Position numbers and translations under genes: made by a program. A stretch of DNA of 64,000 nucleotides, from NCBI GenBank assembly GCA_018889975.1, contig CP076546.1:3472001-3536000 (forward strand), given 5' to 3'. A model generated the notes under the pieces. The model was not told the origin of the DNA and made no database searches. It saw only the letters and a list, made by a program, of their open reading frames with translations. Shown in pieces: positions 1 through 64,000 of this stretch. Within the stretch, counting starts at the first letter, position 1, and each line of letters begins with the position of its first letter. Source of the stretch: Bacillus sp. NP157. GTDB taxonomy: Bacteria > Pseudomonadota > Gammaproteobacteria > Xanthomonadales > Rhodanobacteraceae.

Positions 1-4
1 CCAC

Positions 5-241
5 ATGGCCCGTAGATGCCAAGTCACCAATAAGGGTGTGCAGACCGGTAACAACGTCTCGCACGCGAACAACAAGACCCGTCGCCGCTGGTTGCCGAAC
101 CTGCATGAGCGTCGCTTCTGGGTCGCCAGCGAGAACCGTTGGGTCAAGCTGCGCGTTTCGAACCATGCCCTGCGCACCATCGACAAGAACGGCATCGAAG
201 CCGTGCTGGCCGACCTCCGTGCCCGTGGCGAGAAGATCTAA
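5..241 (+). CDS. rpmB: 50S ribosomal protein L28
   Basis: This is a structural protein of the large ribosomal subunit. The 78-residue product opens with [20 protein letters not shown] and continues with a basic NKTRRRW segment, as in bacterial L28, and the length is normal for the family. It lies 11 bases upstream of rpmG in the usual rpmB-rpmG order, so the two are almost certainly co-transcribed. The promoter lies outside the window, because only four bases precede the start codon. Confidence 0.97.
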
Positions 242-252
242 GGAGTCCGACT

Positions 253-417
253 ATGGCTGGCAAGCGCGACAAGATTCGCCTGATCTCCTCTGCGGGTACC
301 GGGCACTTCTACACCACGGACAAGAACAAGAAGAACACGCCGGAAAAGATGGAGATCAAGAAGTACGATCCCGTCGTCCGTAAGCACGTGATCTACAAGG
401 AAGGCAAGATCAAATAA
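253..417 (+). CDS. rpmG: 50S ribosomal protein L33
   Basis: This is a small protein of the large ribosomal subunit. The 54-residue product begins [20 protein letters not shown] and ends [18 protein letters not shown], typical of proteobacterial L33. It lacks the zinc-binding cysteines, so it is a zinc-independent C-minus form. The ATG at 253 is preceded by an AAGGAG-type ribosome site (240-245). An in-frame ATG further upstream lies inside rpmB and was rejected. A strong intrinsic terminator follows the stop codon. Confidence 0.97.
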
Positions 418-429
418 TTGATCTTCGAA

Positions 430-455
430 AAACCCGCCGGAAGGCGGGTTTTTTT
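430..455 (+). terminator. Rho-independent terminator of rpmB-rpmG
   Basis: A 9-bp perfect stem (AAACCCGCC at 430-438, GGCGGGTTT at 443-451) with a GGAA loop is followed by a run of T to 455. It begins 12 bases after the rpmG stop codon. Confidence 0.93.
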
Positions 456-484
456 CTCCCGGATACGCGACGGATGCCTTCAGG

Positions 485-862
485 ATGAAACCCTACAGAA
501 CAGCCCTGGCGGCGACCTCGCTCGCCGCCGCCTCGATGCTGGCCCACGGCCAGCCCGCGCACCCGCGGTCGATCTGCGACATCGCCGATGCCGATGCGAA
601 TGGTGCCCTGACAATCCGGGCACACGTGACGCCGACCATGCACGCCGGCCTGCAGCTCACCGACACAAAGTGTCCGGGAAAGCTTCTCGAGCTGCGGGAC
701 AAGGCAGGCGATCCGGCGCAAAAGGACGCGCTGTCCAGGGCCTTCGCGGCGCGCCTTTACGAGCGCCCCTACGCGCTGGTCATCTCGGGACAGGTGCAAA
801 CCCTCGATGGACGCCGGGTATTCGTCGCCACCGGGATGGCCTACGAAGCGGGCAACCCATAA
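485..862 (+). CDS. Small secreted protein of unknown function
   Basis: I do not recognise the family. The 125-residue product has a typical Sec signal peptide at residues 1-22 (MKPYRTALAATSLAAASMLA followed by HGQP). The mature part has two cysteines (in RSICDIAD and DTKCPGK) about 30 residues apart that could form a disulphide. The segment LVISGQVQTLDGRRVFVATG looks like a beta hairpin, so an OB-like fold is possible but unproven. The gene stands alone, closed by a bidirectional hairpin, and is convergent with the desaturase. Confidence 0.7.
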   Translation: MKPYRTALAATSLAAASMLAHGQPAHPRSICDIADADANGALTIRAHVTPTMHAGLQLTDTKCPGKLLELRDKAGDPAQKDALSRAFAARLYERPYALVISGQVQTLDGRRVFVATGMAYEAGNP

Positions 863-864
863 AA

Positions 865-888
865 AAACGCTGCCGGATGGCAGCGTTT
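865..888. terminator. Bidirectional terminator hairpin
   Basis: A perfect 10-bp stem (AAACGCTGCC at 865-874, GGCAGCGTTT at 879-888) has a GGAT loop and an A run on its left, which becomes a T run on the minus strand. It lies between the convergent ends of the secreted-protein gene (stop at 862) and the desaturase gene (stop at 911) and can serve both. Confidence 0.85.
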
Positions 889-910
889 CTTCAATCGCAG
901 CGCGGGACGA

Positions 911-2104
911 TCACGCCCCGACGGCGGAGTATCCCTTCAGGCGCTGCGCGAACTGCTGCAACGAACGGATGCCGCTTTCTTCGGCTTCGCGGATCCACTG
1001 CTGCAAGGCGGTCAGGGCCTTGTCGGCGCCACGCTCTTCCATCAAGGCCACGAGGCGGGCGCGGAAATCGCAGACCGTCTGCAGGGCCGGGCGATTCGCC
1101 AGCGCGGCATGCATGCGCTCGCGGGCATCATTGTCGAGCCAGCGGCCACCGTCAGCCAGCGAACGACGCAGGCGGCGCGGGATGGCCTTCATGCGATCGC
1201 CCGCCGAACCCATCTCTTCGCGCATGGTCGGCAGGATCACGTTGCGGTAGTAATCCGTCGTCGCCTGGAAGCGCAGGGTCAGCACGCCCTTCAGCGTCTC
1301 GGCATCCGGCAGGTGCACGTTCGGGCGGATGTTCAGCGTCGGCGCGACGCGCAACACCTTGGCGAGGCGAACCGCACGCAGGGTGCAGATCGCGGCCCAG
1401 CCGATATCGAACTCCCACTTGCGCAGCGCGAACTTCGCCGAGCTGGGGAAGGCGTGGTGGTTGTTGTGCAGCTCTTCACCGCCGATCCAGAAGCCCCACG
1501 GCGAGATGTTCGTGGCCGTGTCGCTGCTCTCGAAATTGCGGTAGCCCCACCAGTGGCCGATGCCGTTGACGAAGCCGGCGGCCCAGAACGGAATCCAGAG
1601 CATCTGGATCGCCCACAGGGCCATGCCCACCACGCCGAACAGCGAGACATTGATGATGGCCATCAGCACGGGGCCCCAGTACGGGTGCTTGCCGAACAGG
1701 CGGCGCTCGAAGAAGTCGTCCGGGGTACCGCGACCGTACTTCTCCATGTCGGCCTTGTTGTAGCTGGCCTCACGGTAGAGCGACACGCCGTCGAGGAAGA
1801 CCTTCCTGATGCCGAAGACCTGCGGGCTGTGCGGATCTTCCTCGGTCTCGACCTTGGCGTGGTGCTTGCGATGGATCGCGACCCACTCCTTCACGACCAT
1901 GCCGGTGGTGAGCCAGCCCCAGAAGCGGAAGAAGCCATTGAGCGTCCAATGGAAATCGACGCCGCGGTGGGTGGCGCTACGGTGGTAGTACAGCGTCACC
2001 GTGAAGATGGTGAGCTGGGTGACCACGAGCATATAGACCACCATCTCGCCCCACGAAGCGCGGGTGAGGCCGTTGGCCAGGAAGTCGAGCACCGTGTCGA
2101 ACAT
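911..2104 (-). CDS. Membrane fatty-acid (acyl-CoA or acyl-lipid) desaturase
   Basis: This is a di-iron membrane desaturase that inserts a double bond in saturated acyl chains, helping to set membrane fluidity. The three histidine boxes are visible: HRSATH, HRKHH and HNNHH. Hydrophobic segments include MVVYMLVVTQLTIFTVTLYY. The 397-residue length fits DesA-type bacterial delta-9 desaturases. The ATG at 2104 was chosen because MFDTVLDFLA begins the conserved region and a GGTGG ribosome site lies upstream. The longer reading frame runs into the promoter region. The gene is divergent from the ABC cassette. Confidence 0.9.
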   Translation of the reverse strand: MFDTVLDFLANGLTRASWGEMVVYMLVVTQLTIFTVTLYYHRSATHRGVDFHWTLNGFFRFWGWLTTGMVVKEWVAIHRKHHAKVETEEDPHSPQVFGIRKVFLDGVSLYREASYNKADMEKYGRGTPDDFFERRLFGKHPYWGPVLMAIINVSLFGVVGMALWAIQMLWIPFWAAGFVNGIGHWWGYRNFESSDTATNISPWGFWIGGEELHNNHHAFPSSAKFALRKWEFDIGWAAICTLRAVRLAKVLRVAPTLNIRPNVHLPDAETLKGVLTLRFQATTDYYRNVILPTMREEMGSAGDRMKAIPRRLRRSLADGGRWLDNDARERMHAALANRPALQTVCDFRARLVALMEERGADKALTALQQWIREAEESGIRSLQQFAQRLKGYSAVGA

Positions 2105-2135
2105 CGAGTCGTTACCACCGGGGTAGTGAAGGGAA

Positions 2136-2156
2136 TATACAGGTGTGCAGTCTATA
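2136..2156. promoter_or_regulatory. Possible operator upstream of the desaturase gene
   Basis: An imperfect dyad flanked by TATA on both sides (TATACAGGTG and TCTATA at its ends) lies about 30-50 bases upstream of the desaturase start, where a repressor such as a TetR-type fatty-acid sensor would act. It could equally be an A/T-rich core promoter. Confidence 0.25.
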
Positions 2157-2340
2157 TCCGGGATGCCATACCCACCAGCATGGAGTCCGGCAAATTGTGA
2201 AGCCCATGGTTGTGGGCCACGTGCCCCTTTCCGCACAATCGCCGGATGAAGACCCCTTACCCCGTTCAGCGATGTGAAATGCGCCGTGCACGATGCCCGC
2301 AGGTTCCTGCGCATTGCGCGCCATTCGGCGACATAACCGC

Positions 2341-3069
2341 ATGATCAGGACCGCGTTGCTGAACGTTAAGGGGATTTCCCGACGCCGCGCAGGCCGTCCC
2401 GCTGTCACGGACGTCTCTTTTTCCCTGAACCGTGGTGAAGTCCTCGGCCTGCTCGGCGTCAATGGGGCGGGCAAATCCACCACCTTGCAGATGCTCGCGG
2501 GCGCCCTGCGTACCGATGCCGGCACGATCTCGCTGGATGGCCAGGACTTCGTGGCGCAACCCGGGATCGCCCGGGGGCTGGTCGGATGGCTGCCCGAGAG
2601 CGCACCGCACTGGCCGGAACTCTCGGTCGAGGAACACCTGAAGGCCTTCGCGACGCTTCGTGGGATGTCGCGCGCCGCGGCCCGCGACGCGGCAAGCCGC
2701 ATCATCGAGCGCCTGCAGCTGGGCGACCTGCGTCGCCGTCTCGCCGGCGTGCTGTCCCAGGGCCAGCGGCAACGGCTTGGCCTGGCCTGCGCACTGGTCC
2801 ACGAGCCGGCGCTCGTGATCCTCGACGAACCCGCCAACGCGCTGGATCCGGTCCAGGTCGGCGAACTGCGCAAACTGATTCGCGAGCGCGCGGCGGCTGG
2901 CAGCGCCGTGATCCTGTCCACCCATGTGCTGGCCGAAGTGGTGGCCGTGTGCGATCGCGTGGCCATCCTGCACGAGGGGCGCCTGCGTCACGACGCCCCG
3001 CTGGGTGGCGACGGCGGCAAGGCACTGGATGCCAGCTTCTTCGCGATCGCCACGGGAGCGAGCGCATGA
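2341..3069 (+). CDS. ABC transporter ATP-binding protein (GldA/CcmA-like)
   Basis: This is the ATPase subunit of an ABC-2 type exporter. The 242-residue product has a Walker A motif (GVNGAGKST), signature motif (LSQGQRQR), Walker B (LVILDEP) and the switch histidine (STHVL). ATG 2341 was chosen because MIRTALLNVKGISRR begins the normal nucleotide-binding fold; an earlier ATG at 2293 would add 16 residues with no homology-like content. It overlaps the permease gene by four bases and heads a four-gene cassette. The substrate cannot be deduced. Confidence 0.9.
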   Translation: MIRTALLNVKGISRRRAGRPAVTDVSFSLNRGEVLGLLGVNGAGKSTTLQMLAGALRTDAGTISLDGQDFVAQPGIARGLVGWLPESAPHWPELSVEEHLKAFATLRGMSRAAARDAASRIIERLQLGDLRRRLAGVLSQGQRQRLGLACALVHEPALVILDEPANALDPVQVGELRKLIRERAAAGSAVILSTHVLAEVVAVCDRVAILHEGRLRHDAPLGGDGGKALDASFFAIATGASA

Positions 3070-3821
3070 GCCTGGCCGCCATGACCCGTCTCGAACTGCG
3101 CCGGCTCGCGGTGCGCCCGCTCGCCTGGGCACTGGCCGCCCTGACCATTGCGTGGCTGGCCTGGACCTTCGTCCTCGGCCTGGGCCAGTTCGTCGGCTTG
3201 CAGGTAAAACTCGCCGCCTCGGCCGACGCGCCGGGCTTCACCGACTTCGTCGCGATCCCCCTGCTCGCCGAACTGGTCAAGCTCTCATTCCTTGTCGTGC
3301 CGCTGATGACCATGTCGCTGCTGGCCGGCGAACGTCGCACCGGCACCCTATCGCTGCTGGCGTCCACCGGCCTGCCGGCGTGGCGCATCGTGCTGGGCAA
3401 ATACCTGGCCGTGCTCGCGTGGCTCGGCCTGTGGCTGCTGGCGACCCTGGCCATGCCGCTCATCGTCGGCGGCAGCAGTACGGCGGACTGGGGCAAGCTG
3501 GCCGCCGCGACGCTGGGCACCGCATTGATGCTGGCGACGCTGGCCGCGATCGGCCTGGCCTGCTCCGCCGCGACGGCGTTCCCGGCGATCGCCGCTGCGA
3601 TGGCACTGATCATCACCCTCGCCCTGTGGACCATCGATCGCGGCGCACAGGCCGCCGGCGTCAGTGGCGGCTTCCTCGAATGGCTGACCATGGCCACGCA
3701 CCTGCAGAACCTGTTGCGCGGGCTGGTCACCTCGGAAGACGTCATCTGGTTCGTCCTCGCCATCGCGCTTGCCCTGGCCCTTGCCATCCGCCGCCTCGGC
3801 GGCGAACGGGAGCGCCAGTGA
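3066..3821 (+). CDS. ABC-2 type permease (GldF-like)
   Basis: The 251-residue membrane subunit pairs with the upstream ATPase. It shows about six hydrophobic segments, including LAWALAALTIAWLAWTFVLG near the N-terminus and VIWFVLAIALALALAI at the C-terminus, plus the GERRTGTLSLLASTGLPAWR coupling-helix region common in ABC-2 permeases. The start ATG overlaps the ATPase stop (ATGA-type), and its own stop overlaps the next start by one base. Translational coupling of the cassette is therefore likely. Confidence 0.88.
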   Translation: MSLAAMTRLELRRLAVRPLAWALAALTIAWLAWTFVLGLGQFVGLQVKLAASADAPGFTDFVAIPLLAELVKLSFLVVPLMTMSLLAGERRTGTLSLLASTGLPAWRIVLGKYLAVLAWLGLWLLATLAMPLIVGGSSTADWGKLAAATLGTALMLATLAAIGLACSAATAFPAIAAAMALIITLALWTIDRGAQAAGVSGGFLEWLTMATHLQNLLRGLVTSEDVIWFVLAIALALALAIRRLGGERERQ

Positions 3822-5167
3822 TGCGCCGCCTCGACCGCTGGTTCATCGTCATTGGGCTGTTCGTGGCCGCAGGCTGCATCGGCTTCCTCAGCTCCCGCCA
3901 CGTGTGGACATCCGACTGGACAAGCGGCGCCCGCGCGAGCCTCGCGCCGGAAAGCGTGGCCGTGCTGGCGAAGCTGCCGGGCAAGGTCGACGTCGTCGGC
4001 CATCTGTCACCGACGGGCCCGCTGCGCGAGCAGACGGCCGCGATCATCGAGCGCTACAGCCGCGAAAAGAGCGACCTGAAACTGTCCTTCGTCGACCCCG
4101 ACAAAGACCCGGCGGCATCACGCCAGCTCGGCATCAGTGGCGCGGGCGCCCTCCTGCTTCGCTACCGGGGCCGCGAAGAGCGCGTCGAAAGCCCGATCAA
4201 CGAGCGCAATCTTTCCAATGCGCTTGAACGACTGGCGCGTGGCGGCGAGCGCGTCGTCGCCTTCGTCACCGGCGACGGCGAACGCCAGGCCGATGGCATC
4301 GCCAACGCGGACTACGGCGTATTCATGCGGCAGATGGAACGCCGCGGCATGCGCGCGGTGCCGCTGAATTTCAGCCAGACCCAGGGCGTACCCGAGCACA
4401 CCGACCTCGTGGTGCTGGCCAGCCCCGTGGCTGGACTGCCCGCGGCGGCCGTCGCCGCACTGGTCGACTACGTGCACGGCGGTGGCAACCTGCTGTGGCT
4501 TACCGAGCCTGGCAACAACGACCTGGGCACCGGTGCGCTCGCCGACGTGCTCGGCGTACGCGTCCTGCCTGGCGTACTCGTCGACGGCCAGGGCAGCACG
4601 CTCAGCGTGCAGGACCCGCGCATCGTCGTGGTGGCCGACTACCCGTTCCACGCCATTACCCGCGGCTTCCGCGATACGACGCTGTTCCCGCAGGCCTCGG
4701 CGCTGGCCCAGGTTTCCGACCACGACTGGGCCGTGGTGCCGTTCCTGCGCTCCGGCGAACGTAGCTGGACCGCCTTTGGTGGCATCGACAACGACAAGCC
4801 GTCGACCATCGCATTCCATCCCGAGGCGGGCGAGCTGAAGGGCCCGCTCGACTTCGGCTTCGCGCTGAACCGGTTGTCGCCCAGCCCGGCGAAGGCCGAG
4901 CAACGCGCAGTGGTGATCGGCGATGGCGACTTCCTGTCGAACACCTACGTCGGCAACGGTGGCAACCGCGCGCTCGGTGAGCGGATCTTCAACTGGCTGC
5001 TGGGCGACGACGTGCTGGTCAACCTGCCTGCGCGCGGCGCACCCGATCGGGTGATCGCACTGTCGCAGGACGGCCTCAGCGCGCTGACCTTCGGTTTCCT
5101 CATCGCGCTGCCCGCCCTGCTGCTCGCGACGGGCGGCTTCATCGCCTGGCGCCGCCGGAGGCGCTGA
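3821..5167 (+). CDS. GldG-like auxiliary protein of ABC cassette
   Basis: The 448-residue protein has an N-terminal membrane anchor (FIVIGLFVAAGCIGFLSS) and a C-terminal one (LTFGFLIALPALLLATGGFI) followed by a basic RRRRR tail, enclosing a periplasmic domain. This matches the 'ABC-type uncharacterised transport system' GldG architecture. The segments FVTGDGERQADG and VLASPVAGLPAAAVAALVDY resemble the flavodoxin-like or ThuA-like fold of that family. In gliding bacteria GldG works with GldA and GldF, but here gliding is not implied. The partner subunits lie immediately upstream. Confidence 0.8.
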   Translation: MRRLDRWFIVIGLFVAAGCIGFLSSRHVWTSDWTSGARASLAPESVAVLAKLPGKVDVVGHLSPTGPLREQTAAIIERYSREKSDLKLSFVDPDKDPAASRQLGISGAGALLLRYRGREERVESPINERNLSNALERLARGGERVVAFVTGDGERQADGIANADYGVFMRQMERRGMRAVPLNFSQTQGVPEHTDLVVLASPVAGLPAAAVAALVDYVHGGGNLLWLTEPGNNDLGTGALADVLGVRVLPGVLVDGQGSTLSVQDPRIVVVADYPFHAITRGFRDTTLFPQASALAQVSDHDWAVVPFLRSGERSWTAFGGIDNDKPSTIAFHPEAGELKGPLDFGFALNRLSPSPAKAEQRAVVIGDGDFLSNTYVGNGGNRALGERIFNWLLGDDVLVNLPARGAPDRVIALSQDGLSALTFGFLIALPALLLATGGFIAWRRRRR

Positions 5168-5169
5168 GC

Positions 5170-5658
5170 ATGCGCGCGCGGCTCATCGGCATCGTCGTCG
5201 TGCTCGCGCTGGTCGGTGCGGTCGCTTGGCAGATCTTTGCCGACCAGGCCGACGCGCAGGCGCATACGCTCACCGCGCTCGATCCGGCCGCGGTCAGCCG
5301 CGTCGCCATCGACATGAAAGGGCTGCCCCCGCAGCAGTTCCAGCGCCAGGGCGACGGCTGGAGCGGCAACGACCAGGGCCGCCCGGCCGAACTCGCGCAA
5401 CTGGCGGCGACGCCGGTGGCCGAATGGAAGCCCGCCCGCGATTTCGATCTCGCGAAGCTGGGCCTGTCGCCACCCATCGCCGTCCTCACCCTGGACAACG
5501 TCCGCATCGAATACGGCGACATGGCCGCGCTGGGCCGGCAGCGCTACGCACGCGTCGGCGACCGCATCGCCTTCATCCCCGCCGAAGCCCTGCCCCGCGC
5601 GCCCCGCACCCAATCCCTGCCCACCCAGCTAAAACCCACCTCCGCCTCCCCCCTGTAG
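5170..5658 (+). CDS. DUF4340-like periplasmic protein, last gene of ABC cassette
   Basis: This 162-residue protein has an N-terminal membrane anchor ([20 protein letters not shown]) and a short soluble domain with [18 protein letters not shown], resembling the small DUF4340 proteins that accompany GldG-like proteins. It starts two bases after the preceding stop codon. The C-terminal tail from about residue 140 ([19 protein letters not shown]) is proline-rich and encoded by an unusual C-rich stretch. The TAG stop lies inside a REP-like repeat, which suggests the 3' end was remodelled. Confidence 0.72.
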
Positions 5659-5680
5659 GAGCGCGCCCGCGCGCGACCGA
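5655..5680 (+). repeat. REP-like palindromic repeat
   Basis: The motif GTAGGAGCGCGCCCGCGCGC followed by GACC is of the REP type widespread in pseudomonads and xanthomonads. It forms a short GC-rich hairpin. It overlaps the stop codon of the DUF4340-like gene. This is the only clear copy seen in the window. Confidence 0.6.
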
Positions 5681-5761
5681 GACACCAAATCCCTCCACCC
5701 ATCGCTGCCAACCAACCCCACCCCGGCTTGCCCCAGCCCACCCAACCCCCACATTTACCCC

Positions 5762-6574
5762 ATGCCCGAACTCCCCGAAGTCGAAACCACCCGCCGTGGC
5801 ATCGCCCCGCACATCGAAGGGCGTCGCATCACGGGCGTGGTGCTGCGCCGGCCCGACCTGCGCTGGCCGATTCCGCCGGAAGTGCAGGCACTGCTACCGG
5901 GCCAGGTCGTCGAAAGCGTCGACCGGCGGGCGAAATACCTGCTGCTGAACACCAGCGTCGGCACCGCGCTGCTGCACCTGGGCATGTCGGGAATGCTGCG
6001 CGTGCTGCCGTCGGACACGCCGATCGCGACGCACGACCATGTCGACATCGCGTTCGAAAACGACCGCGTGCTGCGCTTCACCGATCCGCGCCGCTTCGGC
6101 GCGCTGCTCTGGCAGATGCCCGGTGAAACCCACGAACTGCTCAAGGGCATCGGCCCGGAACCGCTGACCGACGCGTTCGACGGCGAGCGCCTGTTCCAGC
6201 TTTCGCGCGGGCGATCCGCAGCGGTGAAGACCTTCATCATGGACAACGCGGTGGTGGTCGGCGTCGGCAACATCTACGCCAGCGAGGCGCTGTTCGCCGC
6301 TGGCATCGACCCGCGACGGGCGGCCGGCAAGGTATCGCGCGAACGCTACGTACGGCTCGCGCAGGAGATCAAGCGGATCCTCGCCTACGCGATTACCCGC
6401 GGTGGCACGACCCTGCGTGACTTCCTCGCGCCCGACGGTGCGCCGGGGTATTTCTTCCAGGAGTTGTCGGCCTATGGCCGCGCGGGCGAACCGTGCAAGG
6501 TGTGCGGTACGCCGATCCGCGTGGTCACGCTGGGACAGCGGGCATCCTTCTGGTGCCCGCACTGCCAGCGCTGA
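5762..6574 (+). CDS. mutM: Formamidopyrimidine-DNA glycosylase
   Basis: This bifunctional glycosylase/AP lyase removes 8-oxoguanine and other oxidised purines from DNA. The start [13 protein letters not shown] supplies the catalytic Pro2 and Glu3. RRAKYLLL contains the conserved lysine, VGNIYASE is the helix-two-turn-helix, and the C-terminus carries the zinc finger (CKVC ... CPHC). The 270-residue length is normal. It is transcribed toward the minus-strand gene at 6581, with only six bases between the two stops. Confidence 0.97.
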
Positions 6575-6580
6575 GGGACG

Positions 6581-7354
6581 TCAGTCCGCCCAGCGCATCG
6601 CCGCGTGGGAATTGTTGAAGCGCGGATCGCTCTCGTCGCCGGCGAGCGATACGGCCAGGCCATTGGTGAGGCCATCGACATCGATCACCTGCCCGTCGAC
6701 GAAGTGCGAACCGAGCGCACCGAGTTCGACGAACTGTTCCGCCAGCGCACCCATGCGGTCGATCTCGCGATCGGGCACGTTGGTGATGCTGACATCCGGG
6801 CGGCCGAACTTGCGCATGCCGCGCGTGCGGATCCACGAGCGACCCTTGGTCTCTTCCGGGCTGCACAGGATCAGCACGTGGTGGCGCGGCGGCGCACCGC
6901 CGGCCACAAGGTAGTGATCGCGCCAGCTGGCGGCGTCGAAGAGGGTGAGGATCTGCGGATCCACCACCACCTTGCCGCCGACATCGGTGAGGCCGGCGAC
7001 CACGGCCAGCGTGTCGCGCAGGTAGTCGAGCTTCTCGCGGTCCGGGAAACGGCCGCGGATCACCATCACGTGCGGGGCGTCCTTCGCCGCCTTGAACGCT
7101 TCGGGGTTGTCTTCCTGCAGCAGCTCACCCAGCGCACCGGTCAGCGGGTAGCCCTCCCAGCGCGCCAGCACGGCGTTCTGCATGCTCTGCATCTCGACGC
7201 CATCGGGCAGGCCGGGGCTGCCGTACTTCGCGGCGGGAATGGCGACATCCGTGGGGAAGCTACCGAAGACGAAGAACAGCAGCACGCCCTGCTCGTCGCT
7301 GGGCTGCCAGTAGGGGCGCGGCCATTCGGCGGCAGGGGTCGTCGTATTGATCAC
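6581..7354 (-). CDS. Conserved protein of unknown function coupled to tdk
   Basis: I do not recognise the family. The 257-residue product has no signal peptide or clear membrane span. It contains hydrophobic strands ([35 protein letters not shown]) consistent with a soluble alpha/beta fold. It begins with GTG at 7354; this codon overlaps the tdk stop as GTGA, so translation is probably coupled to tdk. The C-terminus ([18 protein letters not shown]) is distinctive. The arrangement suggests, without proving, a link to nucleotide metabolism. Confidence 0.7.
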
Positions 7355-8004
7355 GCGTCGTGTCCTTCGGTGGGTTCGCTTTCGCCAAGGGGCAGCACCG
7401 GCTGTTGCAGCTCGATGCGGCCGTCGCCCGCGGTGATCGTCTTGAACTCCGCGCGGCTCACCGAGACATAGCGGTCGTTGCCGCCGATCTCAACCTGCGG
7501 GCCCTGGGTCACGGCCCGGCCGTGTTCATCCACGCGGACCACCATGGTGGCCTTCTTGCCCGAATGGCAGATCGTCTTGATTTCGTCGAGGTTGTCGGCC
7601 CAGGCCAACAGGTAACGGCTGCCCTCGAACAATTCGCCGCGGAAATCGGTGCGCAGCCCATAGGCCAACACGGGAATGCCCAGGCGGTCGACCACGTCGG
7701 TGAGCTGCCAGACCTGGTTCTTCGTCATGAACTGGGCCTCGTCGACCAGCACGCAATGCAGCGGCCCGCGCGATGCGATGTCGCGCTCGACGATGCCAAA
7801 GATGTCTTCGTCGCCCGCGAAACGCATGGCCCGCGCCTGCAAGCCGATCCGCGACGCCACCACGCCCTCGCCATAGCGATTGTCCAGCGCCGGCGTGAGG
7901 ATCAGCGTCCGCATGCCGCGCTCATGGTAGTTGTGGGCGCTCTGCAGCAGGGTCGTGGTCTTGCCGGCGTTCATCGCCGAATAGTAGAAATACAGCTTGG
8001 CCAT
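7351..8004 (-). CDS. tdk: Thymidine kinase (type II)
   Basis: This enzyme phosphorylates thymidine to dTMP in the salvage pathway. The 217-residue product has the P-loop [12 protein letters not shown], the Walker B-like LVDEAQFM and the lasso segment [14 protein letters not shown]. The type II family normally has a structural zinc held by CxxC pairs. Here the first pair reads ICHSGKK with one Cys, and the second pair position reads YVSVSRAEF with none, so the zinc site appears degenerate. It is divergent from rep and overlaps the downstream hypothetical gene. Confidence 0.93.
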
Positions 8005-8154
8005 GCGGGTTTCCGGTTGCGACCGGGCATTTTAGCGAATCCGGGCAGGGCCGGGTGGGGCCCGGGCGACCCCGTCGCCCGCCCGCGCCGCACCCGCCAG
8101 CCCAGCCTGCTACCATCGCCCCCTTCGTTCGCCCGCCCTTCCCGGCCGATCCCG

Positions 8155-10149
8155 ATGCTGAATCCGCAACAACACGCGGCTGTCGAGTACTGCGACGGCC
8201 CCCTCCTCGTGCTCGCTGGCGCCGGCTCCGGCAAGACCCGCGTCATCACCGAGAAAATCTCGCACCTCATCTCGCACCGGCACCTCGCCGCCGAGAAGAT
8301 CGCCGCCATCACCTTCACCAACAAGGCGGCGAAGGAGATGCGTGAGCGCGTGGGCAAGCTGATCTCGGACGAGTCGGCGCGGGCGCTCACGGTGTGCACG
8401 TTCCATGCGCTGGGCCTGAAGTTCCTGCAGATCGAGCACGAGCGCGCGCAGCTGCGCCGTGGCTTCTCCGTGCTGGATGCCGACGATAGCGCCAACATGA
8501 TCAAGGAGCTCTCGCCCAAGGGCGTGAAGCCCGACGTCATCCAGGGCATTCGCAACCTCGTGGGCAAGGCGAAGAACGCTGGCCTCACCCCCGACGAAGC
8601 CATGGCGGCGGCGCGCACGGCGCGCGAGATGGAAGCGGCGACGATCTACCACCTCTACCAGCAGCGGCTGGCCGCCTTCAACGCGGTGGATTTCGACGAC
8701 CTCATCCGCCTGCCGCTGACGATCCTGGAAGCCGACGACGACGCGCGTGCGATCTGGCAGGAGCGCCTGCGCTACTTGCTGGTGGACGAATACCAGGACA
8801 CCAACGACGCGCAGTATCGCTTGCTCAAAGCCATCGCCGGGCCCAAGGCCCGGTTTACCTGCGTCGGCGACGACGACCAGAGCATCTACGCGTGGCGTGG
8901 CGCGAATCCCGAGAACATCGACCAGCTCGGCCGCGACTATCCGCACCTGCGCGTTATCAAGCTCGAACAGAACTACCGCTGCGCGAAGCGGATCCTGCGC
9001 GCGGCGAACAAGCTCATCGCCAACAACCCGCACGTGCACGAGAAGAAGCTGTGGAGCGACCACGTGGAAGGTCCGCCGATCCGCGTCATCGAGTGCAAGG
9101 ACAGCGACCACGAGGCCGAAAAGATCGCGGGCATCGCGGCGAGCCTGCATGAGAAATACAAGGACAAGGGCTGCCGCTGGGATGATTTCTGCATCCTCTA
9201 CCGCGGCAACTTCCAGGCCCGCCCGATCGAAAAGGCGCTACGCCTGGCGCGCGTGCCGTACCACCTGAGTGGCGCCCTGTCCTTCCTGGACCGCGCGGAA
9301 GTGAAGGACATCCTCAGCTACCTGCGCCTGCTGACCAACCCCACCGACGACGCGGCGTTCCTGCGCATCGTCAACGTACCCCGGCGCGAGATCGGCAGCA
9401 CGTCGCTGGAGAAGCTCGGCGAGATGGCCCAGCAGCGCAACGCCTCGTTGCTGGATGCCGCGCGCAGCGACAGCGCGCTGAAGAACATCTCCGCGCGCCC
9501 TGCTTCCGCACTGGCCAGCTTCGCGCGTCTCATGGATGAACTGCGCAGCCACGCCGTGCATGAAAGCGCGGCCGACCTGGTCTCCACCGTGGTGGAGAAG
9601 ACCGGTTACGGCGCGCACATCGCCGCCACGACCACCGACGAGGCCCTGCGCGAACGTCGCCTGGCCAACCTGCGGGAGTTGATCGACTGGTTTCGTGCCA
9701 TGGGCCGCGACGGGGGCCGCACTGGTGACATTGCCCAGCAGCTGGCCTTGCTCAGCCATGCCGATCGTGACGATCCGGGCAATGCGCTGCGGATGATGAC
9801 CCTGCATTCCGCGAAGGGGCTGGAATTCCGTTTTGTGTTCATCGTCGGCTGCGAAGACGGCACGCTGCCGCACGAGGGCGCGATCGACGAGGGTCGCCTC
9901 GACGAGGAGCGCCGGCTGATGTACGTGGGGATCACCCGCGCCAAGGAAATGCTGACGATGTCGTTCTCGGCGAAGTCGCGCAAATACGGCGAGATCCTCA
10001 ATAACGACCCGAGCCGCTTCCTCGACGAACTGCCGCAGGACGACCTGCACTGGGCCGGGCAGAATCCCGAGGCGGATGCCGAGGTGAAGAAGGAAACCGC
10101 CGAGTCGCACATGGCGCGGATCCGCGCCATGCTCGCCGGCCAGGGCTAG
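8155..10149 (+). CDS. rep: ATP-dependent DNA helicase Rep (UvrD/Rep superfamily 1)
   Basis: This 3'-5' helicase helps replication forks past obstacles. The 664-residue product is close to E. coli Rep (673). Visible motifs are Walker A (AGAGSGKT), motif Ia (TFTNKAAKEM), motif II (LLVDEYQDTN), motif III (GDDDQSIYAWRGA), motif IV (LEQNYRC), motif V (TLHSAKGLEF) and motif VI (VGITRAKE). ATG 8155 was chosen because MLNPQQHAAVEY is the canonical start; the longer frame overlaps tdk in antisense. It stands alone, divergent from tdk. Confidence 0.95.
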   Translation: MLNPQQHAAVEYCDGPLLVLAGAGSGKTRVITEKISHLISHRHLAAEKIAAITFTNKAAKEMRERVGKLISDESARALTVCTFHALGLKFLQIEHERAQLRRGFSVLDADDSANMIKELSPKGVKPDVIQGIRNLVGKAKNAGLTPDEAMAAARTAREMEAATIYHLYQQRLAAFNAVDFDDLIRLPLTILEADDDARAIWQERLRYLLVDEYQDTNDAQYRLLKAIAGPKARFTCVGDDDQSIYAWRGANPENIDQLGRDYPHLRVIKLEQNYRCAKRILRAANKLIANNPHVHEKKLWSDHVEGPPIRVIECKDSDHEAEKIAGIAASLHEKYKDKGCRWDDFCILYRGNFQARPIEKALRLARVPYHLSGALSFLDRAEVKDILSYLRLLTNPTDDAAFLRIVNVPRREIGSTSLEKLGEMAQQRNASLLDAARSDSALKNISARPASALASFARLMDELRSHAVHESAADLVSTVVEKTGYGAHIAATTTDEALRERRLANLRELIDWFRAMGRDGGRTGDIAQQLALLSHADRDDPGNALRMMTLHSAKGLEFRFVFIVGCEDGTLPHEGAIDEGRLDEERRLMYVGITRAKEMLTMSFSAKSRKYGEILNNDPSRFLDELPQDDLHWAGQNPEADAEVKKETAESHMARIRAMLAGQG

Positions 10150-10152
10150 GCG

Positions 10153-11172
10153 CTAGACCAGCCGCTCGGCCTCGAGTTCGCTCTTCAGGTAGGCATAGTA
10201 GATTGGGCCGGCCACCAGGCCGGCGATGCCGAACGCCGCTTCGAAAACCAGCATCGCGGTCAGCAGTTCCCAGGTGCGCGCACGGATCTGTCCACCGACG
10301 ATCCGCGCATTGAGGAAGTACTCGAGCTTGTGCACCACGATCAGGAAGCCCAGCGCCGCCACGCCTACCCAGAGGCCGACGGACAGCGCGGCGATGGTCA
10401 CCAGCGTGTTCGAGATCAGGTTGCCGACGACGGGAAGCAGGCCGACCAGGAAGGTCAACACCACCAGGGTCTTCGCCAGCGGCACGTGGATGCCGCACAA
10501 GGGCAGCGCCACGAGCAGGAACGCCGCGGCCAGCGTGGTGTTGATCGCGGAGATCTTCAGCTGGGCGAAGATGATGTTGTGGAAGGCCTCGGCCAGGCGC
10601 GAGGCACGGACCGACAGCTCGAATGCGAGCGGGCGGCTGGGCCGGCCACCGCTGCCGTGCGACACCGCCACGATGGCACCGAGCACCAGGCCGATGAGGA
10701 TGTGGGCGAACACGCGTGCCGCGGTGGTGCCGACCAGTTGCAGGTCACCCGCGTGCTCGTGTGCCCAGCCCATGCCCTGCGAACGGAAGTCGGCGAAGCT
10801 GTCGGGCAGGTGCGTGGTGATCCACGCCGGGAGCTGCTCGTGCGCCTTGGTCAGCAACGGCAACAGCTTGTCGTCCCACAGCGCCTGCGGGTCGCCGAGG
10901 TCATGCCGGTAGAACTCCAGGGTGGCGACGACCAGCAGCACGATCGCCCCCACCACGACGACGGTCACCACGCCCACGGCGATAAGCCTTGCCCGCTCGC
11001 CGGGAATGGCGCGGCGGATGAACGGGGTCATGCCCTCCACCACCTCGTAGACCAGCAGGCCGGCCAGCAGGGCCGATACGAGGTGAAGCATCAGCACGCC
11101 CCAGAGGGCGAGCGCGGCGAGCACGTAGCTGGCAAGGCGGACGGCGCGCGCACTGAACGGCGTGCTGACCAT
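10153..11172 (-). CDS. AI-2E family membrane protein (paralogue B)
   Basis: This 339-residue polytopic protein belongs to the AI-2E (PerM/TqsA-like) family of putative exporters. Hydrophobic spans include VLAALALWGVLMLHLVSALL, IAVGVVTVVVVGAIVLLVVA and the C-terminal block. The segment EYFLNARIVGGQIRAR is shared almost word for word with the next upstream gene (11223-12239), so the two are a tandem duplication. The substrate is unknown; the family name does not prove autoinducer transport. It converges with rep, three bases separating the stops. Confidence 0.85.
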   Translation of the reverse strand: MVSTPFSARAVRLASYVLAALALWGVLMLHLVSALLAGLLVYEVVEGMTPFIRRAIPGERARLIAVGVVTVVVVGAIVLLVVATLEFYRHDLGDPQALWDDKLLPLLTKAHEQLPAWITTHLPDSFADFRSQGMGWAHEHAGDLQLVGTTAARVFAHILIGLVLGAIVAVSHGSGGRPSRPLAFELSVRASRLAEAFHNIIFAQLKISAINTTLAAAFLLVALPLCGIHVPLAKTLVVLTFLVGLLPVVGNLISNTLVTIAALSVGLWVGVAALGFLIVVHKLEYFLNARIVGGQIRARTWELLTAMLVFEAAFGIAGLVAGPIYYAYLKSELEAERLV

Positions 11173-11222
11173 GGCGGAGCTCCTGAAGGCGTGGGCGGAT
11201 TCCAGCAGCCGGGCGATGAACG

Positions 11223-12239
11223 CTAGATCAAGCGCTCGGCTTCCAGTTCAGCCTTGACGTAGGCGTAGAAGATGGGGGCCGCCACGAGGCCGGGCAAGCC
11301 GAAGGCCGCTTCGAACACCAGCATCGCCACCAGCAGCTCCCAGGCCCGGGCACGGATCTGGCCGCCGACGATGCGGGCGTTGAGGAAGTATTCGAGCTTG
11401 TGGATCAGGATCAGGAAGGCCAGCGCACCCAGGCCGACGTAGAGGCCAACCGACAGGCCGACGATGGTGATCGCCGTGTTCGACAGCAGGTTGCCGATCA
11501 CCGGCAGCAGGCCGACGATGAAGGTGATCACGATCAGGGTCTTGGTCAGCGGCAGGTGCTGGCCGAACAGCGGCAGCACCACCAGCAGGAAGATCGCGGT
11601 GAAGAACGTGTTGACCAGCGAGATCTTGATCTGGGCGAAGACGATGTTGTGGAAGGCGTCGGCAAGGCGCGCGCAACGCAGGCCAAGCTCCGATGCGAAC
11701 GGGCCGATCTGGTGGGTCGGGCGGGCCCGGCTGAGCGCGACGAACGCGCCGAGGATGAGCCCGAGGACGATGTGCACGAGCACGCGCGCCGCTTCCTTGC
11801 CAGCCAACTGCAGGCCCACCGCATGCGTGCGGATCCAGTCGAGCGCGGTGATGCGCAGCGAGTCGACGCTGTCGGGCAACATCCCGACGATGGTGGGCGG
11901 CAACTGCTGGCGAGCACGCTCGACCATGGGCATCAGCTTGTTCTGCCAAAGATCGGTCGGGTTGCCGATCTCGTTGCGGAAGAAGCTCACCGCGCCCAGG
12001 ATCAGCAGCGTCAACAGGCCGACCACGACGACGCCGACCAGCGCGACGGCGAGGATCCGCGCACGCTCGCCCGAGATGCGGCGGCCCATGAGCGGTGCGA
12101 CCGAGACCACGACTTCGTAGACCAATAGCCCGGCGAGCAGGGCTGGCAGCAAACGAAGGAGCATCACCAGCAACAGGGCAGCGCCCGCGAGGATGTAGCT
12201 GGCAATGCGCACCGCGCGGGTCCGGTTTTCTGCGTCCAT
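11223..12239 (-). CDS. AI-2E family membrane protein (paralogue A)
   Basis: The 338-residue product is a paralogue of the downstream gene with the same fold and nearly the same length. The C-terminal stretch WELLVAMLVFEAAFGLPGLV corresponds to WELLTAMLVFEAAFGIAGLV in the partner. It has multiple membrane spans (ILAGAALLLVMLLRLLPALL, ILAVALVGVVVVGLLTLLIL). It lies 50 bases upstream of its copy in the same direction, so the pair probably forms one operon and may act as a heteromer or as redundant transporters. Confidence 0.86.
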   Translation of the reverse strand: MDAENRTRAVRIASYILAGAALLLVMLLRLLPALLAGLLVYEVVVSVAPLMGRRISGERARILAVALVGVVVVGLLTLLILGAVSFFRNEIGNPTDLWQNKLMPMVERARQQLPPTIVGMLPDSVDSLRITALDWIRTHAVGLQLAGKEAARVLVHIVLGLILGAFVALSRARPTHQIGPFASELGLRCARLADAFHNIVFAQIKISLVNTFFTAIFLLVVLPLFGQHLPLTKTLIVITFIVGLLPVIGNLLSNTAITIVGLSVGLYVGLGALAFLILIHKLEYFLNARIVGGQIRARAWELLVAMLVFEAAFGLPGLVAAPIFYAYVKAELEAERLI

Positions 12240-12384
12240 GGACGGGCTCGTCGTGGGTGAGGCCGCAGTCTGTCAGTACACGGGGTAGAAGTGCCATAGG
12301 CGTGCCGCCGTCGTCACCCTGTCGTAAACTGCGGCCACAATCGCCGGCCCTCGGGCACAGGCGCCCGATATTCCAGGGGAATCC

Positions 12385-13299
12385 ATGATCAAGTTCGCTC
12401 CGGCAGCCCTCGCGGCCGCCCTCGTCCTCGCCGGCTGCGCGTCGGCCCCGAAGGCCCCGGTGGCTTCGGCACCCGTCGCCACGACCGCCGCGACCGCGGC
12501 TGCCGCACCGGCCAGCGGCCCGGCTGCCGACGACAACCTGAATGCCGTGCTCTGGTCGCAGACGTCCAACGAGCACGACTTCATCTACATCCAGGCCTAT
12601 CGCGACGCGCAGGAGAAACTTCTCAAGGCGAAGGCTGACCCCACGTGGGACGCGCTGGCGAAGGACGACCGCGCCGCGCACGCATCGCTGAAGGGCCTCA
12701 AGCCCGCCGTGGTGCTCGATGTGGACGAGACCGCGCTGGACAACTCGCCCTACCAGGCGCGCCTGATCCGCTCGGGTGGTGAATTCAACGAGGCCGACTG
12801 GGCCGCGTGGTGCCAGGAAGGGATCGCCAAGGCGATGCCGGGCGCCGTCGAATTCACGAAGTTCGCCGCCGAGCACGGCATCGCGGTGATCTACGTCTCC
12901 AACCGCGCGAAGGACCTCAACGACGTCACGCTGGAAAACCTGCGCAAGGCCGGCTTCCCGGTCGCCGGCAAGGAAAGCTTCCTCGGCCTGGGAACATTCG
13001 TCGAAGGCTGCGAGCAGGCGGGCAGCGAGAAAGGCTGCCGTCGCCAGCTGATCGCGGGCAAATACCGCGTGCTGATGCAGTTCGGCGACCAGATCGGCGA
13101 TTTCGCCAACGTCTACGGCAACACCGCCGAGGGTCGCGCCAAGGCCATGGCGCCCTACACCGCGTGGATCGGCGAGCGCTGGTTCGTCCTGCCGAACGCC
13201 ACTTACGGCAGCTGGGAACCCGCGCTGTTCGATAACGACTACACTCTGCCGCGCGAGGAACGCCGCCAGAAGAAGATCGACGCGCTGCGTACCAAGTAA
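12385..13299 (+). CDS. 5'-nucleotidase, lipoprotein e(P4) family (class C acid phosphatase)
   Basis: This outer-membrane HAD-superfamily phosphatase probably dephosphorylates nucleotides such as NMN or AMP at the cell surface. The 304-residue product has a lipoprotein signal ending in the lipobox LAGC (residues 15-18). The HAD motif DVDETALDNSPYQ with two catalytic aspartates is visible. VIYVSNRAKDLNDV supplies motif II, and QFGDQIGDFAN is near motif IV. A linker rich in Ala and Pro follows the lipobox. It stands alone, with an AGGGGA ribosome site upstream. Confidence 0.9.
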   Translation: MIKFAPAALAAALVLAGCASAPKAPVASAPVATTAATAAAAPASGPAADDNLNAVLWSQTSNEHDFIYIQAYRDAQEKLLKAKADPTWDALAKDDRAAHASLKGLKPAVVLDVDETALDNSPYQARLIRSGGEFNEADWAAWCQEGIAKAMPGAVEFTKFAAEHGIAVIYVSNRAKDLNDVTLENLRKAGFPVAGKESFLGLGTFVEGCEQAGSEKGCRRQLIAGKYRVLMQFGDQIGDFANVYGNTAEGRAKAMAPYTAWIGERWFVLPNATYGSWEPALFDNDYTLPREERRQKKIDALRTK

Positions 13300-13331
13300 A
13301 AACATACACTTAGGCATGGTTTTGTGACGTA

Positions 13332-13360
13332 TTGCTTTAGCAATGTCGTCCAACTATCAT
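13332..13360 (+). promoter_or_regulatory. Candidate sigma-70 promoter for the small RNA
   Basis: TTGCTT at 13332-13337 and TATCAT at 13355-13360 are separated by 17 bases. The -10 matches consensus at five of six positions and the -35 at three. It would start transcription near 13367, at the base of the structured region that follows. Confidence 0.45.
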
Positions 13361-13366
13361 TGCCTC

Positions 13367-13466
13367 GCCGAAACCCGCGGTGCCGAAAGCAAAGCGGGCA
13401 AGGCCATTTCCCTTACCGGCTTCGGGCCGGATAACCCCGTGAGACGGTTCGTCTCCGGGGTTTTTC
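13367..13466 (+). ncRNA. Candidate structured small RNA with intrinsic terminator
   Basis: This gene-free stretch can fold into three consecutive hairpins. The first pairs CCCGC (13374-13378) with GCGGG (13394-13398). The second is CCGGC / GCCGG (13416-13430). The third is a terminator of 13 pairs with one bulge (13433-13462) followed by TTTTTC. A plausible promoter lies directly upstream and the next gene starts 86 bases after the terminator. I could not assign it to a known RNA family. It could instead be the attenuated leader of the lipoprotein gene at 13552. Confidence 0.45.
13433..13466 (+). terminator. Intrinsic terminator closing the candidate RNA
   Basis: AACCCCG (13433-13439) plus GAGACG (13441-13446) pair with CGTCTC (13450-13455) plus CGGGGTT (13456-13462). 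The loop is GTT and the hairpin is followed by a T run. It would also stop readthrough from the acid phosphatase gene. Confidence 0.85.
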
Positions 13467-13551
13467 TTTATCCAGCGCCCTGATACATGGGCCGCTACCC
13501 CTTGCCCACCAACGGCCGCCCCCGTACGCTCCCCTCCCCAGTTGCGCCCGG

Positions 13552-14529
13552 ATGACGTCCATGCCCCGCATTCCATCCAAGGCCTGCCTGCTCTTCCTCG
13601 GCATCGCATTGCTCGCTGGCTGCAACCGGCACAAGGAAGTCACGGGTACGCCCGGCGGCGGTTCGCCCGAAGACGCGACGCGCGATTCGCTTGAGCTGAT
13701 CCACCAGGGCAAGTTCGACCTGTTCTGGCAGCACGCGCTGCCACCGGCGGACTTCGCGGCGCTGAAGGCCGACTGGCCGAAGCGCAACGCGGCGGAGGAG
13801 CCGATCAACGACGACGACCGGGCAAAGTTCGCCAACGGCGTGAAACGCCTGACCGAGCCCGACGCCGAGAAAAAACTGTTCGTCGACCTGCGCCCCACGC
13901 TCGTCCGCTTCGATCGCGATTACAAAGACCAGATGCCGTTGATCTCGGGCATGGCCCAGTCGATGGCGCTGACGGCGATCGAGCAGTCGAAAGACCTGAG
14001 CATCCCGCAAAAGCGGCAATTGCGTGAGGCGGTCAACGTCATCGCGCCCTGGACGCAAACCGTCGCCTGGGGCGACCAGGACAAGGCGCGGCGCGCCGTG
14101 GCCATCGTGGTCGACAGCGCACGCAACGCCCACCTGTCGACGCCCGAGGCCATGCACACGATGGACTTCAACCAGTCCATGGCGTCGTATACGGCGATGT
14201 GGGACGGCCTGAAGAAGCTGCTCGACGTCTACGGCCTGTCGCTGGACAAGACCTTCGACTCGATCAGCATCGACACCCTGGAAAACACCGGCGGCACGGC
14301 GCACGTCAAGATCACCTACACGATCCTGGACAAGCCGATCCAGACCGACGCGACGCTGGTGATGCTCGATGGGCGCTGGTACGACAGCGACCTGCTGCAA
14401 AGCGTGCGCAACCAGCACGTCAAGCTCAATCCACCGCCCCCGGCGAGCAGCGCGCCTGCGCCCGCCGCGAGCAATGCCGCACCGCCGCATGACCCCGTCG
14501 CGCCCGTCGCAGCCGCCAAGACCCGCTAA
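13552..14529 (+). CDS. Predicted lipoprotein of unknown function
   Basis: The 325-residue product has a lipoprotein signal with lipobox LLAGC near residue 24, so it is probably anchored in the cell envelope. I do not recognise the mature domain. It is mostly alpha-helical and charged, and the region TAHVKITYTILDKPIQTDAT looks like a beta-rich ligand-binding or NTF2-like fold near the C-terminus. The tail is rich in Pro and Ala. A second in-frame ATG at 13561 is equally possible as start. It precedes plsB by 17 bases and may share transcription with it. Confidence 0.72.
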   Translation: MTSMPRIPSKACLLFLGIALLAGCNRHKEVTGTPGGGSPEDATRDSLELIHQGKFDLFWQHALPPADFAALKADWPKRNAAEEPINDDDRAKFANGVKRLTEPDAEKKLFVDLRPTLVRFDRDYKDQMPLISGMAQSMALTAIEQSKDLSIPQKRQLREAVNVIAPWTQTVAWGDQDKARRAVAIVVDSARNAHLSTPEAMHTMDFNQSMASYTAMWDGLKKLLDVYGLSLDKTFDSISIDTLENTGGTAHVKITYTILDKPIQTDATLVMLDGRWYDSDLLQSVRNQHVKLNPPPPASSAPAPAASNAAPPHDPVAPVAAAKTR

Positions 14530-14546
14530 CGCCGTACAATCCCACG

Positions 14547-17165
14547 ATGTCCGATATCCCGATGAGTGCGGATCCGCACGTCCACGTCGCCCGCTCCCCC
14601 TGGTGGTTCAAGCTGCTGGGGCGCGTGCTCGAGCCCTGGGTGCGCATCAAGCGCGAACCCGCGGAGCCCGCCACGTTGCTGAAAAGCGGCGCCGCGGTCT
14701 GCTACGCCATTGAACGTAACGGCACCTCCGATGCCCTGATCCTCGAGCGCGCCTGCCGCGAGGCTGGCCTGCCCAGCCCGATGCAGCTGCTGGACCTGCC
14801 CGGGCGCCGGCGCCGCTCGGTGTTTTCGCTGAGCCGCCGCCATGGCTGGCTGTTCGGGCGTACCGATTCGCGTGGACCCAAGGAGCCGATCGGCCAGCTC
14901 ATCCGTGCGCTGGAAGACGACCCGGAGCGCGACATCCAGGTCATCCCCGTGTCGATCTATGTCGGCCGCGCGCCGAACCGCGAAACCGGCTGGTTCAGCG
15001 TGCTATTCGCGGAAAACTGGATCGTCGTCGGTCGCTTCCGGCGCATGCTGGCACTGCTGCTCAACGGCCGTGACACGGTCGTGCACTTCTCCGAGCCGGT
15101 GTCGCTGCGCAAGGTGCTGTCCGACTCGCAAGGCCTGGCCAGCGAGCGCCTCACGCGCAAGATCGCACGCGTGCTGCGAACCCATTTCCATCGCATCCGC
15201 GCCGCCGTGATCGGCCCCGACCTGTCGCACCGTCGCACGGTGGTGGACTCGGTGCTCAACGCGCAGCCCGTGCGCGATGCGATCGCCGCCACGGCGAAGA
15301 AGGAAAACCTCTCGCAGGGCAAGGCGGAGCGTCGCGCCCGCGACTTCGCCCTGGAGATCTCGGCGGACTATTCGCACCCTGTCGTGCGCTCGACTTCGTT
15401 CCTGCTCTCCAACTTCTGGAACAAGCTGTACGACGGCATCGCGATGCACCACTTCGACAAGGCACGCGCCGCGGCGCCGGGCCACGAAGTGATCTATGTG
15501 CCATGCCACCGCAGCCATACCGACTACTTGCTGCTGAGCTACCAGCTGCATCATTCGGGCGTGGTGCCGCCGCACATCGCTGCGGGCGTCAACCTCAACC
15601 TGCCCGTGGTCGGGCCGATCCTGCGGCGTGGCGGCGCGTTTTTCCTGCGGCGCAGCTTCAAGGGCAATGCGCTGTATTCGGTGGTGTTCAACGAATACCT
15701 CGCGCAGCTGGTCGATCGCGGCGTGCCGCTGGAATACTTCATCGAAGGCGGTCGCTCGCGTACCGGCCGCCTGCTCGCGCCGCGTGCCGGCATGCTGGTG
15801 ATGACCGTGCGCGCCTTCCTGCGCGCGCCGCGTCGCCCGGTGCTGTTCCAGCCCGTGTACATCGGCTACGAGAAGCTGATGGAAGGCAACTCCTATGTCG
15901 GCGAGCTGTCCGGCAAGCCGAAGGAGAAGGAATCGCTGATCGGCCTCATCCGCGGCCTTAAGGTCCTGCGCCAGCGCTACGGCCACGTCACGTTGAACTT
16001 CGGCGAGCCGATCGCGCTGACGCCGATGCTTGACGAAGTCGCGCCCAGCTGGCGCGAGACGACGACCGATGCCGACGTCAAGCCCGAGTGGCTGAACGGC
16101 ATGGTCGACGACCTGGCCGAGAAGATCCAGGTCAATATCAACCGCGCCGCGGACGTCAATCCGATCAACCTGCTGGCACTCGCGCTGTTGGCGACGCCCA
16201 AGCATGCGATGGCCGAGAACGACCTGCTCGCACAGCTCGAGCTCACCAAGGCGATGTTCCACGAGCTGCCCTATTCCGACCGGGTGACCATCACCGCGAT
16301 GAATCCGCAGGGCATCGTCGCCTATGGCGAGCAGATGGGCTGGATTCGCCGCGTGCGCCATCCGCTGGGCGACGTCCTCGTCACCGAGGGCGAGCAGGCG
16401 GTGCTGCTGTCCTACTTCCGCAACAACGTGCTGCACCTGAATGCGGCGGCGGCGTGGGTCGCGGCCTGCTTCCTCAACAACCGGCGGATGTCGCGCTCGT
16501 CGGTCATGCGCCTGGGCAAGATCATCTACCCGTTCATCCAGGGCGAGCTGTTCCTTGCCTGGGACGACGATGGGTTCGCACGCCAGGTGCAGGAGACCAT
16601 CGAGTTCTTCGTGCGCCGCGGCATCCTCGAATCCTCGTCGGAAGGTCGTGTGCTGGAGCGTGGCCCGGGACAGGACGACGGCGCCTACCAGCTGCGCGTC
16701 ATCGCCCGGAGCATGTTGCAGGCGTTCGAGCGTTATTACATCGCCATCGCGGCGCTGGTGAAGAACGGTCCGCACACGATGTCGTCGGGCGAGCTGGAGA
16801 CAGCGTGCACCCTGACTGCGCAGCGGCTGGGCATGCTCAACGAACTGTCGGCGCCGGAGTTCTTCGACAAGGCGCTGTTCCGCGGCTTCATCCAGAAACT
16901 GCGCGAAGCGAAGGTCGTCTGGACCGACGAGAACGGCAAGCTGGATTTCAGCGATGCGCTGGAAGACATGGTGCGCGATGCCCGCGTCATCCTCGCCCGC
17001 GAGGTGCGTCACTCGATCCTGAAGATCACGCCGGGTGGCGACAACGAACGCGATCTCGATGCGCGTCCGCCCAGCGACCCGGGCGAGACTACCGCCGAAT
17101 CACTGCATGACCGCCACGTGGCGAACGAGAAGCACCGCCACCACGACGAACACCAAGGTAACTGA
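14547..17165 (+). CDS. plsB: Glycerol-3-phosphate 1-O-acyltransferase
   Basis: This inner-membrane enzyme makes lysophosphatidate from glycerol 3-phosphate and acyl-CoA or acyl-ACP, the first step of phospholipid synthesis. The 872-residue product is slightly longer than E. coli PlsB (807). The acyltransferase motifs are [10 protein letters not shown] (HxxxxD), [16 protein letters not shown] and the downstream proline of [12 protein letters not shown]. The C-terminus carries a His-rich, acidic tail ([18 protein letters not shown]). It is followed five bases later by ubiE. Confidence 0.96.
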
Positions 17166-17170
17166 GCGCC

Positions 17171-17917
17171 ATGGAAAACAAGACCACCCATTTCGGCTTC
17201 CGCGACGTGCCCGTCGGTGACAAGCAGAAGCTCGTCGGCGAAGTGTTCACCTCGGTGGCACGCAATTACGACCTCATGAACGACCTGATGTCGTTCGGCG
17301 TGCACCGCCTGTGGAAACGCCACTTCGTGGCCGTCAGCGGCGTGCGCCGTGGCGATCGCGTGCTCGACCTCGCCGGTGGCACCGGCGATATCGCCGCCCT
17401 GCTCAAGCCCGTGGTAGGCGAGGAAGGCGAGGTGGTGGTCGGCGACATCAACGCCGCGATGCTCGGCGTCGGCCGTGACCGCCTCACCGATCGCGGCCTG
17501 GTGGCCGGCCTGCGCTGGGCGCAGATGAATGCCGAGGCCCTGCCGTTCCCCGACAACAGCTTCGATGCCGTCACCATCGCGTTCGGCCTGCGCAATGTTA
17601 CCGACAAGGACAAGGCGCTGGCCGACATGCAGCGCATCCTCAAGCCGGGTGGCCGCCTGCTGGTGCTTGAGTTCTCGAAGGTGCAGAGCCCGCTGCTGTC
17701 GAAGCTGTACGACGTGCATTCGTTCAAGATCCTGCCGCGCCTGGGCAAGCTGTTCGCCAATGATGGCGACAGCTACCGCTACCTGGCCGAATCGATCCGC
17801 AAGCATCCCGACCAGGGCACGCTCAAGGACATGATGCTGGCCGCTGGCTTTGGGCACGTCGAGGTGCGCAACCTTACCAATGGCATTGTCGCCATCCATC
17901 GCGGCTACAAGCTTTAA
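17171..17917 (+). CDS. ubiE: Ubiquinone/menaquinone biosynthesis C-methyltransferase
   Basis: This SAM-dependent enzyme methylates the benzoquinol ring in ubiquinone synthesis. The 248-residue product starts with [20 protein letters not shown], typical of UbiE. It shows the SAM-binding motif I ([12 protein letters not shown]), the GDINAAML post-I segment and AFGLRNVTD. It follows plsB at five bases, so the two are probably co-transcribed. The partner genes ubiJ and ubiB lie 28 kb away in the same window. Confidence 0.96.
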
Positions 17918-17932
17918 GTTTCCTCGGACATC

Positions 17933-17970
17933 GATGTAGGCCTGGGCTTACCCATAGTCAGGCCGACATC
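17933..17970. repeat. Imperfect inverted repeat after ubiE
   Basis: GATGT-A-GGCCTG (17933-17944) pairs with CAGGCC-G-ACATC (17959-17970), 11 pairs with one mismatch and a 14-base loop. It could act as an RNA hairpin limiting readthrough into the following giant gene, but no T run follows, so it is not a classic intrinsic terminator. Confidence 0.45.
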
Positions 17971-18055
17971 CCCATCCGGGCGGGGAAAAGCCGGGCATAC
18001 CCCATCTGCGCTTGTCCGTACCTTGGCGGCTCCTCAACCGCCAAAGGATGGCCAC

Positions 18056-21000
18056 TTGGATATGCTCCCGCCGCAGGCACCGCCTGCCCATGTTTCCACA
18101 CAGGAAGCTGCCGCCGTCGCGGCACTTCGCCGCCTCACCGATGCACAGGGTTGGCTGCTCGCCCAGCGCGAGGCCATGCCGCTGCCTCCCGACACGCCCC
18201 TCGCCGGAGGCGAAGCCGGTTACCTTGCCGCCTTCGATGCCAGCATGTCGGCGCCGGTCAGCACGGCCCCCGGCAGCGCGCCACTCCCGCTGGGCGAGGC
18301 CGTGGCGCGCACGCTTGCTAACGTGATGAGCGACGAAGCCACGCTGCGCGGCCTCGATCGCACGCTCGATGCCGAGGCAGTCCGAGCCATCCGTGCCTGG
18401 CTCGCACAACCATCGGCTGACACCGGCGCCGCGCGAGCATCGTGGATCCATTTCGGTGCGACCCGCTACGCCGGTGCGATCATGCTTGAGTTCGTGGCGC
18501 AACCCGGGACCTGCTGGCTCTTCATGCCCGATGCCGGCTGGGAATCCTTCGAGTCGCGCGATCGCCTGCATGCGGTACTCGCCGCACGCTTCCGCGAGCG
18601 CCTCGCCCAGGTCGATACGCTCCCCGGCATGGCCGACGAGGCGATGCGCCGCGCGGTCGAAACGGGCACGGTGGGCACCGTGCCGGCCAGCGGTGACGTC
18701 CTGGGCACCATGGCGGCGGATATCGTCCGCGTGCAGCGCGACAAGGCCGCAGCCGCCTGGCAGCACTACAACGCGGGTTTGCTTTCCTCCAGGGGGCTGG
18801 CCGATGCGCTGAACGCCGCCCGGGCGTTGCAGCACGTGCTCGATATCGACCAGATCCTCGCCCGTCGCGAGCGGCTGCTGTTCGCCGCTGCCCAGCAGGA
18901 ACGGATGGCACGGGTACCACAGGCGGTCGCACAGGCCTGGCAGGATGCCTTCCAGGGCTACCGCTCCGCCATGCAGCGCGCCGAACACGCCGTGCTGGAG
19001 GGTAACGAACCGATCCCGCCATCGCTCGGCGACTACGCCCGTAGCCAGTTGCGCTCGCGCCTGCGGGCCGCGAGCCTGGCCGAGGAGCCCGACGATATCG
19101 AGGTGGAGGTTCGCGAGACGCTTCCACCCTCGTCGGTGCTGGCTTATGTGATGCGCCTTGCAGCGCCCACCGAAAGCCAGCACATGGGTCTGCTGCAGGC
19201 AGCGTATGGCAATGTGCAGGATATCGTCGGGGTGCGGCGCAAGGATGGCTCGCCACTGTCGGGCACGCTCAGCGCAGGTGCCGTCACCGCCATGGTTCGC
19301 GGGATCGATCTTTACGAGCAATACCCCGCCTATCTGCATGCACGCACCCATGGCGGCCTGCCGTACGACATCGCCCGGAATGCCCTGCGTTTCGCTGCCG
19401 CCGATGCACGGACTGCCTACTACATCGCCGGCGAGCCGCCTTCGTACATCGACGATCGCGAGCAACGTGGTTACCACATGGTGGACGCCGTGGTCGCCTC
19501 GCCTTCGCCCACGGGTCGCCGGCTCGTCGGTGGCCACGCCATCGTGGCGCACCAGCTCACGTATCGCGATGCGGTGCTGGCCGACGTGGTCGTGTTTGGC
19601 GTAGCCGATCCGCGTTCGGCACCGCGCATCGTCGCCTGGACGCCTGGCGCACCCGATGGCAAGGAGCTGCGCGAGTTCGAAAGCCGTGCGCAGATGGCGT
19701 CGGATTTCCTGCATGCGCCGCAGTTCGAGCGGTACCTGCTGGAACGCCTGCCGCTGGATATCGCCGTGACCGACGGCCACGGCGCGCCACGCTTCGATAC
19801 CAGCGGAACACGGCTATCCAGCTGGGTGTTCGGCCAGGGTGGCACGCAGGGCACGCGCACCGAAGAGCCGTTCGGCGAGCGCGTAGTCACCGGCGACGTC
19901 TTCACCACGCTTGGAGAGACATCCACCTACCAGCTCGCCCGCGACGCACGCTGGCTCACCCGCTCCACCGCCGCGGCCGATCGCGAGCGCGCGGTAGCCC
20001 TGGCTCGCTCGGTGCTGGGCACGCTCCAGCCGGCCGGCGGCGTGGCCGAAGAACTCGCCACGGATATCGTACAAGCCGTACCACGCATGCTCGGCAATGC
20101 CTGGCGCTTCTACGACGCGGTGAAGGCAGGCGACGACACCGAAGCCTTCCTCGCCTTCGTCGATGGCTACAAGGCGTTCCTCGCGATCGCACCCGTGCCG
20201 CGCGGCGCATCGCCGGTCAGCCAGGCCTGGGTTCGCGCCACGCGCGGTCCCTCGCGGCTGGTCGCAGCGGGCGTGCCGCTGCGCCCTGCCGATACGCTGT
20301 TCGAGCAGCGCTTCGCGGCGCGCGGCGTGCGTGCGAGCCAGGCTTCCCGCGTCGAAGAAGGTATCCACCTCATCGACGGCAAGCGATACATCGAGCAGGG
20401 CGGCCAGTTCTATCGCGTGCACTACGATGAAGCCATCGCGGGTTGGCGGCTGCTTCGCGAGGGCGCGCTCGACAGCACGTTCACCGGGCCTGCCATCGAT
20501 CGCCTGCCTGGGGGAACATGGGGTTACCGGCAAGACGTCGGCCTGCTGGGGGGCAGCGGGCGTGGGCGTAGCCGTGGGCGTGGCCGCGGCCTCCGGCCGG
20601 AAATTCGCCCTGCGCCGGAAGCGCACGCGACCGTCACGACGACGAGCCGCCAGCCGCCTGGCGCTCCACCCGAGCTCATCAGCGTGCTGCAAGATCCGCT
20701 CAGCATCCATCCCGATGTAACGGCGCTTTCCTCAGGGCAATTGGACACACTCTGGTACGAACTCCGCGTGCGCACTCCCGACGACGCCGAAGCCGTGCTT
20801 CGAGCAATGGCGAACCGGGACCCGGCGGCTGCCGCGACGATTTCCTCCGCCAACCGGGCCCACTGGCATGACTCGGTCCGCGTTGCCCGTTCGCGCCCCG
20901 CCATTCCCGTCTCCACGGGCGCCCCGGGCCTGCCGGTCGACCTCTCCGTGCCACGCATGGAAGGGATGGAACGACTGCGTCCGGAACAGTGGCCCGCGGA

Positions 21001-21397
21001 GCTCTGGTACTACTCGGATAACTTCGACCCCGCGTTACCGGTGCACCCTTACCTGGATATTGGCCAGCAGCGCCTGGCCGCACAGATCACGGGCGTGCCG
21101 CTCATCACCTTCGCCCCGAACACGCCCGTGGAGCTTGCGCACCCGGCGTGGCGCGGCGCCGTGGCGCGAAGCGTCCAGCTCAACCATCGGCTCACCAACG
21201 TTCGCATCGACATGCACCGCCTGCGCGCTCGCCTGACCGCAGCCGGCCGCCCGGCGTTCGATCTCTACCGGATCGTCGGCGGCGATGGCAGTGCCATGGT
21301 GCTTCGCCCCGCGGTCACCGTGCTCGATCCCCTCGGGTCACGCGCGGTGCCGCTGGGGCCAGGCGATTTCACCCTGAACCTGCCCACTGCCCCGTGA
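18056..21397 (+). CDS. Giant DUF6543-like protein, paralogue 1 (candidate toxin/effector)
   Basis: The 1113-residue product is the first of three paralogues in this locus. It has no signal peptide. The N-terminus is proline-rich (LPPQAPPAHV), followed by a helical region. A conserved block at about residues 500-567 (HQLTYRDAVLADVVVFG, WTPGAPDGKE, FERYLLERLP) resembles the DUF6543 / dermonecrotic-toxin-domain proteins of pseudomonads. A GIHLIDGKRYIEQGGQFYRV module at about 769-832 ends in DVGLLGG. An Arg/Gly-rich hinge (GRGRSRGRGRGL) then leads to a C-terminal domain with ELWYYSD near 983. The start is TTG at 18056, with AAAGGA seven bases upstream; it reads MDML against MEMQ in paralogue 2. 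Function is inferred. Confidence 0.72.
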   Translation: MDMLPPQAPPAHVSTQEAAAVAALRRLTDAQGWLLAQREAMPLPPDTPLAGGEAGYLAAFDASMSAPVSTAPGSAPLPLGEAVARTLANVMSDEATLRGLDRTLDAEAVRAIRAWLAQPSADTGAARASWIHFGATRYAGAIMLEFVAQPGTCWLFMPDAGWESFESRDRLHAVLAARFRERLAQVDTLPGMADEAMRRAVETGTVGTVPASGDVLGTMAADIVRVQRDKAAAAWQHYNAGLLSSRGLADALNAARALQHVLDIDQILARRERLLFAAAQQERMARVPQAVAQAWQDAFQGYRSAMQRAEHAVLEGNEPIPPSLGDYARSQLRSRLRAASLAEEPDDIEVEVRETLPPSSVLAYVMRLAAPTESQHMGLLQAAYGNVQDIVGVRRKDGSPLSGTLSAGAVTAMVRGIDLYEQYPAYLHARTHGGLPYDIARNALRFAAADARTAYYIAGEPPSYIDDREQRGYHMVDAVVASPSPTGRRLVGGHAIVAHQLTYRDAVLADVVVFGVADPRSAPRIVAWTPGAPDGKELREFESRAQMASDFLHAPQFERYLLERLPLDIAVTDGHGAPRFDTSGTRLSSWVFGQGGTQGTRTEEPFGERVVTGDVFTTLGETSTYQLARDARWLTRSTAAADRERAVALARSVLGTLQPAGGVAEELATDIVQAVPRMLGNAWRFYDAVKAGDDTEAFLAFVDGYKAFLAIAPVPRGASPVSQAWVRATRGPSRLVAAGVPLRPADTLFEQRFAARGVRASQASRVEEGIHLIDGKRYIEQGGQFYRVHYDEAIAGWRLLREGALDSTFTGPAIDRLPGGTWGYRQDVGLLGGSGRGRSRGRGRGLRPEIRPAPEAHATVTTTSRQPPGAPPELISVLQDPLSIHPDVTALSSGQLDTLWYELRVRTPDDAEAVLRAMANRDPAAAATISSANRAHWHDSVRVARSRPAIPVSTGAPGLPVDLSVPRMEGMERLRPEQWPAELWYYSDNFDPALPVHPYLDIGQQRLAAQITGVPLITFAPNTPVELAHPAWRGAVARSVQLNHRLTNVRIDMHRLRARLTAAGRPAFDLYRIVGGDGSAMVLRPAVTVLDPLGSRAVPLGPGDFTLNLPTAP

Positions 21398-21401
21398 GGG
21401 G

Positions 21402-21438
21402 GGCGCCAGGGAGTGCCACCACGGCACCCCCTGGCGCC
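21402..21438. repeat. Strong hairpin directly after paralogue 1
   Basis: GGCGCCAGGG (21402-21411) pairs with CCCTGGCGCC (21429-21438), with an inner TGCC/GGCA pairing. It starts five bases after the stop codon. The lack of a T run argues for an mRNA-stabilising 3' end or a factor-dependent stop. Confidence 0.6.
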
Positions 21439-21593
21439 GCGGCGGCATGCTGCCCCTCTAAAAGCAGCGTAAGCGCAACCCTACGAACGCCTACGGCCGT
21501 TGCTGACGTCGCATGGCGACATGATCGGCTTATTGTCATGGGGCGCCGCCCGTATCTTGTCCAGACCATCAACCACACGGACAAGAGACGCAT

Positions 21594-24518
21594 ATGGAAA
21601 TGCAACCGCCGCAGGCGCCGCCTGCGTACGTTGATACGCAAGGACCCCAGGCTACGGCCATCGCCACCCGCCTGCGCGCCGTCGAAACCTGGCTCAACGC
21701 GCAACAACAGCAACAGCCGCTGCCCGTGATCGCGCCGGGTGACGCCGCACGCGATACCTTCCTGGCCGCGCTGGAAGCCTTCTGGCAGCAGCCCGTTCCC
21801 ACAGCCCCTGGCGCCGACTTCCGACCGCGCATCGCGGTACTCGCACGCCACCTTGCCGCCATCCTTCGCGACGACGCACTGTTGCGCCAACAGCAAGGCA
21901 CGCTCGCCGACGATGCCGCCCGGCTCGCTGCCCAGGTGGCCCGCAGCGCAGACGCGCCCCTGCCCACCGGCATTCGCGTGCGTGAACTGTTGCTGGGCGA
22001 CAGCGTGCTCGCTGGCGCCCTGGTCGCCGAGGGGCCCGGCGGCCCGCTGGCCTTCCTGCCAGAGCGCGGGTGGCGGCAGTACACCTCCATGGATCACCTG
22101 CACGCCGACACCGAGGATTGGCTGCGCCATGTGCTGGCCCTGCGCGCCACGCTTCCTGGTGCACGCGACAGCGCGGTGGAACAGGCGGTCACCGAAGAAA
22201 CCATGATCGCGTCGCGCGACATCGGCGTCGAAGGCACGTTCACGACACTGGCGCAGGGCCTGGTCGCCATGCAACGCCAGCAGGTCATCGATGCCTGGAG
22301 CGATCCTTCCCACGGCACCACGCCGGTGTCGATCGGCGATGCCGTCTCGGCAGCGCTCGACCTACACGCCAAACTGGGCCTGCCCTACCAGCAGCAGGAT
22401 CGCGATGCCCTGCACGGCCATGCCCAGCAAGAGGCAAGGCTTGCAAAGGTACCGCGCGACGTGGCCGAGGCGTGGCGCGTGGCCGCCAACGAATTCCGCA
22501 TGACGCTCGACCAGGGCATCACCGACGTGGGTTCGCAGGGCACGCCTGATCTCCCTGCCGTTCCGGACGACAGCCGCTCGCCCGAATCCGTAAGCCGCTA
22601 TCGCGATGAACTGATCGCGCTGCTCGACCCTGCTGGCGATGCAAAACCGCGACGCGATGCCTCCGCGCGACTGAGGCGCGCGCAACCGCGCTTGAACGCC
22701 GTCGACGCGCGCCTGTCCAACTACATCAGCGACGAGCCGGCGGCGTTTATCAGCGACCACGCCGAGCGCGGATACCGCTGGCTCGAGGCGGTGGTCGACA
22801 GCCCCGAGGCCGCCCATCGTCGCAAGGTCGAGGGCCACGATATCGTCGCGCGCCAGCTCACATACCGTGGCGCCGTGGTCGGCGACGTGCTCGTCGTCGG
22901 TGCGCGTGACCGCCGCAGCGTGCCGCGCGTGGTGTTCTATACACCGGGCGCACCGGATGGACGCTTCGTGCGTGAATTCGACGATGCCGCGCATGCGGCA
23001 CGCGAGTTCCTCTACAACCCGCGCTTCGAGAGTTACCTGCTCGATCGCCTGCCGGCATCGCTCGCCACGGCCGATGCGAACGGCGGCATGCATTTCGAGA
23101 TACCCGAAGGTACACGCAAGCTGGCGTGGATCCTGGGCCAGCCGGGGAGGCAAGGCCAGACACCCACCGCAGAGCCTTTCGACGAGCGCGATGTCACCGG
23201 CGATGTGTTCGCGGTCCTGCACGATACCGATATCTCGCGCATGGTGAAGGATATGAGCGACCTCGAGGACTCGCTGCGCGCGAACCGCGACGCGCCGTTG
23301 TGGCAAGGCGTGGCACGCGTGCGCGACGCACTGACACCCGGAAACGTCCTCGTGCGTGAAACCATCGCAGGGGCTGATCGCGGATTGCGCGCGATGTGGC
23401 GCCTGGGCGATTCGATCCGCGCAGGCGACTACAGCCAGGCGGCTATCGACGGTGCCGAGGCGTATACCGGCTTGCTCAATCTCATGCCTGTCGCCCAGGG
23501 CGCCAGCCGGCCCGCATCTTTTGCCCGGATGTTCCTGGGAGGCGCGACACGGGTGTCGCCGGCATCCGCGACCACGACTAACGCGCGGCTTTTCGACAAT
23601 CGCTATGCCGCCACAGGCGTCGATCTGGCAAACGCACGCATCGATGCGCGCGGCCTGCATCGCGTCAACGGGCGGGCCTTTATCCGGCAGGAAGACCGGG
23701 TGTGGGAAGTGCGTTTCGATTCGGCAAACGACACCTGGCGGCTGGTACGCCAGGGCGCCGCTGACGCCCAGTGGAGTGGCCCGGCCATTCAGTGGCGCGG
23801 TGAGGCGTGGCGACTGCGCAGGGATGTCGGCTTGCGTGGCGGCTGGAACGAAGCGAACCGCCTGCCTCCCGAGGGCCCAGGCACCCATGTGATCAGGTCA
23901 TCGGATATGCCCGACGCCTTCACGATGAACCAGCGCCTCGAATTCCGGCGCACCCTGCGTGAACGCCTGGGCGCGTTGGGAGCGGAGGAGCTCCTGTTCG
24001 ATGTTGCCTCGGCGGGCGGTGTCCGCCCCGTGGGCGCCGCCCGCGCCCAGGCGTGGCGCGACGCCCTCGCCGCCGGGGCGCGTGCGCCGCTTGTCGGGCC
24101 GCCCGTCGCGCCCGCCTATCGGCTTGTCCTGGAGTCACCCTGGCGCGAGGTGCCACTACACGAATGGCCGGATTCGGTCTGGTACTACGGGCCGGGATGG
24201 TCAGGCCCCTCGCTGGAAAACGGCCACACCCTTTTCGCGCCGGTAGTCCGCGCGCGGGGCGCAGGGGCAAGGGGCGTGGTCACCACCAGCGTGGATCCCG
24301 CGGTGTATGCCAGCCGGGGCGGCAGGGTACCCACCCACGGGGCCATCGAGATCCACCTGGACACGCTTCGCGGACAGCGCCAGCCGAATGGCTACGCCCG
24401 CTTCCGGCTCTTCGTGAACAACGGGCGCGGCACGCCCAGCTACATCCTGCGTCCTAACGCCGCCGACCCAGGCGTCGCCATGGTCCTTCGAGGCAACGAA
24501 TTCACCGTCATCCGCTAG
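21594..24518 (+). CDS. Giant DUF6543-like protein, paralogue 2 (candidate toxin/effector)
   Basis: The 974-residue product is the best-preserved member of the local family. It starts MEMQPPQAPPAYVDTQ and has no signal peptide. At about residues 375-390 it has YISDEPAAFISDHAERGYRW, which matches YIAGEPPSYIDDREQRGY in paralogue 1. The conserved block (RQLTYRGAVVGDVLVVGARD, FYTPGAPDG, FESYLLDRLP) is at about 419-488. The GLHRVNGRAFIRQ module begins near residue 687 and closes at DVGLRGG. The C-terminal domain contains SVWYYGPGW near 862 and ends with a SYILRP segment. No immunity-like small gene, VgrG or PAAR gene flanks it. Confidence 0.74.
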   Translation: MEMQPPQAPPAYVDTQGPQATAIATRLRAVETWLNAQQQQQPLPVIAPGDAARDTFLAALEAFWQQPVPTAPGADFRPRIAVLARHLAAILRDDALLRQQQGTLADDAARLAAQVARSADAPLPTGIRVRELLLGDSVLAGALVAEGPGGPLAFLPERGWRQYTSMDHLHADTEDWLRHVLALRATLPGARDSAVEQAVTEETMIASRDIGVEGTFTTLAQGLVAMQRQQVIDAWSDPSHGTTPVSIGDAVSAALDLHAKLGLPYQQQDRDALHGHAQQEARLAKVPRDVAEAWRVAANEFRMTLDQGITDVGSQGTPDLPAVPDDSRSPESVSRYRDELIALLDPAGDAKPRRDASARLRRAQPRLNAVDARLSNYISDEPAAFISDHAERGYRWLEAVVDSPEAAHRRKVEGHDIVARQLTYRGAVVGDVLVVGARDRRSVPRVVFYTPGAPDGRFVREFDDAAHAAREFLYNPRFESYLLDRLPASLATADANGGMHFEIPEGTRKLAWILGQPGRQGQTPTAEPFDERDVTGDVFAVLHDTDISRMVKDMSDLEDSLRANRDAPLWQGVARVRDALTPGNVLVRETIAGADRGLRAMWRLGDSIRAGDYSQAAIDGAEAYTGLLNLMPVAQGASRPASFARMFLGGATRVSPASATTTNARLFDNRYAATGVDLANARIDARGLHRVNGRAFIRQEDRVWEVRFDSANDTWRLVRQGAADAQWSGPAIQWRGEAWRLRRDVGLRGGWNEANRLPPEGPGTHVIRSSDMPDAFTMNQRLEFRRTLRERLGALGAEELLFDVASAGGVRPVGAARAQAWRDALAAGARAPLVGPPVAPAYRLVLESPWREVPLHEWPDSVWYYGPGWSGPSLENGHTLFAPVVRARGAGARGVVTTSVDPAVYASRGGRVPTHGAIEIHLDTLRGQRQPNGYARFRLFVNNGRGTPSYILRPNAADPGVAMVLRGNEFTVIR

Positions 24519-24524
24519 ACCGGC

Positions 24525-24556
24525 CCGGGTGGCAGGGGGACGCCCCTGCCACCCGG
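24525..24556. repeat. Perfect 14-bp hairpin after paralogue 2
   Basis: CCGGGTGGCAGGGG (24525-24538) pairs with CCCCTGCCACCCGG (24543-24556) around a GACG loop, seven bases after the stop codon. It occupies the same position relative to the gene as the hairpin after paralogue 1 and also lacks a T run. Confidence 0.65.
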
Positions 24557-24593
24557 TGGCATACTTCAGCTTTCCCCCCCACGGAAACGCTCC

Positions 24594-26444
24594 ATGCGCC
24601 TGCTCAGCTTCGCGGCCCTCACGGTGGCCTTCCCTGTCGTGGCCTTTGCCGCCGACCCGCATTCCTACGCCCAGCCCGACGTGGTCAAGGTCACCCACCT
24701 CGATCTCGACCTGAAGGTGGATTTCGCCAAGCGCGAACTGGCGGGCAACGCCCTGCTCAAGCTCGACTGGAAAGCCGGCAAGGCCGGCGACCTGGTGCTC
24801 GATACGCGCGACCTGAAGATCGCCAGCGTCGACGCCGTCGATGCGTCGGGCAAGGCCTCGCCGCTGAAGTTCAACCTGGCCGCGCGCGACAAGGAACTGG
24901 GTTCGAAGCTCACCATCAAGGCCCCGGCCCACCCGGGCAGCGTGCGCATCACCTACACGACGGTGCCCGAAGCCTCCGGCCTGCAGTGGCTCACCCCGGA
25001 ACAGACCGCGGACAAGAAGCAGCCCTTCATGTTCTCGCAGTCCGAGTCGATCCACGCGCGCTCGTGGGTGCCGTTGCAGGATTCGCCCGCCATCCGCTTC
25101 ACCTACGATGCGCACGTCACCGCGCCGAAGGACGTACGCGTGGTGATGAGCGCGATCAACGACGCGAAGCATCCGCTGGATGGCGATTTCAGGTTCGACC
25201 AGCCGCACCCCATCCCGTCGTACCTGCTCGCGATCGCCGCGGGCGACATCGCCGTGAAGGAAACCGGTCCGCGCAGCGCCGTGTACGCCGAACCCAGCGT
25301 GGTCGGCAAGGCCGCGCATGAGTTCGAAGACACCGAGAAGCTGATCGCCACCACCGAGAAGCTCTACGGCCCGTACGCCTGGGGTCGTTACGACATCCTC
25401 GTGCTACCGCCGTCGTTCCCGTTCGGTGGGATGGAAAACCCGAACATGACGTTCGCGACGCCGACCGTGCTGGTCGGCGACAAGAGCCTGGTCTCGCTCG
25501 TCTCCCATGAGCTGGCCCATTCGTGGTCGGGCAACCTCGTCACCAGCGCCGCATGGCGCGACATCTGGCTGAACGAAGGTTTCACTACCTACGTCCAGGG
25601 CCGCATCACCGAGGCCGTGTACGGAAAGTCGCAGGCCGACGAAGAGGCCCTGCTCTCCGCCCGCGAGCTGGAGAAGACGATCGGCGAGATGCCGGCCAAC
25701 ACGCAGAAGCTGACGCCGGATCCGCGCGGCGTCGGTGCCGATGACTCGCTGTCGTCGGTCGCCTACGACAAGGGTTCGTGGTTCCTGCGCACGCTGGAAC
25801 AGCGTTTCGGTCGCGATACGTTCGATGCCTACCTGAAGGGTTACTTCGCCCACTTCGCATTCCAGAGCATCGACACCGACACGATGTTCGCTTACCTCAA
25901 GGCCAACCTGCTCGATAAGTACCCGGGCAAGATGAGCGAAGCGGAAGCGCGCGCGTGGATCTGGCAGCCAGGCATCCCGAAGGATGCGCCGCTGCCCACG
26001 TCCGCACGTTTCGACAGCATCGACCAGCAGCGCACGGATTTCCTTGCCGGCAAGCTCGATGCCGCAACGCTGGATGCGAAGGGCTGGAACACGCAGGAGT
26101 GGATGTACTTCCTGGACCGCATGCCGGACGTGCCGCCGCTCGACAAGATGAAGGCGCTCGATGCCGCGTGGCACCTCACGGGCACGCCCAATGCCGAGAT
26201 CGGCATGCGCTGGTATGCGCACGCGATCGCCGCCGGCGACAAGGACGTGTGGACCGCGGCCGCCGAGCACATGACCCGCATCGGCCGGCTCTATCTCACC
26301 ACGCCGGTGTACAAGGCCTTCGCACGCACGCCGGAAGGCCTCGCGTTCGCGAAGAAGACCTACGCCACGGCGAAGGCCGGTTATCACCCGATGACCCAGC
26401 AGGCTGTCGAAGGCATCCTGGCCGGCAAGTCGAAGAAGAAGTGA
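24594..26444 (+). CDS. M1 family aminopeptidase, leukotriene-A4-hydrolase-like, exported
   Basis: This zinc aminopeptidase has a Sec signal peptide (LLSFAALTVAFPVVAFAADP), so it acts in the periplasm or outside the cell. The 616-residue product carries the substrate-binding motif FGGMENPNM and the zinc site HELAHSWSGN with the second glutamate in WLNEGFTTY. The C-terminal helical domain matches LTA4H-type enzymes. It overlaps nothing but is followed one base later by the alpha/beta hydrolase gene, so the pair is an operon. It sits between two of the giant paralogues. Confidence 0.93.
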   Translation: MRLLSFAALTVAFPVVAFAADPHSYAQPDVVKVTHLDLDLKVDFAKRELAGNALLKLDWKAGKAGDLVLDTRDLKIASVDAVDASGKASPLKFNLAARDKELGSKLTIKAPAHPGSVRITYTTVPEASGLQWLTPEQTADKKQPFMFSQSESIHARSWVPLQDSPAIRFTYDAHVTAPKDVRVVMSAINDAKHPLDGDFRFDQPHPIPSYLLAIAAGDIAVKETGPRSAVYAEPSVVGKAAHEFEDTEKLIATTEKLYGPYAWGRYDILVLPPSFPFGGMENPNMTFATPTVLVGDKSLVSLVSHELAHSWSGNLVTSAAWRDIWLNEGFTTYVQGRITEAVYGKSQADEEALLSARELEKTIGEMPANTQKLTPDPRGVGADDSLSSVAYDKGSWFLRTLEQRFGRDTFDAYLKGYFAHFAFQSIDTDTMFAYLKANLLDKYPGKMSEAEARAWIWQPGIPKDAPLPTSARFDSIDQQRTDFLAGKLDAATLDAKGWNTQEWMYFLDRMPDVPPLDKMKALDAAWHLTGTPNAEIGMRWYAHAIAAGDKDVWTAAAEHMTRIGRLYLTTPVYKAFARTPEGLAFAKKTYATAKAGYHPMTQQAVEGILAGKSKKK

Positions 26445-26445
26445 C

Positions 26446-27450
26446 ATGGCTGCCAAGACCCCTGCTCCCGTGAAGCCGTCCGACAGCCGCCCGCTCTGGC
26501 AGCGGCTGCTGCTTCGCCGGCTGAAATTCCTGATCGTCGTCGTCCTCGTCCTGGGTGGCAGCGCAGGCATCGTCTACCTGTTCGCGCCGCAGCTGCTGGT
26601 CAAGGCCGACGCGGCACGCATGGCGATGCAGGCACACGTCGACAAGCGAACGGTCGTCGTGGGCGACACCACCTGGTCGTATTACGAAGGCGGCCAGGGG
26701 CCGACGATCGTGTTGCTGCACGGCTTCGACGCGAACAAGGAAACCTGGCTGGAGATGGCCAAGGGCCTGACCGACCACTTCCACGTCGTGATCCCGGACC
26801 TGCCGGGCTGGGGTGAGTCGTCACGCAACGACACGGCCGACTACGGCATCCCCGCGCAGGCTAATCGCCTGGAGGACTTTGCGAAGGCAGCAGGCCTGCA
26901 GCACTTCCTGCTGGTCGGCCATTCGATGGGCGGTGCCATCGCCGGCGTCTATGCCGGCGATCACCCCGAGCGCGTCGCTGCGCTCGCACTGGTGGACTCG
27001 CTGGGCCTGACGTTCAAGGACAACGACTTCACCCGCGATGTCAAGGCGGGCAAGAACCCGTTCGTCGTCAGCGATCGCGCCAGCCTCGAAGCCTTGATGG
27101 CACGCATCTTCGTCACCCCGCCGCGCTTGCCCGGCCGGGTCGAGGACGCACTGGTCAATCGCCACGAGAAGGATCGTGCGTTCATCGAGCGGACCTTCGC
27201 CGAGCTGAAGCAGCCCGAACAGGCGTTCGCACTCGATCCGGTGATCGGCAAGCTATCGATGCCGGTGCTTGGCCTGTGGTGCCACGGTGACAAGATCATC
27301 GATGTGTCGGCCCTGGACACGCTGCGTGCGGGCCTGAAGAGCAGCCCGTCGATCGGTGCGACCGTGCTGAACGGTTGCAACCACATGCCGATGCTCGAGA
27401 AGCCGGACGAAACCGCGCGGATCATCACGGGCTTCGCGCTGGCGCACTGA
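26446..27450 (+). CDS. Alpha/beta hydrolase, membrane-anchored
   Basis: The 334-residue serine hydrolase has an N-terminal membrane anchor (FLIVVVLVLGGSAGIVYLF) preceded by basic residues, placing the catalytic domain in the periplasm. The oxyanion region IVLLHGFDANKETW, nucleophile elbow GHSMGG, acidic residue in WCHGDKIIDV and histidine in NGCNHMPMLE form a full catalytic set. This resembles lipase/BioH-like esterases. It starts one base after the aminopeptidase stop. The substrate is unknown. Confidence 0.88.
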   Translation: MAAKTPAPVKPSDSRPLWQRLLLRRLKFLIVVVLVLGGSAGIVYLFAPQLLVKADAARMAMQAHVDKRTVVVGDTTWSYYEGGQGPTIVLLHGFDANKETWLEMAKGLTDHFHVVIPDLPGWGESSRNDTADYGIPAQANRLEDFAKAAGLQHFLLVGHSMGGAIAGVYAGDHPERVAALALVDSLGLTFKDNDFTRDVKAGKNPFVVSDRASLEALMARIFVTPPRLPGRVEDALVNRHEKDRAFIERTFAELKQPEQAFALDPVIGKLSMPVLGLWCHGDKIIDVSALDTLRAGLKSSPSIGATVLNGCNHMPMLEKPDETARIITGFALAH

Positions 27451-27460
27451 ATGCGGTGCA

Positions 27461-27507
27461 CCGCTCCCGCCGCTGGCGATGAAGGAAATCGCCTACAGCG
27501 GGAGCGG
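27461..27507. repeat. Two-segment inverted repeat between hydrolase and paralogue 3
   Basis: Outer arms CCGCTCCCG (27461-27469) and CGGGAGCGG (27499-27507) and inner arms GGCGAT (27475-27480) and ATCGCC (27488-27493) form a hairpin with a symmetric internal loop. It lies 10 bases after the hydrolase stop and is either a terminator-like structure or a REP-type element. Confidence 0.55.
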
Positions 27508-27600
27508 TAGTTTCCCGTCACGACTCGGCCTGCCGACCGACAGACGGCGCGGGTGACCATCGATACGGTAGGCGATCCTCTACAGCAGCAAGGATCGCCG

Positions 27601-30600
27601 ATGGATTTCACCCCCGATACATCCACGTCCAGCGTGGCCCTGTCCGACGAACAGCGTGCGGCCGATGCGATGGCACGCGTCATCGCGCTGGAACGATGGC
27701 TCTTCGATCAGAACGAGGCCATGCCCGACGTGCCCGGCACGTTCTCCTCAGATTCGCCAGGGCAGATCATCGCGGGCGTGGATGCGTTCTGGGATGATCC
27801 CGCCGCAGGTCGGCGAGGTGAGCTGAGCCGCCGCCTGTCATCCGCCATGACGGACCTGGCCGAGTTACAGGTCATCGATGGCACGCTCGACGGTGCGTCC
27901 GCACGACTTGCCCGGCGGGTCACGACCCTGGGTGCGCTCGCCGCGCCGGCGGAGCTGCGGGAAGTGCTGATCAACGGCACGGTGTATGGCGGCGCACTTC
28001 TCATCGTGGATCCTGCCGCGCCCTCCCTCGTCGTGTCGTTCCTTCCCACCCGCGGCTGGGACGGCCATACGAGCCTCGACGACGCCCACGCGGCAATCGA
28101 GCGCGAAGCACGCCGCCAGTTCGCCGCGTCGCCCGCGGCGCGTCTCCTCGGCCGCATCGACCAGACCGCCACATCGCGCACCATCGCGGGCGTCCCGTTC
28201 GTAGCACTGGTGGAACGGTTCATCGCGATGCAACGCGATCAACTGATCGATGCCGGCATCGCCTTCTCGCTTGCCCCGTCCCATCCGGCCGCCACGCAGC
28301 TCCTTGCGGACGACCTGCACGATATCCTGGATCTTGACAACCTCATCGATATCGATGCCATCCTCAGGGTCCGCGAAGGCCGATTGCAGAAGCAAGCCAG
28401 CGATGAGCGGCTGGCGTCCGTCTCCGCATCGCTCGCCAATGCATGGCGGCGCACGCGAGCCGAGTGGCATGGCGCCACCGTCGTCGCTGCCCAGCGGCTG
28501 GCCGAAGCGGATGCGCAGGCCGTTCCCGAACTTGTCCCCTACACCCTGCAGGCACTCGGCAAGGCCTTGGGTGCGATCGGCGTGGTCGAGGAACCCGAAT
28601 CCATCACGCTTACCCTCGACCGTACCAACAATCCCATCGCGTGGACCGAGTCGCTGGGCTCCGCCACCGCCGGGCCGCCCCAGGTGCATACGACCCTTCT
28701 CGAAGCGGCACTGCGCAACGTGCCGCTGCTCGACGGCGGCCGGCTGAGCGCTTCAGGTTCCGACGGCACTTCCATCCCCGCGCTGGACGATTCGACGATC
28801 CGCGGGATGCTTACCGCACTGGATGTCCCTACGCGCTACACGGCGTTGCTCACGCAATCTATGCGTGATGGCCGCCAAGCGCCGCTGCGCCGACAGGCTG
28901 CCGCCATGGTGCAGGCGGCCCACATGCGCCATGCGTTGCTGGAGTCCCGCGTGGCTTCGGGGCTTACCGAGATCGCCGCCCGCTGGGTCGATGTCGTACT
29001 GGATGAAGCAACAGGCGTGGCGCCACGACGGGGCCATCGCGGCGATATCGTAGCGCGCGAGGTCACCTACCTTGGCGTGGCCGTGCGCGATGTCGTCGCA
29101 TTCGCCCCACGCTCGTCACGCCGCGCCCGAGGTGAGCCATGGTCCGTTTTCCACACACCCGATGCACCCGACAACGTGTCATATCGCGCCTTTTCCAGTC
29201 AGGAAGAGGCGGAACGGCTCTTCCTTCGTGCGCCGGCGTTCCGTGAGTACCTCCTCGACAGACTGCCCGCCGAGTTCGCCGAGCCGATCGGCGACCATGG
29301 CACGCGGCAGTTCAAGGCAAACCGCGGTGCGCACTTCATTTTCAATTCGGGATATCCGCAGGGGCAGACCGTCACCGACGGGCCATTCGTCTTGCGGGAC
29401 ATCACCGGCCCGCTGTTCGATGTGCTGTTCGATACGGGGCTCGCGCAATCGCTTCGCGATGTAGCAACGCTGACGCGTAACGCCGTCGATGCGAGCATCT
29501 CGTTGCGTATCGACTTGTGGCGAAGCAGCCCTGTTCAGACGCTTCCCGCGGCCATCGTCGGTAGCGCAGCCACGGCCCCGTTCCGGATCCTTCCACCGGC
29601 GGTTCGCGCCTATGACGCGGCGCGGATCGGTGACTACGCACAGGCGCTGGTCGACCTGACAGAAAGTTACGTGGCCGCACTGGGGGCTCACCCGGCCGGT
29701 GTATCGGTGCGCAAGGGCGCCGTGCATCTTGTCCGCTACCGCGCGGGTAATGGAAAACTTGTAGAGCGGATACTTGATCGACCCCATCGGCGTTTCGGCG
29801 CCACCGCGGTGGCGGAGGCCGGCAAATCAAGAGGCGCAGCAGACAGGCATGGCCTCTATCGCATCGACGGCGAGCAGTTCGCGGTGATTGATGGTGCTTT
29901 TTATCGTGCTCACTACGACACGCGCAGCCAGGTTACCCGTATCAACACACGTCCCCTTGAGGGCAAGGCCGCAGGCAGGGCCATCCGGTTGGTTGACGGC
30001 TTCTGGCGGGCCGCACGTCCCTCGTCGCGACACCTCGCCGGCAGTAGCTCGGCCCATGCAAGTGCATCGGGCGTCTATTCGGACTTTGCACGACGCATGG
30101 AAGAGGCGTTTCCAGAGGTGGCCCAGCGTGAGCGCGTGTGCCGTGCGATGTACCTGGATCGCTGGCGTATTCCAGGGCGCCGCCTGATTTCCACGGCGGA
30201 GCGCGAGCGTTTCCAAACCACCCTTGCTCAGTTCGAGGCATCGATTCGCACACCGCTTGGCGTGACGGAGCCCCTTTCGCACCGCCTCAAGAAAGTTCCG
30301 AACCCGGAGATTCCCGAACGCCTTTACTTCTATCAGCCGCTTCCCATCGGCCAGAGTGAGTTCCTGCGAACCTCATCCGACGATGGCACGGCGTGGGGCG
30401 CGCTCGATGTGTTCGAACAGGCAGACAGTGTTTTTGGCGTGCGCCTTACGTCGGTGGAACCCACCCGACCGGTGCATGCGATCGCCGCGGGTATCGGCAT
30501 CACGCCGGTCGACCGTTCATCGCTTTTCGCCGTGGAACTTCGTCCTCGGGACATCATGGCGGCAAGCGCCTCGCGCAACGCACCGCTCGAACTGCTTTCC

Positions 30601-30717
30601 GTCGCAGGAAGCCAGGGCACGAAATATATCCTGCGCACAGCCCGGCGGCGCCCGATCATCCTCGAGCCCCGGCAGTTCGAACTCATCGATTTCCTGCCGG
30701 CGGCGCGCCGTGACTAG
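27601..30717 (+). CDS. Giant DUF6543-like protein, paralogue 3 (candidate toxin/effector, divergent)
   Basis: The 1038-residue product is the most divergent of the three. It keeps the order of modules: a helical N-terminal region, the block REVTYLGVAVRDVVAFAP ... TPDAPD ... FREYLLDRLP at about residues 485-557, the GLYRIDGEQFAVIDGAFYRA module near 751, and a C-terminal domain with ERLYFYQPLP near 908 ending in KYILRTARRRPI. The YISDEP motif of the other two is not recognisable. ATG 27601 was chosen because AAGGA lies six bases upstream; a GTG at 27553 is possible but lacks a ribosome site. Its stop codon shares a CTAG with the convergent ygjP-like gene. Confidence 0.7.
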   Translation: MDFTPDTSTSSVALSDEQRAADAMARVIALERWLFDQNEAMPDVPGTFSSDSPGQIIAGVDAFWDDPAAGRRGELSRRLSSAMTDLAELQVIDGTLDGASARLARRVTTLGALAAPAELREVLINGTVYGGALLIVDPAAPSLVVSFLPTRGWDGHTSLDDAHAAIEREARRQFAASPAARLLGRIDQTATSRTIAGVPFVALVERFIAMQRDQLIDAGIAFSLAPSHPAATQLLADDLHDILDLDNLIDIDAILRVREGRLQKQASDERLASVSASLANAWRRTRAEWHGATVVAAQRLAEADAQAVPELVPYTLQALGKALGAIGVVEEPESITLTLDRTNNPIAWTESLGSATAGPPQVHTTLLEAALRNVPLLDGGRLSASGSDGTSIPALDDSTIRGMLTALDVPTRYTALLTQSMRDGRQAPLRRQAAAMVQAAHMRHALLESRVASGLTEIAARWVDVVLDEATGVAPRRGHRGDIVAREVTYLGVAVRDVVAFAPRSSRRARGEPWSVFHTPDAPDNVSYRAFSSQEEAERLFLRAPAFREYLLDRLPAEFAEPIGDHGTRQFKANRGAHFIFNSGYPQGQTVTDGPFVLRDITGPLFDVLFDTGLAQSLRDVATLTRNAVDASISLRIDLWRSSPVQTLPAAIVGSAATAPFRILPPAVRAYDAARIGDYAQALVDLTESYVAALGAHPAGVSVRKGAVHLVRYRAGNGKLVERILDRPHRRFGATAVAEAGKSRGAADRHGLYRIDGEQFAVIDGAFYRAHYDTRSQVTRINTRPLEGKAAGRAIRLVDGFWRAARPSSRHLAGSSSAHASASGVYSDFARRMEEAFPEVAQRERVCRAMYLDRWRIPGRRLISTAERERFQTTLAQFEASIRTPLGVTEPLSHRLKKVPNPEIPERLYFYQPLPIGQSEFLRTSSDDGTAWGALDVFEQADSVFGVRLTSVEPTRPVHAIAAGIGITPVDRSSLFAVELRPRDIMAASASRNAPLELLSVAGSQGTKYILRTARRRPIILEPRQFELIDFLPAARRD

Positions 30718-31481
30718 TCGGCCACGTCAGCGATCAGCCGGTCCAGCTGCGCTTTCAACGCGCTGCCATGCGAACGCAACCACGTGCGCTGTTCCTTGTG
30801 TTCCGGGAGGATGCCCTCCACCCAGTTCCAGAATCGCGGCGAATGGTTGCGCACTTTCAGGTGGCACAGCTCGTGCACCAACACGTAGCGCAATGCTGCG
30901 GGCGGCGCGAGTGCGAGCGCGAGATCGAGATTGATGCGATCTCGCGTATCCAGGCTGCCCCACAGGCTCTTCAACGGGCGGATGCGCAATGCGGTAGGCG
31001 CCGCATTGATCTGCGGGATGTAACCCGGCAGCCAACGCGACACGTCGCGGCGGATCTGCGCCTCGAAGAACGTCGCCAGCAAACCGCGTGCGACAAGCAA
31101 CGCGCGGTGGTGCGGGCCCGGGATGACGAGGGTGATGCTGCCCTCGTCGTGCTGCACGCGGGGATAGGGCCCTTCCGCCCAGTACAGGGTGGTTTCCTCG
31201 CCACGGAAGGGAAACGTGGTGGGCACGCCGACGCGCAACGCGGGCAGCGGCTCGGCATCGAGGTGGAACTCGTCGAGCTTCTGTTCCAGCCAATCGGCGT
31301 GATGGCGCAGGAACGCGGTCATCTGCGCGACGTGCGTACCGTTGGGATACGTGAGGCGCGCGCCCTTCGGCGTCACCGTCAGGCGCAGGCGACGCGCACG
31401 GGGATGAGCCGACTTGAGCACGCGGATGGTGCCCCCGGTCGGGGTCGACAGTTCCAGCCAGTCGCCTTCTTCTGATGCCAT
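30714..31481 (-). CDS. YgjP/SprT-like zinc metallopeptidase (DUF45)
   Basis: The 255-residue cytoplasmic protein has the zinc motif HELCHLKVRNHSPRFW, which gives HExxH plus a downstream His, as in the YgjP/M48-like family. The N-terminal half is beta-rich with basic residues. Cellular substrates of this family are poorly known. Its stop overlaps the stop of giant paralogue 3 by four bases in a convergent arrangement. It is followed by no co-directional gene, and rdgC lies upstream on the same strand 69 bases away. Confidence 0.88.
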   Translation of the reverse strand: MASEEGDWLELSTPTGGTIRVLKSAHPRARRLRLTVTPKGARLTYPNGTHVAQMTAFLRHHADWLEQKLDEFHLDAEPLPALRVGVPTTFPFRGEETTLYWAEGPYPRVQHDEGSITLVIPGPHHRALLVARGLLATFFEAQIRRDVSRWLPGYIPQINAAPTALRIRPLKSLWGSLDTRDRINLDLALALAPPAALRYVLVHELCHLKVRNHSPRFWNWVEGILPEHKEQRTWLRSHGSALKAQLDRLIADVAD

Positions 31482-31550
31482 GTCGCGAGTCTCTTATCGA
31501 TCCCGACGAACATCCCATCCCGCGGTATCACGTGATGCGACCGGCCCGGA

Positions 31551-32459
31551 TCATTCCGGGCGAGGAAGCTTGAACCATTCTTCGAGCTTGCCCAGCAGGC
31601 GCTCGTATTCCAGGGCCATCAGGGTGAACGTGGCATCCATCTCGGCAGCCGCACTTTCGTGGCTGTCAGCCTGTTCATCCAGGACGACGTCCGTGAACTT
31701 GATTTTACGCAGGATGAGGTCTTCGCCTAGTACGAAAGAAATGCGGTCGTCGAAGACCAAACCAAGCTGGAAGACCTGCTTTCCGGTGCGCAGGTGCTCA
31801 CGAATCTCATCGGTGTCGAGATCTTGGCGGCGGCAACGGGCGATGGCGCCCGACGCGGTAGCCGGATCGCGCAGCTCGCACTCGTCGCCCAGCGCCAGGC
31901 CGCCGGGAAGTTCGCCCGTGGCGACCCAGTGGGTCATGAGGATCCGCGGCGACTCTTCCGGCGCGAGCGGCACCGCCGGGAAGCTGCCCAGCGCCTCACG
32001 GACCTGGCTCAGCGTGTTCTCAGCCGATTTGCGACTGGACGTATCGAGGATGAACCAGCCGTTCTTCTTGTCGGCGTAGGCGCGCATCTTCGAGCTGCGC
32101 ACGAAGGCGCGCGGCACCAGCTCGTTGAGCACGTCGTCCTTGATCTTCTTGCGCTCGCGCCCGCCGACCTTGCGGCCCTCTTCCTCGGCGATCTTCTGCA
32201 CGCGATTGGCCACTTCGTCGTTGATCACGGAGGACGGCAGGAGCTTATCTTCGCTACCGACGGTGACCATCGCGTTGCGGGCCACCACGTGGGTCAGCGC
32301 TTCTTCGTTACGCCCCAGCGGCGAGACAAAGCCGCGCGCCGACAGCTCCATCGGCCCAACCGGGCGCAGGCGGTGTTCGGGAAGCACGTCGTCCAGGCGA
32401 TCCAGGTCGGTCGCGACGGTGTCGGAGAAGCGGAACAGCGTCAGGTTACGAAAGAACAT
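31551..32459 (-). CDS. rdgC: Recombination-associated protein RdgC
   Basis: This ring-shaped nucleoid DNA-binding protein modulates RecA-dependent recombination. The 302-residue product is the usual length (303 in E. coli). It begins MFFRNLTLFRF, and contains RGFVSPLGR and GWFILDTSSRKSAE, all typical. The ATG at 32459 was chosen because this is the canonical start; a much longer reading frame continues into the aminotransferase in antisense and was rejected. It stands between the aminotransferase and the YgjP-like gene. Confidence 0.95.
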   Translation of the reverse strand: MFFRNLTLFRFSDTVATDLDRLDDVLPEHRLRPVGPMELSARGFVSPLGRNEEALTHVVARNAMVTVGSEDKLLPSSVINDEVANRVQKIAEEEGRKVGGRERKKIKDDVLNELVPRAFVRSSKMRAYADKKNGWFILDTSSRKSAENTLSQVREALGSFPAVPLAPEESPRILMTHWVATGELPGGLALGDECELRDPATASGAIARCRRQDLDTDEIREHLRTGKQVFQLGLVFDDRISFVLGEDLILRKIKFTDVVLDEQADSHESAAAEMDATFTLMALEYERLLGKLEEWFKLPRPE

Positions 32460-32535
32460 GTATCGATGATTCTCTTGCGAAGGGATAGCCATGGCGGGCG
32501 CGATGCGCCCACCGGCGAAAGGATCGTGGCGTGGC

Positions 32536-33723
32536 TCAGACGACCCGGGCGATGGCGTCGGCCACCCGGTCGATGTTCGCGTCGTTGAGCGCGGCGACGC
32601 AGATGCGGCCGGTGCCCACGGCGTAGATGCCGAACTCCTCGCGCAGGCGATCGACCTGTGCGCTGCCCAGGCCCGAGTACGAGAACATGCCGCGCTGGCG
32701 TTCGATGAAGCCGAAGTCGCCGGCCTTCGCCAGGCGCTCCACCAGGCCACGGCGCATCGCGCGGATGCGCTCGCGCATCTCGCCCAGCTCGGCCTCCCAC
32801 GTGGCGCGCAGGTCGGCGTGGTTCAGCACCGCCGACACCACGGCCGCGCCGTGCGTGGGCGGATTGGAGTAGTTGGTGCGGATGACGCGCTTGAGCTGCG
32901 ACTGCACGCGCACGGCTTCGTCGTGCGAGCCGGTGACGATCGACAGTGCGCCGACGCGTTCGCCGTAAAGCGAGAACGACTTCGAGAACGAACTGGCGAT
33001 GAAGAACGGCAGGCCGGCGTCGGCGAACAGGCGCACGGCCACCGCATCCGCTTCGATGCCGTCACCGAAGCCCTGGTAGGCGATGTCGAGGAACGGCACG
33101 AGGCCATGCGCGCGCACGGCGTCGATCACGCGCGCCCAGTCGGCGTCGGTGAGATCCACGCCCGTGGGGTTGTGGCAGCACGCATGCAGCACGACCACGG
33201 CGCCCTTGGGCAGCTTCGCCAGGCCGCCGAGCATGCCCTCGACGTCCACGCCATGCGAGGCCGCGTCGTAGTACGGATATTCCACGACGTTGAAGCCCGC
33301 GCCTTCGAACAGCGCCCGGTGGTTTTCCCAGCTCGGGTTGCTGATGGCGACCGGCACGTCCGGATTGAGGCGCTTGAGGAAGTCGGCACCGACCTTCAGC
33401 GCACCGGTGCCGCCCAGTGCCTGCGCGGTGACGACGCGGCGCTCGGCCAGCAGCGGCGACCCTTCGCCGAACAGCAGCTTCTGCACCGCGCTGTCGTACA
33501 GCGCGATGCCGTCGATCGGCAGGTAACCACGCGGCAGCTGCGCTTCGACGCGCACCTTCTCGGCTTCGCGAACCGCGCGCAGCAGGGGCACGTGGCCCTT
33601 CGCGTCGTAATACACGCCGACGCCGAGGTTGACCTTGTCGGTACGGGTATCGGCACCGAACGCTTCGTTCAGGCCGAGGATCGGATCGCGCGGGGCGAGT
33701 TCGACAGCAGAAAACAGGGACAT
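32536..33723 (-). CDS. Aspartate/aromatic-amino-acid aminotransferase
   Basis: This PLP-dependent class I aminotransferase interconverts aspartate, tyrosine or phenylalanine with their keto acids. The 395-residue product starts MSLFSAVELAPRDPILGLNE. It has the PLP-lysine motif SSFSKSFSLYGERVG, the cofactor-binding ACCHNPTGVDL and the arginine of the C-terminal FSYSGL region. Aspartate and tyrosine enzymes of this subgroup are hard to separate from sequence alone. It lies 34 bases from ttcA on the same strand. Confidence 0.93.
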   Translation of the reverse strand: MSLFSAVELAPRDPILGLNEAFGADTRTDKVNLGVGVYYDAKGHVPLLRAVREAEKVRVEAQLPRGYLPIDGIALYDSAVQKLLFGEGSPLLAERRVVTAQALGGTGALKVGADFLKRLNPDVPVAISNPSWENHRALFEGAGFNVVEYPYYDAASHGVDVEGMLGGLAKLPKGAVVVLHACCHNPTGVDLTDADWARVIDAVRAHGLVPFLDIAYQGFGDGIEADAVAVRLFADAGLPFFIASSFSKSFSLYGERVGALSIVTGSHDEAVRVQSQLKRVIRTNYSNPPTHGAAVVSAVLNHADLRATWEAELGEMRERIRAMRRGLVERLAKAGDFGFIERQRGMFSYSGLGSAQVDRLREEFGIYAVGTGRICVAALNDANIDRVADAIARVV

Positions 33724-33757
33724 GGTCGGAAGGCCTTGAAGCGGTGAAGGGAAAGTT

Positions 33758-34630
33758 TTAATCGTTGTCGTCGGCGGTGTCGCTACCGCCAAGCCAGGCA
33801 TGCGTGTCGGCGCGCGCCGCGCCTTCGCGAGCGCCAAGGCCCGCGAAGTCGACCAGGCTGCGATCCATCAGCTGGGTCGGCGCGATGTTGCCAAGCGCAC
33901 GGAACATCGTTTCGCTGCGGCCTGGATGGGACTTTTCCCAGTCCTCCAGCATGCGCTTGACCACCTTGCGCTGCATGTTCTCCTGCGAGCCGCACAGGTT
34001 GCAGGGGATGATCGGGAACGCCCGTGCGTCGGCATACGCGGCGATGTCGTCTTCGCGGCAATAGGCCAGCGGACGAATAACGACGTGCTTGCCGTCGTCG
34101 GACTGCAGCTTCGGCGGCATCGCCTTCAGGCTGCCCTGGTAGAACATGTTCAGGAAGAACGTGCCGAGGATGTCGTCGCGGTGATGACCCAGCGCGATCT
34201 TCGTCACCCCGTTGTTCGCGGCCCACTGGTATAGCGCGCCGCGACGCATCCGCGAGCACAGACTGCACATCGTCTTGCCCTGCGGGATGACCCGGGTGAC
34301 GACGCTGTAGGTGTCCTGCTCGATGATGTGGAACGGGACGCTGCGCTCGGTGAGGTATTCCGGAAGGATGTGCGCGGGGAAATCCGGCTGCTTCTGGTCG
34401 AGGTTCACCGCGATCAGCTCGAAGCGAACCGGCGCCTTCGCCTGCAGCGACAACAGCACGTCCAGCATCGTGTACGAGTCCTTGCCCCCGGACAGGCAGA
34501 CCATCACCTTGTCGCCGTCTTCGATCATGCCGAAATCCGCGATGGCCTGGCCCACCTGGCGGCGCAGGCGCTTGGCCAGCTTGCCGGCTTCGTAGGTGTG
34601 CTTACGGGTGGCGTCGGGATGGGCGGACAT
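33758..34630 (-). CDS. ttcA: tRNA 2-thiocytidine(32) biosynthesis protein TtcA
   Basis: This enzyme thiolates cytidine 32 in tRNA using ATP and an iron-sulphur cluster. The 290-residue product has the PP-loop [10 protein letters not shown] and the cluster cysteines in CSLC and [26 protein letters not shown] is diagnostic. The ATG at 34630 ([17 protein letters not shown]) starts the conserved domain; the longer frame reads into the YdcH-like gene in antisense. It is divergent from the YdcH-like gene. Confidence 0.96.
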
Positions 34631-34732
34631 GCGGCGAGGGACTTCGGAGGGGGCGAGCTGCCTATTGTAGCTGCTGCGGCGCGACACGCCGGGGGGTAAA
34701 CTTGCGGCTTCCCCCAGCCGCCGGCCGCCGCC

Positions 34733-34939
34733 ATGCAGGTTCAGGATCCGACCCAGCTGTCCCAACGCCTCGCGGAGCTCAAGGTGGAGCACCGCGACCT
34801 CGATGACGCCATCGAGCACCTGGCCAAGGCCATCAGCCGGGACGAACTCCAGCTCACCCGCCTGAAGAAGCGTAAGTTGCTGCTGAAGGACACGATTTCC
34901 CGGATCGAAAGCCGCCTGATCCCCGACCTGGACGCCTGA
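34733..34939 (+). CDS. YdcH-family small protein (DUF465)
   Basis: The 68-residue product is helical and charged ([34 protein letters not shown]), matching the YdcH/DUF465 family of short coiled-coil proteins. Their function is not established. It starts in the divergent intergenic region opposite ttcA and precedes the acetyltransferase by 13 bases, probably in one transcript. Confidence 0.85.
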
Positions 34940-34952
34940 AGGAGCCCGACCG

Positions 34953-35537
34953 ATGGCCGATCGCCTCGAAAATGCCTGGGTCACCCTGGAACCCATGGCC
35001 CTGGACCACGTTCCCGAACTGGAGCAGGCCGCGGCCGATGGCAACCTCTGGGACCTTTGGTTCACCACCGTCCCGGCACCCGGCCAGATGACCGCCTACG
35101 TCGAGAAGGCCCTGCGCGGCCAGGTCGAGGGCCGCATGACGCCTTACGTGGTTCGCGAGAACGGCACGGGCGCGATCGCCGGCACCACCCGCTACTACGA
35201 CATCACGCCCGACCCCTACCGCGTCGCCATTGGTTACACCTGGTACGCGAAGCGCTGGCAGCGCAGTCACCTGAATTCGGCGTGCAAGCACCTGCTGCTG
35301 GATAACGCGTTCGAAAACCTGGGCGTGGTCGCCGTGGAGTTCCACACGGATGCCTACAACCAGGATTCGCAGAAGGCCATCGAGCGGCTGGGCGCGAAAC
35401 GCGAAGGCGTGCTCCGCGCCCACAAGCGCCGCGAGGACGGTTCCCTGCGCGACACCGTCTGCTACAGCATCCTCGCCACCGAATGGCCCGACGTGGACAA
35501 GTGGCTCCAGCTACGGCTGAAGCGGCTTACTGCCTGA
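34953..35537 (+). CDS. GNAT-family N-acetyltransferase (RimJ/RimL-like)
   Basis: The 194-residue product belongs to the RimL-type GNAT fold. It has a conserved start ([19 protein letters not shown]), [16 protein letters not shown] where acetyl-CoA binds, and [20 protein letters not shown], typical of this group. The acceptor could be a ribosomal protein or small molecule. Its end overlaps the stop of the convergent HlyD gene by 11 bases. Confidence 0.88.
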
Positions 35538-36531
35538 CGGAAGGCCGCACCACCAGCGTCGCCGTCATGCCCGCCGCGAGCACCACGCCCTGCGGCAGGT
35601 GATCGGCGTCGATGCGCACGCGCACCGGCACGCGCTGGGCAAGGCGCACCCAGTTGAAGGTCGGGTTCACGTCGGCGAGCAGGTCGCTGCCGGTCGGGTT
35701 GTCCGCGTCGGTGATGCCGCGGGCGATGCTCTCCACGTGGCCGTGCAACTGCGCGCCGCCCGCCATCAGGCGGATATCCACCGGGTCGCCGACGCGCAGG
35801 CCGGGGAGCTTGGTCTCTTCGAAGTAGCCGTACACCCAGTACGAGTGGCTGTCGATCAGCGCCAGCCGCGCGCTGCCTGCGCTGGCGTAGTCGCCTACGC
35901 GCACGTCGAGGTTGGTGACGAAGCCATCGACCGGGGCACGCACCTCGGTGCGATCGAGGTTTAGCTGCGCTGCGGCCACTTCCACTTCGGCCTGCGCGAC
36001 CGCGGCGAGGGTCTGCTCCTGCGCCGCGGAGGCCTGCTTCGTGCTGGCCTGCGCCGCCTGCCAGCCCGCCTTGGCCGCATTGGCCGCCGCCAGGGCATTC
36101 GCCTTGTCCTCGGCCGAGATCACGTTGTTGATCAACTTCTGCCGGCGTTCGGACTGCGCTTCGTACATCTCGAAGTTCGAACGGCTCTGCTGGGCACTGG
36201 CCGAGGCGGCATTGATGTTCGCGCCCGACGCCCGCGCGGCAGCCTGCGCCGCATGCAGGTTGGCCTGGGCCTGGTTCACCGCGTTGACGTAACGCGCCTT
36301 GTCGACGACGAAGAGCAGGTCGCCCTTCTTCACCGTCTGGTTGTCGATGACACGCACGTCCGTGACGATGCCGGCGACGTCGGGCGCGATGCGTACGATC
36401 TCCGCGCGCACGCGGCCGTCGCGGGTCCAGGGCGAATACATGTAGTGCTTCCACAACGCATGGCCGACGAACGCCGCGACCACGACGATGGCGGCGGTGA
36501 TGGCGAAGCGGATCACGGTGGTGAGTTTCAT
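35527..36531 (-). CDS. HlyD-family membrane fusion protein of efflux system (AaeA/EmrA-like)
   Basis: This periplasmic adaptor links an inner-membrane pump to an outer-membrane channel. The 334-residue product has an N-terminal membrane anchor (FAITAAIVVVAAFVGHALW), a lipoyl half-motif (WTRDGRVRAEIVRIAPDVAG), a long Ala/Gln-rich coiled-coil hairpin at about residues 85-175, and the second lipoyl half (LDRTEVRAPVDGFVTNL). It is the last gene of the FUSC-DUF1656-HlyD operon, 11 bases after the DUF1656 gene. Confidence 0.92.
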   Translation of the reverse strand: MKLTTVIRFAITAAIVVVAAFVGHALWKHYMYSPWTRDGRVRAEIVRIAPDVAGIVTDVRVIDNQTVKKGDLLFVVDKARYVNAVNQAQANLHAAQAAARASGANINAASASAQQSRSNFEMYEAQSERRQKLINNVISAEDKANALAAANAAKAGWQAAQASTKQASAAQEQTLAAVAQAEVEVAAAQLNLDRTEVRAPVDGFVTNLDVRVGDYASAGSARLALIDSHSYWVYGYFEETKLPGLRVGDPVDIRLMAGGAQLHGHVESIARGITDADNPTGSDLLADVNPTFNWVRLAQRVPVRVRIDADHLPQGVVLAAGMTATLVVRPSVRQ

Positions 36532-36542
36532 GGCAGGGTCAC

Positions 36543-36740
36543 TCAGATAAGGAACAACGCAAACGCGCCGAAGACACAGACGAACACGCCGAGGCGGAAC
36601 AGCGGCGGGTGCCAGACCAGGCGATAGAGGCCGAAACGGCCGGCCAGCCAGTCGAGCAGCCAGAGCGCCGCCAGCGCCAGGACGAAGAGGACGAGCAGCC
36701 CGGGAACCAGGGCGTCGCCGAGTGCGATCTCACGGGGCAT
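36543..36740 (-). CDS. DUF1656 (AaeX-like) small membrane protein
   Basis: The 65-residue product starts MPREIALGDALVPGLLVLFV and has two predicted membrane spans (VLFVLALAALWLLDWLAG and LFRLGVFVCVFGAFALFLI). This is the standard small partner between FUSC and HlyD subunits in AaeXAB-like efflux operons. It overlaps the FUSC stop by 11 bases. Its exact role in the pump is not established. Confidence 0.9.
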   Translation of the reverse strand: MPREIALGDALVPGLLVLFVLALAALWLLDWLAGRFGLYRLVWHPPLFRLGVFVCVFGAFALFLI

Positions 36741-38856
36741 GGACGATCTCCTTGGCCAGGGGGGCGGAGGGCATGTACGCGGCGAGGACGGACTCGCCAT
36801 CCAGCAGCGCCATGCGGACGAGGTGGAGGTGTTCGAGCAGGTGCGCGTACCCGTCGTGTTCGCCGACGCCAGCGATCGCCGTCGCGACGGCATCGCGCGC
36901 CAGCAGGTAACCCGCCGGGTCGGGCTTCTCGTAGAAACGGGCCAGCGTGTGCAGCGCGGCATCGAGGTACGGACGCAGCGTGGACGGCACCTCGCGGCGC
37001 GCCACGTCGTGACGCAGTTCGATCAGCGCACGGCCGGTTTCGTGGACGGCCAGCGCCCACGCGATCAACGCGCGTGAATCCGCGCTGCCCGGCTGGGTCT
37101 GCGCCACCACCTGGCTGACCAGGTCGTGGTTGACGCTCTCGAAGCGGTGCCGCAGGCCGGGCAACGGTGCCTCGGCCGCAAGGGCGACCTGGCCGCGCAG
37201 GCGTGCCAGCTGGCGCCGGCGCAGCCAGGCGCTGCCGATCGCCGGCGGGATGACCACGAACGACACCGCGGCGGCACCGAGCCCGACCACCTGCGCGATC
37301 GCATCGTTGATGAAGTGCGCGGGGTCGTACACCTGCACGTTCTTCAGCGACAGGATGTAGGCCAGGCCCATCGACCAGCCCAGCCCGAACGAGCCGAGCG
37401 TCCGGCTCATCATCATCACCAGCCCGACCGCGAGGAACGGCGCGATCCCGGCGATGAGCAGCGCATACCCGTCCATCTGGGTGAGCACGAAGAACTCACA
37501 GACGAACCCGGCGACCATGCCGGCGAGGTAACCCAGCATCACGATCCATGTCACCCGGGTCGGATTCGGCGCCGTCGCGAACAGGCCGGCGAAGATCGTC
37601 GCCAGCAGCATCGCGCTGGAGCCCATCGGCCACGCGCTATAGATCCAGAACAAGCCAAGCACGAGCATCGTCAGTGTGGTGCGGAACGTGGCGAGGCCGG
37701 CGCCGAGCCAGTCGTTGCCACGGTCGAAGCGCACGCGCTCGGCCGTACCGCCGATGACCCGCGGCGCCTGCAGGGATGCGGCGGCATCGACATAGGCATG
37801 CAACTCGTCGACGAAGCGCATCAACAGGGCGGCACCAGTGTCGAAGTCGCGGAGGTCCTGCGGATCGGCCAGGGTGGCGCGCAGCGTGCCAAGGTTGTTG
37901 CGCATGGCATCGCGTGCTGCCGAGAGGCGCGGCAACAGGGTACGCGCGCCGCTACCGGCTTCGATCGGCACGTGCAGCGCCTCGCCGATCGGCGCGTACA
38001 GGCGAACCAGCGTGCTCGCCGCCAGCTCGCGCTTTGCGCGATTCAGCCGGTTCACCAGGTGGTGTAGCGACTGGAAGCTGGTGGAGGCGGCCATGAAGCG
38101 CTGGTTGAACAGGCGCAGGTGGTTGCTGCGCGCACGCGCCTCGGCATCCTCGAAGATCACCGAGCTGCGCAGGTCTTCCAGCGTCACGGCGTCGCGGACG
38201 AAGCGCAGGTGTGCGGTTTCCATCGCCTCGCGCGGGATCGAACCCTGGGTCGCGCCACGGACGAAGTCGATGAAGTGCGCGAACTGCTCGCGCGCCGAGC
38301 GCCGCAGCACGTCGCGCATGCGGCTGGGAAAAACGACGTCGTTGACCACGCCGCTGACCAGGAGGCCGAGCAGCACTTCCGAAAGGCGTGCGACGGCGGA
38401 ATCGAACACGCCGGGCGGGTTGTCGATCACCGGGATGGCGACGATGGCGGCGGTGTAGCCACCCAGCACGAAGGCGTACGACTTGAAGTTGCGATACAGC
38501 GTGGCACCGCCAGCGCAGATGCCGATCCACAACGACAGCGCCAGCAGGAACAGGTCGCGCTCCTGCGGGAACGCCGCGACGATGCCGATTGCCATCGTGG
38601 CGCCACCGACCGTGCCGATGGCGCGGTAGAAGCTTTTCGCAAGCACCATGCCCGACTGTCGGTTGGCCACGATGATCGTGGTGAGCATCGCGGTCGACGG
38701 TGCCGGCAGGTCGAAGCGCATCGCCAGCCAGCCGGCGAGGAAGAACGCGACCAGCGTCTTCACGACGAACAGCCAGATGGCCGCTTCCTCGCGCAGGGTC
38801 TCGACCACGACGTGGCGTGTGTCGGGAGTGGCAACGGTGGCGTTGACGGCAGGCAT
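36730..38856 (-). CDS. FUSC-family inner-membrane efflux pump (AaeB-like)
   Basis: The 708-residue product has two blocks of membrane spans, one near the N-terminus (WLFVVKTLVAFFLAGWLAMR to GGYTAAIVAI) and one in the middle (TLTMLVLGLFWIYSAWPMG to AAAVSFVVIP), each followed by a cytoplasmic helical domain. This duplicated layout is that of the FUSC / aromatic-acid exporter family. It probably exports hydroxylated aromatic acids or related drugs together with the DUF1656 and HlyD partners. It begins 11 bases after the MarR gene. Confidence 0.92.
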   Translation of the reverse strand: MPAVNATVATPDTRHVVVETLREEAAIWLFVVKTLVAFFLAGWLAMRFDLPAPSTAMLTTIIVANRQSGMVLAKSFYRAIGTVGGATMAIGIVAAFPQERDLFLLALSLWIGICAGGATLYRNFKSYAFVLGGYTAAIVAIPVIDNPPGVFDSAVARLSEVLLGLLVSGVVNDVVFPSRMRDVLRRSAREQFAHFIDFVRGATQGSIPREAMETAHLRFVRDAVTLEDLRSSVIFEDAEARARSNHLRLFNQRFMAASTSFQSLHHLVNRLNRAKRELAASTLVRLYAPIGEALHVPIEAGSGARTLLPRLSAARDAMRNNLGTLRATLADPQDLRDFDTGAALLMRFVDELHAYVDAAASLQAPRVIGGTAERVRFDRGNDWLGAGLATFRTTLTMLVLGLFWIYSAWPMGSSAMLLATIFAGLFATAPNPTRVTWIVMLGYLAGMVAGFVCEFFVLTQMDGYALLIAGIAPFLAVGLVMMMSRTLGSFGLGWSMGLAYILSLKNVQVYDPAHFINDAIAQVVGLGAAAVSFVVIPPAIGSAWLRRRQLARLRGQVALAAEAPLPGLRHRFESVNHDLVSQVVAQTQPGSADSRALIAWALAVHETGRALIELRHDVARREVPSTLRPYLDAALHTLARFYEKPDPAGYLLARDAVATAIAGVGEHDGYAHLLEHLHLVRMALLDGESVLAAYMPSAPLAKEIVHAP

Positions 38857-38867
38857 GGTGGTCTCGC

Positions 38868-39359
38868 TCAGCCTTCGAACCCGGCCAGCATCTTCTTCAG
38901 CAGAGCCTCGAGGAGAGCCTGCTCCGTCGGATTGAGGTTACTTGTCTGCCGGTGCAGAAGCGTGACGATATCCGGCAGGAAACTCTCGATCAGGGCGAGG
39001 CCCGCCGGCGTCAGGGTCAGCTCGATCTTCCGACGGTCGTCCTCGCTCGCGGCGCGGGCGATGTAGCCCATGTCGCAGAGGCGGGTGGACAGGCGCGTGA
39101 CATTGGCCAGCTTCTCGCCCGCCGCGTCGGCGAGCTGGGTCGGGTTGAGGGCGTTGTCCGGGGCGCCGTACAACATCATCAGGATGTTGTATTCGGGATG
39201 GTTCAGCCCGTAGGGCTTCATCACCGCATTGGCTTCGTCGTGCACCTCTTTGTAGAGGTGCTTGACCAGGCGCACCAGCACCGCCGGCTCGCGAGGGAAC
39301 GCCGGGTACTTCTGGATCGTGACGTCCAGGCGGGCTTCGGTGGGGGCGAAATCACTCAT
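38868..39359 (-). CDS. MarR-family transcriptional regulator
   Basis: The 163-residue winged-helix protein probably represses its own operon and responds to an aromatic ligand. The segment ILMMLYGAPDNALNPTQLAD begins the DNA-binding domain, followed by KLANVTRLSTRLCDMGYIAR (recognition helix) and SEDDRRKIELTLTPAG (wing). It is the first gene of the operon with the FUSC pump 11 bases downstream. A promoter with an overlapping TATA-flanked dyad lies upstream. Confidence 0.92.
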   Translation of the reverse strand: MSDFAPTEARLDVTIQKYPAFPREPAVLVRLVKHLYKEVHDEANAVMKPYGLNHPEYNILMMLYGAPDNALNPTQLADAAGEKLANVTRLSTRLCDMGYIARAASEDDRRKIELTLTPAGLALIESFLPDIVTLLHRQTSNLNPTEQALLEALLKKMLAGFEG

Positions 39360-39389
39360 GGGGCAGGGCCAGTAGCTGGTTACCCCATA

Positions 39390-39417
39390 AGTATATAGTT
39401 CAGTTGTGTATATTCAA
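39390..39417 (-). promoter_or_regulatory. Promoter and possible MarR operator of the efflux operon
   Basis: On the minus strand TTGAAT (39412-39417) and TATACT (39390-39395) are 16 bases apart. The spacer contains a loose dyad with TATA at both ends (39392-39412), the kind of A/T-rich palindrome MarR proteins bind. The MarR start is about 30 bases downstream, consistent with autorepression. Confidence 0.45.
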
Positions 39418-39463
39418 TAGACGGATATTATCTTTTCACAAGATTAGCGGGACAGGGGCTGCC

Positions 39464-40204
39464 TCAGACGATGCCGCCGTTGGCGCGCAACACCTGGCCG
39501 TTGATCCACGCACCGTCCGGACCGGCCAGGAAGGCCACGGCCGCGGCGATATCCTCCGGGGTGCCGAGGCGTTCGAGCGGGGCCAGCTTTGCGAGCTTGT
39601 CGACCAACTCGTCGGACTTGCCGTTGAGGAACAGGTCGGTGGCGGTCGGGCCGGGGGCGATGGCGTTCACCGTGATGTTGCGGCCGCGCAGCTCGCGCGC
39701 CAGCACCATCGTCGTGGCCTCGATGGCGGCCTTGGTCGCGGCGTAAGGTGCGTAGCCCGGTTGCAGGAGGCCGACTACGCTGGAGGAGAAATTGACGATG
39801 CTGCCGCCGTCGCGCAGGCGCTTCGCCGCCTCACGCATGGTGTTGTAGCTGCCCTTCACGTTCACCGCGAACAGGCGGTCGAAGTCTTCGTCGGTAAGGT
39901 CCGCAACGTTGGCCAGCGCCATGACGCCCGCGTTGTTCACCAGCACGTCGACGCCGCCGTAGACCTCGACAGCCTGGTCGAACAGGCGCCGGGCCTCCGC
40001 GGGCTTCGACACGTCGGCCTGCGCCGAGATGGCCTTGCCGCCCGCCGCGACGATGGCGTTGACCACCTCTTCGGCCGCCCTGGCGCTTCCCGCATAGTTG
40101 ATCACCACGGTGAAGCCATCCTTCGCCAGGCGCTTTGCCACGGCGGCGCCGATACCCCGCGAGGCACCCGTGACGATCGCAACCTTGCTGATGTGCTTGT
40201 TCAT
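39464..40204 (-). CDS. SDR-family oxidoreductase
   Basis: The 246-residue NAD(P)-dependent short-chain dehydrogenase has the cofactor motif TGASRGIGAAVAKRL, the NNAG motif (VLVNNAGVMAL), the catalytic Ser (IVNFSSSVVG) and YxxxK (YAPYAATKAAI). Residues after the first beta strand favour NADP. It resembles 3-oxoacyl-ACP reductase-like enzymes in many LysR-controlled pairs. It is divergent from the LysR gene at 40317, which probably regulates it. Confidence 0.92.
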   Translation of the reverse strand: MNKHISKVAIVTGASRGIGAAVAKRLAKDGFTVVINYAGSARAAEEVVNAIVAAGGKAISAQADVSKPAEARRLFDQAVEVYGGVDVLVNNAGVMALANVADLTDEDFDRLFAVNVKGSYNTMREAAKRLRDGGSIVNFSSSVVGLLQPGYAPYAATKAAIEATTMVLARELRGRNITVNAIAPGPTATDLFLNGKSDELVDKLAKLAPLERLGTPEDIAAAVAFLAGPDGAWINGQVLRANGGIV

Positions 40205-40316
40205 CTCGTTTCTCCGGAACCGGCAGGATGGCCGGACAGGGACAGGATGGACGTTCTTGGCGTGCGGATAATCCCGCTAGAATGGCCTTCACTATTCGTC
40301 CCAGTGGAACAACACG

Positions 40317-41234
40317 ATGTCTATGGACCGTTTCGACACGATGCGGCTCTTCGTGCGGATCGTGGAGCGCCGCAGCTTCACGGCCGCCGCGGCCGACCTC
40401 GACCTGCCACGCTCCACGGTGACCCAGGCGATCAAGCGGCTCGAAACCCGGCTTGGCGTACGCCTGCTCCAGCGCACCACGCGCTCGGTCACGCCGACGC
40501 TCGATGGCGAGGCCTACCACCGGCGGTGTGTCGCCATCCTCGCGGACATCGAAGATGCGGAAGCCGCGTTCACCGATGCGCGACCGACCGGCCTGCTGCG
40601 CGTGGACATGCATGGCATCCTGGCGCGCACCTTTGTGTTGCCCGCCCTGCCCGACTTCCTCGCCCGCTACCCGGGGCTGCGGGTGCACATCGGCGAAGGG
40701 GATCGCTGGGTGGACCTGGTGCGCGAAGGGGTCGACTGCGTGCTGCGAGCAGGTGACCTGTCGGACAGCAGCATGGCCGGGCGGCGGATCGCGATGCTGC
40801 GCGAGGTGACCCTGGCCAGCCCCGCTTACCTGGAGCGCCACGGCGTGCCGCGCACGCCCGACGACCTCGACGGCCACCAGGCCATCGGGTTCTTTTCCAC
40901 CGCAACCGGCGGCACGCTGCCGCTGGAGTTCATCGAAGACGGGAAGGTTCGCACGGTGGCACTGCCGTCGGTCGTCACCGTCACCGGTGCGGACACGAAC
41001 AAGGCGCTCGCGCTGATGGGCCTGGGGCTGATCCAGGTGCCGTACTACAACGTGGTGGCCGACCTGGCCGAGGGACGGCTGGTCGAAGTATTGCCCGGCT
41101 ATCCGCCGACGGAGACCCCGGTGTCGTTGCTGTATCCGCACAACCGGCAGCTCTCGCCGCGGGTGCGCGTCTTCATCGACTGGGTGGCGAGCACCTTCGC
41201 CGCGCATGCGGGCGAAGGCGTGCGCATGCTTTGA
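40317..41234 (+). CDS. LysR-family transcriptional regulator
   Basis: The 305-residue product has an N-terminal winged helix (MDRFDTMRLFVRIVERRSFT, ADLDLPRSTVTQAIKRLETR) and a C-terminal effector-binding domain. It is divergent from the SDR gene and likely controls it, as LysR proteins commonly do. A TAGAAT -10 element is visible at 40278-40283. It ends one base before the convergent DUF4156 stop. Confidence 0.93.
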   Translation: MSMDRFDTMRLFVRIVERRSFTAAAADLDLPRSTVTQAIKRLETRLGVRLLQRTTRSVTPTLDGEAYHRRCVAILADIEDAEAAFTDARPTGLLRVDMHGILARTFVLPALPDFLARYPGLRVHIGEGDRWVDLVREGVDCVLRAGDLSDSSMAGRRIAMLREVTLASPAYLERHGVPRTPDDLDGHQAIGFFSTATGGTLPLEFIEDGKVRTVALPSVVTVTGADTNKALALMGLGLIQVPYYNVVADLAEGRLVEVLPGYPPTETPVSLLYPHNRQLSPRVRVFIDWVASTFAAHAGEGVRML

Positions 41235-41235
41235 A

Positions 41236-41652
41236 TCAGTTCTTCAACGGCACGGTTTCGAAGCCACCCTGCGGCGCGCTGTTGGACGGCGGCGGAGGCG
41301 GCGGGTTGTTGCCCTGCGGGCCGACGACGCGACCGCCACAGGTGTAGGCACCCCAGTCCTGCGAACCGTCGCGCGGCTCGCCCAGCGGCTTGACCGTATC
41401 CGCGCCCAGCTTGGCCGCTTCGTTGCGTGCGAGTACTTCGAGTTCGTCGCGCACCTTCAGGTCGCTGCGGTCGACCGGGCCGACCCGGCTGGTGACCGAG
41501 ACGCTGACCTTGCCCTGGTCCTTGCAGCTGCCGACATCGCCGTTCCAGGCGGTGCGCACGTTGCGCGCCCGGTCGTCGAGCTTGATGCCCCAGTCACAGG
41601 CGGAGAGCGCGAGCGTGGCGAGGGGGATGAGGAGGAACAGGGCTTTACGCAT
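41236..41652 (-). CDS. DUF4156-like lipoprotein
   Basis: The 138-residue product has a short lipoprotein signal with lipobox ALSAC followed by DWGIKLDDRAR. The core VGSCKDQGKVSVSVTSRVG and DLKVRDELEVLARNEAAKLG fit the DUF4156 family of small envelope lipoproteins. The end is proline-rich (NNPPPPPPSNSAP). An upstream ATG would add 11 residues without a good signal, so ATG 41652 was chosen. Confidence 0.82.
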   Translation of the reverse strand: MRKALFLLIPLATLALSACDWGIKLDDRARNVRTAWNGDVGSCKDQGKVSVSVTSRVGPVDRSDLKVRDELEVLARNEAAKLGADTVKPLGEPRDGSQDWGAYTCGGRVVGPQGNNPPPPPPSNSAPQGGFETVPLKN

Positions 41653-41701
41653 GGATGGCTCCGGAGATGACGCGTTCGGTGGCAATGCTAGCCCGACAAA
41701 G

Positions 41702-41737
41702 GCGAAGGCGCGATGAGAATCCTCACCGCGCCTTCGC
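41702..41737 (-). terminator. Hairpin after the M16 peptidase gene
   Basis: GCGAAGGCGCG (41702-41712) pairs with CGCGCCTTCGC (41727-41737), 11 perfect pairs with a 14-base loop, six bases after the M16 stop on the minus strand. The following bases are T-containing but not a clean T run. Confidence 0.6.
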
Positions 41738-41743
41738 GATCAG

Positions 41744-44644
41744 TCACTTTGCAGCCGGTTTCGCCACGGTGTGTGCGGCCTTTGCGGGCGACTTCACCGG
41801 CGACTTCGCCGGGTTGCCATCCGCATCCACCACCTCGACCACGCCCAGGTTGAGGGCACGCACCGGCGCTTCGATCTTGCGCAGGTCGCCCACGATCACC
41901 CAGGTGATCGCATCGGGCTTCATCACCTGCGAGATCGCGGCTTCGGCACCCTTCTGGTTGACCGCTTCGATGCGCGGCTTGAGCGTCTGCACGTAGTCGT
42001 CCGGGCGGTTGTAGATGACGATGCCGTTCATCGCACCGAGCACCGCGCCGGTGGTCTCGAAGCTGCCCGGGAGGGCACGCACGCGCTGCGCACGGATCTT
42101 CTCGACTTCTTCGTCGGTCAACGGCTTCGCGCCGATGACGTCGCGCGACTCCTTGAGGATCTCCGCAGCGGACTCGGCCGTCTTGTCGGTCTGCACCGAC
42201 GCGTACATGAGCACGGGACGCTGGCCCTGGGCATCGGTGAGGATGCTGTGCGCACCGTAGGCCCAACGCTTGTCCTCGCGCAGGTTCATGTTGAGGCGCG
42301 AGGTGAAGCTGCCGCCGAAGGCACCGTTGGCGATGCCGAGGTCGATCGCGTCCTTTGCCTTGGTCGACGGCGCCAGCAGGCCGGCAAGGACCAGCGACTG
42401 CGGAGCATCCGGACGGTCGATCAGGAACACGCGCGGCTTCGGCTGGGCGGCAACCTCACCGATGTTCTTCTTCGGGATGGCGGACGACGGTGCCGTCCAG
42501 TCGCCGAAGACGGCATCCAGCTGGGGCAGGATCTGCGCCAGCGTGGTGTCGCCAGCGACCAGGATCCGGACGTTGTCCGGGCGCAGGTAGTCGTGCTGGA
42601 ACGTTGAGAGGTCCGCCGCGGTGAGCGAGGCGATGCCTTCTTCCGAACCGCTGCCGGTGAACGGAATGCCGTAGGCGTGGTGCTTGCCATACAGCAGCGG
42701 CGGCATGGAGCGCAGCGCCAGGCCGTCGGAGTCGGTCTTCTCCTGCGCGATGCCGGCGATCCACTGCCCACGGATGCGCTCGATGTCTTCCGACTTGAAG
42801 GCGGGATTCCGCGCGATGTCGGCGAACAGTTCTAGCGACGGACGAAGCTCGCTGTTCAGGGCGTTGAGGCCGACGCTGCAGGTATCCAGCGAGCAGCTCG
42901 AACCGATGATCGCGCCCAGCCGTTCCTTGCGTTCGGCCACGGCCACCGAGTCCAGCGACTTCGTGCTTTCGTCGAGCAGCTGTGCGGTGAACGCCGCGGT
43001 GCCGAGCTTGCGGCCCTGGTCGGCGGCGTAGCCCGCATCGAACAGCAGTTGCACCTGGGTGACCGGCACGGTGTGGCGCTCGGCCAGCACCACTTCGATG
43101 CCGTTCTTGAGCTTGCCGCGCTGCAGGTTCGGGAACGACAGGTTCGGGAACGTCGACACGGTGGGTACGCCACCGCTGCGATCGATGCCCGCCTTGGCCA
43201 CCGTATAGGTCTTCGCCGCCGGCATGACGGCCGTCGGACGGCCCGGTGCATCCGACAGGCTGCTGACGGCCTTGTCTTCGGCGGCGGGATCGAAGCCCTT
43301 CGGCGCCGGCAGCACGGTCAGCGTGTAGCTGCCCTTGCCGAGCCAGTTCTTCGAGGCACCGAGGACCGACGCGACCGTCGCGGCCTGCGCACGCGAAAGG
43401 TCTTTCTTGTAGGCCTCCGGATCGTTCCGGTAGACCTGGCCTTCGGCGAGGATGACCGCCTTGCCACCGAAGCCACCGACCTTCTCCAGCCCGCGCACGA
43501 AGCCGGCACGGTTGACCACCTTGGCACGGGCCAGTTCGTCGTCGGTCGGCCCCTTGGCGAGGAATTCGTTCCACACGTCGGCCACGGCGGCCTCGACCTT
43601 CGCGGGGTCGACGCCCTTCTTCACGTCCACCGACAGCTGCACCTGGCTGGACAAGGCGAACGGCGAGATGCCGACGCTGACGTCATCGGCCAGGTTGTCC
43701 TTGTAGACGAGGCGCTGGTAGAGGCGGGACGTCTTGCCGCCACCAAGCACCGTGGTGGCGAGGTCGAGGTTGATCGCGTCGTCGGTGCCCAGCTGCGGGG
43801 CGATCCACGTGCGCACGATGCGGGTCTGCGCGACCTGGTCGTGCTGGATGCCCCGGGTGGATTTCTCCAGCGGCGTGATCCACGCCTGCTGGCGCGGCAC
43901 CGGCGGGCCGGCAGGGATGTCGCCGAAGTACTTCTCGGCCTTTTCCTTCGCCTGCGCCTCGGTGATGTCACCGGCCAGCACCAGCGTGGTGTTGGCGGCG
44001 CCGTAGTAATCGTGGAACCACTGCTTCACGTCGCCGAGCGAGGCAGCGTCGAGGTCGACCATCGAGCCGACCGTTTCGTGGTGATAGGGGTGGTTGGCGG
44101 GATAGGTGTTGAGCAGCACGTTCTCGTCCACGCGGCCATAGGGGCGATTCTCGCCCTGGCGCTTTTCGTTCTGGACGACACCGCGCTGGGTATCCAGCTC
44201 CTTCTGGCCGATGGCACCGAGGAGATGGCCCATGCGATCGGATTCCATCCACAGGGCCATGTCGACCGCGGTGGTCGGCACGGTCTCGAAGTAGTTGGTG
44301 CGATCGAACCAGGTCGTGCCGTTCAGATCCGTGGCGCCAGCCACTTCGAACGGTTTGAAATACGTGCCCTGGTGGTTCTCGGAGCCCGAGAACATCAGGT
44401 GCTCGAACAGATGGGCGAAGCCGGTCTTGCCCTTCGGCTCGTCGGCCGAACCGACGTGGTACCAGATGCTGACCGCGACCACGGGGGCCTTGTGGTCTTC
44501 GTGCACGACCACGGTCAGGCCATTCGGCAGCTGGAAGCGCTTGTAAGGGATGTCGGGGATGCCGTCGGCGGAGGGAGTAGCCGCTGAGGCGGCACCGGCG
44601 ACGGACATCAGCCCTGCGGCCAGCAGGGCGAGGCGTTTCTTCAT
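41744..44644 (-). CDS. M16 family metallopeptidase, two-domain, exported
   Basis: The 966-residue protein has a Sec signal peptide (LALLAAGLMSVAGAASA). The N-terminal half carries the inverted zinc motif HLFEH in GFAHLFEHLMFSGSENHQGT and the downstream glutamate region. The second half (from about residue 500) is a related non-catalytic domain. This is the pitrilysin/insulinase layout of periplasmic peptidases that degrade small peptides. It is divergent from the sigma-54 micro-protein locus. Confidence 0.93.
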   Translation of the reverse strand: MKKRLALLAAGLMSVAGAASAATPSADGIPDIPYKRFQLPNGLTVVVHEDHKAPVVAVSIWYHVGSADEPKGKTGFAHLFEHLMFSGSENHQGTYFKPFEVAGATDLNGTTWFDRTNYFETVPTTAVDMALWMESDRMGHLLGAIGQKELDTQRGVVQNEKRQGENRPYGRVDENVLLNTYPANHPYHHETVGSMVDLDAASLGDVKQWFHDYYGAANTTLVLAGDITEAQAKEKAEKYFGDIPAGPPVPRQQAWITPLEKSTRGIQHDQVAQTRIVRTWIAPQLGTDDAINLDLATTVLGGGKTSRLYQRLVYKDNLADDVSVGISPFALSSQVQLSVDVKKGVDPAKVEAAVADVWNEFLAKGPTDDELARAKVVNRAGFVRGLEKVGGFGGKAVILAEGQVYRNDPEAYKKDLSRAQAATVASVLGASKNWLGKGSYTLTVLPAPKGFDPAAEDKAVSSLSDAPGRPTAVMPAAKTYTVAKAGIDRSGGVPTVSTFPNLSFPNLQRGKLKNGIEVVLAERHTVPVTQVQLLFDAGYAADQGRKLGTAAFTAQLLDESTKSLDSVAVAERKERLGAIIGSSCSLDTCSVGLNALNSELRPSLELFADIARNPAFKSEDIERIRGQWIAGIAQEKTDSDGLALRSMPPLLYGKHHAYGIPFTGSGSEEGIASLTAADLSTFQHDYLRPDNVRILVAGDTTLAQILPQLDAVFGDWTAPSSAIPKKNIGEVAAQPKPRVFLIDRPDAPQSLVLAGLLAPSTKAKDAIDLGIANGAFGGSFTSRLNMNLREDKRWAYGAHSILTDAQGQRPVLMYASVQTDKTAESAAEILKESRDVIGAKPLTDEEVEKIRAQRVRALPGSFETTGAVLGAMNGIVIYNRPDDYVQTLKPRIEAVNQKGAEAAISQVMKPDAITWVIVGDLRKIEAPVRALNLGVVEVVDADGNPAKSPVKSPAKAAHTVAKPAAK

Positions 44645-44732
44645 GCACGGCTCCTGGGGCCCTCATGGCCCGTTGATCCCCCGAGGCTATCCGGTGCGAA
44701 CCTTCCGACGCAATCGGCGGCACGTCATGGCC

Positions 44733-44773
44733 GCGGACGGTGTCCGCTTACCGGGTGCCGGTGTCCGCGGACA
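44733..44773. promoter_or_regulatory. Two palindromes, candidate enhancer sites for a sigma-54 activator
   Basis: The first dyad is GCGGAC-GGT-GTCCGC (44733-44747) and the second is the perfect palindrome TGTCCGCGGACA (44762-44773). Both are built from the same half-site GTCCGC. They lie 66-107 bases upstream of the sigma-54 promoter, a normal distance for NtrC/PspF-type activator binding. They also lie about 90-130 bases upstream of the divergent M16 gene. Confidence 0.6.
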
Positions 44774-44839
44774 GGGGCACAAGAAAGCACCTACCTGACA
44801 AATCTCATACGAATCAGCTGATTGGCGCCTCTGAAAAGA

Positions 44840-44854
44840 TGGCACGGCGTTTGC
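44840..44854 (+). promoter_or_regulatory. Sigma-54 (RpoN) promoter
   Basis: TGGCACG-GCGT-TTGC has the invariant GG and GC at the correct 10-base spacing and matches the -24/-12 consensus TGGCAC-N5-TTGC fully. It is oriented toward the two micro-protein genes; predicted transcription would begin near 44866, about 47 bases before the first start codon. Confidence 0.75.
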
Positions 44855-44912
44855 GTTACTAAGCGTGCCCCGGGGACATCGCCCCGACCCAACGCCCTAT
44901 CAAGAGAACGCC

Positions 44913-44996
44913 ATGAAATACGAACTGCCGATCCTCGCCAGCCTGCTCGCCACCACGATGGTCATCTGCGTCCTTGCCCTCGGCGGCATGGTCTGA
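44913..44996 (+). CDS. Micro-protein 1, single-span membrane peptide
   Basis: This 27-residue ORF begins MKYELPILASLLATTMVICV and is hydrophobic to its end (LALGGMV). AAGAGAACG lies just upstream as a weak ribosome site. It shares the start pattern M-x-x-E-L and the Leu-rich span with the next ORF, so the two look like relatives. It lies directly downstream of the sigma-54 promoter. The function is unknown; an inner-membrane stress peptide is plausible but speculative. Confidence 0.55.
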   Translation: MKYELPILASLLATTMVICVLALGGMV

Positions 44997-45025
44997 CCCC
45001 GGCCCCTTCTTCAAGGAACCCTGCC

Positions 45026-45217
45026 ATGAACCACGAACTTTTGATGCTCCGTAGCCTGCTCGTCGCCTCGCTGCTGGTGTGCGGTCTCATCCTCGGCAAC
45101 ATGCTGACCTACCAGGGCAACCCGGTGCAGCTGGCCAGCAAGGGCACGGTCGGTGCCGTCGCCAACCGCTGCGCCCTGCCCCCGGATGGCATCGTTTGCC
45201 CGCGCGCGGCGGCATAA
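45026..45217 (+). CDS. Micro-protein 2, membrane-anchored
   Basis: The 63-residue product begins MNHELLMLRSLLVASLLVCG and has one membrane span to about residue 28, then a polar tail with two cysteines (C49 and C58) that could form a disulphide in the periplasm. AAGGAA lies seven bases upstream. It follows micro-protein 1 by 29 bases and overlaps nothing. I do not recognise the family. Expression is probably sigma-54 dependent through the upstream promoter. Confidence 0.65.
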   Translation: MNHELLMLRSLLVASLLVCGLILGNMLTYQGNPVQLASKGTVGAVANRCALPPDGIVCPRAAA

Positions 45218-45224
45218 TGGGGGC

Positions 45225-45689
45225 ATGCCCCACGTCATCCTGTTCCGACCCGAGATTCCGCCCAACACGGGCAATGTGATTCGCCTCTGCGCCAACACGG
45301 GCGCGACGCTGCACCTGGTACGTCCGTTGGGCTTCGAGCTGGACGACACGCGCCTGCGCCGCGCAGGGCTGGACTACCACGAGTTCGCCCCGGTCGCCGT
45401 CCACGACGACCTCGACGCCTGCCTCGCCGCCATTGGCCACCCCCGGGTATTCGCCTTCTCCACCCGCGGCAAGCACCTGCACACCGACGTGGCGTACGCC
45501 GAGGGCGATGCCCTGCTGTTTGGCTGCGAAACCGCCGGCCTGCCCGACGATGTCCTCGATGCGATTCCGGAAGCCCAGCGCATCCGACTGCCCATGCGCC
45601 CGGGCAATCGCAGCCTGAACCTGTCCAACGCGGTCGCGGTGGCCGTGTTTGAAACCTGGCGCCAGGCGGGCTTCGACGGCGCGGGCTGA
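45225..45689 (+). CDS. trmL: tRNA (cytidine(34)-2'-O)-methyltransferase
   Basis: This SPOUT-fold enzyme methylates the wobble base of tRNA-Leu isoacceptors. The 154-residue product starts MPHVILFRPEIPPNTGNVIR and has the knot motifs LLFGCETAGLP and RLPMRPGNRSLNLSNAVAV, all diagnostic of TrmL. It begins seven bases after micro-protein 2 and may be reached by the same transcript. An upstream start inside micro-protein 2 was rejected. Confidence 0.95.
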   Translation: MPHVILFRPEIPPNTGNVIRLCANTGATLHLVRPLGFELDDTRLRRAGLDYHEFAPVAVHDDLDACLAAIGHPRVFAFSTRGKHLHTDVAYAEGDALLFGCETAGLPDDVLDAIPEAQRIRLPMRPGNRSLNLSNAVAVAVFETWRQAGFDGAG

Positions 45690-45740
45690 CCGCGACAACA
45701 CGGATAGGTCGCCACGGGAGCCACGGGCTACAATCGCTGC

Positions 45741-46409
45741 ATGACTCCCGAGCGCTCCCCGGCCGACGCTGGCCCGAACCGTTTCCTGCCCCGTCCCCTT
45801 CGCGTCCTCGCCGGACGCGCCATGGAAGCCGCGCTCAATCGCGCCGTGGACCTGGATCCGGATACCCGCACGCGACTGGACGTGCTCGATGGCCGCAGCG
45901 TGCAGGTGCACCTGAGCGGACCCGAGCTGGCCCTGCGCATCCGCGTGGAAAAAGGCCGGTTGCGCGTCGGGCCGCCGGAAGATGGCGGCAGCCTGCGCGT
46001 CACCGCGTCGCCCGGCAGCCTGCTGGCCATGGCGCTGCGCCGTGACGACGACGGCGTGGCCCCCGGCAAGGTGGACATCGCCGGCGATGCCGAACTTGCC
46101 CGCCGGCTGGAACGGCTCGCCCGCCAGTACGCACCCGATGTCGAAGAGGCCTTCGCGAAAACCTTTGGCGACACGCTGGGCGTGGCGCTGGCGAAGGCAC
46201 TGCGCGAAGGCCTCGCGCATGCCCGGGAAACCGGCAAGCACCTCGTCGAGGACGGCGCGGACTGGCTGCGCGACGAAGGCCGCGTGGCCGTGGCACCGGG
46301 CGAAGTCGATGCCTTCCTCGATGGCGTGGACACGGTGCGCGAGCGCACCGAACGACTGGAGGCGCGCATCGCCCGCCTGCAGCGCTCGCTGAAGGGGACC
46401 GGCGCATGA
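45741..46409 (+). CDS. ubiJ: Ubiquinone biosynthesis accessory factor UbiJ
   Basis: The 222-residue product has an N-terminal SCP2-type lipid-binding domain ([20 protein letters not shown]) and a C-terminal helical part ([20 protein letters not shown]). UbiJ helps organise the soluble Ubi complex and binds ubiquinone intermediates. It overlaps ubiB by four bases (ATGA). Pairing with ubiB is the standard arrangement and supports the assignment despite weak family conservation. Confidence 0.88.
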
Positions 46410-48055
46410 CGCCGCTGCGCCTTGCCCCGCGCCTGCTGCGCGTCGCTGCCGTCCTCCTCAGATACCAGCTCGACGACCTCGTCGATGGCGCCCACCTGTT
46501 CCGTCCGCTGAAGCTGGTCCGCCCGTTCTTTCCCAAGCCGACCGCCGACGTGCGCAACCTGCCGCGCGGTGCCCGGCTGCGCCTCGCGCTGACCGACCTT
46601 GGCCCGATCTTCGTCAAGGCGGGCCAGGTGCTATCCACCCGCCGCGACCTGGTGCCTGCGGACGTCGCCGATGAACTGGCCCTGCTGCAGGACCAGGTGC
46701 CGCCGTTCCCGGGCGCGGAAGCACGTGCCATCGTCGAGCGCGAGCTGAAGGGTCCGGTCGCGTCGCTGTATGCACGGTTCGACGAAACGCCGCTCGCCTC
46801 CGCATCGATCGCGCAGGTGCATGCCGCAACCCTGCACGATGGCCGCGAGGTGGTGGTCAAGGTGCTGCGTCCCGGCATCGACAAGCGCATCGCCCGTGAC
46901 GTCGACCTGCTGCGCTCGCTGGGCGAGCTGGCCCAGCGCTGGCATCCCAACGCCGACAAGATCCGTCCGCTCGAGGTCGTGGCGGAAGTGGAGAAGATGC
47001 TCGACAACGAGCTGGACCTGCAACGCGAAGGCGCCAGCGCGAGCCTGCTGCGGCGCAATTTCGCCAGCGGCATCGACCTCTACGTGCCCGAAGTGCACTG
47101 GGATTTCAGCACCGAGCGCGTGTTGACCCTGGAGCGCGTGCGTGGCGTCAGCGCCGACGACATCGTCGCCATCGACCTTGCCGGGCTGGATCGCAAGCGC
47201 CTCGCCGAGAAGGGCGTGCGCCTGTTCTACGAACAGGTGTTCCGCGACAACTTCTTCCACGCCGACGCCCACCCCGGCAACATCTGGGTCGATACCTCGC
47301 GCGTGGACGAGCCGCGTTTCATCGCACTCGATTTCGGCATCATGGGATCGCTGCCGGAGGCCGACCAGTACTGGCTTGCCGAGAACTTCATCGCCCTGTT
47401 CGAGCGCGACTATGCACGCATCGCGCAGCTGCATGTCGCCGCGGGCTGGATGCCGTCGACCGTCCGGCTGGACGAACTCGAAGCCGCGGTGCGCACCGTC
47501 TGCGAACCCTACTTCACCCGGCCGCTGGCGCAGATCTCAATCGCCGAGCTGGTCGTGAAGCTGTTCCAGACCGCGCGCCGTTTCGAGCTCACCTTGCAGC
47601 CGCAGCTGATCCTCCTGCAGAAGACCCTGCTGAACATCGAAGGCGTCGGCCGCATGCTCGACCCGGAGATCGACATCTGGGCCGTCGCGCATCCCGTCCT
47701 GCGCCGGATCCTGCGCGAGCGTTACAGCCTGCGCTCGACCCTGCGCGACGTACGCCGACGCCTGCCCGAGTGGATCCATACCGCACCGCGCGTGCCGGAA
47801 ATGGTCCGCGACGCGCTACGCCAGGTGGCCAGCGGCGAACGCCGCGAGATTGCCGATCCGGTGGCGCTGGCGATGGCCCGCGACGACGCGCGGCGCACCC
47901 GGCGCTTGCTGGCTTGCGGCATGCTGGGTTCGTCGCTGCTGATCTGCGCCGTGCTCGTGGGCACGCTCGCGCCGCGCGGCATGTGGCCGGCCATCGTCGC
48001 GGGCGTGGCAGGCGTGCTGGCCTTCGCGACTGGCTGGCCGCGCCGCAACGCCTGA
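46406..48055 (+). CDS. ubiB: Ubiquinone biosynthesis regulatory protein kinase-like UbiB
   Basis: This atypical kinase/ATPase of the ABC1/ADCK family is needed for ubiquinone synthesis. The 549-residue product has the KxGQ motif ([16 protein letters not shown]), the Ala-rich loop ([12 protein letters not shown]), the invariant lysine in VVVKVLRPG, the HxD-like [11 protein letters not shown] and the DFG motif (ALDFGIMG). Two C-terminal membrane spans ([35 protein letters not shown]) anchor it. It overlaps ubiJ and is followed seven bases later by truC. Confidence 0.96.
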
Positions 48056-48062
48056 GGTCGCC

Positions 48063-48788
48063 GTGCTCGAGATTCTTTACCAGGACGACGACCTCGTCGC
48101 CGTCAACAAGCCTGCGAACCTTGCCGTCCACCGATCGAAGTTCGTCGGGCCCGACGATGCGTTCCTGATCGACCTGCTGCGCGAGCAGGTCGAAGGCCGG
48201 TTGCACCTGGCCCACCGGCTGGACCGTGCGACTTCCGGCGTCCTGCTCGTTGCCCGGTCGCCCGAGATCGCCGGCCAGATGGGCGAGCAATTCATGTCGC
48301 GCACGGTCAGCAAGCGCTATCTCGCCATCGTTCGCGGCTGGCCGGAACCGGCCGAAGGCACCATCGACTATCCCCTGCCGGGCTCTCGCGAGACCGGCCC
48401 GCGCAAGGACGCGACGACCGACTACCGTCGACTGGCCACCATCGAGGTGGACATCCCGCTCGGTCGCTACGACAAGCAGCGCTACGCGCTCGTGGTCGCC
48501 GAACCGCGCACCGGCCGCTTCCGCCAGATCCGCAAGCATTTCGCCCACGTCCACCATCCAATCGTCGGCGACAGCCAGCACGGCCGGGGCGACCATAACC
48601 GGCTGTACAAGCAGCATTTCAGCTCGCATCGCTTGCTGTTGCACGCACAGCGGCTGAGTTTCGTGCATCCCCGCTCTGGCGAACCGCTCGCTATCTCGGC
48701 CCCGATCGATGACACGATGACACGGCTGGTCGAACGGTTCGGCTGGAACTCAGCGCTGGAAGCCGAAGGGCTGACACTGCCGGGTTAA
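48063..48788 (+). CDS. truC: RluA-family pseudouridine synthase, probably tRNA pseudouridine(65) synthase
   Basis: The 241-residue product begins with GTG and reads LEILYQDDDLVAVNKPANLA. The catalytic aspartate is in HRLDRATSGVLL. YALVVAEPRTGRFRQIRKH and HHPIVGDSQHGRGDHN match TruC. It modifies U65 of tRNA. It lacks an S4 domain, consistent with TruC rather than RluC/D. It follows ubiB at seven bases. Confidence 0.88.
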   Translation: MLEILYQDDDLVAVNKPANLAVHRSKFVGPDDAFLIDLLREQVEGRLHLAHRLDRATSGVLLVARSPEIAGQMGEQFMSRTVSKRYLAIVRGWPEPAEGTIDYPLPGSRETGPRKDATTDYRRLATIEVDIPLGRYDKQRYALVVAEPRTGRFRQIRKHFAHVHHPIVGDSQHGRGDHNRLYKQHFSSHRLLLHAQRLSFVHPRSGEPLAISAPIDDTMTRLVERFGWNSALEAEGLTLPG

Positions 48789-48873
48789 CTGGCGACCAGG
48801 CGGCCGGGGCTTTCCCGCAACGATTGCATTGCGTCATGACCGCCAGCGCGACGCTGGTAGAATCGCCAGCGTC

Positions 48874-49296
48874 ATGCTCATCGTCACCCCGACCATCGCC
48901 ATTGCCGAATCCGAACTCATCGAGCGCTTCACGCGTGCCGATGGCCCGGGCGGTCAGCACGTCAATCGCACCGAGAGTGCGGTTGAATTGCGCTTCGATG
49001 TCGCCAGTTCGCCATCGTTGCCCGACGACGTGCGCGAACGGTTGCTGGCGCGGAGCGACAGCCGCCTGACCGGTGCCGGCGTCCTCGTCATCCAGGCCCG
49101 CCGGTTCCGCGACCAGGCGCGCAATCGCGACGATGCCCGCGAGCGGCTTGCCGAGATCATCCTCGCCGCGACCCGCGTGCCGAAGAAGCGCGTGGCGACC
49201 AAGCCGACGCGCGCTTCCAAGGAGCGGCGCCTGACGGGCAAGTCCCAGCGCAGCGACACCAAGCGGTCGCGGTCGCGCGACTGGAGCCGCGAATGA
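48874..49296 (+). CDS. arfB: Alternative ribosome-rescue peptidyl-tRNA hydrolase ArfB
   Basis: This factor releases peptides from stalled ribosomes lacking a stop codon. The 140-residue product has the GGQ motif in RADGPGGQHVNRTESAVELR and a basic, lysine/arginine-rich C-terminal tail (ATKPTRASKERRLTGKSQ) that enters the mRNA channel. ATG 48874 was chosen because MLIVTPTIAIAESEL is the usual start. It overlaps the acyltransferase start by four bases. Confidence 0.94.
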   Translation: MLIVTPTIAIAESELIERFTRADGPGGQHVNRTESAVELRFDVASSPSLPDDVRERLLARSDSRLTGAGVLVIQARRFRDQARNRDDARERLAEIILAATRVPKKRVATKPTRASKERRLTGKSQRSDTKRSRSRDWSRE

Positions 49297-49880
49297 GCGG
49301 TGTGCCGGTGGAGATGGCGCCGAATGTCCCGCGTTTACCCGAAACCTGGTTCCGTCGACTGTGCCGATGGGCGATCAAGCGGACAGGGTGGCGCATCGTG
49401 GGCGACATGCCCAACGAGAAGAAGCTCATCCTGATCGGCGCACCCCACTCGTCGAACTGGGATGGTGTGTATGGGCTGCTCATGCTGCAGGCCATCCGCC
49501 TCGACCTCGGCGTGATGATCAAGCGCGAAGCCTTCGATGGCCCATTCGGCCCCATCGTCCGCTTGCTGCGGCTGATCCCGATCGACCGCAAGGCAGCCAC
49601 CAACATCGTCGACCAGATGGTCCAGCGCTTCGCCGACAGCGACAAGCTATGGCTGGGCATCACCCCTGAAGGCACGCGCAAGCCCGTCAAGCAGTGGAAG
49701 TCCGGCTTCCTGCGCATCGCACGCGCAGCCAACGTGCCGATCCAGACGGTCTTCATCGACTACCCGACGAAGACCTTCACGCTGGGACCCATCGTGCGCG
49801 CGACAGACGACCCTGACGCAGACCTGGTCCGCATCCGCGCAATGTTCGTCGGCTATCACGGCAAGCATCACGACGCTTAG
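49293..49880 (+). CDS. 1-acyl-glycerol-3-phosphate acyltransferase-like protein
   Basis: The 195-residue product belongs to the PlsC-like family, with HSSNWD (HxxxxD) in GAPHSSNWDGVYGLL, an EGTR motif in GITPEGTRKPVK and a hydrophobic acceptor region. Short members of this family act on lysophospholipids or lipid A-type acceptors. Its start overlaps the arfB stop (ATGA). No membrane anchor is obvious. Confidence 0.88.
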   Translation: MSGVPVEMAPNVPRLPETWFRRLCRWAIKRTGWRIVGDMPNEKKLILIGAPHSSNWDGVYGLLMLQAIRLDLGVMIKREAFDGPFGPIVRLLRLIPIDRKAATNIVDQMVQRFADSDKLWLGITPEGTRKPVKQWKSGFLRIARAANVPIQTVFIDYPTKTFTLGPIVRATDDPDADLVRIRAMFVGYHGKHHDA

Positions 49881-49889
49881 CCGTTGCTG

Positions 49890-50267
49890 CTAGCCGCCCG
49901 AGATCCGGAATCGCGCACGGTAAGCGATCGGGATAGCCGTGGTGTTCTCGACAACCAGGCGGTATCGGCCGGGCCCGAGCTGCGGTACATGCAACGAAAT
50001 GCCCTGGGCCACCGTGACCCAGTCGTTGGCGACAGCGCGCTGCAAGACCAGGCGACCAGCCGACGTTGCCCCTGTCAGCAGGCCCGTACAGCCGGCACTC
50101 CACTCACTCAATGCCGCAGAGGTCCCGCTGACGAGCCTCCCGCTCATGTGTCGCTCGGGAAACGTTGTGAAACATTTCCTTGGTGATGCGATCTGTGGCG
50201 TAGCTGATACGCACACGAATGCAGCGGAAAGAACCAGGGCAGTGACACAGAGCAGTCGCGATCGCAT
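49890..50267 (-). CDS. Secreted protein of unknown function
   Basis: The 125-residue product has a signal peptide (RSRLLCVTALVLSAAFVCVS) and a mature part that looks beta-rich (GISLHVPQLGPGRYRLVVEN). Two cysteines in the mature part (KCFTTF and AGCTGLL) could pair. The family is not recognised. GGAG lies upstream of ATG 50267. The local base composition is lower in GC than neighbouring genes. It is convergent with the acyltransferase gene and divergent from the hypothetical gene at 50426. Confidence 0.68.
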   Translation of the reverse strand: MRSRLLCVTALVLSAAFVCVSATPQIASPRKCFTTFPERHMSGRLVSGTSAALSEWSAGCTGLLTGATSAGRLVLQRAVANDWVTVAQGISLHVPQLGPGRYRLVVENTTAIPIAYRARFRISGG

Positions 50268-50425
50268 ATCTGTCTCCTTCGGTTGTGGAGAACCGACACT
50301 AGACACTCTTCATCGACGAACTGCCGTGCCTTACACACCACAAGCGCGCGACCTACAGCAACTGTGGATTTCGCCTTCATCCGATGCGTCGCGGGTCTCC
50401 GATAGTTCTCGTCACAGGAGGCGAC

Positions 50426-50878
50426 ATGAACATCGTGGTCACGAATCCAGCAACACCTGTCATGCAACTGGACCAGTTTGGTTCAGGCTCGACTACCAAA
50501 GACCTTGTGCGTCGCGCCGCTGACGGCATGTCGAACGAAACGATCGATGCGCTTGGTCGACTCGATCTGAGCAACGTCAGGCCCAGCCAACTCCGCGGGA
50601 TCGTTGTCCGGCTGAAGGAGGAAGGGAAAATGACCGAAGACATGGCATCGGTCATCTTGCTCGAGCGCAGCCGCGGGACCGACAAGTTGTCCAGTGATAC
50701 GCCGTTCAACCTCGTTGATCGGCTGGACCGTCTTCATCGCATCGTGCAGTCGCTATCGCCAACGGATCCAGCATTCAGTTTTCGAAGCGTGTATGAGGAA
50801 ACGCTCTACTGCGCACGCGGCATGCAAAGACTTGCAAGCGTCCTGAAGACCGGGGAACTCTTTCATGTCATCGCCTGA
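50426..50878 (+). CDS. Hypothetical protein with lower-GC codon use
   Basis: The 150-residue product begins MNIVVTNPATPVMQLDQFGS and has no signal or membrane span. It is mostly helical, with LVRRAADGMSNETIDALGRL and NLVDRLDRLHRIVQSLSPTD. AGGAGG lies seven bases upstream, an unusually strong ribosome site for this window. The family is not recognised. Together with its divergent neighbour it forms a small accessory-looking patch. Confidence 0.66.
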   Translation: MNIVVTNPATPVMQLDQFGSGSTTKDLVRRAADGMSNETIDALGRLDLSNVRPSQLRGIVVRLKEEGKMTEDMASVILLERSRGTDKLSSDTPFNLVDRLDRLHRIVQSLSPTDPAFSFRSVYEETLYCARGMQRLASVLKTGELFHVIA

Positions 50879-50881
50879 CCA

Positions 50882-51928
50882 TCACCGCTCGGAATGCCCC
50901 GACTCGTCGTAATCGCGATGGGTCAGCAGGCCCGGCCGGATGAGGTCGATGAAGGCGCGTGCTTCCGGCGTGAGGAACTTGCCTTTGCGCATGACCACGC
51001 CATAACTGCGCTGCGGGAAGAACTGGCGCAGGTTACGGATCGCGAGGCGGTCGCGGTCCGCGTCGGTGATGCAGATGCCCGTGACGATGGAGATGCCCAG
51101 GCCCATGGCCACGTACTGCTTGATGACGTCCCAGCCACCGACTTCGATCGCCACGGTGTACGGCACGTGCCGCTGCTGGAAGACCATGTCGACCAGCTTG
51201 TAGGTGGTAAGGCGCTTGGGCGGAAGGATCAGCCCATAGGGTGCGATGTCCTCGAGGCGGATGTCGGCCTTCGCCGCGAGCGGATGATCCGGCGGCATGA
51301 TCAGCATCGGATCGTAGTGGTAGACCGGCGCCCAGGCGATGTCATGCGGAACGTCGATCATCGAGCCCACCGCGATGTCGACCTCGTCGCTGCGAAGCAA
51401 TGCAATGCCGTCGCGGTTGGTCACGTTCGACAGCGCGAGGTGCACGTGAGGGAACCGTTCCCGATAGGTCCTGACCAGTTCGGGCAGCAGGTACTGGATC
51501 GTCGACGAGCCGGCCGCGATCGTGAGCCGTCCCGCCTCGGCCCCTTGCACCTTCGAGCGGAACTCCCGATCCAGCCCCTCCAGTCCTTCGACCAGCGGGC
51601 GGGCCAGTTCATAAAGCACCTCACCCGCATCGGTGAGGGTGATCCGTCGGCGGGTGCGTTCGACCAGCGACACGCCCATCTCACGCTCGAGCGCCTGGAG
51701 CTGCAGGCTCACGGACGGCTGGGACAGGAAGAGCGCCTCGGCCGCACGGCTCAGGGTCCCGAGCCGCACGATGTACACGAAGGCCCGCAGCTGCTTTAGG
51801 CGATTACCCTTGTAGTAGTACCGGCCGACGGCGTCTTCCCCAGCCTTCACCACGGCACCGGGCGCGGATACACGCCGTCTTGGCGGCTTGGCCGGCGCTT
51901 TTCCGACGGGATTCAGCTTGCGAGGCAT
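50882..51928 (-). CDS. LysR-family regulator next to the glyoxylate shunt genes
   Basis: The 348-residue product is longer than usual because of a basic N-terminal extension of about 45 residues (PRKLNPVGKAPAKPPRRR). The DNA-binding domain reads RLKQLRAFVYIVRLGTLSRA and FLSQPSVSLQLQALEREMG, and the effector domain follows. It is divergent from aceB-aceA and probably controls them. The palindromes in the intergenic region fit LysR binding. The effector could be a glyoxylate or acetyl-CoA-linked metabolite or a cysteine-pathway signal; none is shown by sequence. Confidence 0.92.
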   Translation of the reverse strand: MPRKLNPVGKAPAKPPRRRVSAPGAVVKAGEDAVGRYYYKGNRLKQLRAFVYIVRLGTLSRAAEALFLSQPSVSLQLQALEREMGVSLVERTRRRITLTDAGEVLYELARPLVEGLEGLDREFRSKVQGAEAGRLTIAAGSSTIQYLLPELVRTYRERFPHVHLALSNVTNRDGIALLRSDEVDIAVGSMIDVPHDIAWAPVYHYDPMLIMPPDHPLAAKADIRLEDIAPYGLILPPKRLTTYKLVDMVFQQRHVPYTVAIEVGGWDVIKQYVAMGLGISIVTGICITDADRDRLAIRNLRQFFPQRSYGVVMRKGKFLTPEARAFIDLIRPGLLTHRDYDESGHSER

Positions 51929-51960
51929 GAAGTATCCACAGTAGAAACGGAAGCTTACGG

Positions 51961-52019
51961 GCTACATTAACAATCTTAATGCGTTTGATTGAAACATATG
52001 CTTTGTCAACTAATGTAGC
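51961..52019. promoter_or_regulatory. Inverted repeats between LysR and aceB, candidate LysR operator
   Basis: A perfect 9-bp inverted repeat, GCTACATTA (51961-51969) and TAATGTAGC (52011-52019), flanks an inner perfect dyad CATTAA-CAATC-TTAATG (51965-51981). The inner dyad contains the T-N11-A pattern typical of LysR sites. It lies between the divergent LysR and aceB genes, where a tetramer could contact both sites. Confidence 0.5.
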
Positions 52020-52064
52020 GGGCGCGTAGCTTGAACTCCAGACCCCGAGCTGGAGGCAACACCC

Positions 52065-53663
52065 ATGGCAGTCCCCAAAAGCGTGATGGACCCCCTCGGC
52101 GGCGTCCGCCTGCACGACGCCGACGGCCGCTTCGATGACGTCCTGACGCCACAGGCTCTGGCCTTCGTCGCCGACCTGCATCGTCGCTTCGACGGTCGCC
52201 GGCTTGCCCTGCTCGCCGAGCGTTCGGCACGGCAACTGCGCTACGACGCCGGCGAGCTGCCGGACTTCCGCAACGACACCCTGGCGATCCGCCACGGCGA
52301 CTGGCGGGTCGCCGAAATCCCCACCGCCCTGCAGGACCGTCGCGTGGAGATCACCGGCCCGGTCGAACGCAAGATGATCATCAACGCCCTGAACTCCGGC
52401 GCGAAGGTGTTCATGGCCGACTTCGAGGATTCGAGCGCCCCCACCTGGGCCAACCAGGTCGACGGCCAGCGCAACCTGCGCGACGCCGTGGCGGGAACGA
52501 TCGATTTCACCAGCGCGGAAGGCAAGCACTACGCGCTCTCGCCGTCGCCCGCCGTCCTCGTGGTCCGTCCGCGCGGCTGGCACCTGCCCGAGCGCCATGT
52601 CGAAGTTGACGGCAGCGTGCTTGCCGGCGCCCTGTTCGACTTCGGCCTGTTTGCGTTCCACAACGCCGCCTCGCTGCACGAGCGCGATCGCGGCCCCTAC
52701 TTCTACCTGCCCAAGCTGCAGTCGATGGAAGAAGCCGCCCTGTGGGACGACGTGATGGCCCATGCCGAGAACTCACTTGGCCTGCCAGCCGGCTGCATGA
52801 AAGCAACGGTGTTGATCGAAACCCTGCCAGCCGTCTTCCAGATGGACGAGATCCTGCACGCGCTTCGTTCGCGCGTCGTCGGCCTCAACTGCGGGCGCTG
52901 GGATTACATCTTCTCGTACCTGAAGACGTTTCGCGCCCATCCCGACCGGCTGCTACCCGAGCGCGGCCAGGTGGTGATGACGGTGCCCTTCCTGAAGGCG
53001 TATTCGGAGCTGCTCATCCGCACCTGCCATCGCCGCGGCGCATTCGCCATGGGTGGCATGGCCGCGCAGATCCCGATTCGTGGCGACGACGCCGCCAACG
53101 ATGCCGCCATGGCCAAGGTCCGCGCCGACAAGCTGCGCGAAGTTACCGCCGGCCACGATGGCACCTGGGTGGCCCACCCCGCGCTCGTACCCGTGGCCCA
53201 GGCCATCTTCGACGCGCACATGCCGACACCGAACCAACTGCATGTGAAGCGAAACGACGTCGTCGCATCGCGCAACGCACTGATCGCACCGGCCATGGGC
53301 ACGGTGACCCGCCCGGGCTTCGACAACAACGTGGAAGTCTGCCTGCGCTACACCGCGGCATGGCTGGACGGCCAGGGTTGCGTACCGATCCACCACCTGA
53401 TGGAAGACGCCGCCACCGCCGAGATCGCACGCGCCCAGCTCTGGCAATGGCTGCACCACGGGCCGATCGAGTTCAGCGACCACGCACAGGTCAACTTCGC
53501 GCTGTTCGATCACGCCCTGGCGGCGCATACCCATCGCCTGCGCGAGTCGACGCTGCCGGGTGCGGCTCGCGCCGACGAGGCAGCCGCCTTGATCAGCGCC
53601 CTCACCCATGCCGACACGTTGCGCGACTTCCTCACCCTGCCCGCCTACGAACACCTCGCCTGA
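52065..53663 (+). CDS. aceB: Malate synthase A
   Basis: This enzyme condenses glyoxylate with acetyl-CoA to malate in the glyoxylate shunt, allowing growth on acetate or fatty acids. The 532-residue length is that of the A form. Diagnostic segments are [39 protein letters not shown] and [19 protein letters not shown] lies upstream of the ATG. It is followed 25 bases later by aceA. Confidence 0.97.
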
Positions 53664-53688
53664 TCCTGGCCATCCAAGGAGCCTTTCG

Positions 53689-54978
53689 ATGAAGACGCAT
53701 ACCGCTGAACAGATCACGCTGGACTGGAAGAACAACGACCGCTGGAACAGCGTCGAGCGTCCGTACACCGCCGAGGACGTCGTGCGCCTGCGCGGCACGG
53801 TGCAGGTGGAATACACGCTCGCGCGCCGCGGTGCCGAACGCCTGTGGCGTTCGATCCACGACCGCCCCTACGTCAATGCGCTGGGCGCGCTGACCGGCAA
53901 CCAGGCCATGCAGCAGGTGAAGGCCGGCTTGCAGGCGATTTACCTGTCTGGCTGGCAGGTCGCCGCCGATGCGAACACCGCCGGCACCATGTACCCGGAC
54001 CAGTCGCTGTACCCGGTCGACTCCGTGCCCAACGTGGTGCGCAAGATCAACAAGACGCTGCTGCGCGCGGACCAGATCCATCACGCCGAGGGCAAGGATG
54101 GCCTGGACTGGCTGGTGCCGATCGTCGCGGACGCGGAAGCCGGTTTCGGCGGCGTGCTGAACGCCTATGAGCTGATGATGCACATGATCGAATCCGGCGC
54201 CGCCGGCGTGCATTTCGAAGACCAGCTGGCCAGCGCGAAGAAGTGCGGCCACATGGGCGGCAAGGTGCTCGTGCCGACCCAGGAAGCGGTGCAGAAGCTG
54301 GTCGCCGCCCGTCTCGCCGCTGACGTCGCCGGCGTGCCCACGCTGATCGTTGCCCGCACCGATGCCATGGGCGCGGGCCTGGTCACCTCGGACATCGACG
54401 ACAACGACAAGCCGTTCCTTACCGGCCAGCGCACGGTGGAAGGCTTCTACGAAACCGAACAGGGCATCGACCAGGCGATCAGCCGCGGCCTCGCCTATGC
54501 GCCCTACGCCGACCTGATCTGGTGCGAGACCTCGACGCCGAGCATGGACGAGGCACGCCGTTTCGCCGAAGCCATCCACGCGAAGTTCCCGGGCAAGAAG
54601 CTGGCCTACAACTGCTCGCCCAGCTTCAACTGGAAGAAGAACCTCGATGAGAAAACCATCGCCAGCTTCCAGGACGACCTCGGCAAGCTGGGCTACGCCT
54701 TCCAGTTCATCACCCTTGCCGGCTTCCATGCGTTGAACTACTCGATGTTCCAGCTCGCCCGCGGTTATCGCGACCACCAGATGGAAGCCTACGTGGCGCT
54801 CCAGGAGGCCGAGTTCGCCGCGGAGAAGGACGGCTACACCGCCGCCAAGCACCAGCGCGAAGTCGGCACCGGCTACTTCGACAAGGTGAACCAGGTGATC
54901 GCCGGCTCGCTCAGCTCGCTGTCGGCGCTGTCGGGCTCCACGGAAGAAAGCCAGTTCCATCCCGCGTCGGCGGCGTAA
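53689..54978 (+). CDS. aceA: Isocitrate lyase
   Basis: This enzyme splits isocitrate into glyoxylate and succinate, the first glyoxylate-shunt step. The 429-residue product has the catalytic KKCGHMGGK motif and [14 protein letters not shown] lies upstream of ATG 53689; an earlier frame extension into aceB was rejected. It is the second gene of the aceBA operon. No aceK is present nearby, so the isocitrate dehydrogenase kinase must be elsewhere or absent. Confidence 0.97.
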
Positions 54979-54993
54979 CCCGCGAACGAGGAG

Positions 54994-56781
54994 TCATCGC
55001 GCTGGCGGCACCAGCGCGATGACGTTCCAGCCCGGTCGCGGCTCCAGCGGCCGCAGACCGGTCGCGATCCGCAGGTCGCCGCGTTCGTCAACGCCGAACA
55101 GAGGCACGGTGCGCGAACCATACTGTTCGATGAAGTGCGGCCAGTCGAAGGTTTCGCTCAGGCGTGTCGTCTTGATCCGCCATCCTTCGCCCAGGAGATC
55201 GTCGAAGCGCGCGTGGGTCATGTCCTCGGTGAACAATGCCGGCGCAAGGAGGCTGCCTGCGAGGGAGACGCGGCCCTTGGCTTCTTCCGGTGCGAGGTTG
55301 CGCAAACGGTAGACCTTGTCGCGTCCGAACTCTTCGCGATAGTGCACGCTCACCAGCGAATTCAGCTCGCGATGGGTCGACATCGCCAGCAAGTGGCCGA
55401 TGCCGGCGAGATCCAGGTCGCGATCGGCTGCCTGCGATGCGGGATTGCCGAAGAACGTCGCCAGGCCGGCCATGCGTGCACGACGGATACCGTGCCAGTC
55501 ATCGTCGGCGACGACGACGCGCAGGCCTTCGACGGCGTGCAGCGCCTGCGCGACATCCAGCGCCACCGTGTTTGCACCGTAGATCAGCACGCCACGCGGT
55601 TCGGGATCGGCGACGCGCAGCCAGCGGGCGAGCGGCCGCGCCGTCGCGCTCTGGAACACGACGGTGCCGATGATCATCAGGAACACCAGCGGCACGAGCT
55701 TGTCGGCGCCCACCACGCCGACTTTTTCCAGGCGGATGGCGAACAGCGCCGAGACGGAAGCGGCGACGATGCCGCGCGGTGCCACCCACGCGACCAGTGC
55801 GCGCTCGCGCCAGCTCAGCCCGCTACCCAGGCTCGACAGCAACACCGAGAGCGGACGCACGACAAGCTGGGCCACGCCGAAGATCGCAAGGCCAGCCAGC
55901 AGCGCGCCGTCGGGGAGCGGCCAGTCGAGGCGTGCCGCGAGCAGGATGAACAGCGTCGACACCAGCAACGTGGTGAGGTGTTCCTTGAAATCCATGATGT
56001 CGTCGATGTGCACGTCGCGCATGTTGCCCAGCGCGATGCCCATGATCGTCACGGCCAGCAGGCCCGACTCGTGCGCGATGGCGTTCGACAGGCTGAAGCT
56101 CATCAGCACCGCGGCGAGCGTACCGAAGTTCTGCAGGTATTCCGGGATCCAGTGGCGACGCAACAGGTTGCCGTGGATGAAAGCGGCGACCGCACCCACC
56201 GCCGCGCCACACGCCACCGTGCCGAGGAACACGCTGAGCGAATGGCCTTCGCGATGCGAGGCGATGGCCTCGTAGACGAGCACGGCGAACAGCGCACCGA
56301 TGGGATCGATGACGATGCCTTCCCAGCGCAGCACGTTGGCGATGCGCGCGTTGGGGCGGACCGTCCGCAGCATGGGTGCGATCACGGTCGGCCCGGTGAC
56401 GCAGGTCAGGGCGCCGAACAGGAAGGAAAGCTCCCAGCTGAGGCCGCCGATGTAGTGGCCCGCCACCGCGAGCAACAGCAACGCCAGCACGGCGCCATAG
56501 GTGACCAGGCCGCGGACGGCATGACCGATGCCCTTCAACTCGTGGAAGCGCAGGGTGAGGCTGCCTTCGAACAGGATGACCGCCACGGCCAGCGACACGA
56601 CCGGGAACAGCAGGTCGCCCATGACCTTGTCCGGCCGCAACAGGCCGGTCACCGGCCCGGCCAGGATGCCGGCCAGCAGGAGGAAGAGGATCGCTGGCAG
56701 GCGTACCCGCCACGCCACCCACTGGCAGAGGAACCCGATGCCAAGCATCAGGGTCAGCAGCATTCCGAGTTCGATGCCCAT
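54994..56781 (-). CDS. Cation:proton antiporter with TrkA-N-like C-terminal domain (CPA1/NhaP-like)
   Basis: The 595-residue inner-membrane protein has about 12 hydrophobic spans in the first 390 residues (LLTLMLGIGFLCQWVAW through LVFLMIIGTVVFQS), with the family segment AVILFEGSLTLRF. A cytoplasmic Rossmann-like domain follows (RGVLIYGANTVALDVAQAL), which could bind NAD(H) or another nucleotide. It probably exchanges Na+ or K+ for protons to control pH or salt. It converges with aceA. Confidence 0.9.
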   Translation of the reverse strand: MGIELGMLLTLMLGIGFLCQWVAWRVRLPAILFLLLAGILAGPVTGLLRPDKVMGDLLFPVVSLAVAVILFEGSLTLRFHELKGIGHAVRGLVTYGAVLALLLLAVAGHYIGGLSWELSFLFGALTCVTGPTVIAPMLRTVRPNARIANVLRWEGIVIDPIGALFAVLVYEAIASHREGHSLSVFLGTVACGAAVGAVAAFIHGNLLRRHWIPEYLQNFGTLAAVLMSFSLSNAIAHESGLLAVTIMGIALGNMRDVHIDDIMDFKEHLTTLLVSTLFILLAARLDWPLPDGALLAGLAIFGVAQLVVRPLSVLLSSLGSGLSWRERALVAWVAPRGIVAASVSALFAIRLEKVGVVGADKLVPLVFLMIIGTVVFQSATARPLARWLRVADPEPRGVLIYGANTVALDVAQALHAVEGLRVVVADDDWHGIRRARMAGLATFFGNPASQAADRDLDLAGIGHLLAMSTHRELNSLVSVHYREEFGRDKVYRLRNLAPEEAKGRVSLAGSLLAPALFTEDMTHARFDDLLGEGWRIKTTRLSETFDWPHFIEQYGSRTVPLFGVDERGDLRIATGLRPLEPRPGWNVIALVPPAR

Positions 56782-57099
56782 GTAAGCCCTTGTCCAAAAA
56801 AAGAATCGGCCTGCACCGAAACGGTGGGCCGACTAAAGGAAGAGCCTAACGAAGGGGATGTGAATTAAAAGGCCGGGTCCCGGTGCTGACGCGGGGGAGG
56901 GAGGGGTAGCCAGCACCGGGACGGGGCGGGCGGCCATTAGCGAACCGCCTGGTACAGAATTCTCCGCTCCCGCCACCCCATTTGTCAACTGGGGAGTACA
57001 TGAAATAAGTATTAACTCTTACGAGGGGTGTTGGGCGTCGCCGATACTCGGCATGGACGCATGTTGTAACCATGGAATGCCCGAACGGCGGAGTCGCGC
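56782..57099. other. Divergent intergenic region without a gene, with one long hairpin
   Basis: No protein or RNA gene was recognised in these 318 bases. The main structure is a perfect 12-bp inverted repeat, GTCCCGGTGCTG (56877-56888) and CAGCACCGGGAC (56911-56922), with a G-rich 22-base loop. A TTGTCA element occurs at 56982-56987, but no convincing -10 lies at the right distance. Both flanking genes read outward, so their promoters must be here. Confidence 0.6.
56877..56922. repeat. 12-bp perfect inverted repeat with G-rich loop
   Basis: The arms GTCCCGGTGCTG and CAGCACCGGGAC are exact complements. The loop GACGCGGGGGAGGGAGGGG contains four G runs, which could form a G-quadruplex on this strand. 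It lies between two divergent genes, so a terminator role is unlikely unless transcription enters from a leader. Confidence 0.6.
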
Positions 57100-57681
57100 A
57101 TGCCAGAGCTTTCCAGTGAACTCGTTGCCTTACTTCAATACCTGGCACCCGGGTTCCTGGTCGCGTGGATTTATCACGGCATCACTGCGCACTCGCGACC
57201 GTCGCACTTCGAGCGCGTCGTACAAGCGCTGCTCTATACGGTGATCGTGCAGGCCGTGGTTTCTGGTGAGCGACAAGCCGCATTCGCCCTGGGTCGCCTG
57301 GTCACGCTGGGGAGCTGGTCACAAACATCGGACATGGTCGCTGGACTGGCCACCGCGGTACTAGCCGGCTTGATATTTGGTGCCGCCTCGAACCGCGACA
57401 TGCCGCACGCCGTGCTGCGACGATTCGGACTCACGACACAGACTGCCCACCCCGACGAGTGGGCGTGGGTCTTCTCCAGGAATCCACGATTCGTTACGCT
57501 TTATCTTTGTGATGGGACGATCATCTTCGGATGGCCTTCCATATGGCCATCTGACGCAACACATGGCCATTTTTTCGTGACTGGTGCCGTGTGGCGATCG
57601 AATCCAGACACCAGTGAATCCGTAGAAACTGAGGGAATCCTCATCAATGTCTCCGACGTGAAGTACGTCGAGTTTCTCTAA
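57100..57681 (+). CDS. DUF6338-like membrane protein
   Basis: The 193-residue product has an N-terminal hydrophobic segment (VALLQYLAPGFLVAWIYHGI), a second span (MVAGLATAVLAGLIFGAAS) and a C-terminal soluble part with VTLYLCDGTIIFGWPSIWPS and EGILINVSDVKYVEFL. This is the layout of the DUF6338 family, whose function is unknown and which is often accessory. The GC content is visibly lower than that of surrounding housekeeping genes. A small ORF follows 13 bases later. Confidence 0.78.
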   Translation: MPELSSELVALLQYLAPGFLVAWIYHGITAHSRPSHFERVVQALLYTVIVQAVVSGERQAAFALGRLVTLGSWSQTSDMVAGLATAVLAGLIFGAASNRDMPHAVLRRFGLTTQTAHPDEWAWVFSRNPRFVTLYLCDGTIIFGWPSIWPSDATHGHFFVTGAVWRSNPDTSESVETEGILINVSDVKYVEFL

Positions 57682-57694
57682 CGGGAGTAGTTGC

Positions 57695-57856
57695 GTGAAG
57701 AAAGAAAAAGATCCGCTTGCACCTTTGCCTTTCGGCCCTAGGGTTAACTACAACCCACCACCCGACTTTCCGCCGCCCGCCTGGGCGCGTCCGTTTATGT
57801 TGCGCTTCTTGAAGGAGCGACCAAGCCCTGACCTGCGGCAAGAGCCAGAGAAATAG
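57695..57856 (+). CDS. Small proline-rich ORF downstream of DUF6338 gene
   Basis: This 53-residue ORF begins with GTG and has GGGAG seven bases upstream. It is proline-rich and basic (PRVNYNPPPDFPPPAWARPF) and has no membrane span. The frame is intact from start to stop. Its position and direction suggest co-expression with the DUF6338 protein as a small partner. The family is not recognised. Confidence 0.55.
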   Translation: MKKEKDPLAPLPFGPRVNYNPPPDFPPPAWARPFMLRFLKERPSPDLRQEPEK

Positions 57857-57948
57857 CTGCGCCATTCCGCCGGCTTGTGGATATCCGTCGCCGACCTGTC
57901 CTCGCGCCGAGCCGCCTACGCCGCCACAGCGTCACTTCGACGCGCACC

Positions 57949-58890
57949 TCAGGGTTTCAGACCTTCCAGAAACCTAAGCATCAGCTGCGCGATCTCATCC
58001 ACCTTCTCATCCAGTGCGAAGTGACCAGCGTTCAGCTGGTGGATTTCCGCCGCGGGGATGTCACGTTTGAACGCATCGCCGCCGACGGCGATGAACGAGG
58101 GATCGTATCGCCCCCAGACGACGAGCGTAGGCGGCGTGTGTTTGCGGAAATACGCCTGCCACGTCGGATATGAAGCGACATTGGTTCGATAGTCGTAAAG
58201 CAGGGCGCGCTGGATGTCGCTCTCCCCGGGGCGATTGAGGAAAGCGAACTCATCGACCCAGGTGTCGGGGTTATAGCGCTCGGGATGCGGGCTTCCGGCG
58301 ACGTGGCGCTGGTGCGTGCCTTCGAACGAGGTGAACGCTTCGAACACCTCGGGATGCGCCTTGGGATCCTCCCAGTATTTCGCGATGTTGACCCACTTCG
58401 CGCCGAGGCCTTCCTTGTAGGCATTGGCGTTCTGCAACACCAGGCCGCGAACGCGCTCGGGATGTTTCGCCGCGATGCGAAAACCGATCGGACCACCATA
58501 GTCCTGCAGGTACATCACGTAGCGCCCGATGCCCAGCTTCTCGAGCAGGGCATCGGTCGTTTCGGCGAGGTGGTCGAACGTGTAGGTGTATTGCGATGGC
58601 GTCGGGGCATCGCTGTTGCCGAAGCCGGGATAGTCCGGCGCGATGAGGTGGTATTTCGGCGCCAGCAAGGGGAGCAGCGTATCGAACATCCGCGACGACG
58701 ACGGAAAGCCGTGCAACAGCACGATCGTCGGCGCGTCCCGCGGGCCGGCCTCGCGGTAGAACACGCCGACACCATCGACATCGACGCGGTGGTAGGTGAT
58801 GGAGCTGGAGCTGGATGGCAACGCGGGCGGCACGGCGGCAGCCGCGGGCTCGGCGACCATGGCGAGGGCGAGGAACAGGGAAAGCATCAT
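57949..58890 (-). CDS. Exported alpha/beta hydrolase, haloalkane dehalogenase/epoxide hydrolase-like
   Basis: The 313-residue product has a signal peptide (MLSLFLALAMVAEPAAAA). The catalytic nucleophile is an aspartate in YLQDYGGPIGF rather than a serine, which is the dehalogenase/epoxide-hydrolase type. HGFPSSSRMF supplies the oxyanion loop and QLNAGHFALDE the histidine. The substrate is unknown. It lies about 110 bases downstream of the HxlR gene on the same strand. Confidence 0.9.
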   Translation of the reverse strand: MMLSLFLALAMVAEPAAAAVPPALPSSSSSITYHRVDVDGVGVFYREAGPRDAPTIVLLHGFPSSSRMFDTLLPLLAPKYHLIAPDYPGFGNSDAPTPSQYTYTFDHLAETTDALLEKLGIGRYVMYLQDYGGPIGFRIAAKHPERVRGLVLQNANAYKEGLGAKWVNIAKYWEDPKAHPEVFEAFTSFEGTHQRHVAGSPHPERYNPDTWVDEFAFLNRPGESDIQRALLYDYRTNVASYPTWQAYFRKHTPPTLVVWGRYDPSFIAVGGDAFKRDIPAAEIHQLNAGHFALDEKVDEIAQLMLRFLEGLKP

Positions 58891-58998
58891 CGCGAGACTC
58901 CACGAGCAGGCAGGCCAAGAGCGTGCGCCCGGAACGCTGCCCTTTCCATCCCTTGATGGTGGGACCCCGGCGTCGCGCGCCAGGCGACACCGGCCGGG

Positions 58999-59409
58999 TC
59001 AGCCGACGGCAGCCTCGCTGGCGTGGGCGGCCGCATCGGCGTCGTAGCGACTGCGCGCAGCGTCCACCTCAGCCAGGTGCTGGTGCATCCACATATAGAG
59101 ATCCTTGAACGGCTTATGCAGCGAGCGGCCGAGGTCGGTGAGCGCGTATTCGACGCCGATCGGCGCGGCCGGAACGATCCGGCGGGTGAGCAGGCCATTG
59201 CGCTCGAGGCGGCGCAGGCACTGGGTCAACGCCTTCTGCGTGACCCCTTCCAGCAGCCGGCGGATGGCATTGAAGCGCAGGGGGCCGCGGTGCAGGACGG
59301 TGAGCACCATCATCGACCACTTATCGGCGACCTGCTCGAAAAGCACGCGGCTGGGGCAGCCGGCGGAAAAGCGGTCGGGGGTGCAAATAGGGGCGCAGGT
59401 GGTTTCCAT
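58999..59409 (-). CDS. HxlR-family transcriptional regulator
   Basis: The 136-residue winged-helix protein has the family start CPSRVLFEQVADKWSMMVLT, with a conserved cysteine often used for redox or electrophile sensing, followed by RFNAIRRLLEGVTQKALTQC and the wing segment GVEYALTDLGRSL. It is divergent from the Old Yellow Enzyme gene at 59501 and probably represses it and itself. A palindrome lies between them. Confidence 0.92.
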   Translation of the reverse strand: METTCAPICTPDRFSAGCPSRVLFEQVADKWSMMVLTVLHRGPLRFNAIRRLLEGVTQKALTQCLRRLERNGLLTRRIVPAAPIGVEYALTDLGRSLHKPFKDLYMWMHQHLAEVDAARSRYDADAAAHASEAAVG

Positions 59410-59449
59410 GGGGATACCTGAGGGCGTTCAAGTGCCTTATTGACGCCAA

Positions 59450-59464
59450 GTATATCCTGTATAC
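59450..59464. promoter_or_regulatory. Candidate HxlR operator
   Basis: The palindrome GTATA-TCCTG-TATAC has perfect 5-bp arms, a typical shape for HxlR-family sites. It lies 41 bases upstream of the HxlR gene and 36 bases upstream of the oxidoreductase gene, in position to block both promoters. Confidence 0.5.
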
Positions 59465-59500
59465 CATCGGACGCATCCCTTATCGGTTGCGATCTTTCTC

Positions 59501-60619
59501 ATGACCCAAGCCAACGTCGACACCCTGTTCCGCCCGTTCACGATCAAGGGCGTGACCCTGCCCAACCGCATCGTGATGGCGCCGATGACCCGTCTGTTCG
59601 CCCCGAACGGCGTCCCCGGCGAGGCAAACGCCGCCTATTACCGCCGCCGCGCGGCCGCTGGCGTGGGCCTGATCCTGTCCGAAGGCACGGTGATCGACCG
59701 CCCGTCGTCGCGCAACGAAGTCAACATTCCCTCGTTCTTCGGCGACGCCGCCCTGGCCGGCTGGCGCCACGTCATCGACGAAGTGCACGCAGCGGGTGGC
59801 CGCATGGGCCCGCAGATCTGGCACACCGGCGGCACGCGCGGCCGCTATGGATGGGTTCCGCCCAAGCCGGCCGAGAGCCCGTCCGGATTCAACGGCCCGG
59901 ACGACGCCCATGGCGTGGCCATGACCGACGAGGACATCGCCGACACGATCGCCGCCTTCGCCAGTGCCGCGGCGAGCGCGAAGGCCCTCGGTTTCGACGT
60001 CGTCGAACTGCACGGTGCCCATGGCTACCTGATCGACCAGTTCTTCTGGAACGGCTCCAACCAGCGTGATGACCGTTTTGGCGGTGCGACGCTCGCGCAG
60101 CGCTCTCGCTTCGCCGCCGACGTCATCGCCGCCGCCCGCCAGGCGATCGGGCCAGGCATGCCGCTCATCCTGCGCGTCAGCCAGTGGAAGCAGCAGGACT
60201 ACAAGACCCGCCTCGCCCACACCCCGGCCGAGATGGAAGCATGGCTCGCACCGCTCGTGGCTGCGGGCGTCGATATCCTGCACTGCTCGCAGCGCCGTTT
60301 CTGGGAACCGGAATTCCCCGGGATCGACGGTGAGGAAGGCCTGAACTTCGCCGGCTGGGCGAAGAAGATCACCGGTGCCGCGACCATCTCGGTCGGTTCG
60401 GTGGGCCTGTCCGGTGAATTCCTCGCATCCTTCGGTGGCGAGAGCTCGGCGCCCGAAGGCCTCGATCGTCTCGTGCAGCGCCTGGATCGCAACGAGTTCG
60501 ACCTCATCGCCGTCGGCCGCGCCTTGCTCGGCGACCCGGAGTGGGTGACGAAGGTGCGCAACGGCGACACGCACAACCTCAAGGCGTTCAACCCGGCGTC
60601 GATGGCTGAGCTGGTCTGA
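59501..60619 (+). CDS. NADH:flavin oxidoreductase, Old Yellow Enzyme family
   Basis: The 372-residue FMN enzyme reduces activated alkenes such as alpha,beta-unsaturated carbonyls. The motif VVELHGAHGYLIDQFFWNGS is the FMN/substrate region and DRFGGATLAQRSRF follows it. IVMAPMTRLFAPNG is the family N-terminus. Regulation by the divergent HxlR-family repressor fits a role in electrophile or oxidant detoxification. It is convergent with the Sat-CysC gene. Confidence 0.94.
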   Translation: MTQANVDTLFRPFTIKGVTLPNRIVMAPMTRLFAPNGVPGEANAAYYRRRAAAGVGLILSEGTVIDRPSSRNEVNIPSFFGDAALAGWRHVIDEVHAAGGRMGPQIWHTGGTRGRYGWVPPKPAESPSGFNGPDDAHGVAMTDEDIADTIAAFASAAASAKALGFDVVELHGAHGYLIDQFFWNGSNQRDDRFGGATLAQRSRFAADVIAAARQAIGPGMPLILRVSQWKQQDYKTRLAHTPAEMEAWLAPLVAAGVDILHCSQRRFWEPEFPGIDGEEGLNFAGWAKKITGAATISVGSVGLSGEFLASFGGESSAPEGLDRLVQRLDRNEFDLIAVGRALLGDPEWVTKVRNGDTHNLKAFNPASMAELV

Positions 60620-60661
60620 CCTGACGCCTCGACGTGAAGCTCGCTCGACGTCGTTCCGTTC

Positions 60662-62395
60662 CTACCGCCAACGCCGAAGAAGGTCTTCAAAGATGGTGGA
60701 TGCATGCGACGACGGCGTTCCGGTTGCGCCATCGAGACGGAAGTCGGGGCTCGCCGGAACTTCGTAAGGATCACTGATGCCTGTGAACTCCTTGACGATG
60801 CCTGCTCGCGCCTGGGCATAGAGGCCTTTGGTGTCTCGCTGCTCACACACGTCGAGGCTCGTGCTGACGTGTACCTCGACGAAGTCGCCATATGCCTCGA
60901 CCAGCCGGCGCGCTTCCGCGCGATCGTCCGCATAGGGCGCAATCGGGGCGCAGATCACCACGCCACCATGGCGGACCACTTCGGCGGCGACGAAGGCAAT
61001 GCGTCGAACGTTGGCGGATCGGTGTTCCCTCGAAAAGCCAAGTCCGGCGGAAAGCGTCCGCCGGACTTCGTCGCCATCCAGCATCGTGACCTGCCGCCCG
61101 GTCGCTTCCAGGATGTGAGCCATGAGCGCCTGGGCGATCGCGGACTTCCCCGCGCCCGACAGCCCCGTGAAAAAGATGGCGGACCCTCGCTTCGCGCCAG
61201 CCGGGAAACGCTCACGCAGGACGGTTTCCACTTCGGGAAACGTGAACCAGGCGGGGATGGACGTCCCTGCGCGAAGGTGCTGCCGGAGTTCAGTGCCCGA
61301 CACATCAGCCGCATCCTCACCGTCGGCCAGCTGGTCGCTCGGTACGAACTGTCGGCGAGCCTTCGAGAACACCATCGGCGGGAACGCCATGATCGTTATG
61401 CCCAATTCGCCCTTGTGTTCCTCCAGCAAATCCTGGGCCTGGCACGGCCCGTAGTACGGTCGTCCGGATCGATCACGACCGGGACCTGCGTGGTCGCGCC
61501 CAACGATGAAATGACTGACGCCATGGTTCTTGCGTATCAGCGCGTGCCACATCGCTTCGCGAGGCCCAGCCATGCGCATCGCCAGGGGCAGGACGCTGAG
61601 CTTTACCTGCCCTTCTGCGTAGTGAGGAAGGAGCGCTCGATAGCAGCGTACCCGGGTGTGCGCGTCGACGTCGCCTTCCTTGGTACGCCCCACCACAGGG
61701 TGCAATAGCAGGCGTGCGTCGATGGATTCGCAAGCCCGTCGCGTGAGTTCGAAATGTGCGCGATGAATGGGATTCCGTGTCTGGAACCCGACAATGCGGT
61801 CCCAACCATGCTGGATGAACCAGTGGCGAAGCTGACGAGGCGTCGATCTCAAGTCAAGGAAGTCGGCGTGTGCCGGCTCCCGTAAGCCACGCAGCGGTCC
61901 GCCCAGATAAACGGCGCCGCGAGCGAACAGTTCTTCGACACCTGGATGATTTCGGTCAGTGGTACCAAAGACGTGGTGCGCTTCGGCATGCTTGTCTGGG
62001 CGGTATATATCGTCCAGCCGCAACTCAGCCAAGGGAGTGCCCTGGCTATCCGTAAGCACGATCACCTGCCCGATCGATAGGCCCGCCGCGGTCGCTTCGG
62101 ACACATCCAGCACGATGGGCATGGGCCAAAGCAGCCCATTGCCAAGACGCAGGTCGTGGACGACTCGATGGTAGTCGTCTGACGCCATGAATCCCGTCAG
62201 CGGGGAAAACGCGCCATTGAGCAAGAGTTCCAGATCACACAGATGACGATGATCCAGGGTAATCCTGGGGCTTCGGTCATCCGGACGTTCATCGAAGAGG
62301 CTGGCTGGCGATGTCGAATAGAGATCGGTCAGGACACCCCCGTGCGGCGTTACGAGAGCCGAGGTGCGGGCCGACGGCAGGGTCTCAATGGACAT
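60662..62395 (-). CDS. Bifunctional sulfate adenylyltransferase/adenylylsulfate kinase
   Basis: This fused enzyme would make PAPS from sulfate and two ATP. The N-terminal Sat domain (about residues 1-385) has QTRNPIHRAHFELTRRA and VGRDHAGPG. The C-terminal APS kinase domain (about residues 390-577) has the P-loop GLSGAGKS, DGDEVRR and FTGISDPYEVP. Both catalytic sets look intact at 577 residues. It stands alone: no cysDN, cysH or sulfotransferase gene is nearby. Base composition is lower in GC than comM, so acquisition by transfer is possible. Confidence 0.94.
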   Translation of the reverse strand: MSIETLPSARTSALVTPHGGVLTDLYSTSPASLFDERPDDRSPRITLDHRHLCDLELLLNGAFSPLTGFMASDDYHRVVHDLRLGNGLLWPMPIVLDVSEATAAGLSIGQVIVLTDSQGTPLAELRLDDIYRPDKHAEAHHVFGTTDRNHPGVEELFARGAVYLGGPLRGLREPAHADFLDLRSTPRQLRHWFIQHGWDRIVGFQTRNPIHRAHFELTRRACESIDARLLLHPVVGRTKEGDVDAHTRVRCYRALLPHYAEGQVKLSVLPLAMRMAGPREAMWHALIRKNHGVSHFIVGRDHAGPGRDRSGRPYYGPCQAQDLLEEHKGELGITIMAFPPMVFSKARRQFVPSDQLADGEDAADVSGTELRQHLRAGTSIPAWFTFPEVETVLRERFPAGAKRGSAIFFTGLSGAGKSAIAQALMAHILEATGRQVTMLDGDEVRRTLSAGLGFSREHRSANVRRIAFVAAEVVRHGGVVICAPIAPYADDRAEARRLVEAYGDFVEVHVSTSLDVCEQRDTKGLYAQARAGIVKEFTGISDPYEVPASPDFRLDGATGTPSSHASTIFEDLLRRWR

Positions 62396-62501
62396 GTAGC
62401 TTTGACTCCAGGCTTCTAAGACTGGTGATTCACGTCATGGCGGGACGTGACGCTGGCCAAAGATACAACGTCTCATGGGTAGGTTCCGCACCGTCGGCGC
62501 G

Positions 62502-64000
62502 TCAGAACCGACGGTAATGCATCGCTTCCGCGAGGTGATGCTGTTCGACGCAACCGCTGCCGCCTTCGAGATCCGCGATGGTGCGGGCGACGCGAAGAAT
62601 ACGGTGGTAAGCACGTGCCGAGGCACCGAGCTTGTCCAGCGTGCCTTCGAGCCATTCACGCTCGGCCTGGGGTAGCGCGCAGTCGCGTTCGAGGTTGACG
62701 ACGCTGAGTTCCGCGTTGGGCTGGCCGGCGCGCAACAAGGCTTTGCCACGCGCGGCGATGACACGCTGGCGCACGGTGGCGCTGTCGTCGTCGTTGGGGC
62801 CGCGTGTCGTGCCGAGGTCGGCGATGGCGACGCGCGGCACCTCCACGCAGAGGTCGATGCGATCGAGCAGCGGGCCGGAGATCTTCGAGCGATAGCGTGC
62901 GACCTGGTCCGGCGTGCAGCGGCACTCGTGCAGGGGGTCGCCGGCATACCCGCACGGGCACGGGTTCATCGCCGCGACCAGCTGGAACTCGGCCGGGAAC
63001 GTGGACTGGCGCAGGGCGCGCGAGATAACGATCTGCCCGGATTCGAGCGGCTCGCGCAGCACTTCGAGGACGTGTCGGCTGAACTCGGGAAGCTCGTCGA
63101 GGAACAGGATGCCGTTATGGGCGAGCGAGATTTCGCCGGGACGCGGCGAGGAACCGCCGCCAACCAGCGCCGGCCCGGAGGCGGTGTGGTGGGGTGCGCG
63201 GAACGGCCGGCGGCGCCAGCTTTCCGGATCGATCGCTTCGCCGGCGAGTGAGCGGATCGCGCAGCTCTCCAGCGCTTCGGATTCGGTCATCGCCGGCAGG
63301 ATGCCCGGCAGGCGTTCCGCGAGCATCGTCTTGCCGGTGCCGGGAGGGCCAATCAGCAGCAGGTGATGGCGGCCGGCGGCGGCGATCTCCATGGCCCGAC
63401 GCGCCAGGTACTGGCCACGCACGTCGCGCATGTCCGGCCCACTGGTCGCCTGTTCGTCGAAGACCGGGTTGCTCGCACTGGCCAGGTCGGCATGGCCACC
63501 CAGCCAGGCGCACACTTCGGCGAGGCTGTCGGCAAGGAGGATGTCGCCCTCCCCCACCAGCGCCGCTTCGGCGGCGTTGCCGCGCGGCACGACGATCCGA
63601 CGGCCGCAACGGCGCGCGCGGATCAGCGCGGGAAGGATGCCGGGAACGGGACGCAGCTCGCCGGAAAGCGCCAGCTCACCCAGGAATTCGCAATCGTCGA
63701 GGCGTTCGCGTGGCACCTGCGACCCCGCGGCGAGGATGCCCAGGGCAATGGCGAGGTCGAAACGGCCACCATCCTTGGGCAGCTCCGCGGGCGCCAGGTT
63801 CACCGTGACGCGGCGGTTGGGGTATTCGAAGGCGGTGTTCTGGATCGCGACGCGGACACGGTCACGCGCTTCGCGCACCGCCGAGTCCGGCAGGCCGACG
63901 ATGGATGTGGAAGGCAGGCCACCGGAGAGGTGGACCTCGACGACGACCTGGGGCGCGGCGACACCTTCCTGCGCGCGCGAAAGGGTGACGGCGAGGCTCA
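62502..64000 (-). CDS. comM: YifB/ComM family magnesium-chelatase-like AAA+ ATPase (5' end lost at window edge)
   Basis: This hexameric helicase-like ATPase promotes branch migration during natural transformation. The visible 499 residues show SLAVTLSRAQEGVAAPQVVV at the N-terminus, Walker A (GPPGTGKT), Walker B (LFLDELPEF) and the conserved cysteines in MNPCPCGYAGDPLHEC. The window ends one base before the expected start: the last two bases supply CA of a reverse-strand CAT, so only the A of the ATG appears to be missing. The gene is otherwise intact and normal in length. Confidence 0.95.
   Translation of the reverse strand, partial: SLAVTLSRAQEGVAAPQVVVEVHLSGGLPSTSIVGLPDSAVREARDRVRVAIQNTAFEYPNRRVTVNLAPAELPKDGGRFDLAIALGILAAGSQVPRERLDDCEFLGELALSGELRPVPGILPALIRARRCGRRIVVPRGNAAEAALVGEGDILLADSLAEVCAWLGGHADLASASNPVFDEQATSGPDMRDVRGQYLARRAMEIAAAGRHHLLLIGPPGTGKTMLAERLPGILPAMTESEALESCAIRSLAGEAIDPESWRRRPFRAPHHTASGPALVGGGSSPRPGEISLAHNGILFLDELPEFSRHVLEVLREPLESGQIVISRALRQSTFPAEFQLVAAMNPCPCGYAGDPLHECRCTPDQVARYRSKISGPLLDRIDLCVEVPRVAIADLGTTRGPNDDDSATVRQRVIAARGKALLRAGQPNAELSVVNLERDCALPQAEREWLEGTLDKLGASARAYHRILRVARTIADLEGGSGCVEQHHLAEAMHYRRF

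Follow-up and report, generated by a model that had tools for sequence, protein, structure and literature searches.

The two membrane micro-proteins of 27 and 63 residues encoded in this stretch very probably belong to an autoregulated sigma-54 two-component envelope regulon, which includes a lineage-specific family of such micro-proteins and, within the genus, probable IHF-assisted looping. We base this explanation on sites, promoters, conservation, a target list, coding constraint, and co-occurrence, all of which are observed here. An earlier sequence-only reading had proposed a sigma-54 promoter with paired enhancer sites, controlled by an unlinked activator and belonging to an envelope-stress or transport response, and its interpretation as a whole is supported. 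Beyond its reach were the conservation of the regulon, the IHF-like site found within the genus, the multi-copy nature of the peptide family, and a trmL gene directly after the micro-proteins.

The promoter locus in the window

The window, meaning the whole stretch of DNA analyzed, is 64 kb out of the single 4,875,246-bp contig of a Luteibacter-type genome. The locus contains the following features.

41744..44644, minus strand: M16 peptidase gene (Pfam), divergent; a conserved neighbor
44733..44747, unstranded: distal enhancer dyad GCGGACGGTGTCCGC (GCGGAC-GGT-GTCCGC), with a TGTCCG half-site at 44741-44746
44762..44773, unstranded: proximal enhancer palindrome TGTCCGCGGACA, proposed site of an NtrC-type regulator
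44796..44824, plus strand: conserved block TGACAAATCTCATACGAATCAGCTGATTG, from the alignment of 22 loci
44812-44824, within the conserved block: IHF-like match AATCAGCTGATTG, fitting the consensus WATCARNNNNTTR
44840..44854, plus strand: -24/-12 promoter TGGCACGGCGTTTGC, expected start near 44866
44913..44996, plus strand: 27-residue membrane micro-protein MKYELPILASLLATTMVICVLALGGMV, starting MKYEL
45026..45217, plus strand: 63-residue micro-protein, starting MNHEL; helix 2-28, tail with C49 and C58
45225..45689, plus strand: SpoU methylase gene of the trmL type, probably third in the micro-protein transcript

Sigma-54 promoters require a distant activator bound at enhancer-type sites. The -24/-12 element claimed at 44840-44854 lies exactly there as TGGCACGGCGTTTGC, with GG at -24, GC at -12, and 10 bases between them, and the twin dyads claimed upstream have their coordinates right base for base. 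The spelling of the palindrome had to be corrected from TGTCC-N-GGACA to TGTCC-GC-GGACA. Both short ORFs carry the M-x-x-E-L start that had been pointed out, together with one hydrophobic segment each. The trmL start follows the stop of the 63-residue ORF by 7 bases in the window, and the gene order of M16 peptidase, micro-protein, and trmL is kept in all 30 loci that were found by protein similarity.

Both strands of the window contain a single match to TGGC[AC]CG....NTGC, at 44840-44854, and the searched -24/-12 form has no match on the minus strand toward the M16 gene. A search of 44640-45760 found no sigma-70-type promoter. With one mismatch allowed, the -24/-12 element has 2 matches in the window (2.44 expected), and with two mismatches allowed the palindrome has 6 (5.94 expected). 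Since degenerate forms of either element occur there at chance frequency, the window alone is unable to prove the observation. An Rfam search of 44600-45300 returned one eukaryotic IRES model at 17.4 bits (gathering threshold 40 bits), which we rejected as a chance match.

Palindrome and promoter across the genome

The sequence-only reading had suggested searching the genome for the palindrome. Exact TGTCCGCGGACA occurs in 8 copies, and the same pattern read backwards in 1. One-mismatch palindromes add 13 sites for the motif and 15 for the control; the excess thus vanishes once a mismatch is allowed, and only the exact palindrome is enriched. A -24/-12 element lies downstream of every exact copy (8/8), its first G being 33-80 bp away. 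The pattern used for this count, GGC[AC]C[GT]....NTGC, was written after the sites had been read, and its background is about 0.7% per site in either orientation, as estimated on 224,915 bp in which most of these sites are contained. Each of the eight copies is also preceded, at no more than 35 bp, by an extra TGTCC or GGACA half-site. The genome has an rpoN gene (one PF04552 match, 228.3 bits). A relaxed enhancer, GTCCNNGGAC, combined with a promoter at a gap of 33-63 bp was tried as well, and it retrieved 2 sites in this genome, both of them exact palindromes.

The pairing recurs in relatives. Palindrome and promoter occur together in 23/23 genomes of the genus (reversed control 0/23) and in 99/147 genomes of the family (reversed control 0 among the matches listed). 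The significance of the combination rests on these counts from the genome and its relatives rather than on the window, and they provide comparative support for the proposed sigma-54 promoter with paired enhancer sites.

Conserved spacing and an IHF-like site

The window-type locus could be read in 22 of the 23 genus genomes; the remaining one has the micro-protein, a palindrome that differs by one base, and the promoter TGGCATG. A TGTCCG half-site precedes the proximal one by 21 bp, or two helical turns, in 22/22 aligned genus loci, and it is invariant although it was not selected for. Among the 57 distinct micro-protein promoters with an exact palindrome, the gap from palindrome to promoter is always 65-69 bp (57/57).

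The 22-locus alignment also shows strong conservation of the block TGACAAAYCTCAT...AATCAGCTGATTG, which lies between enhancer and promoter. The segment AATCAGCTGATTG at 44812-44824 is a predicted IHF site by its sequence, judged against WATCARNNNNTTR, which we take to be the IHF consensus. Differences among the 22 loci fall at positions that this consensus permits, except for one base in a single locus (L172). Just 5' of the IHF-like core, TGACAAATCTCAT (44796-44808) is nearly invariant in the 22 loci, beyond what the IHF consensus needs.

A full consensus match is present in 26 of the 57 micro-protein promoters, 21 of the 26 coming from this genus, against a mean of 0.11 and a maximum of 3 in mononucleotide shuffles of the same promoters. 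At 8 or 9 of the 9 positions, matches are found in 30/57 micro-protein promoters, 82/106 MacA-type promoters (shuffles 4.5), and 10/36 other promoters (shuffles 1.2); the related genomes among these promoters are not independent. Outside the genus, only 5/17 long-type promoters have the exact IHF-like site. The site is missing from promoters of a class of 43-52-residue micro-proteins (L002, L004, L197-L203, L242, L243, L245, L250), and many promoters of this class share an element around AATGGCT between enhancer and promoter.

Regulon targets

We chose ORFs behind the eight promoters by codon score, as a length-based choice had taken many antisense frames. One run comprises a MacA-like adaptor, an ATPase, six permease-like ORFs, an NtrC-type regulator, and a kinase; two of the six permease-like ORFs were checked in Pfam and matched MacB_PCD and FtsX. 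Further targets are a second MacB/FtsX permease pair (one of the two checked), a TolC-family protein (TIGR01844, 280.6 bits against a cut-off of 225.15), a secreted alpha/beta hydrolase, a secreted-looking 446-residue protein (L020:8145-9485), two 43-residue micro-proteins, and the 27- and 63-residue pair of the window. The 446-residue protein had no match in Pfam or NCBIfam, and against solved structures it gave a weak M61 aminopeptidase match (E 0.011). These targets share an exporter and envelope theme and lend comparative support to the envelope or transport response that had been suggested for the locus. The six permease-like ORFs lie between ATPase and regulator (L016:10218-16001, L034:2-1886), and the number of such ORFs before the regulator seems to depend on the genome.

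A candidate activator and its kinase

The genome holds 11 Sigma54_activat matches, of which 8 are strong. Only one of these genes, at 247546-248877, lies less than 50 kb from an exact palindrome. It belongs to the exporter run, which begins behind the site at 237670 with its own palindrome and promoter, and it lies 9.9 kb downstream of that site. An NtrC-family gene beside a copy of the motif, which the sequence-only reading had told its readers to look for, was thus found. Measured along the contig, 3.27 Mb separate the candidate (G000:C1:247546-248877) from the window site at 3516762, in keeping with an unlinked activator. Its domains are PF00072 (REC), PF00158 (Sigma54_activat), and PF02954 (a Fis-type HTH, HTH_8), and it holds GAYTGA, a GAFTGA-type loop that we take to be a mark of the NtrC family; by these features it is an NtrC-family response regulator. 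In the accompanying kinase, about 35 residues separate the two predicted helices, which leaves little space for a sensor domain on the outside.

A scan of named genome contigs by DNA pattern only retrieved at least 119 stretches, a few of which are probably chance matches in distant taxa. In 96 of the 119 stretches listed, a MacA-like gene is the first after the site (tblastn); of the other 23, six start with a permease match and four have less than 200 bp downstream. The exporter part recurs in records of Xanthomonas, Stenotrophomonas, Pseudoxanthomonas, Lysobacter, Tahibacter, Dyella, and Roseateles. The regulator is found downstream in 23/119 listed stretches at 55-75% identity, most stretches being too short to tell, and among those listed MacA-type loci with at least 6.5 kb of downstream sequence have it in 11/14. 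Eight exceptions, chosen by hand, were followed by a whole-genome search, and all eight genomes have a regulator that is 66-85% identical; in 6/8, assuming that both lie on one contig, its position and strand are those expected if the same run continues 8-16 kb downstream. In the other two, both Burkholderiales (L097, L055), position and strand do not agree with the exporter run. The pattern also stands before ExbB/TolQ-like ORFs in L085, L099, and L109 (Myxococcales and two "Proteobacteria bacterium" records), which may be a coincidence or point to a distant regulon.

In the recognition helix, 14/14 aligned regulators share the segment SRQALYRR, which differs in five other activators compared, out of seven loci given. 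As judged from sequence, the regulator of the exporter run is the likely activator of the window promoter.

A family of membrane micro-proteins

The 27- and 63-residue proteins and the two 43-residue ones align with 7 invariant columns. Among the 22 genus loci, the 63-residue form is present in all and the 27-residue ORF in 18, leaving four with the long form alone. Both ORFs show coding constraint: pN/pS is 0.56 for the 27-residue ORF (18 loci), against 0.95 and 1.35 in the shifted frames; over the initial 37 codons of the long ORF it is 0.30 (22 loci), against 0.88 and 5.06. Cysteines C49 and C58 are invariant in 23/23 aligned long members. AlphaFold predicts a helix at residues 2-28 of the 63-residue protein followed by a low-confidence tail (mean pLDDT 64.4), and the 27-residue form is predicted to be a membrane helix over nearly its whole length. 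The helix and the Cys motif are the best-conserved parts, and the tails are variable.

Searches with the 27- and 63-residue proteins returned 0 families in Pfam, and searches with these two and one 43-residue protein returned 0 in NCBIfam. A profile of the family retrieved nothing useful from solved structures (best E 0.22). A database search with the long form retrieved 255 relatives and one with the 43-residue form 34, and the named close relatives of the 63-residue protein are Luteibacter. No Pfam domain appears among the relatives listed (the best 120 of 255 for the long form). Those listed are called "hypothetical protein" save for three labeled as membrane pyrophosphatase, which we take as misnaming.

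By profile search, 84/147 genomes of the bacterial family have members. The 30 best loci by protein similarity (12 in congeners, 18 in other genera) have a -24/-12 element in 30/30 and the exact palindrome in 29/30. Lower-ranked paralogs gave 36 ORF rows, some of which repeat an ORF (extended readings in L248, L251, L256, and L283; L282 repeats L279). A -24/-12 element lies within 450 bp in 32/36 of these rows, accompanied by a strict palindrome in 23/36. Rows that have a -24/-12 element but lack a strict palindrome number 12/36; of the four promoter-less rows, three are extended readings, and L284 is truly without promoter and palindrome.

In two Luteibacter genomes, the 43-residue gene is present as near-identical copies, three in G001 (L197-L199) and four in G022 (L200-L203), each with its own enhancer and promoter. 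In other genera, ORFs of the 43-52-residue class adjoin genes with NlpC/P60, beta-lactamase, metallo-beta-lactamase, or GH3 domains (L242:4290-12323, L243:3426-6323, L245:3657-7867, L255:3380-4984). This survey covered 15 regions chosen for their extra copies, several others of which are without such a neighbor.

Among genomes with a regulator of at least 79% identity, 81/83 have the family, compared with 2/56 with a regulator at 65-76% and 1/8 with none at threshold (3/64 together); the three matches outside the close-regulator group are weak, and the counts are not independent because the pattern traces a single clade. Many genomes have the exporter and regulator but no detectable micro-proteins, so the micro-proteins are accessory rather than core. 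Most likely they act as modulators of the exporter or of the short-loop kinase.

Proposed mechanism and alternatives

In the model that we propose, the two-component system at the end of the MacA-like/ATPase/MacB-FtsX permease run would sense a condition of the cell envelope. Once phosphorylated, the NtrC-type regulator would bind the tandem TGTCCG-based sites, in this genus IHF would bend the DNA that separates these sites from the promoter, and the regulator would then drive RpoN polymerase at TGGCACG-N5-TGC. The predicted output includes the system's own exporter run, the further permease pair, the TolC-family channel, and secreted enzymes, along with several copies of small single-helix membrane proteins, among them the 27/63 pair of the window with trmL. 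The micro-proteins would most likely modulate the exporter or the short-loop kinase. In this model, we infer the contact between regulator and site, the role of IHF, the dependence on RpoN, the signal, and the function of the micro-proteins.

Several other readings have to be weighed against it. The palindrome and the -24/-12-like sequence might be a chance combination, which in the window alone would agree with the chance-level frequency of degenerate matches to either element, but pairing in 8/8 copies at about 0.7% each, in 23/23 congeners (control 0/23), and at 30/30 protein-ranked loci reduces this probability to almost nothing. The short ORFs could instead form a non-functional leader, with the promoter serving trmL. 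This would suit the distance of 7 bases to trmL and the constant gene order in 30/30 loci; it conflicts with a pN/pS below 1 in the coding frame only, with the invariant tail cysteines, and with paralogs elsewhere that share the promoter type without trmL, and we consider it very improbable.

It is also quite unlikely that the promoter is real yet its sites are bound by another sigma-54 activator. The 11 Sigma54_activat matches (8 strong) provide candidates, and the exporter runs of L097 and L055 were not found to contain the regulator. Against this, the gene at 247546 is the only one within 50 kb of an exact palindrome and stands in the same gene run, the linkage of regulator and site recurs in other genera, and SRQALYRR is constant in 14/14 regulators while differing in the five other activators compared. 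Unlikely, though less so, is the idea that the micro-proteins are cargo (e.g. signals or inhibitors) processed and exported by the co-regulated MacA/MacB/TolC-type exporter. The co-regulation itself, the scores of adaptor and ATPase toward darobactin exporter models (below cut-off), the multiple copies, and the variable tails would fit such a role, but membrane helix makes up nearly the whole of the 27-residue form, and the helix and Cys motif are the most conserved parts.

We therefore retain the autoregulated envelope regulon with accessory membrane micro-proteins as the best explanation. A more specific version, which we put forward only tentatively, is that the micro-proteins are lineage-expanded membrane modulators acting on the short-loop kinase, the MacB-like permeases, or both, and that they tune or report exporter activity; the whole might then be a sigma-54 Gram-negative counterpart of Bce-type modules with micro-protein feedback.

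Significance and comparison with known systems

With its sites, candidate activator and kinase, and targets in hand, the regulon is now testable. An unannotated micro-protein family can now be assigned to a promoter type and, as is likely, to a regulator and a setting, information that is usually missing for proteins of 27-70 residues. The position of the shorter class beside cell-wall hydrolase and beta-lactamase-fold genes in relatives makes its role testable through cell-wall stress. A search of open-access literature found no description of the regulon or the micro-proteins; the sole open-access paper with the string TGTCCGCGGACA concerns human CD164.

NtrC-family-activated sigma-54 promoters with IHF between enhancer and promoter are a textbook type, and the present system resembles it in the -24/-12 element, the tandem dyads about 70-110 bp upstream, the REC-AAA-HTH_8 regulator, and the IHF-like site in the genus. 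It differs in its site, TGTCCGCGGACA, and in its targets, an exporter and micro-proteins. The PrsK-PrsR regulon of PEP-CTERM/exosortase systems likewise pairs a sigma-54 response regulator and a kinase with surface-related targets, and PrsR is the regulator's best NCBIfam match. The identity with PrsR (TIGR02915) was nevertheless rejected at 341.4 bits against a cut-off of 502.6, and the kinase reaches 64.3 against 300 bits.

The MacAB-TolC and darobactin DarC/DarD exporters share with this regulon an adaptor, a separate ATPase, MacB_PCD/FtsX permeases, and a TolC-family protein. Here, the adaptor, ATPase, and permeases score below curated cut-offs, and the ATPase and several permeases are separate genes. 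Thus, we rejected the labels MacA (NF008606, 52.7 bits against 342), MacB (NF007826, 214.3 bits for the ATPase against 966, ATPase and permeases being separate ORFs), and DarC/DarD (77.5 against 450 and 256.2 against 375 bits). AcrZ, MgrB, and KdpF are small single-helix membrane proteins under a stress regulator or beside a pump, and the micro-proteins are alike in being short, single-helix, and probably either under stress-regulator control or near a pump; they differ in having multiple copies and no Pfam or NCBIfam family.

The Bce-type exporter-sensor modules of Firmicutes combine FtsX-type permeases with a two-helix, short-loop kinase. The exporter run is similar, as far as can be read from its genes, in placing FtsX-type permeases beside a kinase whose two helices are joined by a short outer loop (about 35 residues). 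What sets it apart from these modules is an NtrC-type regulator with sigma-54, a MacA-like adaptor, and Gram-negative hosts.
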